Source: Allobosea thiooxidans
Lineage (GTDB): Bacteria > Pseudomonadota > Alphaproteobacteria > Rhizobiales > Beijerinckiaceae
Length of the DNA stretch: 64,000 nucleotides
Reading direction: 5' to 3'
NCBI RefSeq assembly: GCF_900168195.1
Contig: NZ_FUYX01000016.1
Coordinates: forward strand, 1 to 64,000
The notes beneath the pieces are model-generated. The model was not told where the DNA came from, searched no databases, and worked only from the letters and a program-made list of their open reading frames with translations. This document shows, in pieces, positions 1 through 64,000 of the stretch; within the stretch, counting starts at the first letter, position 1, and each line of letters begins with the position of its first letter. The position numbers were made by a program, and so were the translations under genes.

Positions 1-64
1 GCTAATGGGATGGTCCGCTCCGTCTCCCACCGTCATGCTGTGACGATCCAGGAGGAGAAGAGTC

Positions 65-1117
65 ATGAGCCAGCATCAGTCTTGTGATGCCGCCGTCTAC
101 GGTGTGGATCTCGGCAAGAACATCTTCCACGTCGTCGGCGTGGATCAGAGCGGTCAGCTCCTGCGGCGGATGAAGTTCCGGCGCGAGACCTTGCTGGCGT
201 TCTTCGATCGCGCGGCGCCGGCTCTCGTCGGCATGGAGGCCTGCCCTGGCTCGCAGTGGCTCGCGCGCAAGCTCCAAGGTCTCGGCCATCGCGTGCGCAT
301 CATGCCTGCGCAATTCGTGAAGCCATATCTGAAGTCGAACAAGTCGGACACGCTGGATGCCGAAGCGATTGCGGAGGCGGTGACGCGCCCATCCATGCGG
401 TTCGTCGAGGTCAAGGCAATCGAGCAGATCGACGTCCAGTCTTTGCATCGCGTGCGGGACCAGATGGTGATGCAGCGCACGCGCCTGATCACCCAGATGC
501 GTGGCTTCTGTCTCGAATATGGTGTCGCCATCAGGCAAGGCGCCGGTGTTTTCAAGCTGGATCTGCCGCGAGTCGTGGCCGATGAGGAGAATGATCTATC
601 GCCGGCGATACGCCGATTGGTGACAGGCTTGTTCGAAGACCTGGAGCGCCTCGAAGGTCGGATCGCCCAGATCACACGTGAGATCGAAGCGCTGGTTCAG
701 CGCGATGACGTCGCCCGGCGGTTGATGACGGTTCCCGGCATCGGCCCCCTCGGCGCCTCCGCGCTCCTGGCGGCCGTCGGCCGCGGCGTCCAGTTCAGGA
801 GGGCGCGCGACCTCGCAGCCTGGCTCGGACTCGTGCCGCGGGAACACTCAACCGGCGGCAAGCAGACCCTGTTGGGGATCAGCAAGCGCGGCAACGGCTA
901 TGTCCGACGCCTGCTGATCCACGGCGCACGATCCTGTCTGATGCATCTGGATCGGACACGCCACGCCCTCGGGGCCTGGCTCGATGCGCTGGAGCAGCGC
1001 ATGCACATCAACAAGGTGACTGTCGCCTTGGCCAACAAGATCGCTCGCATTGCGTGGGTGATCATCCAGAAGCCGGGGGCGCTCTACGAACGACGCGATC
1101 CTGCGTTCATGCCGTAG
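65..1117 (+). CDS. IS110 family transposase (DEDD recombinase)
   Basis: This is the 350-residue RNA-guided recombinase of the element. The N-terminal RuvC-like DEDD domain shows Asp15 (GVDLGK), Glu58 (GMEAC) and Asp95/Asp98 (NKSDTLDAE). A coiled helical segment follows at about 180-215. The C-terminal Transposase_20 domain begins at MTVPGIGPLGA (221-231), with the expected serine motif HSTGGK (261-266) and KRGNGYVRR after it. The start is an ATG preceded by AGGAGGAGAAG. Length and motifs are complete, so the enzyme may be active. In this family DEDD and Ser residues form a composite active site; the assignment of Ser262 is by alignment from memory. Confidence 0.93.
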   Translation: MSQHQSCDAAVYGVDLGKNIFHVVGVDQSGQLLRRMKFRRETLLAFFDRAAPALVGMEACPGSQWLARKLQGLGHRVRIMPAQFVKPYLKSNKSDTLDAEAIAEAVTRPSMRFVEVKAIEQIDVQSLHRVRDQMVMQRTRLITQMRGFCLEYGVAIRQGAGVFKLDLPRVVADEENDLSPAIRRLVTGLFEDLERLEGRIAQITREIEALVQRDDVARRLMTVPGIGPLGASALLAAVGRGVQFRRARDLAAWLGLVPREHSTGGKQTLLGISKRGNGYVRRLLIHGARSCLMHLDRTRHALGAWLDALEQRMHINKVTVALANKIARIAWVIIQKPGALYERRDPAFMP

Positions 1118-1346
1118 AAGCGCCCGGGAAGCAGATTGCGAGGCTCGGGAGAATGATGACGAGACAGTCGATCGGCATGCCGTAAGCCCTTCGGTCGAAA
1201 GCGGGCTCCGCGCCCGAACCAGCTTAGTGGGAACGGCATGCGCGCATCTCATCATGGCCTGGCTGCAACAGCAGCCCACTCGCGAGAGGCCGGATACATT
1301 TACGCAAACTGTCAATCGTCAGCAGCCCTCCAAATCGCCTTGCAAT
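1118..1346 (+). ncRNA. candidate bridge/seekRNA region of IS1111-type element
   Basis: This is the 229-bp non-coding stretch between the transposase stop and the right subterminal repeat. It contains two consecutive foldable units. The first is a 9-bp perfect stem 1175-1183/1233-1241 enclosing an inner stem 1185-1189/1203-1207. The second is a 5-bp stem 1256-1260/1287-1291 enclosing a 6-bp hairpin 1261-1266/1271-1276. In the IS1111 group the guide RNA is known to be encoded downstream of the transposase. That position and the paired loops fit, but the RNA ends and the guide sequences are not determined here. Confidence 0.5.
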
Positions 1347-1365
1347 GACGGAGCGGACCATACAT

Positions 1366-1617
1366 TTCGGCGGATGACGTCCTGCAGCATCTCACGGTCC
1401 AGCGCGAGGTCGGCGACGAGCTTGCGCAGCTTCGCATTCTCGTCCTCGAGCTGCTTCAGCCGCCGCATCTCGGCCGGCAACAGCCCCTCGTACTTCTTCT
1501 GAAATAGGTCGCCTGGCTGATTCCAGTCCGCCGGCAGATCTCCGCCACTGGAACCCCGTCGGCGCCCTGCTTCAGGATGAACGCCTTCTGCGCGTCCGAG
1601 AACTTCGAATCCTTCAT
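1366..1617 (-). pseudogene. IS3 family transposase OrfA, frameshifted and interrupted
   Basis: The ATG at 1617 follows GGAGG and opens MKDSKFSDAQKAF, the helix-turn-helix start of IS3 OrfA. The frame is intact through GISQATYF and is then lost. The next frame continues with KKYEGLLPAEMRRLKQLEDE, the OrfA leucine zipper. A 4-base deletion after the ATYF codons explains the shift, since family members usually have an Asn/Trp/Lys run there. The sequence breaks off after DVIRRN at the end of the IS110-type insertion. It is a doubly broken gene with no product expected. Confidence 0.8.
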
Positions 1618-1693
1618 CGTCTTCCGCTCCTCCCAGCCCAAGGGAAACGACGCGGAAAACTCTAACCCAAAGCGATCCAGTTTTAAGGGCTCA
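1366..1693 (-). mobile_element. IS3 family element, end fragment
   Basis: The terminal region of an IS3-type element is read on the minus strand. An end beginning TGAGCCCTTAAAACTGG lies at about 1693, followed by a Shine-Dalgarno sequence and an orfA gene. The rest of the element would lie to the left of the window, because the IS110-type element is inserted into its orfA near 1365. Confidence 0.65.
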
Positions 1694-1710
1694 GATCAGT
1701 CGGGCCGCTC

Positions 1711-2793
1711 TCAAGCTTCGAAAAGGCGATGTTCGTACTTCAACAGACGCAGGCCGGATCGGCGTAAGAACTCCTCGACTTCGTCAGATAACTCGTTTGC
1801 TGTCCGGGAACGCTCCTTGCTCGCAATATCAAGCCAAGCAGCTCCAGCCGTCTCGATACGTTGGCGCTCGGAGCGGCCTATTGCGGGCAGAGCAATCACA
1901 ACATCGCCTGCCGTTGCAAGACTCGCCGCCCGTGTGATCTCAATTTCGTCGAGGGCAACACAGATTGCTCCCATCTTTACATTATTCTTGCCCCATCTGC
2001 AGCGTATCAAAATTTCATCAGTGCGATGCGCTGTGCCGCCCATAAAAGCAACCCAATCGATGAATTCCTGCAGAAGTTTGTCGAGCCTTGCACGGTTCTG
2101 CTCGACATCGACCGGAGCGATATAGCTGCCGTTCTCGCGCAGCACTTTGGCTGGAACGCCGGCAGCAAGCGAGAGTGGCGGAATACTCTTGGTGACGCAC
2201 GCATCTGAACTCAGTATTGCGCGCGCTCCAATGGTGACGCCCGGCAAGACGGTGACCCGCCACGCCAGCCACGCCTCGTCCTCGATAGTGATCGAACCGA
2301 AATTAACGGGAAACCCTTCAAATCCATTCGGCCATAGCCCGTGCGAAAAAAAGAGACAATGACCGCCGATGCCGACGTCGTTGCCGACCACTACAGGCAG
2401 TGTCGTGTTGATGAACGACCACTCCATCAGGATGCAATTGCGTCCCAGGGTCAAAGACGACGACGGCGTGGCCAAGCCGCCGACCACAACTTGATTGCCT
2501 ATTCGCGTCCCCTCGCCTACGCGGAGCTCAAAGGTATCGAGCACGCTCATATTGCCGATGCGAACGCGTGGGCCGATCTTAAGCGTTCTGGCTTTGACAA
2601 TCACCAGAATGCCGAGCGAAGCCTCAGGACCGATCTCGACGTCGTCGCCAATTACGACTGAGCCCCAGCCCAAGCGTGCGCTTGGATCGATCCGGTATCC
2701 ACGGCGCCGATAGTACCACTTCTTAAGCGCGGAGGGCATCCAGCCGACCAGGATCAACTCAAGGAAAGGGAGGCCTACGCGCTGTTTGAACAT
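1711..2793 (-). CDS. acyltransferase with left-handed beta-helix (hexapeptide repeats)
   Basis: A 360-residue protein of the LbH/hexapeptide acyltransferase class, probably O- or N-acetylating a sugar of the surface polysaccharide. Hexapeptide turns run from about residue 40 to 215 (IGDDVEIGPEASLG, VGEGTRIGNQVVVGG, VLPGVTIGARAILSS), with the usual loop containing a histidine (FFSHGLWP). The end of the helix is marked by AAGVPAKVL. The last ~140 residues are a helical tail of unknown role. It starts 10 bp after the amidotransferase gene and is surely cotranscribed with it. GC is lower than in the housekeeping genes. The acyl substrate cannot be told from sequence. Confidence 0.8.
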   Translation of the reverse strand: MFKQRVGLPFLELILVGWMPSALKKWYYRRRGYRIDPSARLGWGSVVIGDDVEIGPEASLGILVIVKARTLKIGPRVRIGNMSVLDTFELRVGEGTRIGNQVVVGGLATPSSSLTLGRNCILMEWSFINTTLPVVVGNDVGIGGHCLFFSHGLWPNGFEGFPVNFGSITIEDEAWLAWRVTVLPGVTIGARAILSSDACVTKSIPPLSLAAGVPAKVLRENGSYIAPVDVEQNRARLDKLLQEFIDWVAFMGGTAHRTDEILIRCRWGKNNVKMGAICVALDEIEITRAASLATAGDVVIALPAIGRSERQRIETAGAAWLDIASKERSRTANELSDEVEEFLRRSGLRLLKYEHRLFEA

Positions 2794-2803
2794 CGATCGC
2801 CCT

Positions 2804-4774
2804 TTATTTTTCTTGCATGTAGAGTTTCGGAATTCGATCGATCGTACGAACAGCTTCGTCGAAATCGATGTTGATCAGATTTGTATACTCGCGAATCGCA
2901 TCCCAGCGCGGCGCATTGACCGCGTCAAGTCCAGCTATTGCGTCTTCACGTGTGATCATCCCCTCGCGAATCTGGTTCGAGCGGAAGGTGTCGAATTCTG
3001 TGAAGCCGGCAACCGACCAATATATGAAGTTGTAGAACGGCGCGGTGCCATCGCCAATGCGCCAAGTCGAGGGAGTATCAGGCGCGATTTCCCAGTCGTA
3101 TTCACTGATAAGAGTATTATTGATATCTGCTTCGTCCCATTTTAGATAATCGAACATGAATAGATGATCTTGTTCGATGCCGTAGTACGACACGGCTGCC
3201 ATAGCAGTATCGAGCAGCGATCTGTTAAGATACCGTGGATTAGAGAGGAATCGGTAGCCGTATGTTGAGAAGAGTTGCGCCTTGGCGCTTAGAGAAGTGG
3301 TCGTTGGGCTATTGCGCATCTCTGCGTCAACGGGTCTCAATCCAAGGAAGCCCGTCTTGAAATCAGTTTTTTCTAACCGATTGGTGAAAAATGTCGACAA
3401 TTTGATGCCGGTTCCTCGGATCATATCGCGAGCATACCAGAAGAACTGCTTGTCTCCCGCCATGAAGAGAGGAACCATCCCGAGGTCCGGCTTCTTCAAC
3501 CATGCGCTGACATTGGCGCGGATGTTGGCTCGCTTTTGCTTGATGTCGGCAGATATCCAGATGTGCTCGATGCCGAGCTGGCCACACATGCGCGCCTGGT
3601 TGCGGCGAGCAAGGTCGGTCACCATGCCCCAGTCATAGCTGAAGCAGAGCGGCGTCATGCCATATTTCTGCTTGAGCAGGTGCAGGCCATAACTGGAATC
3701 GCGCCCGCCGGAAAAAGCGACGATACAGTCAGGCGAGCCGTCGCGGGAACGGTGCTTCTCCAAATACTCGGCGATCTCGCTTTCCGGACGCTTCGTCCAG
3801 GGCTTGTAATTGTGGCAGTAATTGCAGACACCGTCGCCATCGTAGGCGATGAAAGGCATCGTCTCCGGCAGCAGGCATCTGGAGCAGCGGCGCATCGCCT
3901 TCATCGCGTCGCGATAGCGCTCCGCCTTGTCCTCGATCTTGCGCTGTATCTGCAACATCGGGCTGACCGAGGGGGCCGCGAGCGGCTCGTCAGCCAACGG
4001 GAAGGTCTCGATCTCGTGCGTGTCGAGCCGCAGCACCGCGCCCATGCCGGCGCGCAGCTGGACGACCGTGGCGTCCGCGAAACCCGGAATCGCCTTGTCG
4101 CCGTTGCAGAGGCGCTTGGTGATGAGGTGTTCCGAGGCGAAGAAGAAGCCCGAGCCGGTCTTGCTGATCGCATAGTGCAGCGAACCGGTATTGGTTCCAA
4201 GCAGCATGACGTTGTGCTGTTTTAGCAGCACCGCGATCGAGGTCTCGCCGAAGATCTTCGCATAGGCATCGCGCAGCGCCTGCGAGAGCGAAGTCCCCGC
4301 CGAGATCGAACGCTGCAGCATTGCAGCGATGACCTCGGTGTCGACATCGGCGCGCGGCTCGATACCTTCGGGCTTCAGCTCAGCCCAGATCTCGTCAACA
4401 TTGACGACGATGCCGTTGTGGATGATCACGATGTCGTCGCGCCGAACCGGCTGGTTGTTGGCGTCGATGCCTTGCAGCCCGTTCGTGACCAGGCGGGCAT
4501 GGGCGATCGCCGCGATCGTCGAGGTGGCGGCCGTGTCAAAGAAGCCCCGGCGGGCCCGCTCCATGATCAGGCGGTAGTCGTCCGTCTTGAGCATCTGCCC
4601 CGCGGACACCGAATCCTTGTGGACGACCAGCATATCCGTGGTCGCCACAGCGATACCGGCGGCTTCCTTGCCCCGGCTTTCCGACAACAGGAAGAGGTCG
4701 CGTAGGGCGATCTCCCAGTGTGGGAAGTTCAGCGCGTGCTCGCGCTTGATGGAAATACCGAAAATTCCACACAT
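2804..4774 (-). CDS. fused class II glutaminase / PP-loop N-acetyl sugar amidotransferase
   Basis: A 656-residue two-domain enzyme. Residues 1 to about 260 are an Ntn glutamine amidotransferase with catalytic Cys2 (MCGIFGI), AHAR at 91-94 and HNG at 119-121, which would release ammonia. From about 295 it matches WbpG/PseA/LegG-type sugar amidotransferases: CSRC and CNYC (297-320) look like a zinc site, and SGGRDS (355-360) is the ATP PP-loop. WbpG works with separate ammonia suppliers, so one chain carrying both halves makes sense. WbpS-like O-antigen enzymes have a comparable layout. The likely product is an acetamidino or amide group on a nucleotide sugar. The 3' third of the gene is much richer in A/T than the 5' part. 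Confidence 0.82.
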   Translation of the reverse strand: MCGIFGISIKREHALNFPHWEIALRDLFLLSESRGKEAAGIAVATTDMLVVHKDSVSAGQMLKTDDYRLIMERARRGFFDTAATSTIAAIAHARLVTNGLQGIDANNQPVRRDDIVIIHNGIVVNVDEIWAELKPEGIEPRADVDTEVIAAMLQRSISAGTSLSQALRDAYAKIFGETSIAVLLKQHNVMLLGTNTGSLHYAISKTGSGFFFASEHLITKRLCNGDKAIPGFADATVVQLRAGMGAVLRLDTHEIETFPLADEPLAAPSVSPMLQIQRKIEDKAERYRDAMKAMRRCSRCLLPETMPFIAYDGDGVCNYCHNYKPWTKRPESEIAEYLEKHRSRDGSPDCIVAFSGGRDSSYGLHLLKQKYGMTPLCFSYDWGMVTDLARRNQARMCGQLGIEHIWISADIKQKRANIRANVSAWLKKPDLGMVPLFMAGDKQFFWYARDMIRGTGIKLSTFFTNRLEKTDFKTGFLGLRPVDAEMRNSPTTTSLSAKAQLFSTYGYRFLSNPRYLNRSLLDTAMAAVSYYGIEQDHLFMFDYLKWDEADINNTLISEYDWEIAPDTPSTWRIGDGTAPFYNFIYWSVAGFTEFDTFRSNQIREGMITREDAIAGLDAVNAPRWDAIREYTNLINIDFDEAVRTIDRIPKLYMQEK

Positions 4775-4924
4775 GCCCGCAGATCTTTGTCGATAGGTAG
4801 ATCGGCGCGAGTGTTCGGCCGCGAACCTGATTTCAGTGTAGCAGCTATCTGATTGTGGTCAGGATATCAAGAACCTGCCTGGGACATACCAGGCGCTCCC
4901 TGCGATGTTTGGCCGGGCTATCCT

Positions 4925-6235
4925 TCAGATGAACAGGCGCACTCGCAGGGCAAGACGGGAGATGACTACGATCATGATGCCCATCGCGATCGCAGAAAGG
5001 CCCATGGCGAATGCGGCACCTTCCATCCCGAAACGCGGGATCAATAAAGCGTTGCCGAGGAAGTTGACCGCGAGGCTCAATGTCATGGCGAGGCTCTGCA
5101 GCGCCGGTCGGTTCGCCTGCGACAGGATCAGGCTGTAGCATAGCGGAGCTGCCGCGAACGGCAAGGCGAGCATCAGCCAGAACAGGGGCTGGTGTGCCGC
5201 CGCGAAGTCCTGATCGCCGAACAGCAGGCCGGCGACATGAGGATAGAGCAGGTATGCGCCGAGCGCGCCGAATGCCATTACCAGCGTGACGCCAAGGCCC
5301 AGTTTCCGGCTGAACTTAAGGATGCCGGCTCGGTCGCTTGCGGCCATGCTGCGGGCGAGTTGCGGAGAGATGTTGTTTCGGACTACAACAACGGCCTGCA
5401 GTGCGGCCTCGAAAATGAGGGCTGCGATCGAGTACACGCCCGCGGCGCGGTCGTTGAGCAAGGCGCCGAGCATTAGCACATCGACCCGCGTGTTAAGCTC
5501 GCCGACCATGCCGGCGGGCAGGATTCTGATGCCAAAGCGAAGATGGCGCCTGCTTTCGTGAAGAGCCTCGCGCCATTCGCCACGCATGGGTACGATGCGA
5601 GCGACATAGCTTGCCAGAGCGCACAGGAGGATGAATTCGCCCACGGCCAAGACGCCCGCGAGCGAGTACCCGGGTGCACCGAGCGCGGTGAGGATGCCGA
5701 GGCTGGCAAGGATGAAGACGTAGCGCCCGGCTTGAAGCACGGCGAAGGCGCGCATATGCTGCAGCCCGTTGACGACGCCAAGCAGTAGCTTGTTGAGTGC
5801 AAATGGGATTAGGCCGGGCGCTGCGAGCACCCAGGCGGCGGCGAAGTCCGGCACGGCTGGGAAGAGGCGCGCCAAAAGCGGCGTGCCGAGGAATGCGCAC
5901 AAGGTGACGAGCGATGCGATTGCGAGGCAAGCAAGCAAGCCACCTTGAATGATCCGGCGCAGCTTCACTGCATCGTCGACTCCAGCGGTCGATACAGCCT
6001 GCAGGGCAGAGAACTGGAGGCCAAATGCCGCGAGCTGGGACAGGAAGATGTAAATTGCGAAGACGACATTGAAGGTGCCAAGCGCTGCGGGGCTGTACCA
6101 GCGGCCGATCGCAATATTGAGGAGAATGCCGGCGAGAGCGAGGAACGCGAGCGAGACGAGGTTCCAAGCGAGGCCGGTGGCGAGATCGGTCCGTCCAGCA
6201 GCGCTCTTTGACACGGCTAAGGCTTCCGGTTGCAT
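4925..6235 (-). CDS. polysaccharide flippase (Wzx-like, MOP superfamily)
   Basis: A 436-residue integral membrane protein with about 12-14 hydrophobic segments and the pattern of Polysacc_synt/MVF flippases, including the start DLATGLAWNLVSLAFLALAGI. Such proteins move undecaprenyl-linked oligosaccharide across the inner membrane. The ATG overlaps the stop of the DUF218 gene (TGATG), so translation is coupled; no separate Shine-Dalgarno is evident. The 150 bp that follow, before the amidotransferase gene, show no obvious terminator. Function is inferred from fold class and locus. Confidence 0.85.
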   Translation of the reverse strand: MQPEALAVSKSAAGRTDLATGLAWNLVSLAFLALAGILLNIAIGRWYSPAALGTFNVVFAIYIFLSQLAAFGLQFSALQAVSTAGVDDAVKLRRIIQGGLLACLAIASLVTLCAFLGTPLLARLFPAVPDFAAAWVLAAPGLIPFALNKLLLGVVNGLQHMRAFAVLQAGRYVFILASLGILTALGAPGYSLAGVLAVGEFILLCALASYVARIVPMRGEWREALHESRRHLRFGIRILPAGMVGELNTRVDVLMLGALLNDRAAGVYSIAALIFEAALQAVVVVRNNISPQLARSMAASDRAGILKFSRKLGLGVTLVMAFGALGAYLLYPHVAGLLFGDQDFAAAHQPLFWLMLALPFAAAPLCYSLILSQANRPALQSLAMTLSLAVNFLGNALLIPRFGMEGAAFAMGLSAIAMGIMIVVISRLALRVRLFI

Positions 6236-6897
6236 CAGGAGGCTTCCATTGCATGCGGGGAGGCAGGCCCGGCCATGCGTAGGCGGGTAATCGCTGCGCT
6301 GGCGACCTCCTTTGGCAACAGCAGCGAGAGATAGGCCAGGGCTTCGTAATTCAAGCGCTTCAGTCGCGCCAGCGCGCCGAGATCGTCGGGCGTTGCCTGG
6401 AAGCGGAGTGGCGCGGTTAGGCCGGCATCCCGGGCCAACAGCGCGAGCCGGAGCAGATGGTAGCGGTCGCTGACGAGGATGATTGCTGCGGGCTGGCCGA
6501 TCGCCTGCCGAATCGTCACATTAGCAGCGGCGAGGTTCGAGACGGAGTCGTTCGAGCCGCGGTCATGAGCGACCTGTGCTGGCTGAATGCCATTGGCAAG
6601 CGCGTCGTCGCGCATGTCGCGGGCGCCGAGATACCCGCGGCCCGGACGCCAGCCCCCCACTGTGACCAGGAAATCCGCCTCTCGCGTCTGCAGCAGTCTG
6701 ACCCCGGTCATGGTCCGCAGCCGCCGGAACTCGGGACGGTCATCATAGAAGGCGACGGCGACGACCGGCCCTGCTTCAGCGCGCGCCGCCACCTTTGGCT
6801 GAGCGGCAAACGCCCAGGAGCTGAACTCAATCCAAGCTAATCCGCCGCCATAACCAAGGAGCGCTATTGTGATGAGGGCGAGCAAGACTCGCCTCAT
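6235..6897 (-). CDS. DUF218 (YdcF/SanA-like) membrane-anchored protein
   Basis: 220 residues. I chose ATG 6897 because it overlaps the stop of the preceding gene (ATGA) and gives a clean N-terminal membrane anchor (MRRVLLALITIALLGYGGG). A reading frame extending farther upstream exists but has no signal. DUF218 features follow: VTVGGWRPG, DDALANGIQPAQV, NDSVSNLAAANV and ILVSDRYHLLRLALLARDAGL. DUF218 proteins are implicated in cell-envelope processes, but their reaction is mostly unknown. Overlaps on both sides place it tightly inside the polysaccharide operon. Confidence 0.78.
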   Translation of the reverse strand: MRRVLLALITIALLGYGGGLAWIEFSSWAFAAQPKVAARAEAGPVVAVAFYDDRPEFRRLRTMTGVRLLQTREADFLVTVGGWRPGRGYLGARDMRDDALANGIQPAQVAHDRGSNDSVSNLAAANVTIRQAIGQPAAIILVSDRYHLLRLALLARDAGLTAPLRFQATPDDLGALARLKRLNYEALAYLSLLLPKEVASAAITRLRMAGPASPHAMEAS

Positions 6898-9800
6898 CGC
6901 GTCGGAACCCCTGTCTCGGCAAAGGGGATCAGCGGCAATGCTAATCCCGAACGCGCCGCATCCGAGGTCAGCGATGCTTCGATCCGGTGGATGTCGACAT
7001 AGCCGTATTGCTGTTTGCCGATATCCGCAACCGACTGCTCGATGGCGAGAAAAAGCTGCCGCTCGTTTTGGAAAACAACACGCAGGCTGCGCGGAATACA
7101 TGGTGGGGTTAGGACCCAGGATATGTTTTCGGTCTTGTCGGCCCAGAGCTGGATTGAGGGCAGGTCGAGTGTCTGGACCTCATCCTTCTGCTTGATCGGG
7201 ATCACAGTTAGCAAACTGAAGTTGCGGATCGGCTCGAGCCTACACTTAATCAGTAGCGCGGGGGTGATTCTACCATAGCCGAAGAGCGAGGCCTTGAGGT
7301 TAATCCGGAGATCGCCGGCCTTGAACAGTTTCTCGACCCTATCGTCGCGGGTGCCCGTATCGACGTCTGAAGGTGGGCGGAAAGGCGGCGGCGACACCAA
7401 AGACGCGGCACCGCTGAGGCGCTGAAGTCCTAGGGGCGGAAAGGGCCAGCGCTCATCGACCGCGCCTGATGACGCTTGGGTACGCAACTGCAGGCCGAGG
7501 CGAGGGTTCAGCGATGTTGCGCTGAAAACCCACCCCTTATTGACAGCGTCCGTCGAAACGCGATCGGACTCCGCTTGAGGGCCTGCGGAAAAGACGACTG
7601 AATGTGCCGTCCAATCGTGGACCCGCAATATATTGCCGTCGCGTAGGCGGAAGACCACACGGACCCCGCGCTTGGTCCGCTGGTCGCTGGTGCCGATGCG
7701 CGAGAGTGCGGGCACGAGCCAACCACCAACGCGTTTGGGGGCATCAGTGAGGAGGCCGGACCAGATCGTCTCTCGGATGAGACGTGGCGAACCGATTAGG
7801 TCGTCGTTGATCTGCAAATCCCCTAATCTTCTAGCGATCGGGGGATAACTGACATATTCGACGATCATGTCGGCAAGGCCTGAGCCGGACAGCGTCGCCT
7901 CCAGCAGAATTCGGCCTTCATCGGTTAGCTCGAAATCGGACGCGTTGATGACGTTCGGGTCATGCTGCGTCCTGATCGGCTTGGAAAGGATCGCATCCCA
8001 GCGCCGCAACTGCTTGACCAGCCCGCGAACGCGTGTCAACTCGGCAACACCGCGTTGCGGATCGAGCGTGAGCTTCGTGCGCTCGCCGTCGACGAAGCCG
8101 GGGCCCTGGTCCGTCGTCGCATAAAGCTGCGTCCCTTCGCGAACCATCGGAACCGCCTTGGCGATCTCGGTCTGCTCGACTGGCGCGTCCGTCTCGCGCA
8201 CACGATAGAGGCCCCAGCCATTGCTGCGGGCAATCGGCCGGATCAATCGCGGATCGCGCAAGAGCGCTGCAAAGGCGCTGTTGTTGATCTCGGGGAGGGA
8301 ATAGCCGGGCGTGTAGATCCACTTAAGGCCCCGCTTCACCAGCGCGTCTCGTAGCGCAAGCGGGTCCTTGATCACGAACATATCGGTCAGTGAGGTGTCG
8401 ACGTGAAAGCGGAAGCGGGGCGAGCTGTAGAAGCCGAAGCTTGCTTGCCTGAAGGACAGCGCCATGTCGTCGGGCGCCATCTGCTTGCGGGCGATGCCCT
8501 CGATGGCCGCTTCGTCGAGCACACTGCCGTCGCGCTTGGCATGCTCGGTTTCCAGAAGGCGCCTCGAGATCATATCCTCGTTACTGAAGTAGACGCGCAT
8601 GTTCGCGTAGCTCAGGCGGAACACGTCGTAGAGCTGAAACGCGATCAGTATCGCGACGAGCAGGCAGCTGGCGAATACGGGCAGCGTCAGGACGAAGTCC
8701 TTCGGGGCCGCCACGTCGCGTTGGCGAGAGCTGGGAGCGAAGCGTCCAAGCCGTGAGGTAAGCGTGTAATACCCTTTGGCGATAGCTTTGTCCGGAACGA
8801 GCCGCCCGAGTCCGATCATCACCAAGGCAATGGTCATCGGAATGACCGTGAGCATATAACGGGCGTTTTTGACGGCGAGGTCGGTGCCAGCCAGCACCGA
8901 CAGGAAAATCACGCTGAGATAGCCCAGTAGCGAGATGAGCAGGGGAATCGCAGCGTCGCTGCTACGCGCCTTGAAGGTCGCTATGGCAATGGCGCGGCGA
9001 TCGGGCCGGGCGAGATTGCGCAGGAGTATGAGCGCCGCGATTATCGTGCCGGCGCTAGGCAAAAAGCCAAACAGGTCGGTTCGGGTGAACGGCATCATCA
9101 CGCCGAGTACGAGACGGTCGGCAAAGGTTTCCAGACCGCGTTCGCCGCGAAGGAATTCGGAAACGCCGAGATTGGGAAGATCCCAGACCGGGACGGAGTC
9201 CTGGATCGGGCTGCCGAAGATCGCAACATTGCGCAGATAATGGGGGAGTGTCACCACTGCGACCGTGAGCGCGATGATCACGATGCCTTCGACCAACCTT
9301 CGGATCGAACCGCGCCAGCAGATCACGAGCATCGGCAATGCGATGGCTATTGCTAGTATTCCAATCGAGTGCGTCATCGCCGCGCCGCTGATCGCATATG
9401 CTGCGAGCAGGAACGCGCTGCGGGTGCCGTTTGTTACGGCGTGGATTGTCAAGCAGATCGCAGCGACGAAGGTGGCAATGCGGATTGCGTCGATATGAGC
9501 GGTCAGCGCGATCTCGAAATAGACCGGCACCGAGATTGCGAGGAATGGAGTCAGCCAGAGGCGCCAGCTCGGGCGACGATCCGAAGCGAAGACCAATGCA
9601 GTAGCCAGTGCGGCGCTGGCGATGGCGAACCAGAACGAGATCAGCTTGGCCGCGCCCGCGATTGCGGAGGTTCCCTGCAGCATGAAGGCCAGGGCGATCA
9701 GCGAACCGTAGGTCGGTGGATGGGTCCAAGGGGCGATGAAGCCGCTCGAGGGCAGCGCGGTCTTGAGCGGGTAAATATGGGCGGCACGCTGCTCATACAA

Positions 9801-10247
9801 CAGCCGGCCGAGTTGCATATATTCGAGCGGATCGTTGCCGTGCAGCGGCAGGACGAGCAGCTCGAATGCCAAGCAGAGCGCGGGCATTGCGAACAGCAGC
9901 ACACCCCATAACGCGATGGAGGCGAATGATCGCTCCTTCCAGCTTTGGTGGAGGCGACGCACGTCGCTCGCTAACAGGCGGAAACGGAGCAGGCCGATCA
10001 GCAATGGTGCCGCGGCGAGGATGGCGACGTAGAGCCTCGGGCTGCGCCCTGGAACAAGCCAGAAAAGAAGCGTCAGCAACAGGCCCAGGGTGACCGGTCC
10101 GAGAATAGCAGCGCTGGCTATGAAGGCTGGAAGCCAATGGGAATGTGAAAGAGTCGACCTAGCAAGGACCCAGCAGGCGACGGCATACAATAGAAAAAGG
10201 ATATATAGCTGAGCCACCGCAACAATCTGCACCTCGTAGCCGATCAT
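6894..10247 (-). CDS. large GT-C-like polytopic membrane protein
   Basis: 1117 residues from ATG 10247, which has AGGAGAG at proper spacing. The N-terminal half holds about 13 membrane segments. The first large periplasmic loop carries NDPLEY and, about 45 residues on, a HPP motif, resembling PMT/ArnT-type GT-C glycosyltransferases. A charged membrane-proximal VKNARY follows, then a soluble C-terminal half of about 550 residues. The protein is clearly paralogous to the product of 11653-14010, sharing NDxLEY, HPP, VKNxRYxLTV and the first soluble segment, but it has a much longer tail. It probably transfers a sugar from a lipid-linked donor. Acceptor and sugar are unknown. Confidence 0.7.
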   Translation of the reverse strand: MIGYEVQIVAVAQLYILFLLYAVACWVLARSTLSHSHWLPAFIASAAILGPVTLGLLLTLLFWLVPGRSPRLYVAILAAAPLLIGLLRFRLLASDVRRLHQSWKERSFASIALWGVLLFAMPALCLAFELLVLPLHGNDPLEYMQLGRLLYEQRAAHIYPLKTALPSSGFIAPWTHPPTYGSLIALAFMLQGTSAIAGAAKLISFWFAIASAALATALVFASDRRPSWRLWLTPFLAISVPVYFEIALTAHIDAIRIATFVAAICLTIHAVTNGTRSAFLLAAYAISGAAMTHSIGILAIAIALPMLVICWRGSIRRLVEGIVIIALTVAVVTLPHYLRNVAIFGSPIQDSVPVWDLPNLGVSEFLRGERGLETFADRLVLGVMMPFTRTDLFGFLPSAGTIIAALILLRNLARPDRRAIAIATFKARSSDAAIPLLISLLGYLSVIFLSVLAGTDLAVKNARYMLTVIPMTIALVMIGLGRLVPDKAIAKGYYTLTSRLGRFAPSSRQRDVAAPKDFVLTLPVFASCLLVAILIAFQLYDVFRLSYANMRVYFSNEDMISRRLLETEHAKRDGSVLDEAAIEGIARKQMAPDDMALSFRQASFGFYSSPRFRFHVDTSLTDMFVIKDPLALRDALVKRGLKWIYTPGYSLPEINNSAFAALLRDPRLIRPIARSNGWGLYRVRETDAPVEQTEIAKAVPMVREGTQLYATTDQGPGFVDGERTKLTLDPQRGVAELTRVRGLVKQLRRWDAILSKPIRTQHDPNVINASDFELTDEGRILLEATLSGSGLADMIVEYVSYPPIARRLGDLQINDDLIGSPRLIRETIWSGLLTDAPKRVGGWLVPALSRIGTSDQRTKRGVRVVFRLRDGNILRVHDWTAHSVVFSAGPQAESDRVSTDAVNKGWVFSATSLNPRLGLQLRTQASSGAVDERWPFPPLGLQRLSGAASLVSPPPFRPPSDVDTGTRDDRVEKLFKAGDLRINLKASLFGYGRITPALLIKCRLEPIRNFSLLTVIPIKQKDEVQTLDLPSIQLWADKTENISWVLTPPCIPRSLRVVFQNERQLFLAIEQSVADIGKQQYGYVDIHRIEASLTSDAARSGLALPLIPFAETGVPTR

Positions 10248-10317
10248 TGTGGGCTCTCCTCGGGAAGTCGACTTGTATCCCCCCTGAAGGGCCGAATGCC
10301 CGCCGGCGAGGTTCGCG

Positions 10318-11541
10318 TCAAGCTTCGTTATGATCCCGCTTGTCGGGGAGGGCCCTGAACAAGCGTGGCAGAACAAGCCACAGGACTAGGCTGCGCAGCC
10401 CCGCTATGGCAGCAAAGGAAAGCAGAGCTGGGACCGGAGCGGTAGCCCAGTGGAATACCGCCAGCCCCGCGATCAGCGCGGTAACATGGATCGAGAAGGC
10501 TTGGCCCTCCGCGCCGGCATAAGTCACGAGTTCGGCGTGCGGCCCGCCGAGCACGATAGCCGCGGGTAGGAGGAAAACCACCGGGATATAGGCGATGGTC
10601 GCTGCGATGCGGCCTTCGATGATGACCAGACTTAGGCCCCAGGCCCCACCCACTAGAAGGAAGCCAAAAAGCATGACGCTCGCGAAATAAACTAGCACAA
10701 GTTGGAGGGGCGAGGTCAACGAGGTCCTGCCGCGCCAGAGGCCCGCTGCCACGGCGAAGGAGGTCGCGGCGGAGCCAAGTAGCGCCATGGGTGCTTCGGC
10801 AATACGCAGCGCCAGGGCGATATGGCCGATTGTGGCGTGATCAGCCAGACGGCCAACTGTGATCAGCGGCAACGCGACCAGCGTTTGAGAAGCGAGCGCC
10901 GCCGGCAGATTGAACAGGATCAACCTGCGCCAGCGGGAGAGTATGCCTGCTGTCCAGCGCGGGGGTATCAATCGCGCGAGCAAAGCGCGATGGCCGGCCG
11001 CAGCGATCGCCGCTGCGAGAAGAGCCCCCATGATCTCGCCTGCGACCAGCATGGCGAGTGGTGGCAAGTCGGTTGTTAGAAGCAGGGCCTGTGACGCGAA
11101 CTGCGCAACAGCCTGCGACAGTACGAGGTAGCTGAGCCGCATTTGGTTGCCCGAACGCAACAGCCAAGCGTTGATCAGCAGCAACAGGCCCCGCGCCAGG
11201 AAGGCGATAAACAGTAACGCCGTGAAGATGTAGCGGGGAGGCTGATCCGCGAGATCAGGAGCAAGAGCAAAGGCTGCCAGAACTGCCACCGTTGATGTCG
11301 CCGGCAAAAGCAGCAAGGCACAGCGCGTTACGCGCACCGCCTCCGTCGTTGATGCGGAGGATACTATTGCTCTCTCGAGCCGCAGCACTGCAAAGACCGC
11401 GAAAACAAGTCCGATGGCTTGTAGGCGGCCGTAAAAGCCGAAGACGGCTGGCGCTACGATGACCGCCATCCCGAGTGCAAGCAGTGCCGACACGATGCGC
11501 GCGCCGAAGGCGAGGGCCATTAGACTGCGGGTTCGGGTCAT
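10318..11541 (-). CDS. second flippase-like polytopic membrane protein
   Basis: About 407 residues from ATG 11541 (MTRTRSLMALAFGARIV). A GTG at 11559 is an alternative, and neither has a convincing Shine-Dalgarno. The hydrophobic profile, with 12 or so segments and start GARIVSALLALGMAVIVAP, fits lipopolysaccharide/O-antigen flippases of the MOP superfamily. It is weakly similar to the 4925-6235 product. It lies 70 bp before the big GT-C-like gene, in the same direction, and shares a short divergent promoter region with the plus-strand paralog at 11653. Confidence 0.7.
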   Translation of the reverse strand: MTRTRSLMALAFGARIVSALLALGMAVIVAPAVFGFYGRLQAIGLVFAVFAVLRLERAIVSSASTTEAVRVTRCALLLLPATSTVAVLAAFALAPDLADQPPRYIFTALLFIAFLARGLLLLINAWLLRSGNQMRLSYLVLSQAVAQFASQALLLTTDLPPLAMLVAGEIMGALLAAAIAAAGHRALLARLIPPRWTAGILSRWRRLILFNLPAALASQTLVALPLITVGRLADHATIGHIALALRIAEAPMALLGSAATSFAVAAGLWRGRTSLTSPLQLVLVYFASVMLFGFLLVGGAWGLSLVIIEGRIAATIAYIPVVFLLPAAIVLGGPHAELVTYAGAEGQAFSIHVTALIAGLAVFHWATAPVPALLSFAAIAGLRSLVLWLVLPRLFRALPDKRDHNEA

Positions 11542-11652
11542 GCCGCTATAGTGATCCACGGAGGTGGCATGGCCATCGCGAACGGCCGGGCGGGTTATTG
11601 CTGGCTTTGGCCGGAAGGTAAAGTGCCTTATTGTGCAATGCTGACTTGATCC

Positions 11653-14010
11653 TTGCCGCCTCGACCTGCGAGAATAACGACATCCGCCCGGCAGTTTGTC
11701 GCGGCTTCGCTTTCGGTCGTCATGCTTCTTGCTTCCAGTCTTGCCGTCCTCGGGACGTTCGGTATGCTTGCCGTCGCCATGGCAGCGCTGCTGTGTAGAA
11801 GGGGCGGTTGGGGTCGGGCGGACTCGTCCCTTAGCCTTGCGGTCGGTATTGCCTGCGCACCGGCTCTAACGGGAGCCTCCTTGCTGCCGTTCTTTATGGC
11901 TGGGTGGCAGTCGGGGGGGCTGCGCGTCCTACCTTTTTTGCTCGCACTGCTTATGTTCCTGCTCGCCGGCTGCCGCTTGCCGAAAGGCGATCCGGAAGGC
12001 GGCGCTCGCGTCTGGACGAGGCCGGCGACGCTGGTTGCGCTGATCTTTGCGTTTGGCCTCATGTTAGTGCTCGTTGCGCTGCCCTTGATCGAGAACGATG
12101 CGCTCGAATACGCGGCGGTTGCCCGTTTCCTGGCGAAGGAAGGTAATTTGCAACGCTATCCCATGGTCGTGGCCGACCCGGATAGCGGGCTGTACGCGCC
12201 TTCAATCCATCCGCCCCTATTCCATCTGGCGTTGGTCTGGGGCCATGCCTGGTTTGGGGAGAATGTCTACCTGGGGCAGCGTCTGATCGCCCTCTGGTCG
12301 GCGGTCGGGGCTACCTACGTCGTTGGTGCGGTCGCGGCGCGCGAGGGCCGGCAAGCCAGTGTCTACGCCATGTTACTGCTAACGGTAACTCCGTTCTGGC
12401 TGAGCAGCGTGGCCGGTTACGGCATCGACGCGATGCGTATCGCGTTGTTCACCGCGGCCGTGGCGAGCATCGTCGTCGTGATCGATGCGCCCACGCCACG
12501 GCGCGGCGCGAGCGTCGGCCTAGTGAACGGACTTGCCATGTGGACACATGGCATCGGAATTCTGGCGCCGGCCTTCGCTGGCACGGCGCTGCTGGCGCTC
12601 ATGCCCGTGGCGCGGAAATGGCGCGTTATGGTAGCGTTCGGCCTGACCGCATCGCTCAGTGGCGGTGGCTGGCTACTGCGCAATCTCTGGATGTTTGGCT
12701 CAGCGATCGGCGACGACTGGCCTGCTGCAAATTGGCCGGCCTTGGCTTTCGAGCTGGATCTCGCCGTGCGGCGTGGTCTGTTCACCCTGCCGGGCCAGAT
12801 CATTCAGGGAGCTTTGCGTCCGTGGACCGATGTTGGCCTCTTCGGCCCTGTGTTCTGGATCGCCCTCTTGGCGCCGCTACTTGCGCTGCGACAGCCGCGC
12901 GCTGCACTGGCCGTAGCCGTCATCGTGGTTTTCGGCTTCACGACGCTCGCTCTGTTCAGCGTCGCCACAGGCTCGTTGCTCGTCGTGAAAAACCCGCGAT
13001 ACGTACTGACCGTGGCGCCCTTCGCCGCGGTCGCCGCCGGCATCGTCTGTGCGCGGCTCGTGCGCACGGGAGCTGCGCCCCGTCGTGGGGTCCAAGGCTT
13101 GCTGGCGTTGGCGCTGCTTTGGGCGGCTGTCAATCTTGGCATCAGATCGTACGGGTTGGCCGACCTTCGCCTAGCCCTTTCAGGCCAGGAGCGCGGCTTC
13201 CTGCAGAAACCGCGCTTTACCGGCGGACCGCTGCTGGCGCAATTGCACGCCCTGAATAATGGTCGGGTACTCAGTTTCCGGCCGCCAGAGGTCGCGATTT
13301 ATAGTGGGCATCCATGGATCGACCATTTCGACCCACGGCTGAAAGCTCTCCACAGCAGCGATGTGACGACCGCTGCGACGTGGCTGGGGCGCCAGGGTGT
13401 CCGCTTCGCGCTGCTACCAGACTATAGTCCTGTAACCCACGGCCGTTCGATTTTGGGTTTTCTGCTCGCTGATCCCCGTTGGGCCGAGCCGCTCGCGATG
13501 CATCGCGGCGCACGGCTGTTTCGGTTGCGTGATTCGCCCGCAGCGATCGAATGTGCGCCACAGGCTCTCGGCGTTACAGTCGCGACATATGTTCGCCGAG
13601 GGCTTGGCGATGTCCTTGCGGGTGTATTGGGCATTCCGCATCTGCGCCGCCTGCTGCCTGGCCACGAACCCCACGCTGTACCGGCGACCGCGTTCGACTG
13701 GTCCAGTGCCAACATGGGCGAGCTGGAGGTCGTGCTCAAGCAGCCGTTTGAGGGGCGCTTCGTTGCCACGCTCCAATTGGCGGGATCGGGCGTCTTTGCA
13801 GTAGATGCGATTATCGGGGGGGATGATGGCAAGACCTCGGAGATCAGGCTGATTGATTCGCTTGCGGATCCGAACTCCCGTGCTGTTTTGGGCCAATGGC
13901 AGACTAGCTTCGGTCGGAAATTGAGCGCCCTGCGCATTAAGCCGCTGGCGCCGGCCAGCGGGAGAATTGAATTGCACGACGTGAGTGTCTGCCGCGTCGC
14001 TGAGCGCTGA
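11653..14010 (+). CDS. GT-C-like polytopic membrane protein (paralog)
   Basis: 785 residues if begun at TTG 11653. ATG 11722 (MLLASSLAVLGTFGM) would remove 23 residues and is also possible. Several membrane helices surround a loop with NDALEY followed by HPP about 40 residues later. VKNPRYVLTV comes near the last helices, then a soluble C-terminal region of roughly 300 residues. Motif order matches the minus-strand protein at 6894-10247, so the two genes look like an ancient duplication now on opposite strands. A role as lipid-donor-dependent glycosyltransferase is inferred; direct enzymatic evidence for this subfamily is not known to me. Confidence 0.7.
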   Translation: MPPRPARITTSARQFVAASLSVVMLLASSLAVLGTFGMLAVAMAALLCRRGGWGRADSSLSLAVGIACAPALTGASLLPFFMAGWQSGGLRVLPFLLALLMFLLAGCRLPKGDPEGGARVWTRPATLVALIFAFGLMLVLVALPLIENDALEYAAVARFLAKEGNLQRYPMVVADPDSGLYAPSIHPPLFHLALVWGHAWFGENVYLGQRLIALWSAVGATYVVGAVAAREGRQASVYAMLLLTVTPFWLSSVAGYGIDAMRIALFTAAVASIVVVIDAPTPRRGASVGLVNGLAMWTHGIGILAPAFAGTALLALMPVARKWRVMVAFGLTASLSGGGWLLRNLWMFGSAIGDDWPAANWPALAFELDLAVRRGLFTLPGQIIQGALRPWTDVGLFGPVFWIALLAPLLALRQPRAALAVAVIVVFGFTTLALFSVATGSLLVVKNPRYVLTVAPFAAVAAGIVCARLVRTGAAPRRGVQGLLALALLWAAVNLGIRSYGLADLRLALSGQERGFLQKPRFTGGPLLAQLHALNNGRVLSFRPPEVAIYSGHPWIDHFDPRLKALHSSDVTTAATWLGRQGVRFALLPDYSPVTHGRSILGFLLADPRWAEPLAMHRGARLFRLRDSPAAIECAPQALGVTVATYVRRGLGDVLAGVLGIPHLRRLLPGHEPHAVPATAFDWSSANMGELEVVLKQPFEGRFVATLQLAGSGVFAVDAIIGGDDGKTSEIRLIDSLADPNSRAVLGQWQTSFGRKLSALRIKPLAPASGRIELHDVSVCRVAER

Positions 14011-14019
14011 CGACTTTCG

Positions 14020-14967
14020 TCAGCGTAGGTGCTTATTGGAGTCCATGTCGAACCACATAGCGAAGAAGATCGACTGCATGGCCGTCGAGAACGCGAACAG
14101 CATCGCCATGGATGACATCGGCGGGGCGGATCCTTCGACAGCCCAAAGCCCGATTACGCGCAGGAACATGAAGGCGCTGAGGAGAAGCATCAATACGCCA
14201 AGTGTGTAGAAGAATATTAGTGGATGAAAGTCGCGGACGATATATTTCTCCCACAATCTGTTAAGAAATCCGCGAACAAGAACGTTCGAAATTGTAAAGA
14301 TTACTCGGCGGATTTTAATGCCGCTGACTTCGCCGACGCCATAAACTGGGCGAATGGGGACGTCGCGGACACGGAAATTATCGATGTTAAGTTTGATTAA
14401 TACGTCGTTCGGCTGTCCGTAACGTTTGTACATATTATCCCAGTCGAGTGTCTGAAGCACTGCCTTGTTAGCGACAGTATAACCTGTCTGCGAGTCGGCT
14501 ACGTGCCAATAACCAGAGGCGATCTTGGTCAACAGCGAGAGGACCGAGTTGCCGAAGAAGCGGCGCTTCGGAATCAGTCGGTAGGAGCCGCGCCAGATCA
14601 GTCGGTTCCCTTTGGAGTAGTCGATGCCTTCATCAAAAACTGGATCGAGCAAGTTTGGCAGATCGGCCGGGTCCATCTGCGCGTCGCCAGCCATGACGAC
14701 CGCCGCATCCAGATCGTTATCGCGGGCCCACTTGTAGCCAGAGGCAATGGCGCCGCCGACGCCCTGGTTTTCCTCGTGCTGGATCAGAACGATCTTCGGA
14801 TTTGTGGCGGCGAGCTCCTCTACGATAGCAACAGTGCGATCCTTGCTCTTGTCGTCGACGATAACGATCTTGTCCACCAAATCCGGCATTGTCGAAACAA
14901 CTTTACCAATCTGCGTCTCTTCATTGTGGCACGGCACAACGACACAAACAGTCTTATTTTTGTACAT
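14020..14967 (-). CDS. GT2 family glycosyltransferase with C-terminal membrane helices
   Basis: 315 residues from ATG 14967 (MYKNKTVCVVVPCHNEE). A 20-residue longer form is possible but has no better start signal. It has the GT-A nucleotide-binding start, VIVDDKSKDRT (35-45) and a metal-binding DAQMD (94-98), as in dolichyl/undecaprenyl-phosphate sugar synthases. Two hydrophobic helices near 250-310 anchor it to the membrane. Such enzymes make polyprenyl-phosphate sugars, which would suit the neighbouring GT-C-like proteins as donors. GC is low here: bases 14281-14340 contain 29 G/C of 60, far below the flanking genes. Confidence 0.85.
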   Translation of the reverse strand: MYKNKTVCVVVPCHNEETQIGKVVSTMPDLVDKIVIVDDKSKDRTVAIVEELAATNPKIVLIQHEENQGVGGAIASGYKWARDNDLDAAVVMAGDAQMDPADLPNLLDPVFDEGIDYSKGNRLIWRGSYRLIPKRRFFGNSVLSLLTKIASGYWHVADSQTGYTVANKAVLQTLDWDNMYKRYGQPNDVLIKLNIDNFRVRDVPIRPVYGVGEVSGIKIRRVIFTISNVLVRGFLNRLWEKYIVRDFHPLIFFYTLGVLMLLLSAFMFLRVIGLWAVEGSAPPMSSMAMLFAFSTAMQSIFFAMWFDMDSNKHLR

Positions 14968-15201
14968 TGGAAGATTACTTTTCTCGAAGGGGCGGGCGGC
15001 GTAGGCAAAGGCGCGCTTTGATTGCACAGAAATTGGGGGGGTTCAAGATTAGCGCCGACATTCACGTGTTCTTGCAACAAACTCGAACGAAGCTCGCAAG
15101 CGAGAGCCGATGGCGTTATCGACCCCGGACGGGCGACACTTCTGATAGGATCAAACCGGCTTGCTGTAAGGCAACGGGCTACAGCGTCGCATTCGACCCA
15201 A

Positions 15202-16395
15202 CTAGTGCAATCGATCCGGCTCCGCGAGCCAATCATAGAGAGCAAGCAGCTTGGTCCGCTCCTGTTCCCAGCAGAGTTGGCGCGCTGCGATGAGCGCATT
15301 GGCGCGCATAATCGCCAGTTTATCTGGATCGAGCGCTGCGAGGGCGGCGGCGATAGCCTCTGGTGTCGCATCGGTAGTAACCAGCCCGCACTGGTATTGA
15401 GTAACCAGCTTGGCGAGATCGGTATCGGCGGCGACGAGCACTGCCAACCCCGCCATAAGATACTCGTAGATCTTGTTCGGCATAGCGTAGCGACCTTGCC
15501 CTGTATCGCGCGGGGCACAGAAGACGCCTACATGAGCGTTCGCAGCGGCCCGAATGACGGCGTCGTACGGTACGCTCGGCTCAAAGACAATGCGGTCACC
15601 GGCACCGGAGGCGGCAGCGAGCTGCTGGAGCTGTTGAAGATAGCGCGAAGCACCGCCTCCCCGCAGCGTTAGTTGATATTGGGGGAGGAGCGGCATGACC
15701 TTAATCAAGGGTTCGATCCCGCGAGCTCGCTTCATGATTCCGTGGAAGAGCAGGCGTATCGGCATGCCAGGCGGAGCAGGTGTCACGGATTGGTAGGCCG
15801 GAGCGTTGCCGATCACGACCGGGCGGGCGGGCAGGCCATAAAGCTGCTTAAGAGTGTGGGCGATGCCATCGCTCACGGTGACCACGGCATCGGCAACCCG
15901 AATGTACCGCGCCTCGATCGCGCGCGTGTGCTTCTGGGCTACCAGCCGCCAGAGCTTGTTGTCGGCGTGTTCCTCGCTCGCCATTTCGTGGCTGTCATAG
16001 ACGATGCGCGTGCCGGCTGCGCGTTTCACGGCATTGGCTGCGACCAAGGCCTGCCAGTCGTTGGCGTGGACGATGTCGGGACGCAGAGAGAGCAGGGCGG
16101 CGCGAGCGGCGCGGTGCTGCGGCACCAACATGTGCAGCAGCGGAGCTGAGGCGGGCATCAGGTTGGCCGGGAACTGGGTTGCAGCGACTGTGAGCCTTTG
16201 GATGGTGCGCCCCGGCGGGTCGGGAAGACGAATCATCGCGACAGGCAAGGCGGGGGCCTCGCCGAAGCCGATTGCGGTTACGTCATGGCCCAGCGCTGAT
16301 AGTGTCTCCAGCGTACGAACAACTCGATAGTCGCGCGCAATTGCGGTGTAGGATAGCACCGCAATACGCAGCGCCCGCACGTTATGGTTATTCAC
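15202..16395 (-). CDS. GT4-type glycosyltransferase
   Basis: 397 residues starting at GTG 16395. It is a GT-B enzyme. The N-terminal acceptor domain contains HANDWQALVAA and YDSHEM. The C-terminal domain contains the family-4 donor site, GQGRYAMPNKIYEYLMAGLAVL, where the Glu of KIYEY contacts the nucleotide sugar. It probably adds one residue of the polysaccharide repeat at the cytoplasmic face. About 234 bp without genes separates it from the GT2 gene downstream. Donor and linkage cannot be predicted. Confidence 0.85.
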   Translation of the reverse strand: MNNHNVRALRIAVLSYTAIARDYRVVRTLETLSALGHDVTAIGFGEAPALPVAMIRLPDPPGRTIQRLTVAATQFPANLMPASAPLLHMLVPQHRAARAALLSLRPDIVHANDWQALVAANAVKRAAGTRIVYDSHEMASEEHADNKLWRLVAQKHTRAIEARYIRVADAVVTVSDGIAHTLKQLYGLPARPVVIGNAPAYQSVTPAPPGMPIRLLFHGIMKRARGIEPLIKVMPLLPQYQLTLRGGGASRYLQQLQQLAAASGAGDRIVFEPSVPYDAVIRAAANAHVGVFCAPRDTGQGRYAMPNKIYEYLMAGLAVLVAADTDLAKLVTQYQCGLVTTDATPEAIAAALAALDPDKLAIMRANALIAARQLCWEQERTKLLALYDWLAEPDRLH

Positions 16396-16536
16396 AGAGA
16401 GGGCGGCTCCAGAGGTTTGACGGTAGTCTTCATATCACTTCTTCCGAATAGAGATTGCTTATCGGCCGGGGTTTAGGCCAGGATGTACAAAATTCGATCG
16501 TGCGGATTTCGCGGCAGCGTTTAGTATGGAGGCGAT

Positions 16537-17637
16537 TCAGTCGGCTGGTAGCGTCGCTAGTAGAATACGATCGATCTGGGCACCACGCTGCTGCCAGCTG
16601 GCCTCACGATCAACAAAGCCTGCACCGTTACTGCCCAATTCGCTAGCCTTGTCCGTAGCCGCGCTGAGCGTTCGAACTGCTGCGGCAATTGCGCGGGGAT
16701 TGCCAGGCGGTACGATCGTCCCGGCAGCAGCCTCACGGACGAGATCGGCCTGGAAGGGCAGGTCGCTGGCGATGACAGGGATGCCGCAGGCCATGGCCTC
16801 GAAGAGTTTCAGCGGCGCCACGCCGGAGGAGGAGCGGCCGTCCTGGTTCTCGATCACACACAGGGCCGCTAGGGCGCCCCGAAGGATGGCGGGAACGGCG
16901 TCATAGGGCTGCCGGCCGAGCCAGACGAGCCGCGGGTCGGAGAGGGCGTTTTCAACCTTGTCGCGCTCGATGCCGTCGCCAACGATGACCAGCCGCAGGT
17001 CGGCGGGCCAGTCCGGTTCCTTCAGGGCGGCGAGCATGGTGCCGATGCCGTGCCAGGCGACGAGCCCGCCGACGAAGACGACATAGCGTCCCTCGACGGG
17101 GCCGGTCGGTCCCTCCGGCTTGAACAGTGCGGTATTGGCGCCGTTGGAAACAAGGCTGACGCGGCCATGGCCCGCGAAAACCTTGGCCCAGTCGGCGAGC
17201 CCGGGCGTGACGGCCAGGAGATGCGCGGCCCGCCGATACTGCGCCCGGTAGAGCCAGGAGAAGAGCGCCGAGAACGGCTTCAGAGCCGGATAAGTGACGC
17301 CGATATCGGCCGGCTTTCCGTTGATCTCCTGGACGATCGGCAGCTTGCGCCAATGCGCCGCGAGAGCGAGGGGCAGCGCCATAAAATGCGAGCGGACGAA
17401 GATCGCGTCGAACTCGTGCAGCCGGCACAGCAGAGAGAACTGCACCCGGCCATAGTCGAGCAGCCTTTGCAGGAAGGAGCTGCGCGCGCTCGCTCCGCCA
17501 CGCGTGGTGGCGAAAAGCTCGATCTGCCAGCCGCAATCCCTGAGGCTGGCGATGATCTCGTCGATATGCGTCTGCGAGGCCTGACCAGGCCTCGGCGTCT
17601 CGAGAGAGAGATAAGCCAGCCGCAGCGGCCGGTTCAT
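16537..17637 (-). CDS. GT4-type glycosyltransferase
   Basis: 366 residues. ATG 17637 is chosen because it overlaps the stop of the upstream aminotransferase gene (ATGA) and opens MNRPLRLAYLSLETP, a normal GT4 start. It is a GT-B fold with the donor motif SSSGVAPLKLFEAMACGIPVI, Glu in the EX7E-type position, and FVGGLVAWHGIG at the start of the second domain. It is the last gene of the wbp-type operon, so it likely transfers the diacetamido-uronic acid made by the four enzymes before it. Confidence 0.85.
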   Translation of the reverse strand: MNRPLRLAYLSLETPRPGQASQTHIDEIIASLRDCGWQIELFATTRGGASARSSFLQRLLDYGRVQFSLLCRLHEFDAIFVRSHFMALPLALAAHWRKLPIVQEINGKPADIGVTYPALKPFSALFSWLYRAQYRRAAHLLAVTPGLADWAKVFAGHGRVSLVSNGANTALFKPEGPTGPVEGRYVVFVGGLVAWHGIGTMLAALKEPDWPADLRLVIVGDGIERDKVENALSDPRLVWLGRQPYDAVPAILRGALAALCVIENQDGRSSSGVAPLKLFEAMACGIPVIASDLPFQADLVREAAAGTIVPPGNPRAIAAAVRTLSAATDKASELGSNGAGFVDREASWQQRGAQIDRILLATLPAD

Positions 17638-18791
17638 GCCACGGCGGCCGCCGGCTCCGCCAGAGCCTCCAGGACCTGCGCGATGATGTAGTCCTGCGTC
17701 TCTTCGTCGAGATAGGGATGCATCGGCAGCGCGACGACCTCCTGTGCCACGCGCTCGGAGATCGGCAGGCCGTTTCCGGCGACGGGGAAGTGCTTGTAGG
17801 CGGTCTGCTGGTGCAGCGGCTTGGGATAATAGACGCTCGTCGGCACGCTCTTGGCCTTCAGCGCCGCCTGGAAGGCGTCGCGGCGATCGGCATCGACGCG
17901 GATCGTGTACTGGGCCCAAGTCGAGACGCAATCCGGCATGACATGGGGCGTGACGACGAGGTCCTTGAGCGCCGCGGTGTAGCGGCGGGCCACGACCTGG
18001 CGCTTCTCGATCTCCTCGGCATAGACCTTGAGCTTCTCGATCAGCACGGCGGCCTGGATGGTATCGAGCCGCGAATTCACGCCGACGCGGATGTTGTCGT
18101 ATTTGTACGAGCCCTTGCCGTGGAAGCGCAGCGACATCAGCAGTGCCGCGTGCTCGTCGCTGTCGGTGAGGATCGCGCCGCCGTCGCCATAGCAGCCGAG
18201 CGGTTTGGCCGGAAAGAAGCTGGTCGTGGCGAAATCGCCGATCGCGCCGGCGACGCGGCCCTTGTAGCGGGCGCCATAGCCCTGCGCCGAGTCGGAGATC
18301 AGGACGAGGCCGTTCTGCTTGCAGAAAGCCTCGATCGGCTCGTAGTCGCAGGCCTGGCCGAAGAGATCGACGGTGATCAGGGCACGGGGCGTGAGCTTGT
18401 GCTGCTTCGTCGTCTCCAGGGCTGCGGCGAGCCCCTTCGGGTCGATATTGTAGGTCGCCTCGTCGATCTCGGCGAAGACGGGCGTTGCGCCCATCCAGGC
18501 GACGACTTCCGCAGTGGCGGCGAAGGTGAAGCTCGGGCAGATCACCGCGTCGCCGGGGCCGATGCCGAGCGCTTCCAGCACGAGGATCAGCGCGTCCGTG
18601 CCGTTGGCGACGCCGATCGCATGCTTCGCCCCGCAGAAGGCGGCGAGCTCGGTCTCGAATTGCTGGACCTGCTGGCCGAGGATGTAGTTGCCGTCATGGA
18701 CGACCTTGAGGATGGCCTCGTCCATGGCCTTGCCGATGTGCTGGCGCTGGGCCTTGAGGTCGATGAACTCGATCGCGGGACGCTCGCTCAT
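17634..18791 (-). CDS. wbpE: UDP-2-acetamido-3-oxo-glucuronate aminotransferase, DegT/StrS family (WbpE-like)
   Basis: 385 residues from ATG 18791, which overlaps the stop of the acetyltransferase gene (TGATG). It is a PLP-dependent sugar aminotransferase. Lys196 in FFPAKPLG is the Schiff-base lysine, D167 in ISDSAQG contacts the pyridine, and the family start is IEFIDLKAQ. In the WbpABDE pathway it converts the 3-keto intermediate to the 3-amino sugar, with glutamate as donor. Its place between WbpD- and glycosyltransferase-type genes supports WbpE over generic DegT enzymes. Confidence 0.87.
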   Translation of the reverse strand: MSERPAIEFIDLKAQRQHIGKAMDEAILKVVHDGNYILGQQVQQFETELAAFCGAKHAIGVANGTDALILVLEALGIGPGDAVICPSFTFAATAEVVAWMGATPVFAEIDEATYNIDPKGLAAALETTKQHKLTPRALITVDLFGQACDYEPIEAFCKQNGLVLISDSAQGYGARYKGRVAGAIGDFATTSFFPAKPLGCYGDGGAILTDSDEHAALLMSLRFHGKGSYKYDNIRVGVNSRLDTIQAAVLIEKLKVYAEEIEKRQVVARRYTAALKDLVVTPHVMPDCVSTWAQYTIRVDADRRDAFQAALKAKSVPTSVYYPKPLHQQTAYKHFPVAGNGLPISERVAQEVVALPMHPYLDEETQDYIIAQVLEALAEPAAAVA

Positions 18792-19393
18792 CAGGCAATC
18801 TCCTCCAAATGCTCCGAACCGGTTTCCCGATAGCGCGTGCCGGTCAGCGGGCAGGTCAGGTCCGGGCCTAGACGCTCGCCCGCCTTGCTCATCCAGCCGA
18901 TCCGGCGCGCCGGCACGCCGGCCATCAGAGCATAGTCCGGCACGTCCCTGGTCACCACCGCGCCGGCCGCAATGAAGCAATACGCGCCGAGCGTGTGGCC
19001 GCAGACGATGGTCGCATTGGCGCCGATACTCGCGCCCTGTTTGACCAGGGTGCGGCGGAACTCGGCCTTGCGGTTCATGAAGGCGCGCGGGTTGTTGACG
19101 TTGGTGAAGACGCAGGACGGCCCGCAGAACACGTCGGCCTCGAGCTCGACACCGTCATAGAGCGCGACATTGTTCTGGATCTTGCAGCCGTCGCCGATCG
19201 TCACGCGCGGCCCGGCCATCACGTTCTGGCCGAGCACGCAGTCCTTGCCGATCGTGGTCTGGCCGAGCACATGCACGAAATGCCAGACCTTGGTGCCCGC
19301 ACCGAGCGTCGCGCCCTCGTCGACATAGGCGCTCTCATGGATCAGCGCGCCGGGAAAGCGCGGGTCTTCCCGCATCTGCGACGCACCGGCCAT
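18791..19393 (-). CDS. wbpD: UDP-2-acetamido-3-amino-glucuronate N-acetyltransferase (WbpD-like)
   Basis: 200 residues, nearly all left-handed beta-helix built of hexapeptide repeats (VDEGATLGAGTKVWHFVHV, IGKDCVLGQNVMAGP, IGANATIVCGHTLG). The Asn/His-rich turn KVWHFVHV and the end AGVPARRIGWMSKAG are typical of WbpD/WlbB. It acetylates the 3-amino group, giving UDP-2,3-diacetamido-2,3-dideoxy-glucuronic acid. It begins only 3 bp after the dehydrogenase gene and overlaps the aminotransferase gene. Confidence 0.9.
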   Translation of the reverse strand: MAGASQMREDPRFPGALIHESAYVDEGATLGAGTKVWHFVHVLGQTTIGKDCVLGQNVMAGPRVTIGDGCKIQNNVALYDGVELEADVFCGPSCVFTNVNNPRAFMNRKAEFRRTLVKQGASIGANATIVCGHTLGAYCFIAAGAVVTRDVPDYALMAGVPARRIGWMSKAGERLGPDLTCPLTGTRYRETGSEHLEEIA

Positions 19394-19396
19394 GGT

Positions 19397-21719
<2,323 letters not shown>

Positions 21720-22022
21720 GAAACGCCTGTTGGGAATGATGAGACTGGCTCTAAAGAGGTTGCATGGGTCACACAGCTTTAGATGCGACCTGTCAAGGTG
21801 ATTTGCGGATATGCGCGGCCCAATTTCTGCCTGAATCGCTTGCGGGGAACAGTCGCGCTGGCATTTTTCTGGCAGTAGCGCAGGATGCGGCCCGCGTCCA
21901 GATTCCGGTCTGCGCCCGCGTCTCGTTGTTGTCCGGTCGGCGCGCAGCACGGTTGTTTCCCTGCCTGGTCTCTTGCCACCGCCCCCGGCGAGTTGCGATG
22001 AGAACAGTCGCGACGTTTTTTC
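21720..22022. promoter_or_regulatory. divergent intergenic region, wbpA / epimerase
   Basis: These 303 bp separate two divergently transcribed sugar-nucleotide genes, so promoters for both must lie here. It is richer in A/T than its surroundings near 21750-21860. I see no convincing gene, no strong inverted repeat, and no recognisable operator. Confidence 0.5.
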
Positions 22023-23063
22023 GTGGGTGCTTCGTTGAACCAGAGTCTACCGTTGAACCGTGTCGTCGTGACGGGAGCTGCCGGCTTCATCGGTCTTCAC
22101 GTTGCCGAGGCGCTGCTGGATCGCGGCGTCGAAGTCATGGGCGTCGATGCGCTCGTTCCCTATTATGATCCAGCGCTGAAGCAGGCGCGCCTCGCCAAGC
22201 TCGTCGGCCGCAACGGCTTTTCCTTCGAGCAGATCGACATCGCCGATCACGATGCCTTCGATGCTGCGATCGGCGCGTTCCGTCCGGACGCGATCATCCA
22301 TCTGGCGGCACAGGCGGGGGTTCGCTACTCGCTCGAGAATCCGCGCGCCTATGCCAGCGCCAATCTCGACGGCTTTCTCTCTGTGCTGGAAGCCAGCCGC
22401 CGGCACCAGGTCGGCCACCTCGTCTATGCCTCGTCCAGTTCGGTCTACGGCGCCAATGCGAAGGTGCCGTTCAGCGAGCACGATGGGGCCGACCACCCGA
22501 TCTCCCTTTATGCGGCGACCAAGCGGGCGAACGAGCTGATGGCGCATTCCTATGCCCATCTCTACGGCATACCGACGACGGGCCTGCGATTCTTCACGGT
22601 CTATGGGCCCTGGGGCCGGCCGGATATGGCCTATTTCAAATTCACCAAGGCAATCCTCGCGGGCGAGCCGATCGACGTCTATGCCGAAGCGCAGATGAGC
22701 CGCGACTTCACCTATGTGGACGATATCTGCGAGGCGATCGTGCGCCTCGCCGCGCAACCCGCTGCCGCTGACCCTGCCTTCGATCACAAACGTCCCGATC
22801 CGGCGACGTCCGCAGCGCCCTGGCGCATCTACAACATCGGCAATCACACCCCGGTGGCGCTCTCGCACTTCATCGACGTGGTCGAAGCGGCCTGCGGCCG
22901 CAAGGCGATCAGGCGTCACCTGCCGGCGCAGCCAGGCGATGTGCCGACGACCTATGCCGATGTCGCGGATCTCGCAGCAGCGGTCGAATTCCGGCCGGAT
23001 ACGCCGATCGAGGTCGGGATTCCGCGCTTCGTCGCCTGGTTCCGCGAGTTCTATCGCGTCTGA
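22023..23063 (+). CDS. NAD-dependent UDP-glucuronate 4-epimerase family protein
   Basis: 346 residues, starting at GTG 22023; a TTG a few codons later is also possible. It is an extended SDR with GAAGFIG (the NAD site), the catalytic triad Ser-Tyr-Lys as SSSSVYG and YAATKRANE, and [13 protein letters not shown], a hallmark of UDP-GlcA 4-epimerases (LpsL/CapI). It likely converts UDP-GlcA to UDP-GalA, or the N-acetylated equivalents. It is divergent from the wbp operon and closes the polysaccharide region; the next gene is housekeeping. Confidence 0.88.
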
Positions 23064-23205
23064 GCTGCGGAACTGGCCGGGGCCCGGGCCTGCAGGAGCC
23101 AGCATGGCATTCTCCCGCCAGCCCCGACGAACCTTGCCCCTGGGGCGCCGCCTGCGCGATAAGCGACGCACCGCCTCTTCGGCGCCCGAGCCCGATGGAG
23201 CCTCG

Positions 23206-25245
<2,040 letters not shown>

Positions 25246-25291
25246 GCGGAGAGGTTTGGCGCGCGGAGACGACTTCCACCCTCCGGCTACG

Positions 25292-25326
25292 GGGCGCCGC
25301 CACGCTGGATTTTATCAGCGGCGCCC
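25292..25326 (+). terminator. stem-loop after nadE
   Basis: A 9-bp perfect G/C-only stem (25292-25300 with 25318-25326) and a 17-base loop, 46 bp after the nadE stop. There is no U-run, so it is either a weak terminator or a structured leader of the TerC gene that starts at 25398. Confidence 0.4.
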
Positions 25327-25397
25327 GCTATCCGTCGGGCGCTTGCGACCTGCAAGCTTGATGACGAGGAGGCGGGGCCTCAGGCCCGTGATCGCTG

Positions 25398-26951
25398 ATG
25401 ATCTTCGAATGGATGGCTGATCCCGCGGCTTGGGCGGGGCTGCTCACCCTGATCGTTCTTGAGATCGTCCTCGGCATCGACAATCTCGTCTTCATTGCGA
25501 TCCTCGCCGACAAGCTTCCGGAGCATCAACGGGAGAAGGCCCGCCTGGCTGGCCTGTCGCTGGCGCTTGTCATGCGCCTTGCGTTGCTGGCCTCGGTCGC
25601 CTGGATCGTCACGCTCACGCAGCCGCTCTTCACCGCGCTCGGCACCGAAATTTCATGGCGTGACGTCATTCTGATCGTCGGAGGCGTGTTCCTCATCTTC
25701 AAGGGAACGATGGAGCTGCACGAGCGCCTCGAAGGGCGGCATGGCCACGAGCAGAGCGGCGCTGCAAACGCTGTTTTCTGGCACGTCATCGCGCAGATCG
25801 TGGTTCTGGACGCGGTCTTCTCTCTCGACAGCGTCATAACGGCGGTGGGGATGGTGCGTGAGCTGTCGATCATGGCGGTGGCCGTGATTGCCGCGGTTGG
25901 CGTCATGATGCTGGCGAGCAAGCCTCTCATGGCCTTCGTCTCCCGCCATCCGACCGTCGTCATCCTGTGCCTCGGCTTCCTTCTGATGATCGGGTTCAGC
26001 CTGGTTGTTGAAGGGCTCGGTTTCCACATTCCCAAAGGCTATCTCTATGCGGCGATCGGGTTCTCGATCCTGATCGAGGCTGCGAACCAAATCGGCCGCC
26101 GCAACGTCGTGCGCCGCGTGTCGACGATGGATCTACGCAGCCGCACGGCCGGGGCCGTGCTCCGCCTGCTGCGCGGCGGCCACCAGGACGGCCGGAGCCC
26201 GGAGGAAATGGCCGCCCTGGTCTCGACCGAAGGTGACCAGCCCGCCTTCACGGCGCAGGAGAGCTCGATGATCGAGCGGATCCTGACACTGGCGGACCGC
26301 CCTGTCCGGTCCATCATGATTCCGCGTGTTGACGTGGTGCAGCTTCACATCGAGGATTCGATCGACGAAATCTTGCGCACGGTCCGGGACAGCGGCCGGT
26401 CGCGGTTTCCGCTGTTTCGCGGCGCCGACGAGATCGTCGGCGTGTTGCATGCCAAGGATCTGCTCGATGTCGGAGGGCTGCCCTTGGAGCTTGCCAAGCT
26501 GGCTCGGCAGCCGATCTACGTGATCGAGACCGCCCCCATACCGTCGCTGCTGGAGCAGTTCCAGGCGTCATCGGTCCATATGGCGATCGTCATCGACGAG
26601 CACGGTTCCTTCGAAGGCGTGGTCACGCCCACCGACATTCTCGTGGCGATTGCCGGTGATCTGCCTGAGCTGGCGGGCGAGGAAGTGCCTTATGTCAGTG
26701 CTGGCACGGATGGAAGCTGGCTTGTCGACGGGCGCACCCCGATTGATGAGCTCAAGCAGGCGTTCCAGAGCGATTTCCCGCAGCAGGCCGACGTGAGCAC
26801 CGCAGCGGGCCTCGTGTTGACCAATCTCGGCCATCTGCCGGAACGCGGCGAAAGCGTTCGGATCGGAGCCTGGGACGTAGAGGTCGTCGACGTCGCAAAC
26901 CGCCGGATCGTCGCCCTGCGCTTCAGGGCGCTGGTTGATCAGATTGGCTGA
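25398..26951 (+). CDS. TerC family membrane protein with CBS and CorC/HlyC C-terminal domains
   Basis: 517 residues, with the same architecture as E. coli YegH/YoaE. A TerC membrane domain of seven or so helices (about 10-235) carries the acidic intramembrane motifs [11 protein letters not shown] and [15 protein letters not shown], which are likely metal-contacting. Two CBS domains follow at about 285-410 ([30 protein letters not shown]). A CorC_HlyC domain at the end closes the protein. TerC proteins export metal ions, notably manganese, in other bacteria; for this fused type the substrate is not established. Confidence 0.9.
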
Positions 26952-27108
26952 AACGGCCAAAACAGTGACGCATGACGGACTTCGCGCTGCGGAAGCCTTG
27001 CGCTTGCCAGCCGGGCCATGTGACGGCAATCTGGTTTCCTTAAGGATGTTCAGCGAGTGTTGGCCGGGCGCCCCCTCGTCGGGCAATAGGACATAGGAAC
27101 TGCCAATC

Positions 27109-27804
27109 ATGAACATGGACGGTAGCATTGCCGATGCCGGCGCGGATGCGCTTCGGCTTCGGTCAGGGCTGATCAGTCGCCGGTCGTTTCTGGCCGGTTC
27201 GGCCGTCGGCGTTGGTGCGCTGGGGCTGGCCGGCTGCGCCGGTGACGGTATGAGCCTTGCCGAGGCGCAGAAGCTCTACGGGCCGATGCCCAATGAGAAA
27301 TTCCCGATCCCGGCGATCGACGTCAGCAAGGTCGACCCGAAATATTACCGCCGCACGGTCGCCTATGACAGCAAGGAAGCGCCCGGCACGATCATCGTCG
27401 ATCCGGCGAACTACTATGTCTACCGCATCGAGGGCGACGGAACCGCGACCCGCTACGGCGCGAATGTCGGCCGCGACGGCTTCCGCTGGAAGGGCGACGC
27501 CTATGTCGGGCGCAAGTCCGAATGGGCGACCTGGACCCCGCCGAAGGAGATGATCAAGCGCCAGCCCGAGGCAGCCAAATATGCCCGCGGCATGCCTGGC
27601 GGCCTCGACAACCCGCTCGGCGCCCGTACGCTGCATCTCTACCAGAACGGCGCCTACACGCTCTACACGATCTATGCGTCCCTCGACGCGGAATCGATCG
27701 GTAACGGCATCACCAGCGGCTGCATCGGCCTGCTCACGCCGGACATGATCCACCTGTACGACCAGACGCCGGTCAAGACCAAGGTGGTCGTGCTGGCGGC
27801 CTGA
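27109..27804 (+). CDS. Tat-exported L,D-transpeptidase (YkuD)-like lipoprotein
   Basis: 231 residues. The N-terminus has a twin-arginine motif (SRRSFL, 23-28), a hydrophobic stretch and a lipobox LAGC with Cys43, so export by Tat and lipidation are likely. The YkuD domain spans about 85-230 and keeps the nucleophile in SGCIGLL (Cys205). The position of the usual IHG histidine is IYA (Tyr189), so the catalytic histidine appears to be missing. The domain may still act with another base, or bind peptidoglycan only. It stands alone between the TerC gene and a convergent gene. Confidence 0.82.
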   Translation: MNMDGSIADAGADALRLRSGLISRRSFLAGSAVGVGALGLAGCAGDGMSLAEAQKLYGPMPNEKFPIPAIDVSKVDPKYYRRTVAYDSKEAPGTIIVDPANYYVYRIEGDGTATRYGANVGRDGFRWKGDAYVGRKSEWATWTPPKEMIKRQPEAAKYARGMPGGLDNPLGARTLHLYQNGAYTLYTIYASLDAESIGNGITSGCIGLLTPDMIHLYDQTPVKTKVVVLAA

Positions 27805-27845
27805 CCCCCGCCCGCTCTCGATTCGTCTGGATATCCGACGCCCAT

Positions 27846-27874
27846 GAAAAAGCCCGCGGCTCGCGCCGCGGGCT
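27846..27874 (-). terminator. rho-independent terminator of the YeiH gene
   Basis: A 10-bp perfect stem (27851-27860 with 27865-27874) and a TCGC-type loop, followed on the minus strand by five T. It lies 79 bp after the stop of the minus-strand YeiH gene. An identical hairpin occurs at 29261-29284. Confidence 0.8.
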
Positions 27875-27952
27875 GATCGTTTCGAGCCTCGGACGGGCAG
27901 AGGCGGGCGAGGCAGCAAAAGCCTCCGACGGCTTGCGGTCCGGCCGCCGCGC

Positions 27953-29047
27953 TCAGCTGATGCCCAGCAGGAGGATGAGGCCGAGGCTGACGGCCGTCAG
28001 GGCGACCAGGGATAGGGTGACCGCGGCAGTGACCCGCCCGCCAGCTCTGGCAACGACGCGAACATCGACGCCGAGACCCAGGGCCGCCATCGAGATGATG
28101 GTGAGGACGGTCGCGGTCTTGGCGATGGGGGCAAGCGCCACCTCCGGGACGAGGCCGTGGCTGCGCAACGCCGCCATGCCCAGGAAGGCGATGATGAACC
28201 AGGGGACGAGCTTGTTGACGGCCACGCGTCGCGATGCCGGCATGGCGCCGTGCTTGCCGCCCTCGCCCTGGTCTTCCCGCAACCTGTGTCCCAGGATCGA
28301 GAGCGCGAGCACGACGGGCCCCAGCATGAGGACGCGGACGAGCTTGACGAGAGTCCCGATCTGCACACTGGCGGCAGCAACCGGCGCCGTCGCGGCAAGG
28401 ACCTGCGGCACGGCATAGACGGTGAGCCCCGCGAGCACGCCGTACTGGGTCTCGCTCAGGCTGAGCAGCGGGACGAGAAGCGGCAGCCCGAGCACGACCA
28501 GCACGCCCAGCACCGCGGTGAAGGCGATGGAGGCGGCGACGTCCTTGCCGTCGGCGCCGATCACCGGCGCAACGGCGGCGATGGCGGAGTTGCCGCAGAT
28601 CGAGTTGCCGCAGGCGACCAGGGTAGCCATGCGCTTCGGCAGCCCCAGCGCCCGGCCCAACAGGAAGCTGGAGACCAGCGCCACCGACACCACCGCCGCG
28701 ATACCGACAAGCAGAGCGGGTCCGGCTGCGATGATCATCGCTACATTCAGGGATGCGCCGAGTAGCACGATGGCGATTTCCAGAACCATCTTCGCCGAGA
28801 AGGCGATGCCCGGCCGCCAGAGCTCGGAGGGTGTCCAGACCGTGCGGATGGCGGTGCCGATCAGGATCGCCAACACCAGGGCTTCGAGCCAGGCGCGGCC
28901 CGTGGCAACGGCTTCGAGATGTTCCAGCGCGAAGGCCAGTGCGCTGATGCCTGCACAGAGGGCCAAGCCCGGCAGGATGCGCCCCGCTGCCTTCAAGGCG
29001 GAGCTGTACGGCGTGGGCAGGGGAGCGGGAGAATGCATATCGACCAT
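27953..29047 (-). CDS. YeiH family putative anion/sulfate exporter
   Basis: 364 residues with about 10 hydrophobic helices, of the UPF0324/YeiH (Cons_hypoth698) family. Characteristic blocks are GRAWLEALVLAILIG, VLLGASLNV and the half-buried VACGNSICGNSAIAA. Family members are linked to sulfite/sulfate or thiosulfate export in some bacteria, but evidence is thin. ATG 29047 is taken; a second ATG lies three codons in. It is a single gene, with a terminator at 27846-27874 and about 260 bp without genes upstream. Confidence 0.85.
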   Translation of the reverse strand: MVDMHSPAPLPTPYSSALKAAGRILPGLALCAGISALAFALEHLEAVATGRAWLEALVLAILIGTAIRTVWTPSELWRPGIAFSAKMVLEIAIVLLGASLNVAMIIAAGPALLVGIAAVVSVALVSSFLLGRALGLPKRMATLVACGNSICGNSAIAAVAPVIGADGKDVAASIAFTAVLGVLVVLGLPLLVPLLSLSETQYGVLAGLTVYAVPQVLAATAPVAAASVQIGTLVKLVRVLMLGPVVLALSILGHRLREDQGEGGKHGAMPASRRVAVNKLVPWFIIAFLGMAALRSHGLVPEVALAPIAKTATVLTIISMAALGLGVDVRVVARAGGRVTAAVTLSLVALTAVSLGLILLLGIS

Positions 29048-29256
29048 AGGAGAACCTTCTTCACCGCTGACCTAGTCGGAGAAGAATTATGCTGTCTATC
29101 GCGTTGTTTCGATGGGTATGTTCGATCTGATCGAACGGTGTCCCGGAGAAGCCTTCCACACCGAACGCGTAGGTGGTCGCCTCCGGGCTGCTCCAAGCGC
29201 GGCGTGCACGATGACTGCTTCCCCGACCCTTGGGGGGTCTTCAGCGCCACCCAACA

Positions 29257-29284
29257 GAAAAGCCCGCGGCTCGCGCCGCGGGCT
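29257..29284 (-). terminator. rho-independent terminator of the peptide ABC operon
   Basis: The same 10-bp stem (29261-29270 with 29275-29284) as at 27851-27874, followed on the minus strand by TTTTCTGTT. It lies 24 bp after the stop of the ABC ATPase gene and ends that four-gene operon. Confidence 0.8.
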
Positions 29285-29307
29285 GATCGTTTCCGGCTCC
29301 GAAGGGC

Positions 29308-31158
<1,851 letters not shown>

Positions 31159-31175
31159 TTCGGGTCCTTCTCTGG

Positions 31176-32117
31176 TCAGATCACGCGGCGTGGGTCGAGG
31201 GCGTCACGCAGACCGTCGCCGATGAAGTTGATCGACAGCACGGTCAGGAAGATGGCTGCGCCCGGGAACAGGGCCCAGTGCGGGGCGGTGTCGAGTTGGT
31301 CCTTGGCGTCGAACAGCAGGCGCCCCCAGGTGGGGATGTCCGGCGGGAAGCCGAGGCCAAGGAAGGACAGGGTCGATTCGGCGATGATCGCCGAAGAGAC
31401 CTCGATCGTCGAGGCGACGATGACGGGGCCGAGGGCGTTGGGCAGGATGTGGCGCGTCATCTGGCGCAGCTTGGTCGCGCCCTGGGCGCGGGCTGCCTCG
31501 ACGAATTCCTTCTCGCGCAGCGAGAGGAACTGGGCGCGCACCAGCCGGGCCACCGGCATCCAGCGCAGGCCGCCGATGACGATGACGATCAGCACGAAGA
31601 CGCCGCCCTCGACGCCGAACACGGCCTTCAGCTGCTCGCGGAACAGATAGATGATCAGCAGCAGCAGCGGCAGCTGCGGCAGCGACAGGAACAGGTCCGT
31701 CACCCACATCAGCACGGGGTCGGCATATTTGCGCGACATGCCGGCGAAGGCGCCGATCAGGACGCCGACGATCGTCGCCACCACCATCGCGGCGAGACCG
31801 ACGGCGAGCGAGATGCGCCCGCCATACATCATCCGCGCCAGGATATCCTGGCCGAGGTCGTCGGTTCCGAACGGGTGCGACCAGGACGGACCCTGGAGCT
31901 GCGCCGAGAAGTCGATGTCGTTGATCGCGACCGGCCAGAGCCAGGGGCCGACGACGACGCCGATGATCATCAGGGCGAGCACCACCGTGCTGGCCATGGC
32001 CAGGCGGTGGCGTCGGAAGCGGCGCCAGGTCTCGCGCCCGGGCGAGACCGAGACCTGGCTCACAGCAGCGCCTGCAGCCGGCTCAGCTGAAGGAGATGCG
32101 AGGGTCGAGCCAGCCAT
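31176..32117 (-). CDS. peptide-type ABC importer permease (DppC-like)
   Basis: 313 residues with six membrane helices. It has the DppC N-terminal segment (ETWRRFRRHRLAMAS), the post-TM2 motif HPFGTDDLGQDILARMMYGGRISL and the coupling EAA loop EAARAQGATKLRQMTRHILPNALGP. Starting at ATG 32117 overlaps the DppB-like gene by 35 bp; a GTG at 32063 is an alternative. It pairs with the next gene to form the membrane channel. Confidence 0.92.
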   Translation of the reverse strand: MAGSTLASPSAEPAAGAAVSQVSVSPGRETWRRFRRHRLAMASTVVLALMIIGVVVGPWLWPVAINDIDFSAQLQGPSWSHPFGTDDLGQDILARMMYGGRISLAVGLAAMVVATIVGVLIGAFAGMSRKYADPVLMWVTDLFLSLPQLPLLLLIIYLFREQLKAVFGVEGGVFVLIVIVIGGLRWMPVARLVRAQFLSLREKEFVEAARAQGATKLRQMTRHILPNALGPVIVASTIEVSSAIIAESTLSFLGLGFPPDIPTWGRLLFDAKDQLDTAPHWALFPGAAIFLTVLSINFIGDGLRDALDPRRVI

Positions 32118-33042
32118 AAAGAATATCCGCGATGAGGTTGAAGAAGACGACCAGGCAGGAGAAGACGAAGGTCACCGCCATGATCACAGGCGTGTCGTTG
32201 GCGAGGATCGCGTCGATCAGCAGCGAGCCGATGCCGGGCACGCGGAAGATCTGCTCGGTGACGAGCGCGCCGCCGAACACGGCGGGCATCTGCAGCGCGA
32301 CCAGCGTCACGACCGGGATCAGCGCGTTGCGCGTGATGTGCCGAAGCGTGACCTTGCGCTCGCTGAGGCCCTTGGCGCGCGCCGTGGTGACGTAGTCGAG
32401 CCGGATGACGTCGAGCACGGCCGAGCGGACATAGCGGGTGTAGGAGGCCGCCTGGAACAGGCCGAGCACGGTGATCGGCATGATCGCCTGGCGGAACATC
32501 TCCCAGTACCAGCGCCAGCCGGTGGCGGCGATGTCGGAGCGATAGACGAAGGGGAACCAGTCCAGCGACACCGAGAAGATCAGGATGAAGAGCAGGCCGG
32601 TGAAGAAGGTCGGCAGCGAGAAGCCGACGAAGGCCAGCGTGTTGGCGATCTGGTCGAAGACCGAATAGGGCCGGGTCGCCGCGTAGATGCCGACGGGCAG
32701 CGCGACGCACAGTGCCAGGATCTGCGACGAGCCGACGACGAAGAGCGTGGTCGGCAGGCGCTGCAGGATCAGGTCGTCGACATTGATGCGGCTGGCGAAG
32801 GAGAAGCCCCAGTCGCCCTGGGCCATCGCGCTGAGCCAGCGCAGATAGCGCACCATGATCGGGTCGTTGAGGCCGAAGCTGGCGCGCAGCGCCTCGCGCA
32901 CCTCGGGTGGGACGTTGGGATTCGTCGCCATTTCCGAAAAGGGGTCGCCCGGCGCCATCGCCAGGACCGTGAACAGAATCACGCTGATGCCGAGCAGGCT
33001 CGGGATGGCGATAAGCAGCCGCCGTATCAGATATGTCGCCAT
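32083..33042 (-). CDS. peptide-type ABC importer permease (DppB-like)
   Basis: 319 residues beginning MATYLIRRLLIAIPSLLGISVILF, the standard DppB start. It has six helices and the EAA loop with DYVTTARAKGLSERKVTLRHITRNALIPV. It stands between the binding-protein gene and the DppC-like gene. The 149-bp gap upstream holds a strong hairpin, which probably lowers its expression relative to the binding protein. Confidence 0.93.
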   Translation of the reverse strand: MATYLIRRLLIAIPSLLGISVILFTVLAMAPGDPFSEMATNPNVPPEVREALRASFGLNDPIMVRYLRWLSAMAQGDWGFSFASRINVDDLILQRLPTTLFVVGSSQILALCVALPVGIYAATRPYSVFDQIANTLAFVGFSLPTFFTGLLFILIFSVSLDWFPFVYRSDIAATGWRWYWEMFRQAIMPITVLGLFQAASYTRYVRSAVLDVIRLDYVTTARAKGLSERKVTLRHITRNALIPVVTLVALQMPAVFGGALVTEQIFRVPGIGSLLIDAILANDTPVIMAVTFVFSCLVVFFNLIADILYGWLDPRISFS

Positions 33043-33149
33043 GAAGAACTTCTCTATGTGCGCGGCGGAGCCGCGAACGGAAAACCGGTTGCAGCCGGCC
33101 GCCCCTTGCGGCCTGCTGGCTGAAAGAGGGGAGCCGGTGCGATTGTCAA

Positions 33150-33180
33150 CCCCTCACGGCGCGCGATGCGCCGCGAGGGG
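33150..33180 (-). other. intercistronic hairpin between binding-protein and permease genes
   Basis: A stem of about 13 bp with one mismatch (33150-33162 against 33168-33180) and a 5-base loop, placed 11 bp after the binding-protein stop on the minus strand. There is no T-run. It is likely an mRNA 3'-end stabiliser or attenuator that leaves the binding protein more abundant than the permeases. Confidence 0.55.
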
Positions 33181-33191
33181 CGTATCTTGGC

Positions 33192-34979
33192 TTAGCTGCG
33201 ATACCAGGCCGCGATGTTCCAGCTGTCGACGTCCCAGCCGCTGTGGTCATGCGAGAGGTTGGTCGTCGATGCCGCCACGCGGGTGCGCGACAGGATCGGC
33301 AGGATGACGTTGGCCTCGCAGAAGATTTCGTTGACCTTGATCAGCAGCGCGGCGCGCTTGGCCGGGTCGAGCTCCTTCTGGGCGGCCTTGTAGGCCTCGT
33401 CGGCAGCCGGATCGGAGTAGCGCGAGACGTTGCGGCCCAGCCACTTGTTCTCCTTGTTGGCGATCTCCCAGGAGACGAACTGGTTGAGGAAACGCTCCGG
33501 ATCAGGCTGCGGCTGCGTCGTCGTGTACATCTCCATGTCGACATACAGCTTGGTGTAGGTGTCGGGGTTGGCGACGTCCGACGAGAAGAACACCGAGGCC
33601 GTGACCGACTTCAGCTCGAGATCGATGCCGGCGCGCTGGCAGGCCTGCTTGACGATGGCCTGGACCTTCTGGCGCGGGGCGTTGATCGAGGTCTGAAAGA
33701 CGTATTTGAGCTTCTTGCCGTCCTTCTCGCGGACGCCGCCCCAGCCCTTCTTCCAGCCGGCCTCCTCGAGGATCTTGTTGGCCTTGTCGATGTTGAACTC
33801 GTATTTGAGCTTCGGCGACTTGAACTGCTTGGGCTCGTTGACGAAGCTCGCGGTCGCGGTGCCGCCGCGGCCATAGATGAACTTCTGGATCGAGTCGCGG
33901 TCGATCAGCAGGTTGATCGCCTGGCGCACCGCCGGGTCCGACAGGGTCGGGTGCTTGGTCTTGACGCTGGAGCGCTCGCCATCGACCTCGGTCCAGGGAT
34001 CGGTCGTGTTCAGGATGATGAACTCGATGTCGCCAGACGGAACCGCGCTGATCCGGCCGCGACCACCGGTCTCCATGCGCTTGAGGACCTCGTCCTCGAC
34101 CTGCAGGTTCCAGGCGTAGTCGTATTCGCCGGTCTGCAGCACCGCACGGGCCGCCGAGACCGCGTCACCGCCGCCCTTCACCTCGAGCGTGTCGAAATGC
34201 GGCCGGTTCGCGACGTGGTAGTTCTCGTTGCGGGTGCCGGTCAGGATGTCGCCCGGCTTGAACTCCGCGAACTTGTAGGGGCCGGTGCCGACCGGCTTGA
34301 GGTTCGCCGGGGCCTCGCGCGACTTGGCGCCCTTGTACTCGCCGAAATGGTGCTTCGGGATGATCATGCCGGCGACGCCGACGAAGGGGTCGGCCCAGAA
34401 CGGCGTCGGCTCCGCGAAGACCACCTTGACGGTGAAGTCGTCGACCTTCTCGACCTTGATGTCCTTGTAGGCGCCGGTGGTGTAGGCGGCGGTCGCCGGA
34501 TCGGCTGCATATTCCCAGGTGAAGACGACGTCATCGGCCGTGAGCGGCTTGCCGTCATGCCACTTCACGCCCTGCTTCAGCTTCCAGACCACGACCGTGC
34601 CGTCTTCCGACAGGCCGCCATTGGCCTTGCTCGGGACTTCGGCGGCGAGCTGCGGAATGAGGTTGCCTTCCTTGTCCCAGCCGGCGAGCGGCTCGTAGAA
34701 GATGCGCGAGGCGATCTGGTCCTTGGTGCCCGAGGCGAAATGCGGGTTCAGCAGGGTCGGGGCCTGCCAGAGCAGCATCTTGAGCGGGCCACCGCCGCCG
34801 GCCTTGGTCGGCTTGTAGTCGAGCGTGGCATTCGCCATCGCGACGTCGTTCCAGGCGAGGATCTGGCTCGCCAGCGGCGCGGCGATGCCGACAGCCGCCA
34901 TTCTCTTGATGAAGGAGCGACGCGACAGCGTGCCTTCCTTCACATCCGCGACGAGTCCGCGGATTTCCTGCTCATTCAT
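33192..34979 (-). CDS. peptide-type ABC importer substrate-binding protein, Tat-exported
   Basis: 595 residues of SBP family 5 (DppA/OppA type). The N-terminus has a long n-region and a twin-arginine motif SRRSFIKR (19-26), so export by Tat is likely, which is unusual but known for this family in alphaproteobacteria. The family signature is seen in WKLKQGVKWHDGKPLTADDVVFTW, and later PVGTGPYKF. Shine-Dalgarno GGTGGAGG precedes the ATG. It is the first gene of the operon. The ligand (peptide, opine or other) is not predictable. Confidence 0.92.
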   Translation of the reverse strand: MNEQEIRGLVADVKEGTLSRRSFIKRMAAVGIAAPLASQILAWNDVAMANATLDYKPTKAGGGGPLKMLLWQAPTLLNPHFASGTKDQIASRIFYEPLAGWDKEGNLIPQLAAEVPSKANGGLSEDGTVVVWKLKQGVKWHDGKPLTADDVVFTWEYAADPATAAYTTGAYKDIKVEKVDDFTVKVVFAEPTPFWADPFVGVAGMIIPKHHFGEYKGAKSREAPANLKPVGTGPYKFAEFKPGDILTGTRNENYHVANRPHFDTLEVKGGGDAVSAARAVLQTGEYDYAWNLQVEDEVLKRMETGGRGRISAVPSGDIEFIILNTTDPWTEVDGERSSVKTKHPTLSDPAVRQAINLLIDRDSIQKFIYGRGGTATASFVNEPKQFKSPKLKYEFNIDKANKILEEAGWKKGWGGVREKDGKKLKYVFQTSINAPRQKVQAIVKQACQRAGIDLELKSVTASVFFSSDVANPDTYTKLYVDMEMYTTTQPQPDPERFLNQFVSWEIANKENKWLGRNVSRYSDPAADEAYKAAQKELDPAKRAALLIKVNEIFCEANVILPILSRTRVAASTTNLSHDHSGWDVDSWNIAAWYRS

Positions 34980-35453
34980 TGATAGCCTCCACCTTCAAAC
35001 AAAATACATCCCCGGCACCTTCGCGCCGTGTTCTCGTTGATGGCCGCAGCAAGGCATGTGCCAACGAAGGCGTCAACTGTGCAGCGCAGGGCAAATCCGC
35101 GCTCGCAGCGGAGCCACGCCCGAAAACTCGGAGGCATTTGAACGAATTTGCCTCGATTTGCCTGCGTTTTGCAACTTTATTCCGCTCGTCCGGCGAAGAC
35201 GACAGTTTTCTTTCCGTTAAGAACGTCGCGGCCGCCGCCGCTGCCCCGGGGCGCCGGGTTTGGCCTCGCGCGCGAGCGCCCGCGCGATCTTCAACTCAAT
35301 CTTCGCCGAACGGGCGGAGGCCATTGCGCGCTCGCGATGACTCCCGCCGCGTCGCCCGCGGGAGCGCTTGACTCGTTCGTGCCAAGAATGGAATGTTTGT
35401 TCCACGAAGCGGGAAGCCTGAACCATTCCTGCCGTTTCCGGGAGGCAGGACCC
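34980..35453. promoter_or_regulatory. 474-bp divergent intergenic region
   Basis: It separates the minus-strand peptide importer from the plus-strand SDR gene. An A/T-richer part near 35130-35220 contains the short repeat ATTTGCCT twice, 10 bp apart, and is the best promoter candidate. From 35225 to 35380 it is very G/C rich. No gene or known operator is recognised. The SDR frame runs open through part of it, but that sequence does not look like protein. Confidence 0.45.
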
Positions 35454-36254
35454 TTGCCGCAAGCCAGTCCCTTCGGCCGTGATCTCGACGGCAAGGTCGC
35501 CCTCGTCACTGGCGCGAGCCAGGGGTTGGGCGAGGCGATCGCCCGCGAATTCGCCGATCGCGGCCTGCGCTCGCTGCTGCTGACCGGGCGCAACCCGGCG
35601 CGCGGCGAGGCCGTGGCGGAAAGCCTGCGTGCCGCCGGCTGCGACGCCCGGTTCCACCGCGCCGATCTCGCCGACATGAAGTCGGTGCAACAGATCGTCC
35701 CGGCGGCGGAGCTCGCCTTCGGACGGCTCGACATTCTGGTCAATGCCGCCGGAGATACCGACCGCGGCAGCATCTTCGACACCACGCCCGAGCTCTACGA
35801 GCGCATCATGGCGGTGAATCTGCGCGCGCCCTTCTTCCTGATCCAGGATACGGCCGAGCTGATGCGCCGGCAGGGCATCGAGGGCACAATCGTCAACATC
35901 CAGTCGATGTCCGCGCATGGCGGCCAGCCCTTCCTCTCGGCCTACAGCGTCTCGAAGGGCGCGCTTGCCGTGCTGACGAAGAACGCTGCCTATGGGCTGC
36001 TCAAACACCGGATCCGCGTCAACGGCCTCAATATCGGCTGGATGGCGACGCCGGGCGAGGACGCGATCATGAAGCTGCGCCACGACGCTAAGGACGACTG
36101 GCTGGAGGAGGCGGCTGCCGGCCAGCCCTTCGGCCGGCTGATCGATCCGCGCGAGGTCGCCAAGGCCGTCGCCTATCTGGCCTCGGCCGAATCCGGGCTG
36201 ATGACCGGCGCCAATATCGATTTCGACCAGAATATTCTCGGCGCGCACGACTAG
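35454..36254 (+). CDS. SDR family oxidoreductase
   Basis: 266 residues from TTG 35454, chosen because GGGAGG lies eight bases upstream and the length then fits classical SDRs. Longer upstream starts give unrelated sequence. It has the cofactor motif TGASQGLGEAI, the structural NAAG, the catalytic Ser in IQSMSAHGG, and YSVSK. The C-terminus ends ANIDFDQNILGAHD. It probably oxidises or reduces a hydroxyl of a polyol or sugar, with NAD(P). It opens a co-directional series with IolG-like, IMPase-like and AfuABC-like genes. Confidence 0.87.
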   Translation: MPQASPFGRDLDGKVALVTGASQGLGEAIAREFADRGLRSLLLTGRNPARGEAVAESLRAAGCDARFHRADLADMKSVQQIVPAAELAFGRLDILVNAAGDTDRGSIFDTTPELYERIMAVNLRAPFFLIQDTAELMRRQGIEGTIVNIQSMSAHGGQPFLSAYSVSKGALAVLTKNAAYGLLKHRIRVNGLNIGWMATPGEDAIMKLRHDAKDDWLEEAAAGQPFGRLIDPREVAKAVAYLASAESGLMTGANIDFDQNILGAHD

Positions 36255-36315
36255 CGCGCCGGCCATAATCGCAGCAGGACGGCTGCCGGACCAGATCATA
36301 GGACAGAAGACGACC

Positions 36316-37314
36316 ATGAAGATCGGATTGCTGGGCGCCGGCCGCATCGGGCGCATCCACGGGCTGAACGTCGCCGCGCGCGGCGATGCCGAGCTGGTCG
36401 CCGTCACCGACGCTGTGCCGGAGGCTGCCGCCTCGCTCGCCGCCGCTGCCGGCGCCAAGGCCGCGAGCGCCGAGGCGATCCTCGCCGATCCGGCGATCGA
36501 TGCCGTGCTGATCTGCACCCCGACCGACACCCATGCCGATCTGATCGAGCAGGCGGTCTCGGCCGGCAAGGCCGTGTTCTGCGAGAAGCCGGTCGATCTG
36601 GACGCCGCCCGCATCCGCCGCTGCCTCGCGACGGTCGAGAAGTCCGGCAAGCCATTGATGATCGGCTTCAACCGCCGCTTCGATCCGAATTTCGCCGCGC
36701 TGGAGAAGCGGCTGCGCGCGGGCGAGGCCGGCGCGATCGAGCTCGTCACCGTGATCTCGCGCGATCCCGCGCCGCCGCCGGTCGATTACGTCAGGCGCTC
36801 CGGCGGGCTCTTCCGCGACATGATGATCCATGATTTCGATATGGCGCGCTTCCTCCTGGCCGAGGATCCGGTCGAGGTCTTCGCGCTCGGCTCCGCCCTC
36901 GTCGACAAGGCGATCGGCGAGGCCGGCGACGTCGACACCGCCGCCGTGATCATGAAGACGGCTTCGGGCCGGATCGCCCAGATCTCGAATTCGCGCCGCG
37001 CGACCTATGGCTACGACCAGCGCATCGAAGTCCACGGCTCGAAGGGTATGCTGCGCGCCGGCAACATCCATGAGACCACCGTCGAGATCGCGACCGGACA
37101 GGGCTTCCGGGCCGATCCGGTGCAGAATTTCTTCCTGGAGCGCTACGCCGCCGCCTATCGCGCCGAGCTCGACGCCTTCATCGCCGCCTGCCAGGGCAAG
37201 GCGGCCGCCTCGCCGACCGGCCTCGACGGGCTGAAGGCGCAGATCCTGGCCGATGCCGCGACCGAATCCGCGCAGACCGGCAAGCCCGTCCGCGTCGATC
37301 TGGGGGGCAAGTGA
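36316..37314 (+). CDS. inositol 2-dehydrogenase-like oxidoreductase (Gfo/Idh/MocA)
   Basis: 332 residues. It has the Rossmann motif MKIGLLGAGRIGRIHG, EKP at 90-92 (catalytic Lys91), and the pair Asp168/His172 in GGLFRDMMIHDFD, equivalent to the Lys97/Asp172/His176 triad of Bacillus subtilis IolG. IolG oxidises myo-inositol to scyllo-inosose with NAD. Related polyols or sugars are possible substrates, so the exact activity is open. It sits 61 bp after the SDR gene and overlaps the phosphatase gene (TGATG), which suggests joint action on one substrate. Confidence 0.86.
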   Translation: MKIGLLGAGRIGRIHGLNVAARGDAELVAVTDAVPEAAASLAAAAGAKAASAEAILADPAIDAVLICTPTDTHADLIEQAVSAGKAVFCEKPVDLDAARIRRCLATVEKSGKPLMIGFNRRFDPNFAALEKRLRAGEAGAIELVTVISRDPAPPPVDYVRRSGGLFRDMMIHDFDMARFLLAEDPVEVFALGSALVDKAIGEAGDVDTAAVIMKTASGRIAQISNSRRATYGYDQRIEVHGSKGMLRAGNIHETTVEIATGQGFRADPVQNFFLERYAAAYRAELDAFIAACQGKAAASPTGLDGLKAQILADAATESAQTGKPVRVDLGGK

Positions 37315-38096
37315 TGACTCCGGCGGAGCGCGATCTGCGCTATTACGCGGCTCTCGGCCTCGCGGCCGAGGCGAGCCATCTGGCGCTCGGCTATTTCAAC
37401 AAGCGCGAGTCCCTCGGCATCACCATGAAGGGCGCGCAGGACTGGCTGACCGTCGCCGATGGCAAGGTCGAGGATTTCCTGCGCCGCCGGCTTTCGGAAC
37501 TCTTCCCGAACGACACTGTCATCGGCGAGGAGGGTGGCGGCGAGGCTTCGGACGCCGTCTGGATCCTCGATCCGATCGACGGCACCGCCAATTTCGCCCA
37601 TGGCGACCGCAACTGGTGCATCTCCATCGGCTTCCTCGCGAACCGCAAGCCGGAAATCGGCGTCGTTGCGGCGCCGGCCCTGGGCGAGTTTTATGCGGCG
37701 CGGCGTGGCGCTGGCGCGACCCTGAACGGAGATCCGATCAAGGTCTCCGGTGCGGCCGATATCGCCCGCGCCTCGGTCGAATTGGGATGGTCGACCCGCA
37801 TTCCCGCGCAGAACTACCTGAAGGTGATCGAACGCGGCTACACGGCGGGCGCCGCGATGAAGCGCGGCGGCTCGGGCACGCTCGGCCTCTGCCATGTCGC
37901 CAATGGCTCGAGCGATGCCTATGCCGAGCTGCACATCAATGCCTGGGATGTCGCTGCCGGCCTCGTCATCGCCGGCGAGGCGGGGGCCCATCTCAACGAC
38001 TTCTTCGCCGGCGAGGGCATCGCCAAGGGCAACCCCGTCCTGTGCTGCACGCCGGAATTGGCTCCTGTGCTGAGGGAGATCACAGGAATCGCTTAG
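37314..38096 (+). CDS. inositol monophosphatase family protein
   Basis: 260 residues from ATG 37314, which overlaps the dehydrogenase stop. The metal-binding motifs are GEE (71-73), WILDPIDGTANF (83-94) and, near the end, NAWDVAAGLVIAGEAGA, so the Mg-dependent IMPase fold is complete. The family includes inositol-1-phosphatase, histidinol-phosphatase, fructose-1,6-bisphosphatase and PAP phosphatases. Coupling to an IolG-like gene points to a phosphorylated cyclitol or sugar. No signal peptide is seen, so it is cytoplasmic. Confidence 0.9.
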   Translation: MTPAERDLRYYAALGLAAEASHLALGYFNKRESLGITMKGAQDWLTVADGKVEDFLRRRLSELFPNDTVIGEEGGGEASDAVWILDPIDGTANFAHGDRNWCISIGFLANRKPEIGVVAAPALGEFYAARRGAGATLNGDPIKVSGAADIARASVELGWSTRIPAQNYLKVIERGYTAGAAMKRGGSGTLGLCHVANGSSDAYAELHINAWDVAAGLVIAGEAGAHLNDFFAGEGIAKGNPVLCCTPELAPVLREITGIA

Positions 38097-38199
38097 CCGG
38101 CGCCGTATTTCATTGATCTTTCGCGAGCATTCGTCTCAGTTTCACGGCAGTCACAAGAACCGGACATAGAAGCCGGGTTCTTCGATCAGGGAGGTTATC

Positions 38200-39237
38200 A
38201 TGCAGTCGAAATCCTGGCTCAAGGCCGGTCTATTTGCCGCCCTCGCCACAGCGGCCTTTGCCGCGACCCCGGCGCGCGCCCAGGGCTCGCTCGTCATGTA
38301 TTGCGGCGTCCAGGAGGAATGGTGCCGTGCCATGTCGACGGCCTTCGAGAAGGAGACCGGCATCAAGGTCGCGATGACCCGCAAATCGGCGGGCGAGATC
38401 TATGCCCAGCTCAAGGCCGAGTCCTCGAACCCGCGCGGCGACATCTGGTGGGGCGGCACCGGCGATCCGCATCTGCAGGCGGCGGAGGAGGGGCTCACCC
38501 TCGAATATGAATCGCCGAAGAACAAGGAGCTGCATGGCTGGGCGCTCGACCAGTGGAAGGCCGCCAAGCAGCGCTCCGTCGGCATCTATGCCGGCGCGCT
38601 CGGCTTCGGCTTCAACACCGAGCAGATCAAGGCGAAGGGCATCCCCGAGCCGAAATGCTGGGCCGACCTGCTCAATCCCAAGCTGAAGGACGATGTCCAG
38701 GTCGCCGACCCCAACTCGTCGGGCACCGCCTACAACCTGCTCGCCACGGTCGTGCAGCTGATGGGCGAGGAGAAGGGTTTCGACTATCTGAAGCAGCTCC
38801 ACAAGAACGTCAGCCAGTACACCAAGTCGGGCGCCGCGCCCGCCAAGGCTGCCAGCCTCGGCGAGACCGCCGTCGGCATCGTCTTCATCCATGACGCGGT
38901 GGTCTTCGCGGTGCAGGGCGACCCGATCAAGCCGGTCGCGCCCTGCGAGGGCACGGGCTACGAGATCGGCTCGATGTCGATCGTCAAGGGCGCGCGCAAT
39001 CTCGACAACGCCAAGAAGTTCTATGATTGGGCCCTGACCCCGGCCGCGCAGGCGCTCGCCGCTCCCGCGAAGTCCTATCAGGTGCCATCGAACAAGGCGG
39101 CGCCGGTGCCGGCGCAGTCGCCCAAGATGGATCAGATGAAGCTGATCAACTACGACTTCGTGAAATACGGCTCCTCGGCCGAGCGCACCCGCCTGCTCGC
39201 CAAGTGGGACAAGGAAGTCAAGGCGCTGCCGAAGTAA
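38200..39237 (+). CDS. AfuA-like ABC importer substrate-binding protein
   Basis: 345 residues with a Sec signal peptide cleaved after ARA (about residue 27). It belongs to SBP family 1/6, close to AfuA and the so-called iron(III) binding proteins. VMYCGVQEEWC, then DIWWGGTGDPHLQAAEEG, match the AfuA pattern (WFGGTxDPxxQAA), where this loop contacts the ligand phosphate. Actinobacillus AfuA was shown to bind glucose-6- and fructose-6-phosphate rather than iron. The tyrosine set expected of ferric-binding proteins is not evident. It has a strong Shine-Dalgarno, GGGAGG. Confidence 0.82.
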   Translation: MQSKSWLKAGLFAALATAAFAATPARAQGSLVMYCGVQEEWCRAMSTAFEKETGIKVAMTRKSAGEIYAQLKAESSNPRGDIWWGGTGDPHLQAAEEGLTLEYESPKNKELHGWALDQWKAAKQRSVGIYAGALGFGFNTEQIKAKGIPEPKCWADLLNPKLKDDVQVADPNSSGTAYNLLATVVQLMGEEKGFDYLKQLHKNVSQYTKSGAAPAKAASLGETAVGIVFIHDAVVFAVQGDPIKPVAPCEGTGYEIGSMSIVKGARNLDNAKKFYDWALTPAAQALAAPAKSYQVPSNKAAPVPAQSPKMDQMKLINYDFVKYGSSAERTRLLAKWDKEVKALPK

Positions 39238-39250
39238 GGCGACGTCGCTC

Positions 39251-39414
39251 CGGCGTGTTTCCGGATAGCCTCGGAAACACGCCGTCACCCCGGGCTTGGA
39301 CCGGGACCCATGCCTGAACCTTGTCCGGATGCGCTCCGGCATGGGTCCCGGATCTCCACGGAGTTGACCTTGGCTCGATCGAAGATCGAACCCGAGGGCA
39401 GCGCCCGGGATGAC
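39251..39414 (+). repeat. intercistronic hairpin plus palindromic repeat element
   Basis: A 13-bp perfect stem (39251-39263 with 39272-39284) follows the binding-protein stop by 14 bp. Directly after it lies a palindromic element, 39284-39414, starting GTCACCCCGGGC and ending GCCCGGGATGAC, with an inner arm pair around ACCCATGCC and GGCATGGGT. The hairpin resembles a terminator without T-run. The second part is of the dispersed palindrome type common in Rhizobiales. Confidence 0.65.
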
Positions 39415-39503
39415 GTTGGAAGTTCGGGCGCAGGACAAGGACTTGGCTGTGAAAACCGGAGCAACCGGTTCAGGCCAACGGGAAAGGTGAGGGCAGGGCA
39501 AGA

Positions 39504-41723
39504 ATGGCACCGGCGACGCGTTTCGTGCTGCTGATCGGCTGGCTCGGCTATGCGCTGATGCCCTGGTATCTCGTCGAGGGCATGGGCCTGACGAGGTGGG
39601 GCTGGCTTGCCGAATATCCGTTCGGCAAGGCGGGCAGCGCGCTGGCGCTCGCGCTCTCCGGCCAGACGCCCTGGCTCCTGCCGGTCGGGATCGCGCTCGC
39701 GGCGGTGACGTTGTTCTGGGGCAGCCAGGATCGCCAGCGCACGGCGGCCGTGCTGATCTGGGCCGGCGCGCTCGGCATGCTGCTGTTCTTCGCCCAGGCC
39801 TTTGCCATCGTGCTGAAGGATCAGGGCATCGCCTGGCTCGCCGCCCTGCTTGGCGGCGCCGGCGCAGCGCAGCGCGGCATCGGCGGCGGCGCCTTCGTCA
39901 CGCTGCTCTCGCTGCTCTTCCTGCTTTGCCACGGCCTGGCCTATCGCGGCATCTGCCGCGGCGACCTCTTCACGACATCGACGATCGGCCTGATCATCCT
40001 GCTGATCGGCATCTTCATCTTCTTCCCGGTGGCGATCATCCTGAAGAGCGCGCTGGTCGACCAGAACGGCGCCTTCGCGCTTTCGGCCTTCGTCGAGCGC
40101 TTCCTCGATTCCTCGATCTGGGGGCTGGGCTGCGTCACCAGCAACACCAATTGCGGCGTTGCGTGGAACACGCTGATCCTCGCCGTGCTCTGCGGCGTCA
40201 TCACCACTCTGCTGGGGTTGGCCTGCGCGCTGCTGATCCTGCGCACCGGCATGCCGGGCAAGCGCATCATGCGCGCGCTCACCGTCCTGCCGATCATCAC
40301 CCCGCCCTTCGTGATCGGCCTCGCGCTGATCCTGCTGTTCGGCCGGGCGGGCGCCGTCTCGACGCTGCTCTACGAGTGGTTCGACGTTCCACGCTCGCGC
40401 TGGCTCTACGGCCTGCCCGGCGTGCTGCTGGCGCAGGTGCTCGCCTTCGCGCCGATCGCCTTCCTCGTCCTGATCGGCGTCGTGCAGGGCATCTCGCCGA
40501 GCCTCGAGGAAGCCTCGCAGACGCTCGGCGCCAAGCGCTGGCAGACCTTCCGCACCGTGACCTGGCCGCTGCTCAAGCCCGGCATCGCCAATTCCTTCCT
40601 GCTCGGCTTCGTCGAGAGCATGGCCGATTTCGGCAATCCGCTGGTGCTTGGCGGCAATTTCGAGGTGCTCTCGACCAAGATCTTCTTCGCGGTCGTCGGC
40701 GCTTCCTACAATCAGGGGCAGGCGGCGGTGCTCGCCATCGTGCTGCTCGCCTTCACGCTCGGCGCCTTCTGGGTGCAGCAGCGCTGGCTCGGCGACAAAT
40801 CCTACACGACGGTCACCGGCAAGGGCGACTCCGGCCTGCCGACGCCGCTGCCGCGCCGGATATCCTGGCTCTCCGTCGCGGTGATCGTGCCCTGGGTGGC
40901 GCTGACCGTGGTGATTTACATCGTCATCCTGGTCGGCGGCTTCGTCCGCAACATGGGGCGCGACTACACGCCGACGCTGCAGCACTACCTCACCGGCTTC
41001 GCCATAGACTTCAGCGACGGCATCTATTTCCAGGGCTCGGCCTGGTCGTCCTTCTTCACCACCGTGAAGGTCGCCGCGATCTCGGCGCCGCTGACGGCGC
41101 TGATCGGCCTGCTCACCGCCTATCTGCTGACGCGCCAGCGCTTCCGCGGCCGCTCGACGCTGGAATTTGCGACGATGCTCTCCTTCGCCATCCCCGGCAC
41201 GGTGCTCGGCGTCGCCTATATCCTCGCCTTCAACGTTCCGCCGGTGGAAATCACCGGCACGGGTCTGATCCTCGTCATCGCCTTCGTCTTCCGCAACATG
41301 CCGGTCGGCGTCCGCTCCGGCATCGCCGGGCTGTCGCAGATCGACAAGAGCCTGGACGAGGCCTCGACCACGCTGCGCGCCCGCAGCTTCACCACGCTCT
41401 GGCGCGTCGTGCTGCCGCTCCTGAAGCCGGCGCTGGTCTCGGCCCTGGTCTACTCCTTCGTTCGCTCGATGACGGCGGTCAGCGCGGTGATCTTCCTGGT
41501 TTCGGCCGAGTACAACCTCTCCACCGCCTATATCGTCGGGCGCGTCGAGGCGGGCGAGTTCGGCCTCGCCATCGCCTATTCCTCGGTGCTGATCGTCTTC
41601 ATGGCGCTCGGCATCGCCCTCATCCAGCTCGGCGTCGGCGAGCGCAAGCTCGGCCGCCGCAAGCTCATCCCGCTGTCGAGTTCGGCCGCCGAGCCGCTCA
41701 AGCCAGGAGTCGCCGCATCGTGA
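39504..41723 (+). CDS. AfuB-like ABC importer permease, two fused permease domains
   Basis: 739 residues with two binding-protein-dependent transport domains in one chain, as in AfuB, FbpB and SfuB. The first EAA loop is EEASQTLGAKRWQTFRTVTWPLLKPG (about residue 335), the second DEASTTLRARSFTTLWRVVLPLLKPA (about 625). About 12-14 helices include an N-terminal group of extra segments. Its stop overlaps the ATPase start (GTGA). A large unrelated frame overlaps it in another register and is a shadow. Confidence 0.92.
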   Translation: MAPATRFVLLIGWLGYALMPWYLVEGMGLTRWGWLAEYPFGKAGSALALALSGQTPWLLPVGIALAAVTLFWGSQDRQRTAAVLIWAGALGMLLFFAQAFAIVLKDQGIAWLAALLGGAGAAQRGIGGGAFVTLLSLLFLLCHGLAYRGICRGDLFTTSTIGLIILLIGIFIFFPVAIILKSALVDQNGAFALSAFVERFLDSSIWGLGCVTSNTNCGVAWNTLILAVLCGVITTLLGLACALLILRTGMPGKRIMRALTVLPIITPPFVIGLALILLFGRAGAVSTLLYEWFDVPRSRWLYGLPGVLLAQVLAFAPIAFLVLIGVVQGISPSLEEASQTLGAKRWQTFRTVTWPLLKPGIANSFLLGFVESMADFGNPLVLGGNFEVLSTKIFFAVVGASYNQGQAAVLAIVLLAFTLGAFWVQQRWLGDKSYTTVTGKGDSGLPTPLPRRISWLSVAVIVPWVALTVVIYIVILVGGFVRNMGRDYTPTLQHYLTGFAIDFSDGIYFQGSAWSSFFTTVKVAAISAPLTALIGLLTAYLLTRQRFRGRSTLEFATMLSFAIPGTVLGVAYILAFNVPPVEITGTGLILVIAFVFRNMPVGVRSGIAGLSQIDKSLDEASTTLRARSFTTLWRVVLPLLKPALVSALVYSFVRSMTAVSAVIFLVSAEYNLSTAYIVGRVEAGEFGLAIAYSSVLIVFMALGIALIQLGVGERKLGRRKLIPLSSSAAEPLKPGVAAS

Positions 41724-42784
41724 AGGCCGGTCCCGCTTCCGTCGAGTTCCGCAACGTCTCGATGCGCTACGGCGCGGTGACGGCGGTCGACGATGTCAGC
41801 TTCACCATCGAGGCCGGCAAGCTTGTGACGCTGCTCGGCCCCTCCGGCTGCGGCAAGACCACGACTCTGCGCATGATCGCCGGCCTCGAGATCGCCAGCG
41901 AGGGCCAGATCCTGATCGGCGGCAAGGACGTGACCAAGCTCTCGGCCGCGGACCGCGACGTCTCCATGGTCTTCCAGTCCTATGCGCTGTTCCCGCATAT
42001 GAGCGTGCTCGAGAACGCCGCCTATGGCCCGACCGTGAAGGGGCTCGGCAAGGAGCAGGCGAAGCAGATGGCGCTGGAGAAGCTGGCGCTCGTCGGCCTC
42101 AAGGGCTTCGAGAGCCGCTACCCTTCCGAACTCTCCGGCGGCCAGCAGCAGCGCGTCGCCGTGGCGCGCGCCCTCGTGCTCGAGCCGCAGGTGCTGCTCT
42201 TCGACGAGCCGCTTTCCAATCTCGACGCCAAGCTGCGCCGCCGCGTCCGAGAGGAGATCCGCGAACTGCAGCAGGACCTCAACCTCACCGTCGCCTACGT
42301 CACCCACGATCAGGAGGAGGCGCTCGCCGTCTCCGACCGCATTATCGTGATGTCGAATGCCAGGATCGCCCAGGAGGGCGCGCCGCGCGACCTCTACGAG
42401 CAGCCGGCGAACGCCTTCGTCGCCGACTTCATCGGTGACGCCAACCTGATCGACGTGACGGTGAAGGCGGTTGCGGACGGGCGCGCCGATGTCGGCATCG
42501 GCTCGGCCACGGTCTCGCTGCCGGCGCGCGGACTCGGTACCGGCCCCGCCAAGGTCGCGATCCGGCCGGAGGCGCTGCTGCTCGGCGCTGCGGGGCAGGC
42601 CGGGGCGCTGCCCGGCACGATCCGCAAATGCGCCTATCTCGGCAACCATCTCGACATCATGGTCGAGACCGAGGTCGGCGAGCTCTTCGTCGTGCAGTAC
42701 GGCGTCCGCGATCTGTTGGAACAGGGCGCGCCGGTCGCGGTTTCCTTCGCAAAGTCCGGCGTGACGCTGATCCCGCCGCTCTGA
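41720..42784 (+). CDS. AfuC/PotA-like ABC importer ATPase
   Basis: 354 residues from GTG 41720, overlapping the permease stop. Walker A is GPSGCGKTT (40-48), Q-loop near 86, signature LSGGQ (138-142) and Walker B LLFDEP (159-164), with a C-terminal TOBE domain after about residue 250. It energises the fused permease. The region upstream stays open in this frame for 700 codons, but it is antisense-like shadow sequence in the permease gene. Confidence 0.93.
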   Translation: MKAGPASVEFRNVSMRYGAVTAVDDVSFTIEAGKLVTLLGPSGCGKTTTLRMIAGLEIASEGQILIGGKDVTKLSAADRDVSMVFQSYALFPHMSVLENAAYGPTVKGLGKEQAKQMALEKLALVGLKGFESRYPSELSGGQQQRVAVARALVLEPQVLLFDEPLSNLDAKLRRRVREEIRELQQDLNLTVAYVTHDQEEALAVSDRIIVMSNARIAQEGAPRDLYEQPANAFVADFIGDANLIDVTVKAVADGRADVGIGSATVSLPARGLGTGPAKVAIRPEALLLGAAGQAGALPGTIRKCAYLGNHLDIMVETEVGELFVVQYGVRDLLEQGAPVAVSFAKSGVTLIPPL

Positions 42785-42800
42785 GCCCTCCTGACGTGTC

Positions 42801-42831
42801 GATCGCGGGCTGCTTCCCCTGGCCCGTGATC
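42801..42831 (+). terminator. stem-loop after the AfuC-like gene
   Basis: A 10-bp RNA stem with one G-U pair (42801-42810 with 42822-42831) and an 11-base loop, 16 bp after the stop. No T-run follows, so termination would be weak and read-through into the Na/Pi gene is possible. Confidence 0.35.
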
Positions 42832-42992
42832 GCGTTGGGCGGTGGCTGTTGCTGAAAAACCGGTGGCGCCAAAAATACGAAAGCTGCCGCATTATCAGCA
42901 CTTTCGGTGCTTATTTCTGTTGAGTTGGCTAATCAAAAATTGATAGATTTCGCCGACGATCGTCACCTGAATCGGGGAAAGACCGCACGAAA

Positions 42993-44717
42993 ATGGCCAC
43001 GGAGAGCGCAACCAACATCCTGATCCACCTCGCTGGCGGCGTCGCGCTGCTGATCTGGGCGGTCAGATTGGTGCGAACCGGTGCCATGCGCGCGTTCGGT
43101 TCCCAGCTCCGGCATGCCCTGCAGAGCTTCACGCGCAACCGTTTTGCGGCCTTCGGCAGCGGCATCGTCGTGACCATGGTGCTGCAGAGCTCGACCGCGA
43201 CGACCCTGCTGGTCTCCTCCTTCGCCGGCCAGGCCCTGATCGGCTCTGCGATGGCGCTCGCCGTGCTGCTCGGCGCCAATCTCGGCACGGCACTTGCGGC
43301 TTTCGTGATCTCGATGGATCTCGGCTGGCTCTGGGGGCTCTGCATCGCCATCGGCGTCGCGATGTACCTGTCGAGCGAGGCGATGGAGCGCCCGCGCAAT
43401 ATCGGCCGCGTCCTCGTCGGCATCGGCCTGATCCTGCTTTCGCTGATCAACCTGAACACCGCGGCGGCGCCGCTCGCGCAGTCGCCGACTTTCCGGGTCG
43501 TCCTCGGCGCTATCGGCAGCGAGCCGCTGCTCGCCGTTCTCGTCGCTGTCGCCGCGACCTGGATGGTGCATTCCAGCATCGCGATCATCCTGCTGGTCGC
43601 GACGTTCGCCTCTTCCGGGCTGTTCCCGCCGGCGACCGCGCTGACGCTCGTCATCGGTGCCAATCTCGGCAATGCGTTGATCCCGGTGCTCGACCAGCTC
43701 GGTGCGCCCGCCGCCCAGCGCCGCGCCGCCGTCGGCAACCTGCTGACCCGGGTGCTGCTGGCGCTCGCCGTCATCCCCTTCGTCGGGCCGCTTTCGGCCT
43801 GGCTCGTCAGCCTGCCGTCGGTGGATTCGCGCCTGGCCATCGAGTTCCATGTCGCGCTCAACTTCGTCGGCGCCCTGATCTTCCTGCCCTTCGTCGGGCC
43901 GATCTCCGCCCTGGTCGAGCGCTTCATGCCGGGCAAGGAAGAGACGGCCGAGGCCGTGAGCCCGCGCTATCTCGACCCGAACGCCCTCGACAGCCCGACC
44001 GAGGCGCTCGCCGGTGCGATGCGCGAGGCGCTGCGGCTCGGCGACCGCGTCGAAGGCATGCTGCGCGACACCATGACCCTGCTGGAGAAGGACGAGCTGA
44101 AGCTCTCTCGCGCCATCGCCCAGGCTGATGACGGGGTCGACAGCATCCACGAGTCGATCAAGCTCTATCTGGTCAAGGTCTCGCGCAACGAGCTGACCGA
44201 CGAGGAGAGCCGACGGCTGTTCGAGATCATCACCCTGATCACCAATCTCGAGCATATCGGCGACATCATCGACAAGAACCTGCGCGAGCTCGCCGAGAAG
44301 AAGATCCGCAAGCGCTTTACCTTCTCGCCCGAGGGACTGGCCGAAATCCGCGACTTCCACCAGCGTGTCGCCTCGGCGCTGTCGCTGGCGCTCAACGTCT
44401 TCGCCACGCGCGACATCGTGCTTGCCCGCCAGCTCTTCGCCGACAAGGCGGCGATGCGCGAGGCCGAGCGCCATGCCGCCGACAGCCATTTCCAGCGCCT
44501 GCGCTCCGGCCGGCCGGAATCGATCGAGACCAGTGCGATCCATCTCGACATCATCCGCGATCTGAAGCGCATCCACGGCCATATCGTCTCGATCGCCTAT
44601 CCGATCCTGGAGAGCGCCAACGAACTGCGCGAGAGCCGTCTGCGCGAGACGAAGGCGGCAGCCGAGCAGCGCGAGATGCCGTCCGTGCTCATCCCCGCCC
44701 CGCATTCGGGTGGTTAG
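42993..44717 (+). CDS. Na/Pi cotransporter family protein with PhoU-like domain
   Basis: 574 residues. The membrane part (about 10-310) holds the two inverted NaPi repeats, with LQSSTATT in the first, HSSIAII at the matching place in the second, and GANLGTAL/GANLGNAL nearby. A PhoU-like helical domain follows (about 345-550). The layout equals E. coli YjbB, which was shown to export phosphate when the cell has excess. It is 208 bp after the AfuC-like gene and in the same direction. Here export of phosphate freed by the IMPase-like enzyme would be a sensible role; this is inference. Confidence 0.88.
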   Translation: MATESATNILIHLAGGVALLIWAVRLVRTGAMRAFGSQLRHALQSFTRNRFAAFGSGIVVTMVLQSSTATTLLVSSFAGQALIGSAMALAVLLGANLGTALAAFVISMDLGWLWGLCIAIGVAMYLSSEAMERPRNIGRVLVGIGLILLSLINLNTAAAPLAQSPTFRVVLGAIGSEPLLAVLVAVAATWMVHSSIAIILLVATFASSGLFPPATALTLVIGANLGNALIPVLDQLGAPAAQRRAAVGNLLTRVLLALAVIPFVGPLSAWLVSLPSVDSRLAIEFHVALNFVGALIFLPFVGPISALVERFMPGKEETAEAVSPRYLDPNALDSPTEALAGAMREALRLGDRVEGMLRDTMTLLEKDELKLSRAIAQADDGVDSIHESIKLYLVKVSRNELTDEESRRLFEIITLITNLEHIGDIIDKNLRELAEKKIRKRFTFSPEGLAEIRDFHQRVASALSLALNVFATRDIVLARQLFADKAAMREAERHAADSHFQRLRSGRPESIETSAIHLDIIRDLKRIHGHIVSIAYPILESANELRESRLRETKAAAEQREMPSVLIPAPHSGG

Positions 44718-44739
44718 GGCATCCCCAGCGCCTGCGCCC

Positions 44740-44830
44740 GTCATGATCGGGCTTGTCCCGACCATCCACTCCTTCACTGGTCGAAAGCCGTGTTCAGGAC
44801 GTGGATGCTCGTCACAAGGGCGGGCATGAC
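44740..44830. repeat. dispersed palindromic repeat, family A (copy 1)
   Basis: It starts GTCATGATCGGGCTTGTCCC and ends GGGCGGGCATGAC. Two hairpins are joined by a longer-range pairing, giving a four-way-junction shape. Related copies lie at 51166-51287 and 62468-62548. It occupies the gap between the Na/Pi gene and the convergent YnfA gene. Confidence 0.7.
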
Positions 44831-44874
44831 GGTGGCGGAACGATGAGGAGCTTTGCGCGCCGGACGCGCCTCCG

Positions 44875-45195
44875 TCAGCGCGGCGCCGCCAGGATGATCG
44901 CCGCGCCGGCGAGGCAGATGGCGCCGCCGGTTAGGTCCCAGCGATCCGGCCTCACGCCTTCGACCGCCCAGAGCCAGCCGAGCGAGGCGGCGATATAGAC
45001 CCCACCATAGGCGGCGAAGGCGCGCCCGGCCGCGGCGTTCTCGACCAGGGTCAACAGCCAGGCGAAGAGCCCGAGCGACACCAGCCCCGGCACGAGCCAC
45101 CAGATCGGTTTGCCGAGCCTGAGCCAGCCCCAGAAGGCGAAGCAGCCGGCGATTTCGAAGAGGGCGGCGCCGATATAGGCGGCGATGGTGGGCAT
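44875..45195 (-). CDS. YnfA family (UPF0060) small membrane protein
   Basis: 106 residues with four hydrophobic helices and the family landmarks [38 protein letters not shown] and [16 protein letters not shown]. YnfA resembles the small multidrug resistance transporters (EmrE-like) in size and topology. Efflux of toxic compounds has been reported for some members, but the natural role is unsettled. A single gene convergent with the Na/Pi gene. Confidence 0.92.
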
Positions 45196-45260
45196 GATGT
45201 CGTCCGGGCAGGCGCGAACAAGGTTTCCTCGCGGGAGAGCTCAGTCTAAGCCGTCGTTGC

Positions 45261-45321
45261 GAGCGAAGCGAAGCAATCCAGGAGCGGCAGGGCTTCAAAT
45301 CTAGATTGCTTCGCTTCGCTC
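45261..45321. repeat. intergenic palindrome
   Basis: 18-bp perfect inverted arms, 45261-45278 and 45304-45321, with the core GAGCGAAGCGAAGCAATC and a 25-base spacer. This REP-like element with the GAAGCGAAGC core is typical of alphaproteobacterial intergenic spaces. It lies between the divergent YnfA and flavoprotein genes. Confidence 0.75.
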
Positions 45322-45359
45322 GTCGTGACGACTGATGCGCAGGCGAGCAAGTCCGGGAC

Positions 45360-46577
45360 ATGTCAGCAAAGAACATCGCCATCATCGGCGCAGGCCCCGC
45401 CGGGCTGATCGCCGCCGAACGCCTGGCCGGGGCAGGGCACCATGTCACCATTCATGAGCGCATGGCCTCGCCGGCCCGCAAATTCCTGCTCGCCGGGCGC
45501 GGCGGCCTGAATCTCACCCATTCCGAGCCTTTCGATGCCTTTCTCGGGCGCTATCGCGAGGCGCGGGACTGGCTGGAGCCGGCGCTGCGCGCCTTCCCGC
45601 CTCAGGCGCTGCGCGACTGGGCCGACGGGCTCGGCGCCGAGACCTTCATCGGTTCGAGCGGCCGGGTCTTTCCGCGCGCGATGAAGGCCTCGCCACTGCT
45701 GCGGGCCTGGCTCGGGCGGCTCGACGGGCTCGGCGTGCGGCTCGCCGTCGGCCGGCTCTGGATCGGCTGGGATGCGGGTGATGCGCTGAGCTTTCGCCGC
45801 GCGAACGGCGCAGCCGAGGCCATCCGCCCTGATGCGACGCTTTTGGCGCTGGGCGGCGCGAGCTGGCCGCGCCTCGGCTCCGATGGTGGCTGGGTGCCGC
45901 TGCTGGAAAGCCGCGGTGTCGCGGTCTCGCCGCTGCGGCCGGCCAATGGCGGCTTCACCGTCGCCTGGTCGCCGCTGATGGAGGAGCGCTTCGCAGGCCA
46001 ACCGCTGAAACGCATCGTTGTCCGCTTCGGCGGCGAGGAAGCCGCCGGCGAGGCGATGATCGACGCCGAGGGAATCGAGGGCGGAGCGATCTACGCGCTC
46101 TCGGCGCCGATCCGCGAGGCGCTGTGGCGCGACAGTACGGCCGAAATCGCGATCGACCTGCGGCCTGACCTGGCCGCGAGCGAGCTCTCCGCCCGCCTCG
46201 CCAGGCGCCGCAAGGGCGAGACGCTGAGCAACCACTTGCGCAAGGCCGCGGGCCTCGCGCCGGTCGCCGTCGCGCTGCTGCGGGAGGCGGCCGGGCCAGC
46301 GCTGACGAACGAGCCGGCGGCGCTCGCCGCGCTGATCAAGGCTGTCCCGCTGCGCCTCGCCGCGCCGATGCCGATCGCGCGGGCGATCTCGACTGCCGGC
46401 GGCATCCTCCGGGACGAGTTCGACGACGGTTTCATGCTGAAGCGGCTGCCGGGCGTCTTCGCGGCCGGGGAGATGCTCGACTGGGAGGCCCCGACCGGCG
46501 GCTATCTGCTGCAGGCGAGCTTTGCGACCGGCGTCGCCGCGGCCGCTGGCATCATGGGCTGGCTGGCCGAAAGGTAG
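45360..46577 (+). CDS. HI0933-like FAD-dependent oxidoreductase (TIGR03862 type)
   Basis: 405 residues. The N-terminal FAD-binding motif is IIGAGPAGLIAAERLAGAGHHVTIHE. GRGGLNLTHS at about 43-52, LALGGASWPRLGSDG and the C-terminal second FAD contact DWEAPTGGYLLQASFATG are diagnostic of the HI0933/BaiN group. Family members are poorly defined: BaiN acts on bile acids, and others have been proposed as general reductases. It is likely a monocistronic cytoplasmic enzyme with unknown substrate. Confidence 0.85.
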   Translation: MSAKNIAIIGAGPAGLIAAERLAGAGHHVTIHERMASPARKFLLAGRGGLNLTHSEPFDAFLGRYREARDWLEPALRAFPPQALRDWADGLGAETFIGSSGRVFPRAMKASPLLRAWLGRLDGLGVRLAVGRLWIGWDAGDALSFRRANGAAEAIRPDATLLALGGASWPRLGSDGGWVPLLESRGVAVSPLRPANGGFTVAWSPLMEERFAGQPLKRIVVRFGGEEAAGEAMIDAEGIEGGAIYALSAPIREALWRDSTAEIAIDLRPDLAASELSARLARRRKGETLSNHLRKAAGLAPVAVALLREAAGPALTNEPAALAALIKAVPLRLAAPMPIARAISTAGGILRDEFDDGFMLKRLPGVFAAGEMLDWEAPTGGYLLQASFATGVAAAAGIMGWLAER

Positions 46578-46734
46578 AGCGCTTCCGCGCCGCCTCCCGA
46601 GCAGAGCGCATCGCGCTCCGCCCTGCCGACCCTCCATGGACGACCTGCTTTGATGTCGGCTTGAACCCGATCGCATAGCCTCGCAACCAATGATCACCAG
46701 CGCGATGCTGAGATCATTAAAGGACACGGTGCTC

Positions 46735-47088
46735 ATGCTGACGAAATTGCGGATCATTGGTTGTGTTGTCGCGACGCTCGCCCTTTCCGGCGCTGCACTG
46801 GCCCAGCAGGCCGGCGGTGGCGGTGGCGGTGGAGGAGGCGGCCAGGGTGGTGACGCCGGTGGCAGCGACAATTCGATCATCGAACTGCGCCTTCAGGATC
46901 ACGAACGGGCTCAGGCGAAGCGGATGCGCGCTGCCAACAACGGCTGCACCCCTGGCGCTGCCTGCAAGGAGCGGCCTCGCCCGGCCCAGCCCATTATCGA
47001 GAACGCCGACGACTGCGGCGGCGAATTCCGGACGGTCCGTGACCGCAGCGGCCACGTCATTCGGCGGGTCTGCCACTTCAACGGTTGA
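46735..47088 (+). CDS. small secreted Gly-rich, Cys-containing protein
   Basis: 117 residues from ATG 46735, preceded by AAAGGA. The Sec signal peptide ends at LAQQ (about 22). A run of ten glycines follows, then a conserved-looking part with four cysteines (NNGC, AACKE, DDCGG, RRVCHF) that could form two disulfides in the periplasm. I do not recognise the family. A hairpin 21 bp after the stop may end the transcript. Confidence 0.7.
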   Translation: MLTKLRIIGCVVATLALSGAALAQQAGGGGGGGGGGQGGDAGGSDNSIIELRLQDHERAQAKRMRAANNGCTPGAACKERPRPAQPIIENADDCGGEFRTVRDRSGHVIRRVCHFNG

Positions 47089-47108
47089 GGGCGGTGCGCA
47101 TTTGACAT

Positions 47109-47138
47109 CATGCCCGGCCGCGCGAGCAGCCGGGCATG
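47109..47138 (+). terminator. stem-loop after the small secreted protein gene
   Basis: A 10-bp perfect stem, 47109-47118 with 47129-47138 (core CATGCCCGGC), and a 10-base loop. There is no T-run. It marks the probable end of the upstream transcript, ahead of uvrB. Confidence 0.5.
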
Positions 47139-47351
47139 TGGTACCGGAAGCGCTGGTCCGGGGGCAGAATGCCTCGACCCTCGGCCGCATCTGGCGCGAA
47201 TCCACGAACCGGCATGGCCTGCCTCCACGTTCAGGCCGATCGGCACGGCCCAGGATCGCGTCGCGACTTCCTGTCAACTCCTGTCACCATTCGGCCTGTT
47301 CGGCCGCCGCACCCCCTCGCATCCGGCGCGGTTCGGGCCCATATTGCCGCC

Positions 47352-50054
<2,703 letters not shown>

Positions 50055-50094
50055 TAAGTTGTTTTGGAAGGGTCATTTTCGTTCGAGGGATACG

Positions 50095-51006
50095 ATGCTC
50101 CCAAGCGAATTCCCTGTTGTGTACAAATATACGAGCCACGGATCTGCTGATTTAATCATTAGAAATTGTTCGCTTCGTTTCGGCCGGCCAACCGAAATGA
50201 ACGATCCTTTTGATGCCTATATCGATGATCTGTTTGACAGTTCATTGAGGGAACGGCATCGAGAGGCTGCTATTGCGATAGTTGACATGGTCGAAAAGGA
50301 CCCTGCTGCGCTCTCGCGTTATTTGGGGTTGCCATTCGAGGAAGTGGCGGCCGTATCGTCGATGATGAGGACGGGTACCGAAGATCAGCGGAACGCGCTT
50401 CTTGCTCTGGTTACCTCAACAGCCGTCGAAGATTTGTACCCACGACTGAAGGCAGAGCGCGATGCGCTGGAAATCCGACGTACGGCGCTGATTGCGCAGT
50501 TTCGCGATAGCGGGATTTTTTGCGCGACACGTCGCAAAGACAACCTTCTAATGTGGGCGCACTACGCAGAGCAGCATCGAGGCGTTGTTTTTGGCTTTAA
50601 GCCGGATCCCGCGGTGGACTCGTTTTTGTGTTTGCTAGAACCAGTCGCCTATAGCGCCTCTCGACCAAGCTTTTACGACCCGATCGACCCGCTTAAAGGC
50701 GCTCGTCCTAAGCCCGAGGATATGCGAGCTTTCAATCGGTATTTGACCGCAACAAAAAGCCCCGAATGGGCTTACGAAGAAGAACTCCGTCTCGTTGTGC
50801 CGTCGTTCATTCCAGAAGGGCAGCCAGCAAATTTCTTGCTGTTTCACCCCCACGAATTGGTGGAGCTATACCTCGGCCATCGGTTTGCTCCAGATCGGCG
50901 GAATGCAATAGTCGCTGCAGCTAAGTCGTTGAATATTCAAGTGGCGATCTTTCAGGCAAAGATCGCCAGGGGCGCATATGGGCTAACCTTTGAGCCAATC
51001 GCTTAG
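50095..51006 (+). CDS. DUF2971 domain protein
   Basis: 303 residues from ATG 50095, which has GAGGGA five bases upstream; a TTG at 50059 is less likely. DUF2971 marks are YKYTSHGSADLIIRNCSLRFGRPTEMNDPFD, LMWAHYAEQHRGVVFGF and WAYEEELRL. The family has no established function. Composition differs sharply from neighbours: 25 G/C among bases 50101-50160, whereas uvrB is about two thirds G/C. It is thus a recent arrival, placed 40 bp after uvrB. Some DUF2971 genes occur near phage-defence genes, but nothing here proves that. Confidence 0.8.
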   Translation: MLPSEFPVVYKYTSHGSADLIIRNCSLRFGRPTEMNDPFDAYIDDLFDSSLRERHREAAIAIVDMVEKDPAALSRYLGLPFEEVAAVSSMMRTGTEDQRNALLALVTSTAVEDLYPRLKAERDALEIRRTALIAQFRDSGIFCATRRKDNLLMWAHYAEQHRGVVFGFKPDPAVDSFLCLLEPVAYSASRPSFYDPIDPLKGARPKPEDMRAFNRYLTATKSPEWAYEEELRLVVPSFIPEGQPANFLLFHPHELVELYLGHRFAPDRRNAIVAAAKSLNIQVAIFQAKIARGAYGLTFEPIA

Positions 51007-51317
51007 ATTGCGCCTCATCGCCGTGAACGTCGGTTCCGGCGCGCTGATCGTCAAGCCGCAACGGCGCCGCAGAGCCTTCTGCTGCAACCGCACACCCTCA
51101 TCCGGCGCTCCGCGCCACCTTCTCCCATCCGGGAGAAGGACAGCGCCGCGGTTCGTGCGCCTTGCGTCATGCTCGGCCTTGTGCCGAGCATCCACGTCTT
51201 GCGGCGCTGCTGACGGGGGACTTGTCGGAATTGACTCGCGCCGCCATGGCCAAGACGTGGATGGTCGGGACAAGCCCGACCATGACGGCGTCGGCGCCAT
51301 CGCCTATCCTCCGCCCC
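51007..51317. repeat. 311-bp gene-free stretch with two palindromic elements
   Basis: It contains a half-element of family B (51095-51139, with a 9-bp stem 51118-51126/51131-51139) and a family A element at 51166-51287. The latter starts GTCATGCTCGGCCTTGTGCC and ends CCCGACCATGAC, with the inner pairing CCACGTCTTG/CAAGACGTGG. No gene is seen. Confidence 0.7.
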
Positions 51318-51740
51318 ATGACCGTCCCCTCCGCCTTCGTCCATGCCTCGCGCGATCTCGAACGCTTCCTGCTCGATGCGCGCGATGAGCTCGGCCATGC
51401 CACCACGCATCAGACCTGGCAGTCGGTGTTGGCCGTGTTCGTCACCTTCCGGGCGCGGCTGACGCCGGCTGAGGGGCTCGCCTTCGCCGACGCGCTGCCG
51501 CCGCTGCTCGCGGCGATGGTCCTGCAGGACTGGGACCTCGGCCAGCCGACAAAGCCCTTCGCCGACCGCGCGACGCTGGCGCGGGAGGCGATGGCGTTTC
51601 GCGGCGACCACAGCATCCTGCCCGAAAGCGGCATCGCCGATGTCGCGCGGGCGCTGCGCCGGCATGTCGAACCGCAGGCTTTCGAGCGCGCGCTGGCCAA
51701 GCTGCCGCCGGGCGCGCGGGAATTCTGGGCGGTGGAGTAG
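51318..51740 (+). CDS. DUF2267 domain protein
   Basis: 140 residues from ATG 51318 (MTVPSAFVHASRDLERFLLDARDELG). The frame is open upstream, but that part is the palindromic repeat. DUF2267 proteins are small helical proteins with a heptad-like arrangement, often stress-induced in rhizobia; their biochemical role is unknown. Features include HATTHQTWQSVLAVFVTFRARL and the C-terminal RALRRHVEPQAFERALAKLP. It is flanked by repeats on both sides. Confidence 0.82.
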   Translation: MTVPSAFVHASRDLERFLLDARDELGHATTHQTWQSVLAVFVTFRARLTPAEGLAFADALPPLLAAMVLQDWDLGQPTKPFADRATLAREAMAFRGDHSILPESGIADVARALRRHVEPQAFERALAKLPPGAREFWAVE

Positions 51741-51752
51741 GGCACGGGAAAT

Positions 51753-51907
51753 CCTTCTCCCCTCGGGGGAGAAGGTGGCAGCGCGTAGCGCTGACGGATG
51801 AGGGCGGCGCGACATTGCCGTGAAAGGCCCCATCTCGCCAGCGTGCGTCCGCGCCGGGCGCCCTCATCCGTCCCTGCCGGGGCACCTTCTCCCCCGAGGG
51901 GAGAAGG
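51753..51907. repeat. large inverted repeat, family B
   Basis: Outer arms of 25 bp are perfect (51753-51777 and 51883-51907), and each is itself a hairpin with core CTTCTCCC/GGGAGAAG. Inner 14-bp arms, 51793-51806 and 51859-51872 (GACGGATGAGGGCG), are also perfect. It lies between the convergent DUF2267 and GNAT genes. Confidence 0.8.
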
Positions 51908-51948
51908 GAGGAGGCGTTGCGGTTCGGCAGCCCTATCGGTTCCGAACC

Positions 51949-52446
51949 TCAGGCCCCACCGAAAGCCGCGTGATAGCGCACCGTGCCGGCCGGCAGCGCT
52001 GCGCCGAAAGCGAGGCGCATGAAGTATTCCGGCGGCACGCCCTCCAGCACCAGCGCCGGGTCGTTGGCGAAGCCGAAGCGGCCGTAATAGGCGGGGTCTC
52101 CGAGCAGGACGCAGCCTCCGGCGCCATTCTCGCGCAGGCGCCACAGGCCCTCGCGGATCAGCTCCGAGCCGGTGCCGCCGCGCTGCCGGCCCGGCCGCAC
52201 CGAGACCGGCCCGAGCCCGAACCAGCCGCGCTCCGCCCCGTCGATCGCCACCGGCGAGAAGGCGACATGGCCGACGATCTCGCCCTCTTCGACGGCGACG
52301 AGCGAGAGCGTCAGCGCCCCGGCCGCGCGCAAGCCATCGACGATCGCTGCTTCGGTGCCGCTGCTATGCGGCGCGCTCGCGAAGGCTTCGGTGGTCAGGG
52401 CGCGGATGGCGTCGGTATCTTCAGGCTGTTCCGGTCTGATGAGCAT
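51949..52446 (-). CDS. GNAT family N-acetyltransferase (YhbS-like)
   Basis: 165 residues. The acetyl-CoA pyrophosphate loop is seen as GLGPVSVRPGRQRGGTGSELI. GDPAYYGRFGF followed by PPEYFMRLAF are typical of YhbS-type acetyltransferases. The acceptor substrate is unknown. It begins 85 bp after the methyltransferase gene, in the same direction, and may share its transcript. Confidence 0.9.
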   Translation of the reverse strand: MLIRPEQPEDTDAIRALTTEAFASAPHSSGTEAAIVDGLRAAGALTLSLVAVEEGEIVGHVAFSPVAIDGAERGWFGLGPVSVRPGRQRGGTGSELIREGLWRLRENGAGGCVLLGDPAYYGRFGFANDPALVLEGVPPEYFMRLAFGAALPAGTVRYHAAFGGA

Positions 52447-52531
52447 GCTGTCTCCTGTGGCGGACAGGCATGCCGGACTTTTCGCGGGAAGTCGAATGAG
52501 CGGCGGGGCTGCCGCCGTCCGGGAAGCCGCC

Positions 52532-53338
52532 TCAGGGGGAGATGCCCTGCAGCGCCCAGGCCCGCGCCTCCAGCGCGATCGTGCCGTCGGGCGCGGTCGG
52601 CAGGCTCTCCAGCAGGCGCTGCCGCAGCCGCTCGCGCGCGGCCGGAGGCAGGCTGGCGCAATAGCCCGGCGCCGGGCCCGCGCCGAGTGTGAAGGGCTGC
52701 CAGAAATCGTCGAAGTCGCGGAACAGGGTCGGCACGGTGATCGGCTCGCAGGCGAGGTCGATCAGCCCGGCGGCGGCGGCGAGCCCGGTCAGCCCCTCCG
52801 CCGTGCAGAACGGAAAGCGCCGGTCCTCGCCGAGCTCGGCCGCCTGCGGGTCGAGCGACGCCGCGGCCCGCCAGAAGGCGCGCATGAACTGGATTCCGCC
52901 GCCCGGATAGTCCCAGACATAAAAGGCGACGAGGCCGCCCGGCCGCAGCGCGCGCCGCATCTCCGCCAGCGCCCGTGCCCGGTCCGGCACGAAATTGAGC
53001 ATCAGCGCCGAGCCGACGGCGTCGCAGCTCGCCGTCTCGACCGGCAGCGCCTCGGCATGGCCCAGCCGGAAGGTGACGCGCGGGTCGCCGATGCGCGCGG
53101 CCGCCAGCTCCAGGAAGTTCTCGGAGGGGTCTATGGCGACGATGCTGACCGGCACGGCCTCGCCCAGCAGCGCCTCGGTCAGCGCGCCGGTGCCGCAGCC
53201 GACATCGAGCCATTCGAAGCCAGGCAGGGGGTTCAGCCAGTCGACGAAGCGCGGCGCGAGCTCCCGGCTCCAGCGCCCCATATAGCGGTCGTAGCTCTCG
53301 CCGGCCTGCCATGCGTCATGGCGCGTCGGGTCGGCCAT
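52532..53338 (-). CDS. class I SAM-dependent methyltransferase
   Basis: 268 residues. Motif I is WLDVGCGTGALTEALL; the second acidic contact lies in VAIDPSENFLELA. SCDAVGSALMLNFVPDRARALAEMRRALRPGG is motif post-II/III of the UbiE/Methyltransf_11 class. No target can be named; small-molecule methylation is the most common case. The protein ends close to the start of the GNAT gene. Confidence 0.88.
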   Translation of the reverse strand: MADPTRHDAWQAGESYDRYMGRWSRELAPRFVDWLNPLPGFEWLDVGCGTGALTEALLGEAVPVSIVAIDPSENFLELAAARIGDPRVTFRLGHAEALPVETASCDAVGSALMLNFVPDRARALAEMRRALRPGGLVAFYVWDYPGGGIQFMRAFWRAAASLDPQAAELGEDRRFPFCTAEGLTGLAAAAGLIDLACEPITVPTLFRDFDDFWQPFTLGAGPAPGYCASLPPAARERLRQRLLESLPTAPDGTIALEARAWALQGISP

Positions 53339-53494
53339 CGTCGGGCCCTTCGTGATGGGGGTGTCTTACCTTACGTCAATTCGATGCGGCGCGCCAGAGC
53401 CAACGCAGATGTGATGGCCCGGCGGTGGCCGGATCATGGCAGGCTGCCTACCGGAACGGCGCCCACCGGGCGCTGCTCGACAGGGAGAGCCTGC

Positions 53495-53881
53495 ATGACG
53501 ACGCTGAACCGCCGCCGCCTGCCGCTGGCGCTCGCCGCTCTCGGGGTCGCGCTCGCCGGCCCGGCGCTGGCCCATCACGGCTGGTCCTGGGCCGAGGATG
53601 CCCAGACGACCCTGCAGGGCACCATCCGCCAGATTTCGATGGCGCCGCCGCATCCGATGCTGATGGTCGAGTCGGAGGGCAAGCTCTGGCAGGTCGATCT
53701 CGGCAATCCCAACCAGACCGAGCGTTCCGGCTTCCGCGGCGACACGGCCAAGCCGGGCGAGGCCGTCACCGTGCTCGGCAATCGCCATCGCGACCGGAGC
53801 AAGCTCCAGATCAAGGCGGTGCGCCTGACGATCGCCGGCAAGAACTACGACATGTATCCGGAGCGCATCCGCACGAATTAG
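53495..53881 (+). CDS. DUF6152-type periplasmic protein
   Basis: 128 residues from ATG 53495, with GGGAGAG upstream. The signal peptide is MTTLNRRRLPLALAALGVAL and ends at ALA. The mature part starts HHGWSWAEDAQTTLQGTI, with a His-His-Gly-Trp beginning that could bind metal, and then an OB-like beta pattern (WQVDLGNPNQTERSGF, VTVLGNRHRD). The family's role is unknown. It is followed after 22 bp by a small membrane protein gene, a recurrent neighbour of this family as far as I recall. Confidence 0.75.
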   Translation: MTTLNRRRLPLALAALGVALAGPALAHHGWSWAEDAQTTLQGTIRQISMAPPHPMLMVESEGKLWQVDLGNPNQTERSGFRGDTAKPGEAVTVLGNRHRDRSKLQIKAVRLTIAGKNYDMYPERIRTN

Positions 53882-53903
53882 CACCGGCCGGTGCGAGGCG
53901 GCG

Positions 53904-54377
53904 ATGGCGGAACTGCTCGAAGCGCTGGGGCATTGGCCGGGCGCGCTGTGGCTGCAGCGCTCCGGCACGGCCTATCTGTTCGTCAACGCCGCCCATATCC
54001 TCGGCATCGGCCTGCTCCTCGGGGCCATCCTGCCGTTGGATCTGAGGCTCGCGAGGCTCATCCGCAGCGCCCCGCTCGCCATGCTCGCGCCCTTTCTCAT
54101 CCGCGTCGCCGCCTGCGGCCTGGCGCTGGCAGTTCTGACCGGGGCCTGGCTCTTCACGGTGAAGCCGGTCGAATATGCCGGCAACCCGGCCTTCCTCTGG
54201 AAGCTCGGGCTGCTCGCCCTGGCGTTCGCCAATATCGCGCTCCAGCATCGCGGTGCGGCAATGGAGCGGGCGGTCGCGACCGAGCGGCTGCCCCGGCGGG
54301 TCAGGGGGCACGCGCTCGCCTCGGCCGGCCTCTGGCTCGCAGTCCTCGTCGCTGGCCGCTGGATCGGTTTCGTCTGA
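53904..54377 (+). CDS. small four-helix membrane protein (DUF2214/DUF6644-like)
   Basis: 157 residues with four hydrophobic helices and several intramembrane histidines (VNAAHILGIG, IALQHRG, RGHALAS). The spacing recalls b-type haem or metal-binding membrane proteins. GAGG precedes the ATG by five bases. It is cotranscribed with the DUF6152-type gene. No function is established. Confidence 0.72.
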   Translation: MAELLEALGHWPGALWLQRSGTAYLFVNAAHILGIGLLLGAILPLDLRLARLIRSAPLAMLAPFLIRVAACGLALAVLTGAWLFTVKPVEYAGNPAFLWKLGLLALAFANIALQHRGAAMERAVATERLPRRVRGHALASAGLWLAVLVAGRWIGFV

Positions 54378-54390
54378 GGATGGGCCGGGC

Positions 54391-54840
54391 TCAGGCGGCC
54401 AGAACGAGCTGCGTCTCCAGTTCGCGGATCGCGGTGCCGAGTTCGGGCTCGTCGACGAGATCGGCGGCGTCGGCGAGCTTGAACCAGTGCAGGTCGCGCT
54501 CGTGCTGCTCCGCCCAGTTCTCGAGCTGCTGCTCGACCTCGAGCAGATAGAGCTTCACCTCGCAGAGGGTGAAATGATCCCTCATCCGCTTCCAGTAGGT
54601 GTAGCGCCCGGCCGGCGTGTCGCTGATGCGGCCGACGACGCCCGCCTCCTCAAAGGCTTCGCGGGCGGCGGCGTCGTGGTCCTTCAGCCCCTTCATCGGC
54701 CAGCCCTTGGGCACGATCCAGCGCCGCGTCGTGCGCGAGGTGACGAGCAGGATCTCGGGCGAGCCGTCGGCGGCGCGGCGGATCGGCATGGCGGCGATCT
54801 GCGACCGCTTCTCCCCCGCTTTCCGCTTCACCTTCTTCAT
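54391..54840 (-). CDS. Nudix hydrolase
   Basis: 149 residues from ATG 54840 (MKKVKRKAGEKR); an in-frame ATG at 54921 would add 27 residues. The Nudix box is GWPMKGLKDHDAAAREAFEEAGVVG, with the REAFEEAG metal-binding core intact, but the first glutamate of the consensus is leucine. Proteins with IVPKGWP in alphaproteobacteria resemble diadenosine/diphosphoinositol polyphosphate hydrolases. It is convergent with the small membrane protein gene. Confidence 0.85.
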   Translation of the reverse strand: MKKVKRKAGEKRSQIAAMPIRRAADGSPEILLVTSRTTRRWIVPKGWPMKGLKDHDAAAREAFEEAGVVGRISDTPAGRYTYWKRMRDHFTLCEVKLYLLEVEQQLENWAEQHERDLHWFKLADAADLVDEPELGTAIRELETQLVLAA

Positions 54841-54967
54841 CGACGCCGTACGCCCCTTCCTGGCTGCACATTCGTCCGGCTCCGAATCACAGATGTACGC
54901 CGGAACGAATAAATATTGCATCGCTTCGGCAAATTGGAAGGGGCGTTCTGTCGCTCGCTGGGGGATT

Positions 54968-56164
<1,197 letters not shown>

Positions 56165-56244
56165 CAAGTTCTCCTCTGTCGATCGGGCAGAGGAGATACG
56201 ACAAGCCGCGCCGATGGCCAAATCCGGCGGAGTTCAGCCGGCAA

Positions 56245-56637
56245 TCAGAGCTTCTTGCCGTCCTTGTCGAACTGCTTGAAGAAGGCGATCAGGTCCTTGA
56301 TCTCCTTCTCGTTCTTGATGCCGGCGAAGATCATCTTGGTGCCGGGGATCTTGGCCCTGGGATCCTTGATGTAGTCGGTGAAGGTCGCTTCGTCCCAGGT
56401 CAGGCCCGAATTCTTGTTGGCTGCGGAGTAGCTGTAGCCTTCGACCGCGCCGGAATGCCGGCCGATCAGCCCGTTGAGCTCGGGGCCGACCATGTTGCGC
56501 GCGCTTTCGCCAACCTGGTGGCAGGCCCGGCATTTGTTGAAGGAGCGTTCGCCGGCTGCTGCGTCTTGCGCGGCGGCGGGCTGGGCGAGGAAGGGCAGGA
56601 CGAGGAGAAGGCTGGAGAGAATGGCTCGCATGGTCAT
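56245..56637 (-). CDS. class I c-type cytochrome
   Basis: 130 residues with a signal peptide ending AAAQ. Haem attaches at CRACH (36-40) and the axial methionine is in GTKMIFAG. The architecture is that of mitochondrial-type cytochrome c/c2 (GPELNGLIGRHSG, YSAANKNSGLTWDEATFTDYIKDP). It is a periplasmic electron carrier. The start may be the first or third codon (ATG 56637 or 56631). It follows the hydrolase gene by 83 bp, in an operon-like group with nhaA. Confidence 0.93.
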   Translation of the reverse strand: MTMRAILSSLLLVLPFLAQPAAAQDAAAGERSFNKCRACHQVGESARNMVGPELNGLIGRHSGAVEGYSYSAANKNSGLTWDEATFTDYIKDPRAKIPGTKMIFAGIKNEKEIKDLIAFFKQFDKDGKKL

Positions 56638-56720
56638 GGCTTTCGACTTGGAGGCATTCTGAACTTAATCCGAAGGCGCGTCGCGATGGCATGGGCCATT
56701 TCGACGCGCGGCTCCGCTTC

Positions 56721-57536
56721 TCAGAGCTCGCCGATCCATTCCGCGACGGTCGCGGTGAAGGCGTCCGGCCGCGATACCGGGAAGAGATGCCCGCCGGTCT
56801 CCATGATGGCGCGGCGGCAGCCGGGCAGCGCGGCGGCGAGCGCTTCCTGGTGGTAGACCGGGACGACCATGTCGTCGCGCGTGCCGAGGACGAGGATCGG
56901 CATCAGCAGGGATTCGATGTCGGCCGTGCCGTCGAAGGCGAGCAGGGCGTCGATGCGCTCGCGCGCCACCGTCTTGGCCTGCTCCGTCACCGGCGCCGCT
57001 TCCAGCGCTGCATCGTAGATATGCCAGTTGGCCTCGATCCAGCGCGGTTGATAGCCGCTCAGCACCGAAATCGCGGCATAGGCGTAAGGGTCGGCCGCCA
57101 GGATGGCGCGTCGCGCGCCGAAGACGGCGTTCAGATAGCGGCCGGGCGCCAGCCAGCTTGCGCTGAGTATCAGGCCGTCGAGCCGGCCGGGGGCCAGCTT
57201 GGCGAGGGCCTGCGCGATGCAGCCGCCGGTGGAATGGCCGAGCACCACCGCCCGGTCGATGCCGGCCGCATCCAGCACGGCGAGGCAGTCCCGCGCCAGC
57301 AGCTCGATGTCGCAAGGCAGTTCGCCGCGACTGCTGGCGCCGATGCCGCGCTGGTCGAAGCGGATGACCTGGAACGAGCGCGAGAGTGTCGCGGCGATGT
57401 CGGTCCAGAAGGCGGCGGAGCCGCTCAGGCCGCTGACCAGCAGCAGCGGCTGGCCATGCCCTTCCTTGAAGCCGTGCAGCGTCGCACCGTCCGGCGTCTC
57501 GGTCCTGAAGTCGATGATGTCCGTGGTTGCGGTCAT
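56721..57536 (-). CDS. alpha/beta hydrolase (RutD-like)
   Basis: 271 residues from ATG 57536 (MTATTDIIDF). The nucleophile elbow is GHSTGG, the acid lies in LGTRDDMVVP and the histidine in ETGGHLFPV. The oxyanion strand is LLLVSGLSGSAAFW. It is closest to RutD and haloperoxidase-like hydrolases; the substrate is unknown. Its ATG overlaps the stop of a 20-residue ORF that has an excellent Shine-Dalgarno, so translation may be coupled. Confidence 0.87.
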   Translation of the reverse strand: MTATTDIIDFRTETPDGATLHGFKEGHGQPLLLVSGLSGSAAFWTDIAATLSRSFQVIRFDQRGIGASSRGELPCDIELLARDCLAVLDAAGIDRAVVLGHSTGGCIAQALAKLAPGRLDGLILSASWLAPGRYLNAVFGARRAILAADPYAYAAISVLSGYQPRWIEANWHIYDAALEAAPVTEQAKTVARERIDALLAFDGTADIESLLMPILVLGTRDDMVVPVYHQEALAAALPGCRRAIMETGGHLFPVSRPDAFTATVAEWIGEL

Positions 57537-57595
57537 GCGCCACCTCGCGGACGGAAACGTCGAATGTTGCGCCACCCGCGCATGGTCCCGAACAT
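57533..57595 (-). CDS. 20-residue Arg-rich leader-type ORF
   Basis: ATG 57595 has GGGAGG eight bases upstream, ideal spacing. The product is MFGTMRGWRNIRRFRPRGGA, six Arg in 20 residues, and the stop overlaps the hydrolase start (ATGA). It is either a coupling leader or a very small protein. No family is known to me. Coding is supported only by the ribosome site and the overlap. Confidence 0.45.
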   Translation of the reverse strand: MFGTMRGWRNIRRFRPRGGA

Positions 57596-57733
57596 AGCCC
57601 CGTCCTCCCTGTAACGTTGGGTCACCCGCCCGCCGGTCGTGCGGTCTTGATCTGGCCGATGAGACCGGTTCGTGTCAGGATGACCGATCAGGGCGACCCC
57701 CGCCATGGTGTGAGCGCGGGGGGCGGAATGTTC

Positions 57734-57747
57734 TTGACGCAGATCAA
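57734..57747. promoter_or_regulatory. FNR/FixK-type box
   Basis: TTGACGCAGATCAA matches the Crp/FNR consensus TTGAT-N4-ATCAA at nine of ten fixed positions. It lies about 140 bp upstream of the small ORF/hydrolase/cytochrome c group on the minus strand. Oxygen-linked control of that group is plausible for a cytochrome gene, but is only inferred. Confidence 0.45.
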
Positions 57748-57825
57748 ATAGACCAAAGACTAATTGGCCTGCGTCTTGTGCATGGCTTGGCGTGTGCCTT
57801 GCGCTGGGCGGCTCCGGCTGTCCGT

Positions 57826-58584
57826 CTATGCCGGATTGAGTCCTTCGCTCAGGGCATAGGGCGCGAGCACGTCGCGGATGTCGCGCTCGACACGGGGCGT
57901 GAGCAGGGCGCGCGTGACCACCGCCCGCAGGTGATGATCCATCAGGTCGGCCGCGCGTGCGGCGTCGCCCGCACGCAGCGCCTCGATCAGCTGGCGGTGT
58001 TCGGAGACGGCGCATTCCGTCGAATGCGGGCGGCCATAGATCGCGAGAATGAGCGAGCAGCGCGACGAGGCTTCCTGCACATAGCGCAGCAGCAGTGCGT
58101 TGCCGGTCATCTCCGCCAGCTTGATGTGGAACTCGCCGGAGAGGCGGATCGACTCGGGGCCGTCCTGCTCATGCGCCTTCTCCTCCTGGCTGACATGGGC
58201 CTCGAGCTCCGCGGCCTGGGTCGGTGTGAGTCGGCCGGCCAGGTTCTCGGCCACGAGCCGCTCGAGCCCGCGCCGGACCTCGAAGACGTCGCGCGCCTCC
58301 TCCAGTGTCGGATAGGCGACCGAAGCGCCCTTGTTCGGCTTGAGCTCGACCAGGCCCTCCACGGCCAGCCGGCCGAAGGCTTCCCGCACCAGCGTGCGGC
58401 TGACGCCGAGCTGCTCGCCGATCGAGTCCTCCGGCAGCTTCATCCCCGGTTTGAGGGCCTGCTCGATGATGGCGCGGCGGAGTGCCCGGTAAACGGACTC
58501 GGCCCGCAGAACCGGAGTGCGTCGCTCGCCCATCTCGGCCTTTCCCCGTCCTGAAGCGGTGGTCTTCGAGAGCGTCAATGTCAC
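57826..58584 (-). CDS. GntR family regulator, FadR-type with FCD domain
   Basis: 252 residues. The winged helix (about 28-95) contains KLPEDSIGEQLGVSRTLVREAFGRLAVEGLVE. The FCD ligand domain has the metal residues of EFHIKLAEMTGN, EHRQLIEAL and DHHLRAVV, so a small carboxylate-type effector is expected. It is divergent from the binding-protein gene at 58779 and probably controls that importer and the amidohydrolases through the repeats at 58619-58680. Confidence 0.92.
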   Translation of the reverse strand: MTLTLSKTTASGRGKAEMGERRTPVLRAESVYRALRRAIIEQALKPGMKLPEDSIGEQLGVSRTLVREAFGRLAVEGLVELKPNKGASVAYPTLEEARDVFEVRRGLERLVAENLAGRLTPTQAAELEAHVSQEEKAHEQDGPESIRLSGEFHIKLAEMTGNALLLRYVQEASSRCSLILAIYGRPHSTECAVSEHRQLIEALRAGDAARAADLMDHHLRAVVTRALLTPRVERDIRDVLAPYALSEGLNPA

Positions 58585-58618
58585 GGGAGCGGGCTCCGAT
58601 CCAGTTTTCGCTTGTGTT

Positions 58619-58680
58619 CAATAATCGCATACAATACCGTCACGATATCGTATGCAAGTCTGATCAATAATCGCACACGA
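58619..58680. promoter_or_regulatory. probable GntR/FCD operator cluster
   Basis: A direct repeat, CAATAATCGCATACAA at 58619-58634 and CAATAATCGCACACGA at 58665-58680, matches at 13 of 16 positions. The first copy also forms an imperfect palindrome with GTATGC at 58650-58655 (arms GCATACAATA/GATATCGTATGC). It lies in the 194-bp divergent region between the regulator and the importer genes, and is A/T rich. Confidence 0.6.
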
Positions 58681-58778
58681 GATGGCGTGCAAAGCGCCAC
58701 GGTGCATAACGGGGTGGCAGGTACGATCGGGGTTCGCCCGCATGTCGCGGGGCTGGACCAACAAAAGGGGAGAGTTCG

Positions 58779-60347
58779 ATGAAGAAGGCCTGGTTGCTCG
58801 CGGCCGTCGCCGCTCTGGCCCTGACGGGTGCCGCGGAGGCGAAGACGCTGAAATGGGGCGCTGCGCGGGAGATCGCCTCGCTTGATCCCTATTCCTATGG
58901 CGAGACCTTCACGCTCGCTGTTCTCAACCATGTCTATGAGGGGTTGGTGCGCTATACCGGCGACCTCAAGATCGAGTCGGCGCTGGCGGAATCCTGGGAG
59001 ACGGTGACGCCGACCACCTGGCGCTTCAAGCTGCGTCAGGGCGTTAAGTTCCACAACGGCAATCCCTTCACCGCCGACGACGTGATCGCCTCGCTGACCC
59101 GCGTCACGCACGAGACCTCGCCGCTCAAGGGCAATCTGCCGGCCTATAAGAGCGCGAAGAAGGTCGACGACTACACCGTCGAGCTCGAGGTCAACGGCCC
59201 CTATCCGCTGCTGCTGAACGACCTCACCAATATCTTCATCTTCGACAAGGAGTGGATGGAGGCGAACAACTCCCTGCTGCCGACCGATTCCGGCAAGGGC
59301 ATCAAGGGCTACGCCACCGACAACGCCAACGGCACCGGTCCGTTCAAGGTCGAGAGCCGTCGCGCCGACGCCAAGACGGTCTTCGTCAAGAACCCGGGCT
59401 GGTGGGACAAGCCGAAGCACAACATCGACGTCATCGAGTTCTCGCCGATCACCTCGGCCTCGACGCGCGTCGCCGCGCTGCTCTCGGGCGAGATCGACTA
59501 CACCAACGTCGCGCCGCTGCAGGACCTGCCGCGTCTGCAGGCCTCGCCCGACGTCAAGGTGCTGCAGACCAACGAGCTGCGCTCCGTCTTCTTCGCCCTC
59601 AACCTGACCGACAAGCTGGTCGAGAGCGATGCCAAGGACAAGAACCCCTTCAAGGACATCAAGGTGCGCGAGGCGCTCTACCGCGCCATCGACATCGATG
59701 CGGTGCAGAAGCGCGCCATGCGCGGCCTGTCGCGCAACACCGGCGCGTTGGTCGCGCCGGCGATCCCGGGCTACGAGCCCAGCCAGGACGAGCGCCTGAG
59801 CTTCAACCTCAACGCCGCCAAGAAGCTGCTCGCCGAAGCCGGCTATCCCAATGGCTTCTCCTTCCTGATGAACTGCCAGAGCGATTCCCTCGTCAACGAG
59901 GAGGAGTTCTGCCAGGCGGTGGCGGCGATGTGGTCGCGCGCCGGGCTGAAGCCCAATCTCAGCATGGCGCCGCGCAGCCAGCAGACGCCGAAGCGCGTCA
60001 AGGGCGAGTTCGACGTCATCTCCTTCGGCTGGGCCAACGAGCCGATGATCGACGCCTATTCGCTGCTGGTGCAGGTGCTGCACTCCAAGAGCGGGACCGC
60101 CGGCGTCTTCAACTGGGGCAATTGGGGCGACCCGCGCATCGATGCGCTGATCGACAAGGCCGGCGTCGAGCTCGATACGCCCAAGCGCATCGAGTTGATG
60201 AAGCAGGCGCTCAAGATCGCCAAGGCCGAGCAGCTCTTCATCCCGATGCACCAGCAGCCGATGGCCTGGGCGATGCGCTCGACCGTCGCCTCGACGGTGC
60301 AGGCCTCGGACAACAAGCCGCGTCTGTGGTTGACCGTGATGAAGTGA
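58779..60347 (+). CDS. peptide-type ABC importer substrate-binding protein
   Basis: 522 residues of SBP family 5 with a Sec signal peptide (MKKAWLLAAVAALALTGAAEA). The family block is WRFKLRQGVKFHNGNPFTADDVIASL, followed by NGTGPFKV. Shine-Dalgarno GGGGAGAG is strong. It is the first gene of the GntR-linked operon. Because hydrolases for ring or amide bonds follow downstream, the ligand may be a small N-containing compound rather than a peptide. Confidence 0.93.
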   Translation: MKKAWLLAAVAALALTGAAEAKTLKWGAAREIASLDPYSYGETFTLAVLNHVYEGLVRYTGDLKIESALAESWETVTPTTWRFKLRQGVKFHNGNPFTADDVIASLTRVTHETSPLKGNLPAYKSAKKVDDYTVELEVNGPYPLLLNDLTNIFIFDKEWMEANNSLLPTDSGKGIKGYATDNANGTGPFKVESRRADAKTVFVKNPGWWDKPKHNIDVIEFSPITSASTRVAALLSGEIDYTNVAPLQDLPRLQASPDVKVLQTNELRSVFFALNLTDKLVESDAKDKNPFKDIKVREALYRAIDIDAVQKRAMRGLSRNTGALVAPAIPGYEPSQDERLSFNLNAAKKLLAEAGYPNGFSFLMNCQSDSLVNEEEFCQAVAAMWSRAGLKPNLSMAPRSQQTPKRVKGEFDVISFGWANEPMIDAYSLLVQVLHSKSGTAGVFNWGNWGDPRIDALIDKAGVELDTPKRIELMKQALKIAKAEQLFIPMHQQPMAWAMRSTVASTVQASDNKPRLWLTVMK

Positions 60348-60369
60348 CGGCCTGACGCGAGCAACCTCT

Positions 60370-60493
60370 CTCAGCCCTCATCCTGAGGAGCCGCAAAGCG
60401 GCGTCTCGAAGGATGCTCCATGAGGCTCCTGAACCATCTGGAGCATCCTTCGAGACGCGAGCCTTCGGCTCGCTCCTCAGGATGAGGGCTGAG
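60370..60493. repeat. 124-bp cruciform between binding-protein and permease genes
   Basis: Outer arms of 22 bp (60370-60391 and 60472-60493) and inner arms of 20 bp (60401-60420 and 60439-60458) are perfect inverted repeats. The element belongs to the CTCATCCTGAGGAGC type common in Rhizobiales. It starts 23 bp after the binding-protein stop and ends 29 bp before the permease start. Confidence 0.85.
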
Positions 60494-60522
60494 GGAACAT
60501 CGGCTGAATCGGAGCTGTCCAG

Positions 60523-61515
60523 ATGCCGGCTTTCCTCTTCAAGCGACTGCTCAACGCGGCCGGCGTCATGCTGGCGGTGGCCTTCCTCGCCTTCCTGATC
60601 TTCCGCTTCGTCGGCGACCCCGTCGAGCTGATGCTGAACGAACAGGCGAGCCAGCAGCAACGCGACGAGCTGCGCGTGCGCCTCGGCCTCGACAAGGGCT
60701 TCGTGATGCAGTTCGCGACCTTCGTCGGCAACGCCGTGCGCGGCGATTTCGGCATCTCCTATCGCAACCAGCAGGACGTCTTCACGCTGATCTCGGAGCG
60801 CTTCCCGGCGACCTTCGAGCTCGTGCTGGTCGCGACCTTCCTGTCGCTCGCCATCGGCATCCCGCTCGGCGTCTATACGGCGATCCGGCGCGACAGCTTC
60901 CTCGCCAAGACGCTGCAATTCGTCTCGGTTCTCGGCGTCTCGCTGCCGAGCTTCGCGCTCGGCATTCTCTTCATCCTGATCTTCTCCGTCACGTTGCAAT
61001 GGCTGCCGGCCTTCGGCCGCGGCGAGGTGGTGCAGCTCGGCTGGTGGAGCACCGGCTTCCTGACGCCGTCGGGCCGCAGGGCGCTGATCTTGCCCGGCAT
61101 CACGCTCTCGCTCTTCCAGATCACGCTGGTGATGCGCCTCGTCCGCGCCGAGATGCTGGAGACGATGCGCACCGACTTCATCCGCTTCGCCCGGGCACGC
61201 GGCTTGCCGGCCCGCGCCGTCCATTTCGGTCACGCGCTGCGCAACTGCCTGATGCCGGTCATCACCGTCACCGGCCTGCAGATCGGCAACCTCATCGCCT
61301 TCGCGCTGGTCACCGAGACGGTGTTCCAGTGGCCGGGCATGGGCATGCTCTTCGTCCAGGCCGTGACCTTCGTCGATATCCCGGTGATGGCGGCCTATCT
61401 GATCGTCGTCTCCTTCATCTTCGTCACACTCAACACGCTGGTCGACCTGACCTATGCCTGGGTCGATCCGCGCCTGCGCGAGGACGCGCTCTCGGGAGCT
61501 GCCAATGCCCGCTGA
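60523..61515 (+). CDS. peptide-type ABC importer permease (DppB-like)
   Basis: 330 residues opening MPAFLFKRLLNAAGVMLAVAFLAF. Six helices are present, with the EAA loop TDFIRFARARGLPARAVHFGHALRNCLMPV and the family end LVDLTYAWVDPRLR. It overlaps the next permease gene by 11 bp, which shows coupled translation. Confidence 0.93.
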   Translation: MPAFLFKRLLNAAGVMLAVAFLAFLIFRFVGDPVELMLNEQASQQQRDELRVRLGLDKGFVMQFATFVGNAVRGDFGISYRNQQDVFTLISERFPATFELVLVATFLSLAIGIPLGVYTAIRRDSFLAKTLQFVSVLGVSLPSFALGILFILIFSVTLQWLPAFGRGEVVQLGWWSTGFLTPSGRRALILPGITLSLFQITLVMRLVRAEMLETMRTDFIRFARARGLPARAVHFGHALRNCLMPVITVTGLQIGNLIAFALVTETVFQWPGMGMLFVQAVTFVDIPVMAAYLIVVSFIFVTLNTLVDLTYAWVDPRLREDALSGAANAR

Positions 61516-62440
61516 TGCCGCGAAGCAACCCGGGCGCCTGCGCCGCTTCCTCGACAGCGACATCGGCTGGAGCTTCCGCCACAGCCCGGGCGCCTGGCTC
61601 TCGGCACTGGTGCTGGCGCTGCTCGTGCTGACCGCGCTCTTCGCCCCCCTCATTGCGCCGCAGAACCCGCACGACCTCGCCCAGGTCTTCATCGACAAGG
61701 CCGAGATCCCGCCGATCTGGCAGGAGGGCGGCGAATGGCCCTTCCTGCTCGGCACCGATCCACAGGGCCGCGACGTGCTCTCGGCCATCCTCTACGGCTC
61801 TCGCGTCTCGCTGATCATCGGCTTCGCGGCGGTCATCGTCTCGATGCTGATCGGCGTCTCGATCGGGCTCGCAGCCGGCTTCTATGGCGGGCGCATCGAC
61901 AATCTGCTGATGCGCTTCGGCGATACCGTGCTCTCCATCCCGACATTGCTGATGGCGATCCTGGTCTCGGCGCTGTTCCGCGAGATGCTGCCGCCCTCGC
62001 TGCGCGAGCCCTTCGCCGCCGTCGTGCTGGTGCTCTCGATCGCACTGACGAGCTGGGTGCAGTACGCCCGCACCGTGCGCGCGCTCACCATGGTCGAGCG
62101 GCGCAAGGAATATGTGCTGGCCGCCCGGATCATCCGCGTGCCGGCAGGCCGGATCATGCGCCGCCACATCCTGCCCAACACGATGACGCCGGTCCTGGTC
62201 GCGGCCACGCTCAACCTCGGGCTGGCCATCCTCTCTGAGGCGACGCTCTCCTTCCTCGGCGTCGGCATGCCGATCACCCAGCCATCGCTGGGCACGCTGA
62301 TCCGCATCGGCAACCAGTACCTGTTCTCCGGCTCCTGGTGGCTCGTCGTCTTCCCCTCGCTGCAGCTCGGGCTGATCGTGCTCTCGGTCAACCTGCTCGG
62401 CGATTGGCTGCGCGATGCGCTGAACCCCAAGCTGAGGTGA
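61505..62440 (+). CDS. peptide-type ABC importer permease (DppC-like)
   Basis: 311 residues from ATG 61505. It has the N-terminal cytoplasmic part RFLDSDIGWSFRHSPGAWLSA, the loop LLGTDPQGRDVLSAILYGSRVSL, and the EAA loop EYVLAARIIRVPAGRIMRRHILPNTMTPV. It has six helices. The ATPase of the system is not among the genes up to 64000 and probably lies further downstream. Confidence 0.93.
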   Translation: MPADAAKQPGRLRRFLDSDIGWSFRHSPGAWLSALVLALLVLTALFAPLIAPQNPHDLAQVFIDKAEIPPIWQEGGEWPFLLGTDPQGRDVLSAILYGSRVSLIIGFAAVIVSMLIGVSIGLAAGFYGGRIDNLLMRFGDTVLSIPTLLMAILVSALFREMLPPSLREPFAAVVLVLSIALTSWVQYARTVRALTMVERRKEYVLAARIIRVPAGRIMRRHILPNTMTPVLVAATLNLGLAILSEATLSFLGVGMPITQPSLGTLIRIGNQYLFSGSWWLVVFPSLQLGLIVLSVNLLGDWLRDALNPKLR

Positions 62441-62467
62441 TCGGGATGAGGCTGACGACGCTCATCC

Positions 62468-62548
62468 GTCATGGTCGGGCTTGTCCCGACCATCCACGTC
62501 GCTTGCGGTGTCCAAGACGTGGATGCTCGCCACAGGGGCGAGCATGAC
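62468..62548. repeat. dispersed palindromic repeat, family A (copy 3)
   Basis: It begins GTCATGGTCGGGCTTGTCCC and ends GGGGCGAGCATGAC. Hairpin 1 is ATGGTCGGG/CCCGACCAT, hairpin 2 is ATGCTCGCC/GGCGAGCAT, and CCACGTC pairs with GACGTGG between them. The result is a four-way-junction structure between the permease and deaminase genes. Confidence 0.75.
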
Positions 62549-62599
62549 GGTGTGATTCAATCCGGCCATGACGAAAAACGAAAAGAGGATACGCCTGCG

Positions 62600-63796
62600 A
62601 TGACTGCCTCCCTCCTGATCCGCAATGTTCGTCCGAACGCCGGGCCGGCCCTCGACATCCTGATCGAGAACGGCCGCATCAGCCGGATGGCGAAGGACAT
62701 CGCTGCGCCTGCCGGCGTCGCGGTCGAGGATGGCCGTGGCGAGATCGCCATCCCCGGCCTGGTCGAGGCGCATGCCCATCTCGACAAGAGCCTCTGGGGT
62801 CTGCCCTGGTACGTCAACGAGGTCGGCCCGAAGCTGCTCGACAAGATCGACAACGAGCGCATGAACAAGCGCCGCCTCGACCTCGACCCGGCCCGCCAGT
62901 CGGCACGCCAGACTGTCCAGTCCTCGATGATGGGCTCGACCCATACCCGCAGCCATGTCGATGTCGACACCGATCATGGGCTCTGGGGCGTCGAGGGCAT
63001 CATGAAGACCCGCGACGAATATGCGGACATCATGGACATCGAGCTGGTCGCCTTCCCGCAATCGGGCCTGCTGCGCCGGCCGGGCACGCTGGAGCTGATG
63101 CATGAGGCGATGAAGGCCGGCTGCGAGATCGTCGGCGGTCTCGACCCCTGCGCCATCGATCGCGACCCGAAGGGCCATCTCGATGCGGTCTTCGGGCTTT
63201 GCCAGACCTATGGCCGGCCGCTCGACATCCATCTGCACGAGCCCGGCGAGATGGGCCTGTTCTCGCTCGATCTCATCATCGAACGCACCCGCGCGCTCGG
63301 CATGAAGGGCAAGGTTACCGTCAGCCACGCCTTCTGCCTGGGCACCGCGCCGGAACTGGTCGAGCCTGTGATCCCGCAGCTCGCCGCACTCGACATCGCG
63401 ATCATGACGACGGCTCCGGCCCGCAACACCGCGCCGGCCGTCAAGAAGCTGCTCGATGCCGGCATCCGCGTCTGCTCGGGCTCGGACGGCATTCGCGACA
63501 CCTGGGGCCCCTATGGCAATGCCGACATGGTCGAGCGCGCCATGTTCATCGGCCTGCGCAACAATTTCCGCCGCGACGACGAGGTCGAGCTCGGCCTGCA
63601 TGTCTGCACGACCGGCGGCGCCCAAGTGATGGAGATTGCCGATTACGGCCTGGCCGAGGGCAAGTCTGCCGATCTCGTCATCATGCCCGGCCAGAGCCTG
63701 ACGGACATCGTCGTGACCCGTTCGCCCAAGCGCCGCGTGATCAAGCGCGGCAAGATCGTCGCCCGTGATGGCGTTTCGGTGAGGACTGCCCCGTGA
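62600..63796 (+). CDS. amidohydrolase, cytosine deaminase family (CodA/AtzC-like)
   Basis: 398 residues from ATG 62600. The metal-binding and catalytic set of CodA is conserved: HAHLD (for His61/His63), THTRSHVDVDTD, HLHE (His214/Glu217), SHAFC (His246) and SGSDGIRDTWGPYG (Asp313). It therefore probably hydrolyses an exocyclic amino group or ring amide of a pyrimidine, hydantoin or similar ring. Substrate within the family varies widely. The stop overlaps the next gene (GTGA). Confidence 0.88.
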   Translation: MTASLLIRNVRPNAGPALDILIENGRISRMAKDIAAPAGVAVEDGRGEIAIPGLVEAHAHLDKSLWGLPWYVNEVGPKLLDKIDNERMNKRRLDLDPARQSARQTVQSSMMGSTHTRSHVDVDTDHGLWGVEGIMKTRDEYADIMDIELVAFPQSGLLRRPGTLELMHEAMKAGCEIVGGLDPCAIDRDPKGHLDAVFGLCQTYGRPLDIHLHEPGEMGLFSLDLIIERTRALGMKGKVTVSHAFCLGTAPELVEPVIPQLAALDIAIMTTAPARNTAPAVKKLLDAGIRVCSGSDGIRDTWGPYGNADMVERAMFIGLRNNFRRDDEVELGLHVCTTGGAQVMEIADYGLAEGKSADLVIMPGQSLTDIVVTRSPKRRVIKRGKIVARDGVSVRTAP

Positions 63797-64000
63797 GCCT
63801 GCAAGCCAAAAAGCGGCCGGAAGGCCGCGTCCTGATGACCGCGCGCTGGGTGGTCGGACACAAGGACGGCCGCCACCGCCTCTACGAGAACGGCGAAGTC
63901 GTGTTCGAGAACGGCGAAGTCATTTTCGTCGGGCACGGCTTCCCGGGCGAGGTTGCCCGCCGCCTCGACTATGGCCATGCGCTGATCGGGCCGGGCTTCG
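63793..64000 (+). CDS. amidohydrolase, N-terminal fragment (runs off the window)
   Basis: GTG 63793 overlaps the upstream stop. The visible 69 residues (MTARWVVGHKDGRHRLYENG, then IFVGHGFPGE and ALIGPGF) are the N-terminal beta-sandwich leading to the barrel of chlorohydrolase/guanine-deaminase type amidohydrolases. The catalytic HxH lies beyond the window. A 15-bp direct repeat (63886-63900 and 63907-63921) doubles the peptide ENGEV. Function is likely linked to the preceding deaminase-family enzyme. Confidence 0.8.
   Translation, partial: MSLQAKKRPEGRVLMTARWVVGHKDGRHRLYENGEVVFENGEVIFVGHGFPGEVARRLDYGHALIGPGF

Follow-up and report, generated by a model that had tools for sequence, protein, structure and literature searches.

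The locus described here raises the question of what is taken up by an importer whose genes stand in one row with enzymes of inositol metabolism. It lies in a stretch of 64,000 nucleotides from Allobosea thiooxidans (assembly GCF_900168195.1, contig NZ_FUYX01000016.1, positions 1 to 64,000), referred to below as the window. The initial annotation had proposed that a phosphorylated polyol or sugar is imported intact, dephosphorylated inside the cell and oxidised by an IolG-like enzyme. These steps are well supported by comparison, and "polyol or sugar" was narrowed to inositol phosphate because of the linkage to iol genes and the IolR-type operator. The operon probably imports an inositol phosphate, most likely myo-inositol monophosphate, which would be dephosphorylated inside the cell, with oxidation of the inositol.

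The seven co-directional genes reported earlier were confirmed in place by a frame check and by family profiles (Table 1). All are open frames on the plus strand with zero internal stops, encoding an SDR, IolG, an IMPase, an AfuA-type binding protein, a permease, an ATPase and a NaPi-PhoU protein, with intergenic spacings of 61, -4, 103, 266, -4 and 208 nt in gene order. The reported overlap of the IMPase start with IolG was found as well. A GGAGG-like sequence precedes the TTG start of the SDR at 35454; were the alternative in-frame ATG (35388) used, gene and operator would overlap.

Table 1. Features of the operon, with positions in the window
Feature	Position	Strand	Basis or remark
Candidate IolR-type operator GGAATGTTTGTTCC	35390..35403	.	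Published motif GGAA-N6-TTCC, 50 bp 5' of SDR start
SDR oxidoreductase, NCBIfam PRK06198	35454..36254	+	TTG start; 390.4 bits, cut-off 240
IolG, inositol 2-dehydrogenase	36316..37314	+	TIGR04380 above cut-off; best solved chain 4hkt
IMPase-family phosphatase	37311..38096	+	GTG start; 4-nt overlap with IolG; PF00459
AfuA-type periplasmic binding protein	38200..39237	+	Signal-peptide-like start; 47.3% identical to AfuA; pocket residues
Fused AfuB-type permease	39504..41723	+	Two BPD_transp_1 stretches
AfuC-type ATPase with TOBE_2 domain	41720..42784	+	GTG start; 4-nt overlap with permease; family profiles and motifs
Weak terminator-like hairpin, ATPase/NaPi gap	42897..42911	+	8 such sites in region, 5.1 expected from shuffles
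NaPi-PhoU (YjbB-like) phosphate transporter, loose associate	42993..44717	+	Domain profiles; 14/80 genome-collection loci

IolG reached 449.6 bits with the inositol 2-dehydrogenase model TIGR04380 (cut-off 355), its best solved chain is itself an inositol 2-dehydrogenase, and Lys91, Asp168 and His172, earlier described as retained, are all present. It is the only IolG above the cut-off in the host genome. The IMPase matches PF00459 with 187 bits (cut-off 27) and carries the metal motifs DPIDGT and WDxAAG (here WDVAAG), which identify it as a member of the inositol monophosphatase superfamily; eight PF00459 matches, this one among them, occur in the host genome. Assignment to the equivalogs HisN (136.4, NCBIfam cut-off 275.15) and PRK10757, inositol-1-monophosphatase (114.4, cut-off 332), was rejected. 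IMPases are promiscuous enzymes. The SDR carries YxxxK, has 4nim as its best solved chain and is encoded next to iol genes in relatives; it is predicted to be an inositol-linked dehydrogenase. Walker A, LSGGQ and Walker B are present in the ATPase.

Among solved structures of known ligand, AfuA of Actinobacillus (312 bits) is closest to the binding protein; identity to the pyridoxal 5-phosphate binding protein P5PA is 40.7%. In AfuA numbering, Y103, H205, D206, E229, Q269, S148-G149-T150 and S184-G185 are kept in the pocket; the roles of the pocket residues of this family are given in passages of PMC4546632 and PMC8427247. His205, Asp206 and Glu229, by which Sit et al. define AfuA homologues in a passage of PMC4546632, correspond to H231, D232 and E255 of the window protein. 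On the phosphate side Gly38, Thr60, Ser148, Gly149, Thr150 and Gly185 are retained, and the loop differs from AfuA at positions 36 (G to S), 37 (S to A) and 39 (S to E). Position 37 is Ala64 in the window protein; the passage of PMC4546632 on S37A in AfuA reports weakened, not abolished, binding. A pyridoxal phosphate importer was rejected, the specificity residues of P5PA being absent and G132, D232 and E255 standing in the window protein. The ATPase was likewise rejected as that of a 2-aminoethylphosphonate importer (phnS2, TIGR03261, score 220.4, cut-off 392.75).

Automatic annotation suggests a ferric-iron importer standing by chance beside unrelated enzymes. Relatives are recorded as "iron ABC transporter permease" or afuA, the best NCBIfam match of the ATPase, though it stays under the cut-off, is to a ferric transporter model, and the top solved chain of the binding protein, 8x1a, carries the name of an iron-compound-binding protein. 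AfuA itself, however, was named an iron protein by its depositors and binds glucose 6-phosphate, according to a passage of PMC4546632; 8x1a agrees with AfuA throughout the pocket positions that the passages of PMC4546632 and PMC8427247 name; and the remaining chains named iron-binding score at most 43 bits, against 312 for AfuA. Iron as substrate was rejected on the relatives of known ligand and the pocket residues, and is extremely improbable. A closer competitor is an ordinary AfuABC importer of glucose or fructose 6-phosphate, with the IMPase acting on a sugar phosphate and the iol neighbours reflecting general sugar regulation. AfuA, the nearest relative of known ligand, speaks for it, and because the sugar-reading residues of AfuA are conserved the pocket would suit hexose 6-phosphates as well and does not by itself decide against them.

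Gene neighbourhoods in relatives bear on this choice. Within the fetched stretch, iolB-E were found in 27 of 80 genome-collection loci, often with an RpiR regulator and in several gene orders. All sources together gave 50 iol-linked loci, 48 of them distinct (two pairs are identical), in 23 ordered signatures; this number is an upper bound, since contig ends truncate some loci. Of 99 genomes drawn evenly from the same family, 30 have the binding protein; iolD was above the cut-off in 24 of these and in 25 of the 69 without it (Fisher p 7e-5, kinship uncorrected), and lay within 15 kb in seven of the 24, where a simple uniform model predicts about 0.32. In a second family (f128) iol genes adjoin the binding protein in 14 of the 18 genomes whose neighbourhood was examined. 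Class-wide, 15 of 19 genomes with the binding protein were not iol-linked in the stretches examined, and the importer-IMPase loci of Microvirga type had no iol genes within the stretch examined; the many IMPase-bearing relatives of this kind favour a hexose phosphate. In Paracoccus (L240) the importer is present, with no IMPase within the annotated stretch.

A tree was built by a quick method from 121 dereplicated rows after manual removal of 22 (closely related copies from Bosea and Microvirga, a short broken one and a truncated one) and addition of three references. In this tree 38 of 99 inner branches are open, and the label count is 11 changes, a figure possibly inflated as tandem copies were labelled by shared locus. 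As for conservation of the gene set, raised in the initial annotation, the linkage of importer, IMPase and inositol genes recurs in relatives, and the NaPi gene falls outside the widely conserved set.

The promoter region of the SDR contains the GGAA-N6-TTCC palindrome GGAATGTTTGTTCC, a form given as the IolR motif of the Caulobacter inositol genes in a passage of PMC2597717. The exact match to GGAATGTTTRTTCC is the single one in the 5.37 Mb genome. In relatives the palindrome sits 62-137 bp 5' of the matched SDR start, and loci of the window lineage without an adjoining iol operon still retain it. Among 22 dereplicated loci bearing the SDR, 15 have the operator no more than 300 bp upstream of it, against 148 of 20,000 random windows; the other seven lack the exact operator there, among them L018 and L025, whose iol operon is complete. 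Where the IMPase occurs without SDR or IolG (35 dereplicated loci), the exact operator precedes the IMPase in two (L030, L043) and a one-mismatch form in four more. Near-matches with two mismatches show no excess genome-wide (8, against 7 for the reversed control), and chance could account for the count of two motif copies in the window (16 of 100 shuffles). The motif suggests that the operon belongs to the IolR (RpiR)-type regulon of alphaproteobacteria.

Repeated iol linkage in several gene orders, an IolR-type operator and a sole above-cut-off IolG are unexpected for a hexose-phosphate importer. A hexose phosphate inside the cell needs, by established metabolism, neither IMPase nor IolG. 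That reading is unlikely, and uptake of inositol phosphate is preferred.

A different substrate would be a phosphoinositol compound, for example a glycerophosphodiester of inositol, which would first be cleaved within the cell and only then reach the IMPase. In Palleronia (L239) a gene annotated phospholipase C/glycerophosphodiester phosphodiesterase adjoins the IMPase, and in Neorhizobium (L238) ugp genes adjoin the gene set. Yet neither examined stretch has annotated iol genes, no phosphodiesterase is among the seven window genes, and the Roseomonas gilardii locus (L213) bears a phytase-like phosphatase instead, which makes such a substrate quite improbable. There, iolB, iolE, iolD, iolC, RpiR and IolG stand divergent to binding protein, permease, ATPase, IMPase and an AppA-like (phytase-like) phosphatase with a signal-peptide-like start. 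In tblastn against the collected loci this phosphatase matched its own locus only, and its Azospirillum relative has no importer in the annotated stretch. Profile searches of the host genome found no PF00328 or PF02333 phytase.

The last gene encodes a protein with the Na_Pi_cotrans and PhoU domain architecture of YjbB-type exporters. YjbB of Escherichia coli is a phosphate exporter, and export by the window protein is predicted from this likeness. Of 80 genome-collection loci, 13 have the gene 3' of the ATPase gene (11 named Bosea, two Rhizobiales), and in a further one, L043, it stands 5' of the IMPase; it occurs in 8 of 100 dereplicated loci. On these counts it was rejected as a core gene and is a loose associate. 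In L145, L174, L194, L233 and L238 it takes other positions, close to the importer or within an iol cluster. The earlier proposal of phosphate venting is plausible but weaker than the rest, the gene following the ATPase in few loci that are mainly from Bosea.

In the proposed pathway, myo-inositol monophosphate remaining from extracellular phytate or phosphoinositide breakdown would be captured in the periplasm by the AfuA-type protein and carried inward intact by the fused permease and the ATPase. The IMPase would strip the phosphate inside the cell, and IolG would convert inositol to 2-keto-inositol for IolE, IolD, IolB and IolC, which the host encodes on another contig (C15), not adjacent to the operon. 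The SDR probably acts on an inositol isomer or a side product. An IolR of the RpiR family probably represses the operon via the operator until inositol is present, and NaPi-PhoU may export surplus phosphate. It is possible, though offered tentatively, that alphaproteobacteria possess a complete phytate-carbon module under one IolR-type circuit, comprising an AfuABC-type inositol monophosphate importer, IMPase, IolG, IolEDBC and a NaPi-PhoU valve venting phosphate equimolar to inositol, to which some members would add a periplasmic phytase.

Bacteria are commonly assumed to complete dephosphorylation outside the cell and to take up free inositol. If the pathway is correct, an importer family would bring inositol phosphate in whole as a carbon source, and an importer dedicated to it and controlled by inositol would revise the picture of external dephosphorylation for at least part of the alphaproteobacteria. 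Genes annotated as iron transporters would become inositol-phosphate or sugar-phosphate transporters, and the route would let soil bacteria of the Bosea group feed on one of the main organic forms of phosphorus in soil. Whole uptake of inositol phosphate becomes a directly testable question.

A keyword search of the open-access literature brought up no evident link of AfuABC-type importers with inositol. The initial annotation knew of no described system of this combination, which is only partly right because KEGG M00599, "inositol-phosphate transport system", is a four-unit ABC system in the passages of PMC5237526, and is also named in those of PMC8129789; inoEFG genes for inositol-phosphate transport appear in a passage of PMC12008989. 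M00599 has the same claimed substrate class, but is described there as a binding protein, two permeases and an ATPase, which sets it apart from the window importer with its fused permease and AfuA-type binding protein.

The Caulobacter inositol module (IolR, IolC-E, IdhA, IbpA-IatA-IatP) resembles the system in its RpiR-type IolR, GGAA-N6-TTCC motif and catabolic enzymes, as given in passages of PMC2597717. In those passages IbpA-IatA-IatP carries free myo-inositol with a binding protein annotated in the XylF superfamily, no IMPase is mentioned, and the authors speculate that a separate HlyB-family transporter may move inositol phosphates. P5PA belongs to the same binding-protein family and largely shares the phosphate cradle, but has, in the passages of PMC8427247, Ala at AfuA Asp206 and Glu229 as well as Leu105, where the window protein has Asp, Glu and Gly. 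With AfuABC of Actinobacillus pleuropneumoniae and Citrobacter rodentium, as described in passages of PMC4546632, the window protein has His205, Asp206, Glu229 and Thr150 in common and differs in the three loop positions given above; the window operon further contains an IMPase, IolG, an SDR and the IolR-type operator, and iol linkage is seen in relatives. From the sequence, it would belong among the AfuABC sugar-phosphate importers, as a variant with inositol enzymes.

The initial annotation described seven co-directional genes, and a frame check of the window returned the same coordinates and no internal stops. Searches with Pfam and NCBIfam profiles assigned the genes to an SDR (PRK06198), IolG (TIGR04380, inositol 2-dehydrogenase; 449.6 bits versus a curated cut-off of 355), an IMPase-family phosphatase, an importer composed of an extracellular solute-binding protein, a two-domain permease and an ATPase containing TOBE, and a Na_Pi_cotrans-PhoU protein (NaPi). 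IolG, IMPase, SDR and ATPase all carry their catalytic motifs. The coding regions of IolG and IMPase overlap by 4 nt, as do those of permease and ATPase; the remaining gaps measure 61, 103, 266 and 208 nt, and a weak terminator-like hairpin lies in the last of these (ATPase-NaPi). The window belongs to contig C31 of a genome of 5.37 Mb. The closest genome-collection records are from Bosea, with binding proteins 97% identical to that of the window.

Coordinates of features in the window and elsewhere in the same genome
Feature	Location	Strand	Remark
IolR-type operator candidate GGAATGTTTGTTCC	35390-35403		50 bp upstream of SDR start
Binding-protein gene	38200-39237	+	
Peptide-type ABC transporter operon (presumed; family names assigned by eye)	29308-34979	-	Sits where locus L018 and similar relatives carry iolBEDC-RpiR
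Gfo/Idh/MocA-type match under IolG cut-off	19751-20332	-	
Gfo/Idh/MocA-type match under IolG cut-off	C31:95592-97762		Same contig, beyond the window
Own iol operon (L128)	G000:C15:122500-142400		Order RpiR-iolC-iolD-iolE-iolB

The top solved chains for the binding protein are AfuA (4r72 and three further entries; 47.3% identity), 8x1a (46.0%), which carries the name 'iron-compound binding', and the pyridoxal-phosphate protein P5PA (40.7%). A role like that of P5PA was rejected, as its signature residues are missing. Sit et al. (PMC4546632) defined AfuA homologues by His205, Asp206 and Glu229; all three are kept (H231, D232, E255). Tyr103, Gln269, Ser148-Gly149-Thr150 and Ser184-Gly185 of AfuA are also kept, and the protein departs from AfuA by the substitutions S9G, T11Q, N35K, G36S, S37A and S39E. 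Given these kept residues and changes, the predicted pocket fits a cyclic polyol phosphate, but does not tell whether the ligand is an inositol phosphate or a hexose phosphate. A 62% identical paralogue near a mannonate dehydratase gene (contig C12) probably serves another substrate. Six compared loci (L158, L061, L083, L064, L145, L189) hold two or three AfuA-type binding proteins with a single permease-ATPase set, which suggests several ligands per importer.

Gene neighbourhoods bear on the ligand. IMPase accompanies the importer in 75 of the best 80 of 210 genome-collection relatives; NaPi is not a core gene. Among 100 distinct dereplicated loci (genes counted at >40% identity) IMPase occurs in 61, IolG in 29, SDR in 22 and NaPi in 8. 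At least one of iolB, iolC, iolD and iolE is present in 27 of the same best 80 loci. Where iol genes are linked, SDR-IolG-IMPase-importer is most commonly divergent from an iolB-iolE-iolD-iolC-RpiR operon; in L018 these iol genes score above the NCBIfam cut-offs TIGR04378, TIGR04379, TIGR04377, NF047869 and TIGR04382. Importer and iol genes occur together in 50 loci from all sources (two pairs identical) with 23 ordered signatures, an upper bound because some differ merely by contig ends or a gene under threshold; about 10 were judged by eye to be genuinely distinct, among them iolDEBC-IMPase-importer in one direction (L086) and iol operons that converge on the importer from beyond the ATPase (L131, L132). 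On a tree of 102 binding proteins, the label for iol linkage switches 11 times.

Among 99 evenly drawn genomes of the same family, the window's own included, 30 encode the binding protein (E <=1e-60) and 49 iolD above cut-off. iolD is found in 24 of these 30 versus 25 of the 69 others (Fisher p 7e-5, relatedness uncorrected). In 7 of the 24 it lies within 15 kb of the binding protein, with ~0.32 expected under a uniform model assuming two copies, 30 kb and 4.5 Mb; counting iolC in G094, 8 of 30 genomes are linked. Class-wide, 21 of 240 genomes have the binding protein (E <=1e-80), and excluding the window's genome and G026, the stretches read show iol linkage in 4 of 19 (G151, G154, G225, G327) and none in 15. 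In another family, f128, it occurs in 19 of 23 genomes, with iol genes in the stretch for 14 of the 18 whose neighbourhood was read (G341 excluded; of the copies, which number up to four in a genome, one or two were read, and short contigs may conceal further linkage).

Boutte et al. (PMC2597717) report that Caulobacter inositol genes are controlled by the RpiR-family regulator IolR, that GGAA-N6-TTCC was identified in their promoters, that expression rose when one copy in the iolC promoter was mutated, and that the motif was not found at Bradyrhizobium japonicum inositol genes. In the genome studied here GGAATGTTTRTTCC has a single exact match, the window site. The number of motifs in the window is not significant alone, two copies arising in 16 of 100 shuffles; the weight of the site comes from its position. 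A site lies within 300 bp upstream of SDR in 15 of 22 SDR-bearing dereplicated loci versus 148 of 20,000 random windows; the SDR loci are related, and the counts are therefore not independent events. The exact site is missing at SDR in the other 7, L018 and L025 among them. In most loci with adjacent iol genes it separates RpiR from SDR, and it is kept without an adjacent iol operon in the close relatives L009, L010, L012, L013 and L015 (upstream sequence of L010 and L012 limited to 1.1-1.5 kb) and likewise in L016, L019, L021, L028 and L042.

On contig C15, iolD is adjoined by iolC, iolE and iolB, and a GGAACAGGTATTCC site lies between the RpiR gene and iolC. Since no TIGR04380 match in the genome other than the window IolG exceeds the cut-off, the C15 enzymes appear to rely on the window operon for the initial reaction, unless a different dehydrogenase takes that role. 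The C15 iol genes are just 48-73% identical to those of L018, and a DctP-type binding protein is encoded upstream. At the iolBEDC-RpiR place of relatives such as L018 the window has the presumed peptide-type ABC transporter operon; its lineage seems to have swapped out the catabolic half and retained the importer half with its operator.

Phosphate export through NaPi had also been proposed. Among the best 80 of 210 relatives, NaPi comes after the ATPase in 13 and precedes IMPase in one more (L043); it is placed close to the importer or within iol clusters in L145, L174, L194 and L233, and yjbB adjoins afuABC-IMPase on a Neorhizobium plasmid. These placements fit a putative phosphate valve, but adjacency is infrequent. 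That plasmid, pNCHU2750c (L238; typed as conjugative), carries a cluster of afuBC, yjbB, LacI, afuABC, IMPase and ugp genes.

Roseomonas gilardii plasmid pRo-1 carries annotated iolB, iolE, iolC, RpiR and iolG, with iolD recognised by similarity, divergent from genes for binding protein, permease, ATPase, inositol monophosphatase and a histidine-type phosphatase. The latter exceeds the PF00328 cut-off and scores 233.8 with the AppA family phytase model (below cut-off 585); among its solved relatives the best two bear the name phytase, the remainder mostly that of phytase or histidine acid phosphatase. RHGxRxP is present in it; the C-terminal HD of phosphatases of this kind reads SD, so that activity is not certain. 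A signal-peptide-like stretch lies in frame upstream of the annotated start. This was the only locus with such a phosphatase among those examined, and searches of the window's own genome gave no PF00328 or PF02333 match.

Importer-IMPase sets had no iol genes in the stretch read in Microvirga, Sinorhizobium pSymB, Pantoea, Neorhizobium, Palleronia and Shinella, the last four having regulators of the LacI or two-component type; in Paracoccus the importer is present but IMPase is not. The substrate of such sets need not be inositol phosphate. On a Palleronia plasmid (L239), importer and IMPase are followed by an annotated phospholipase C/glycerophosphodiesterase gene, a hint that this lineage may use diesters. 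For the window operon, the best reading is a predicted inositol-phosphate importer of the AfuABC kind under putative IolR-type control; the ester would be taken up and then dephosphorylated inside the cell.
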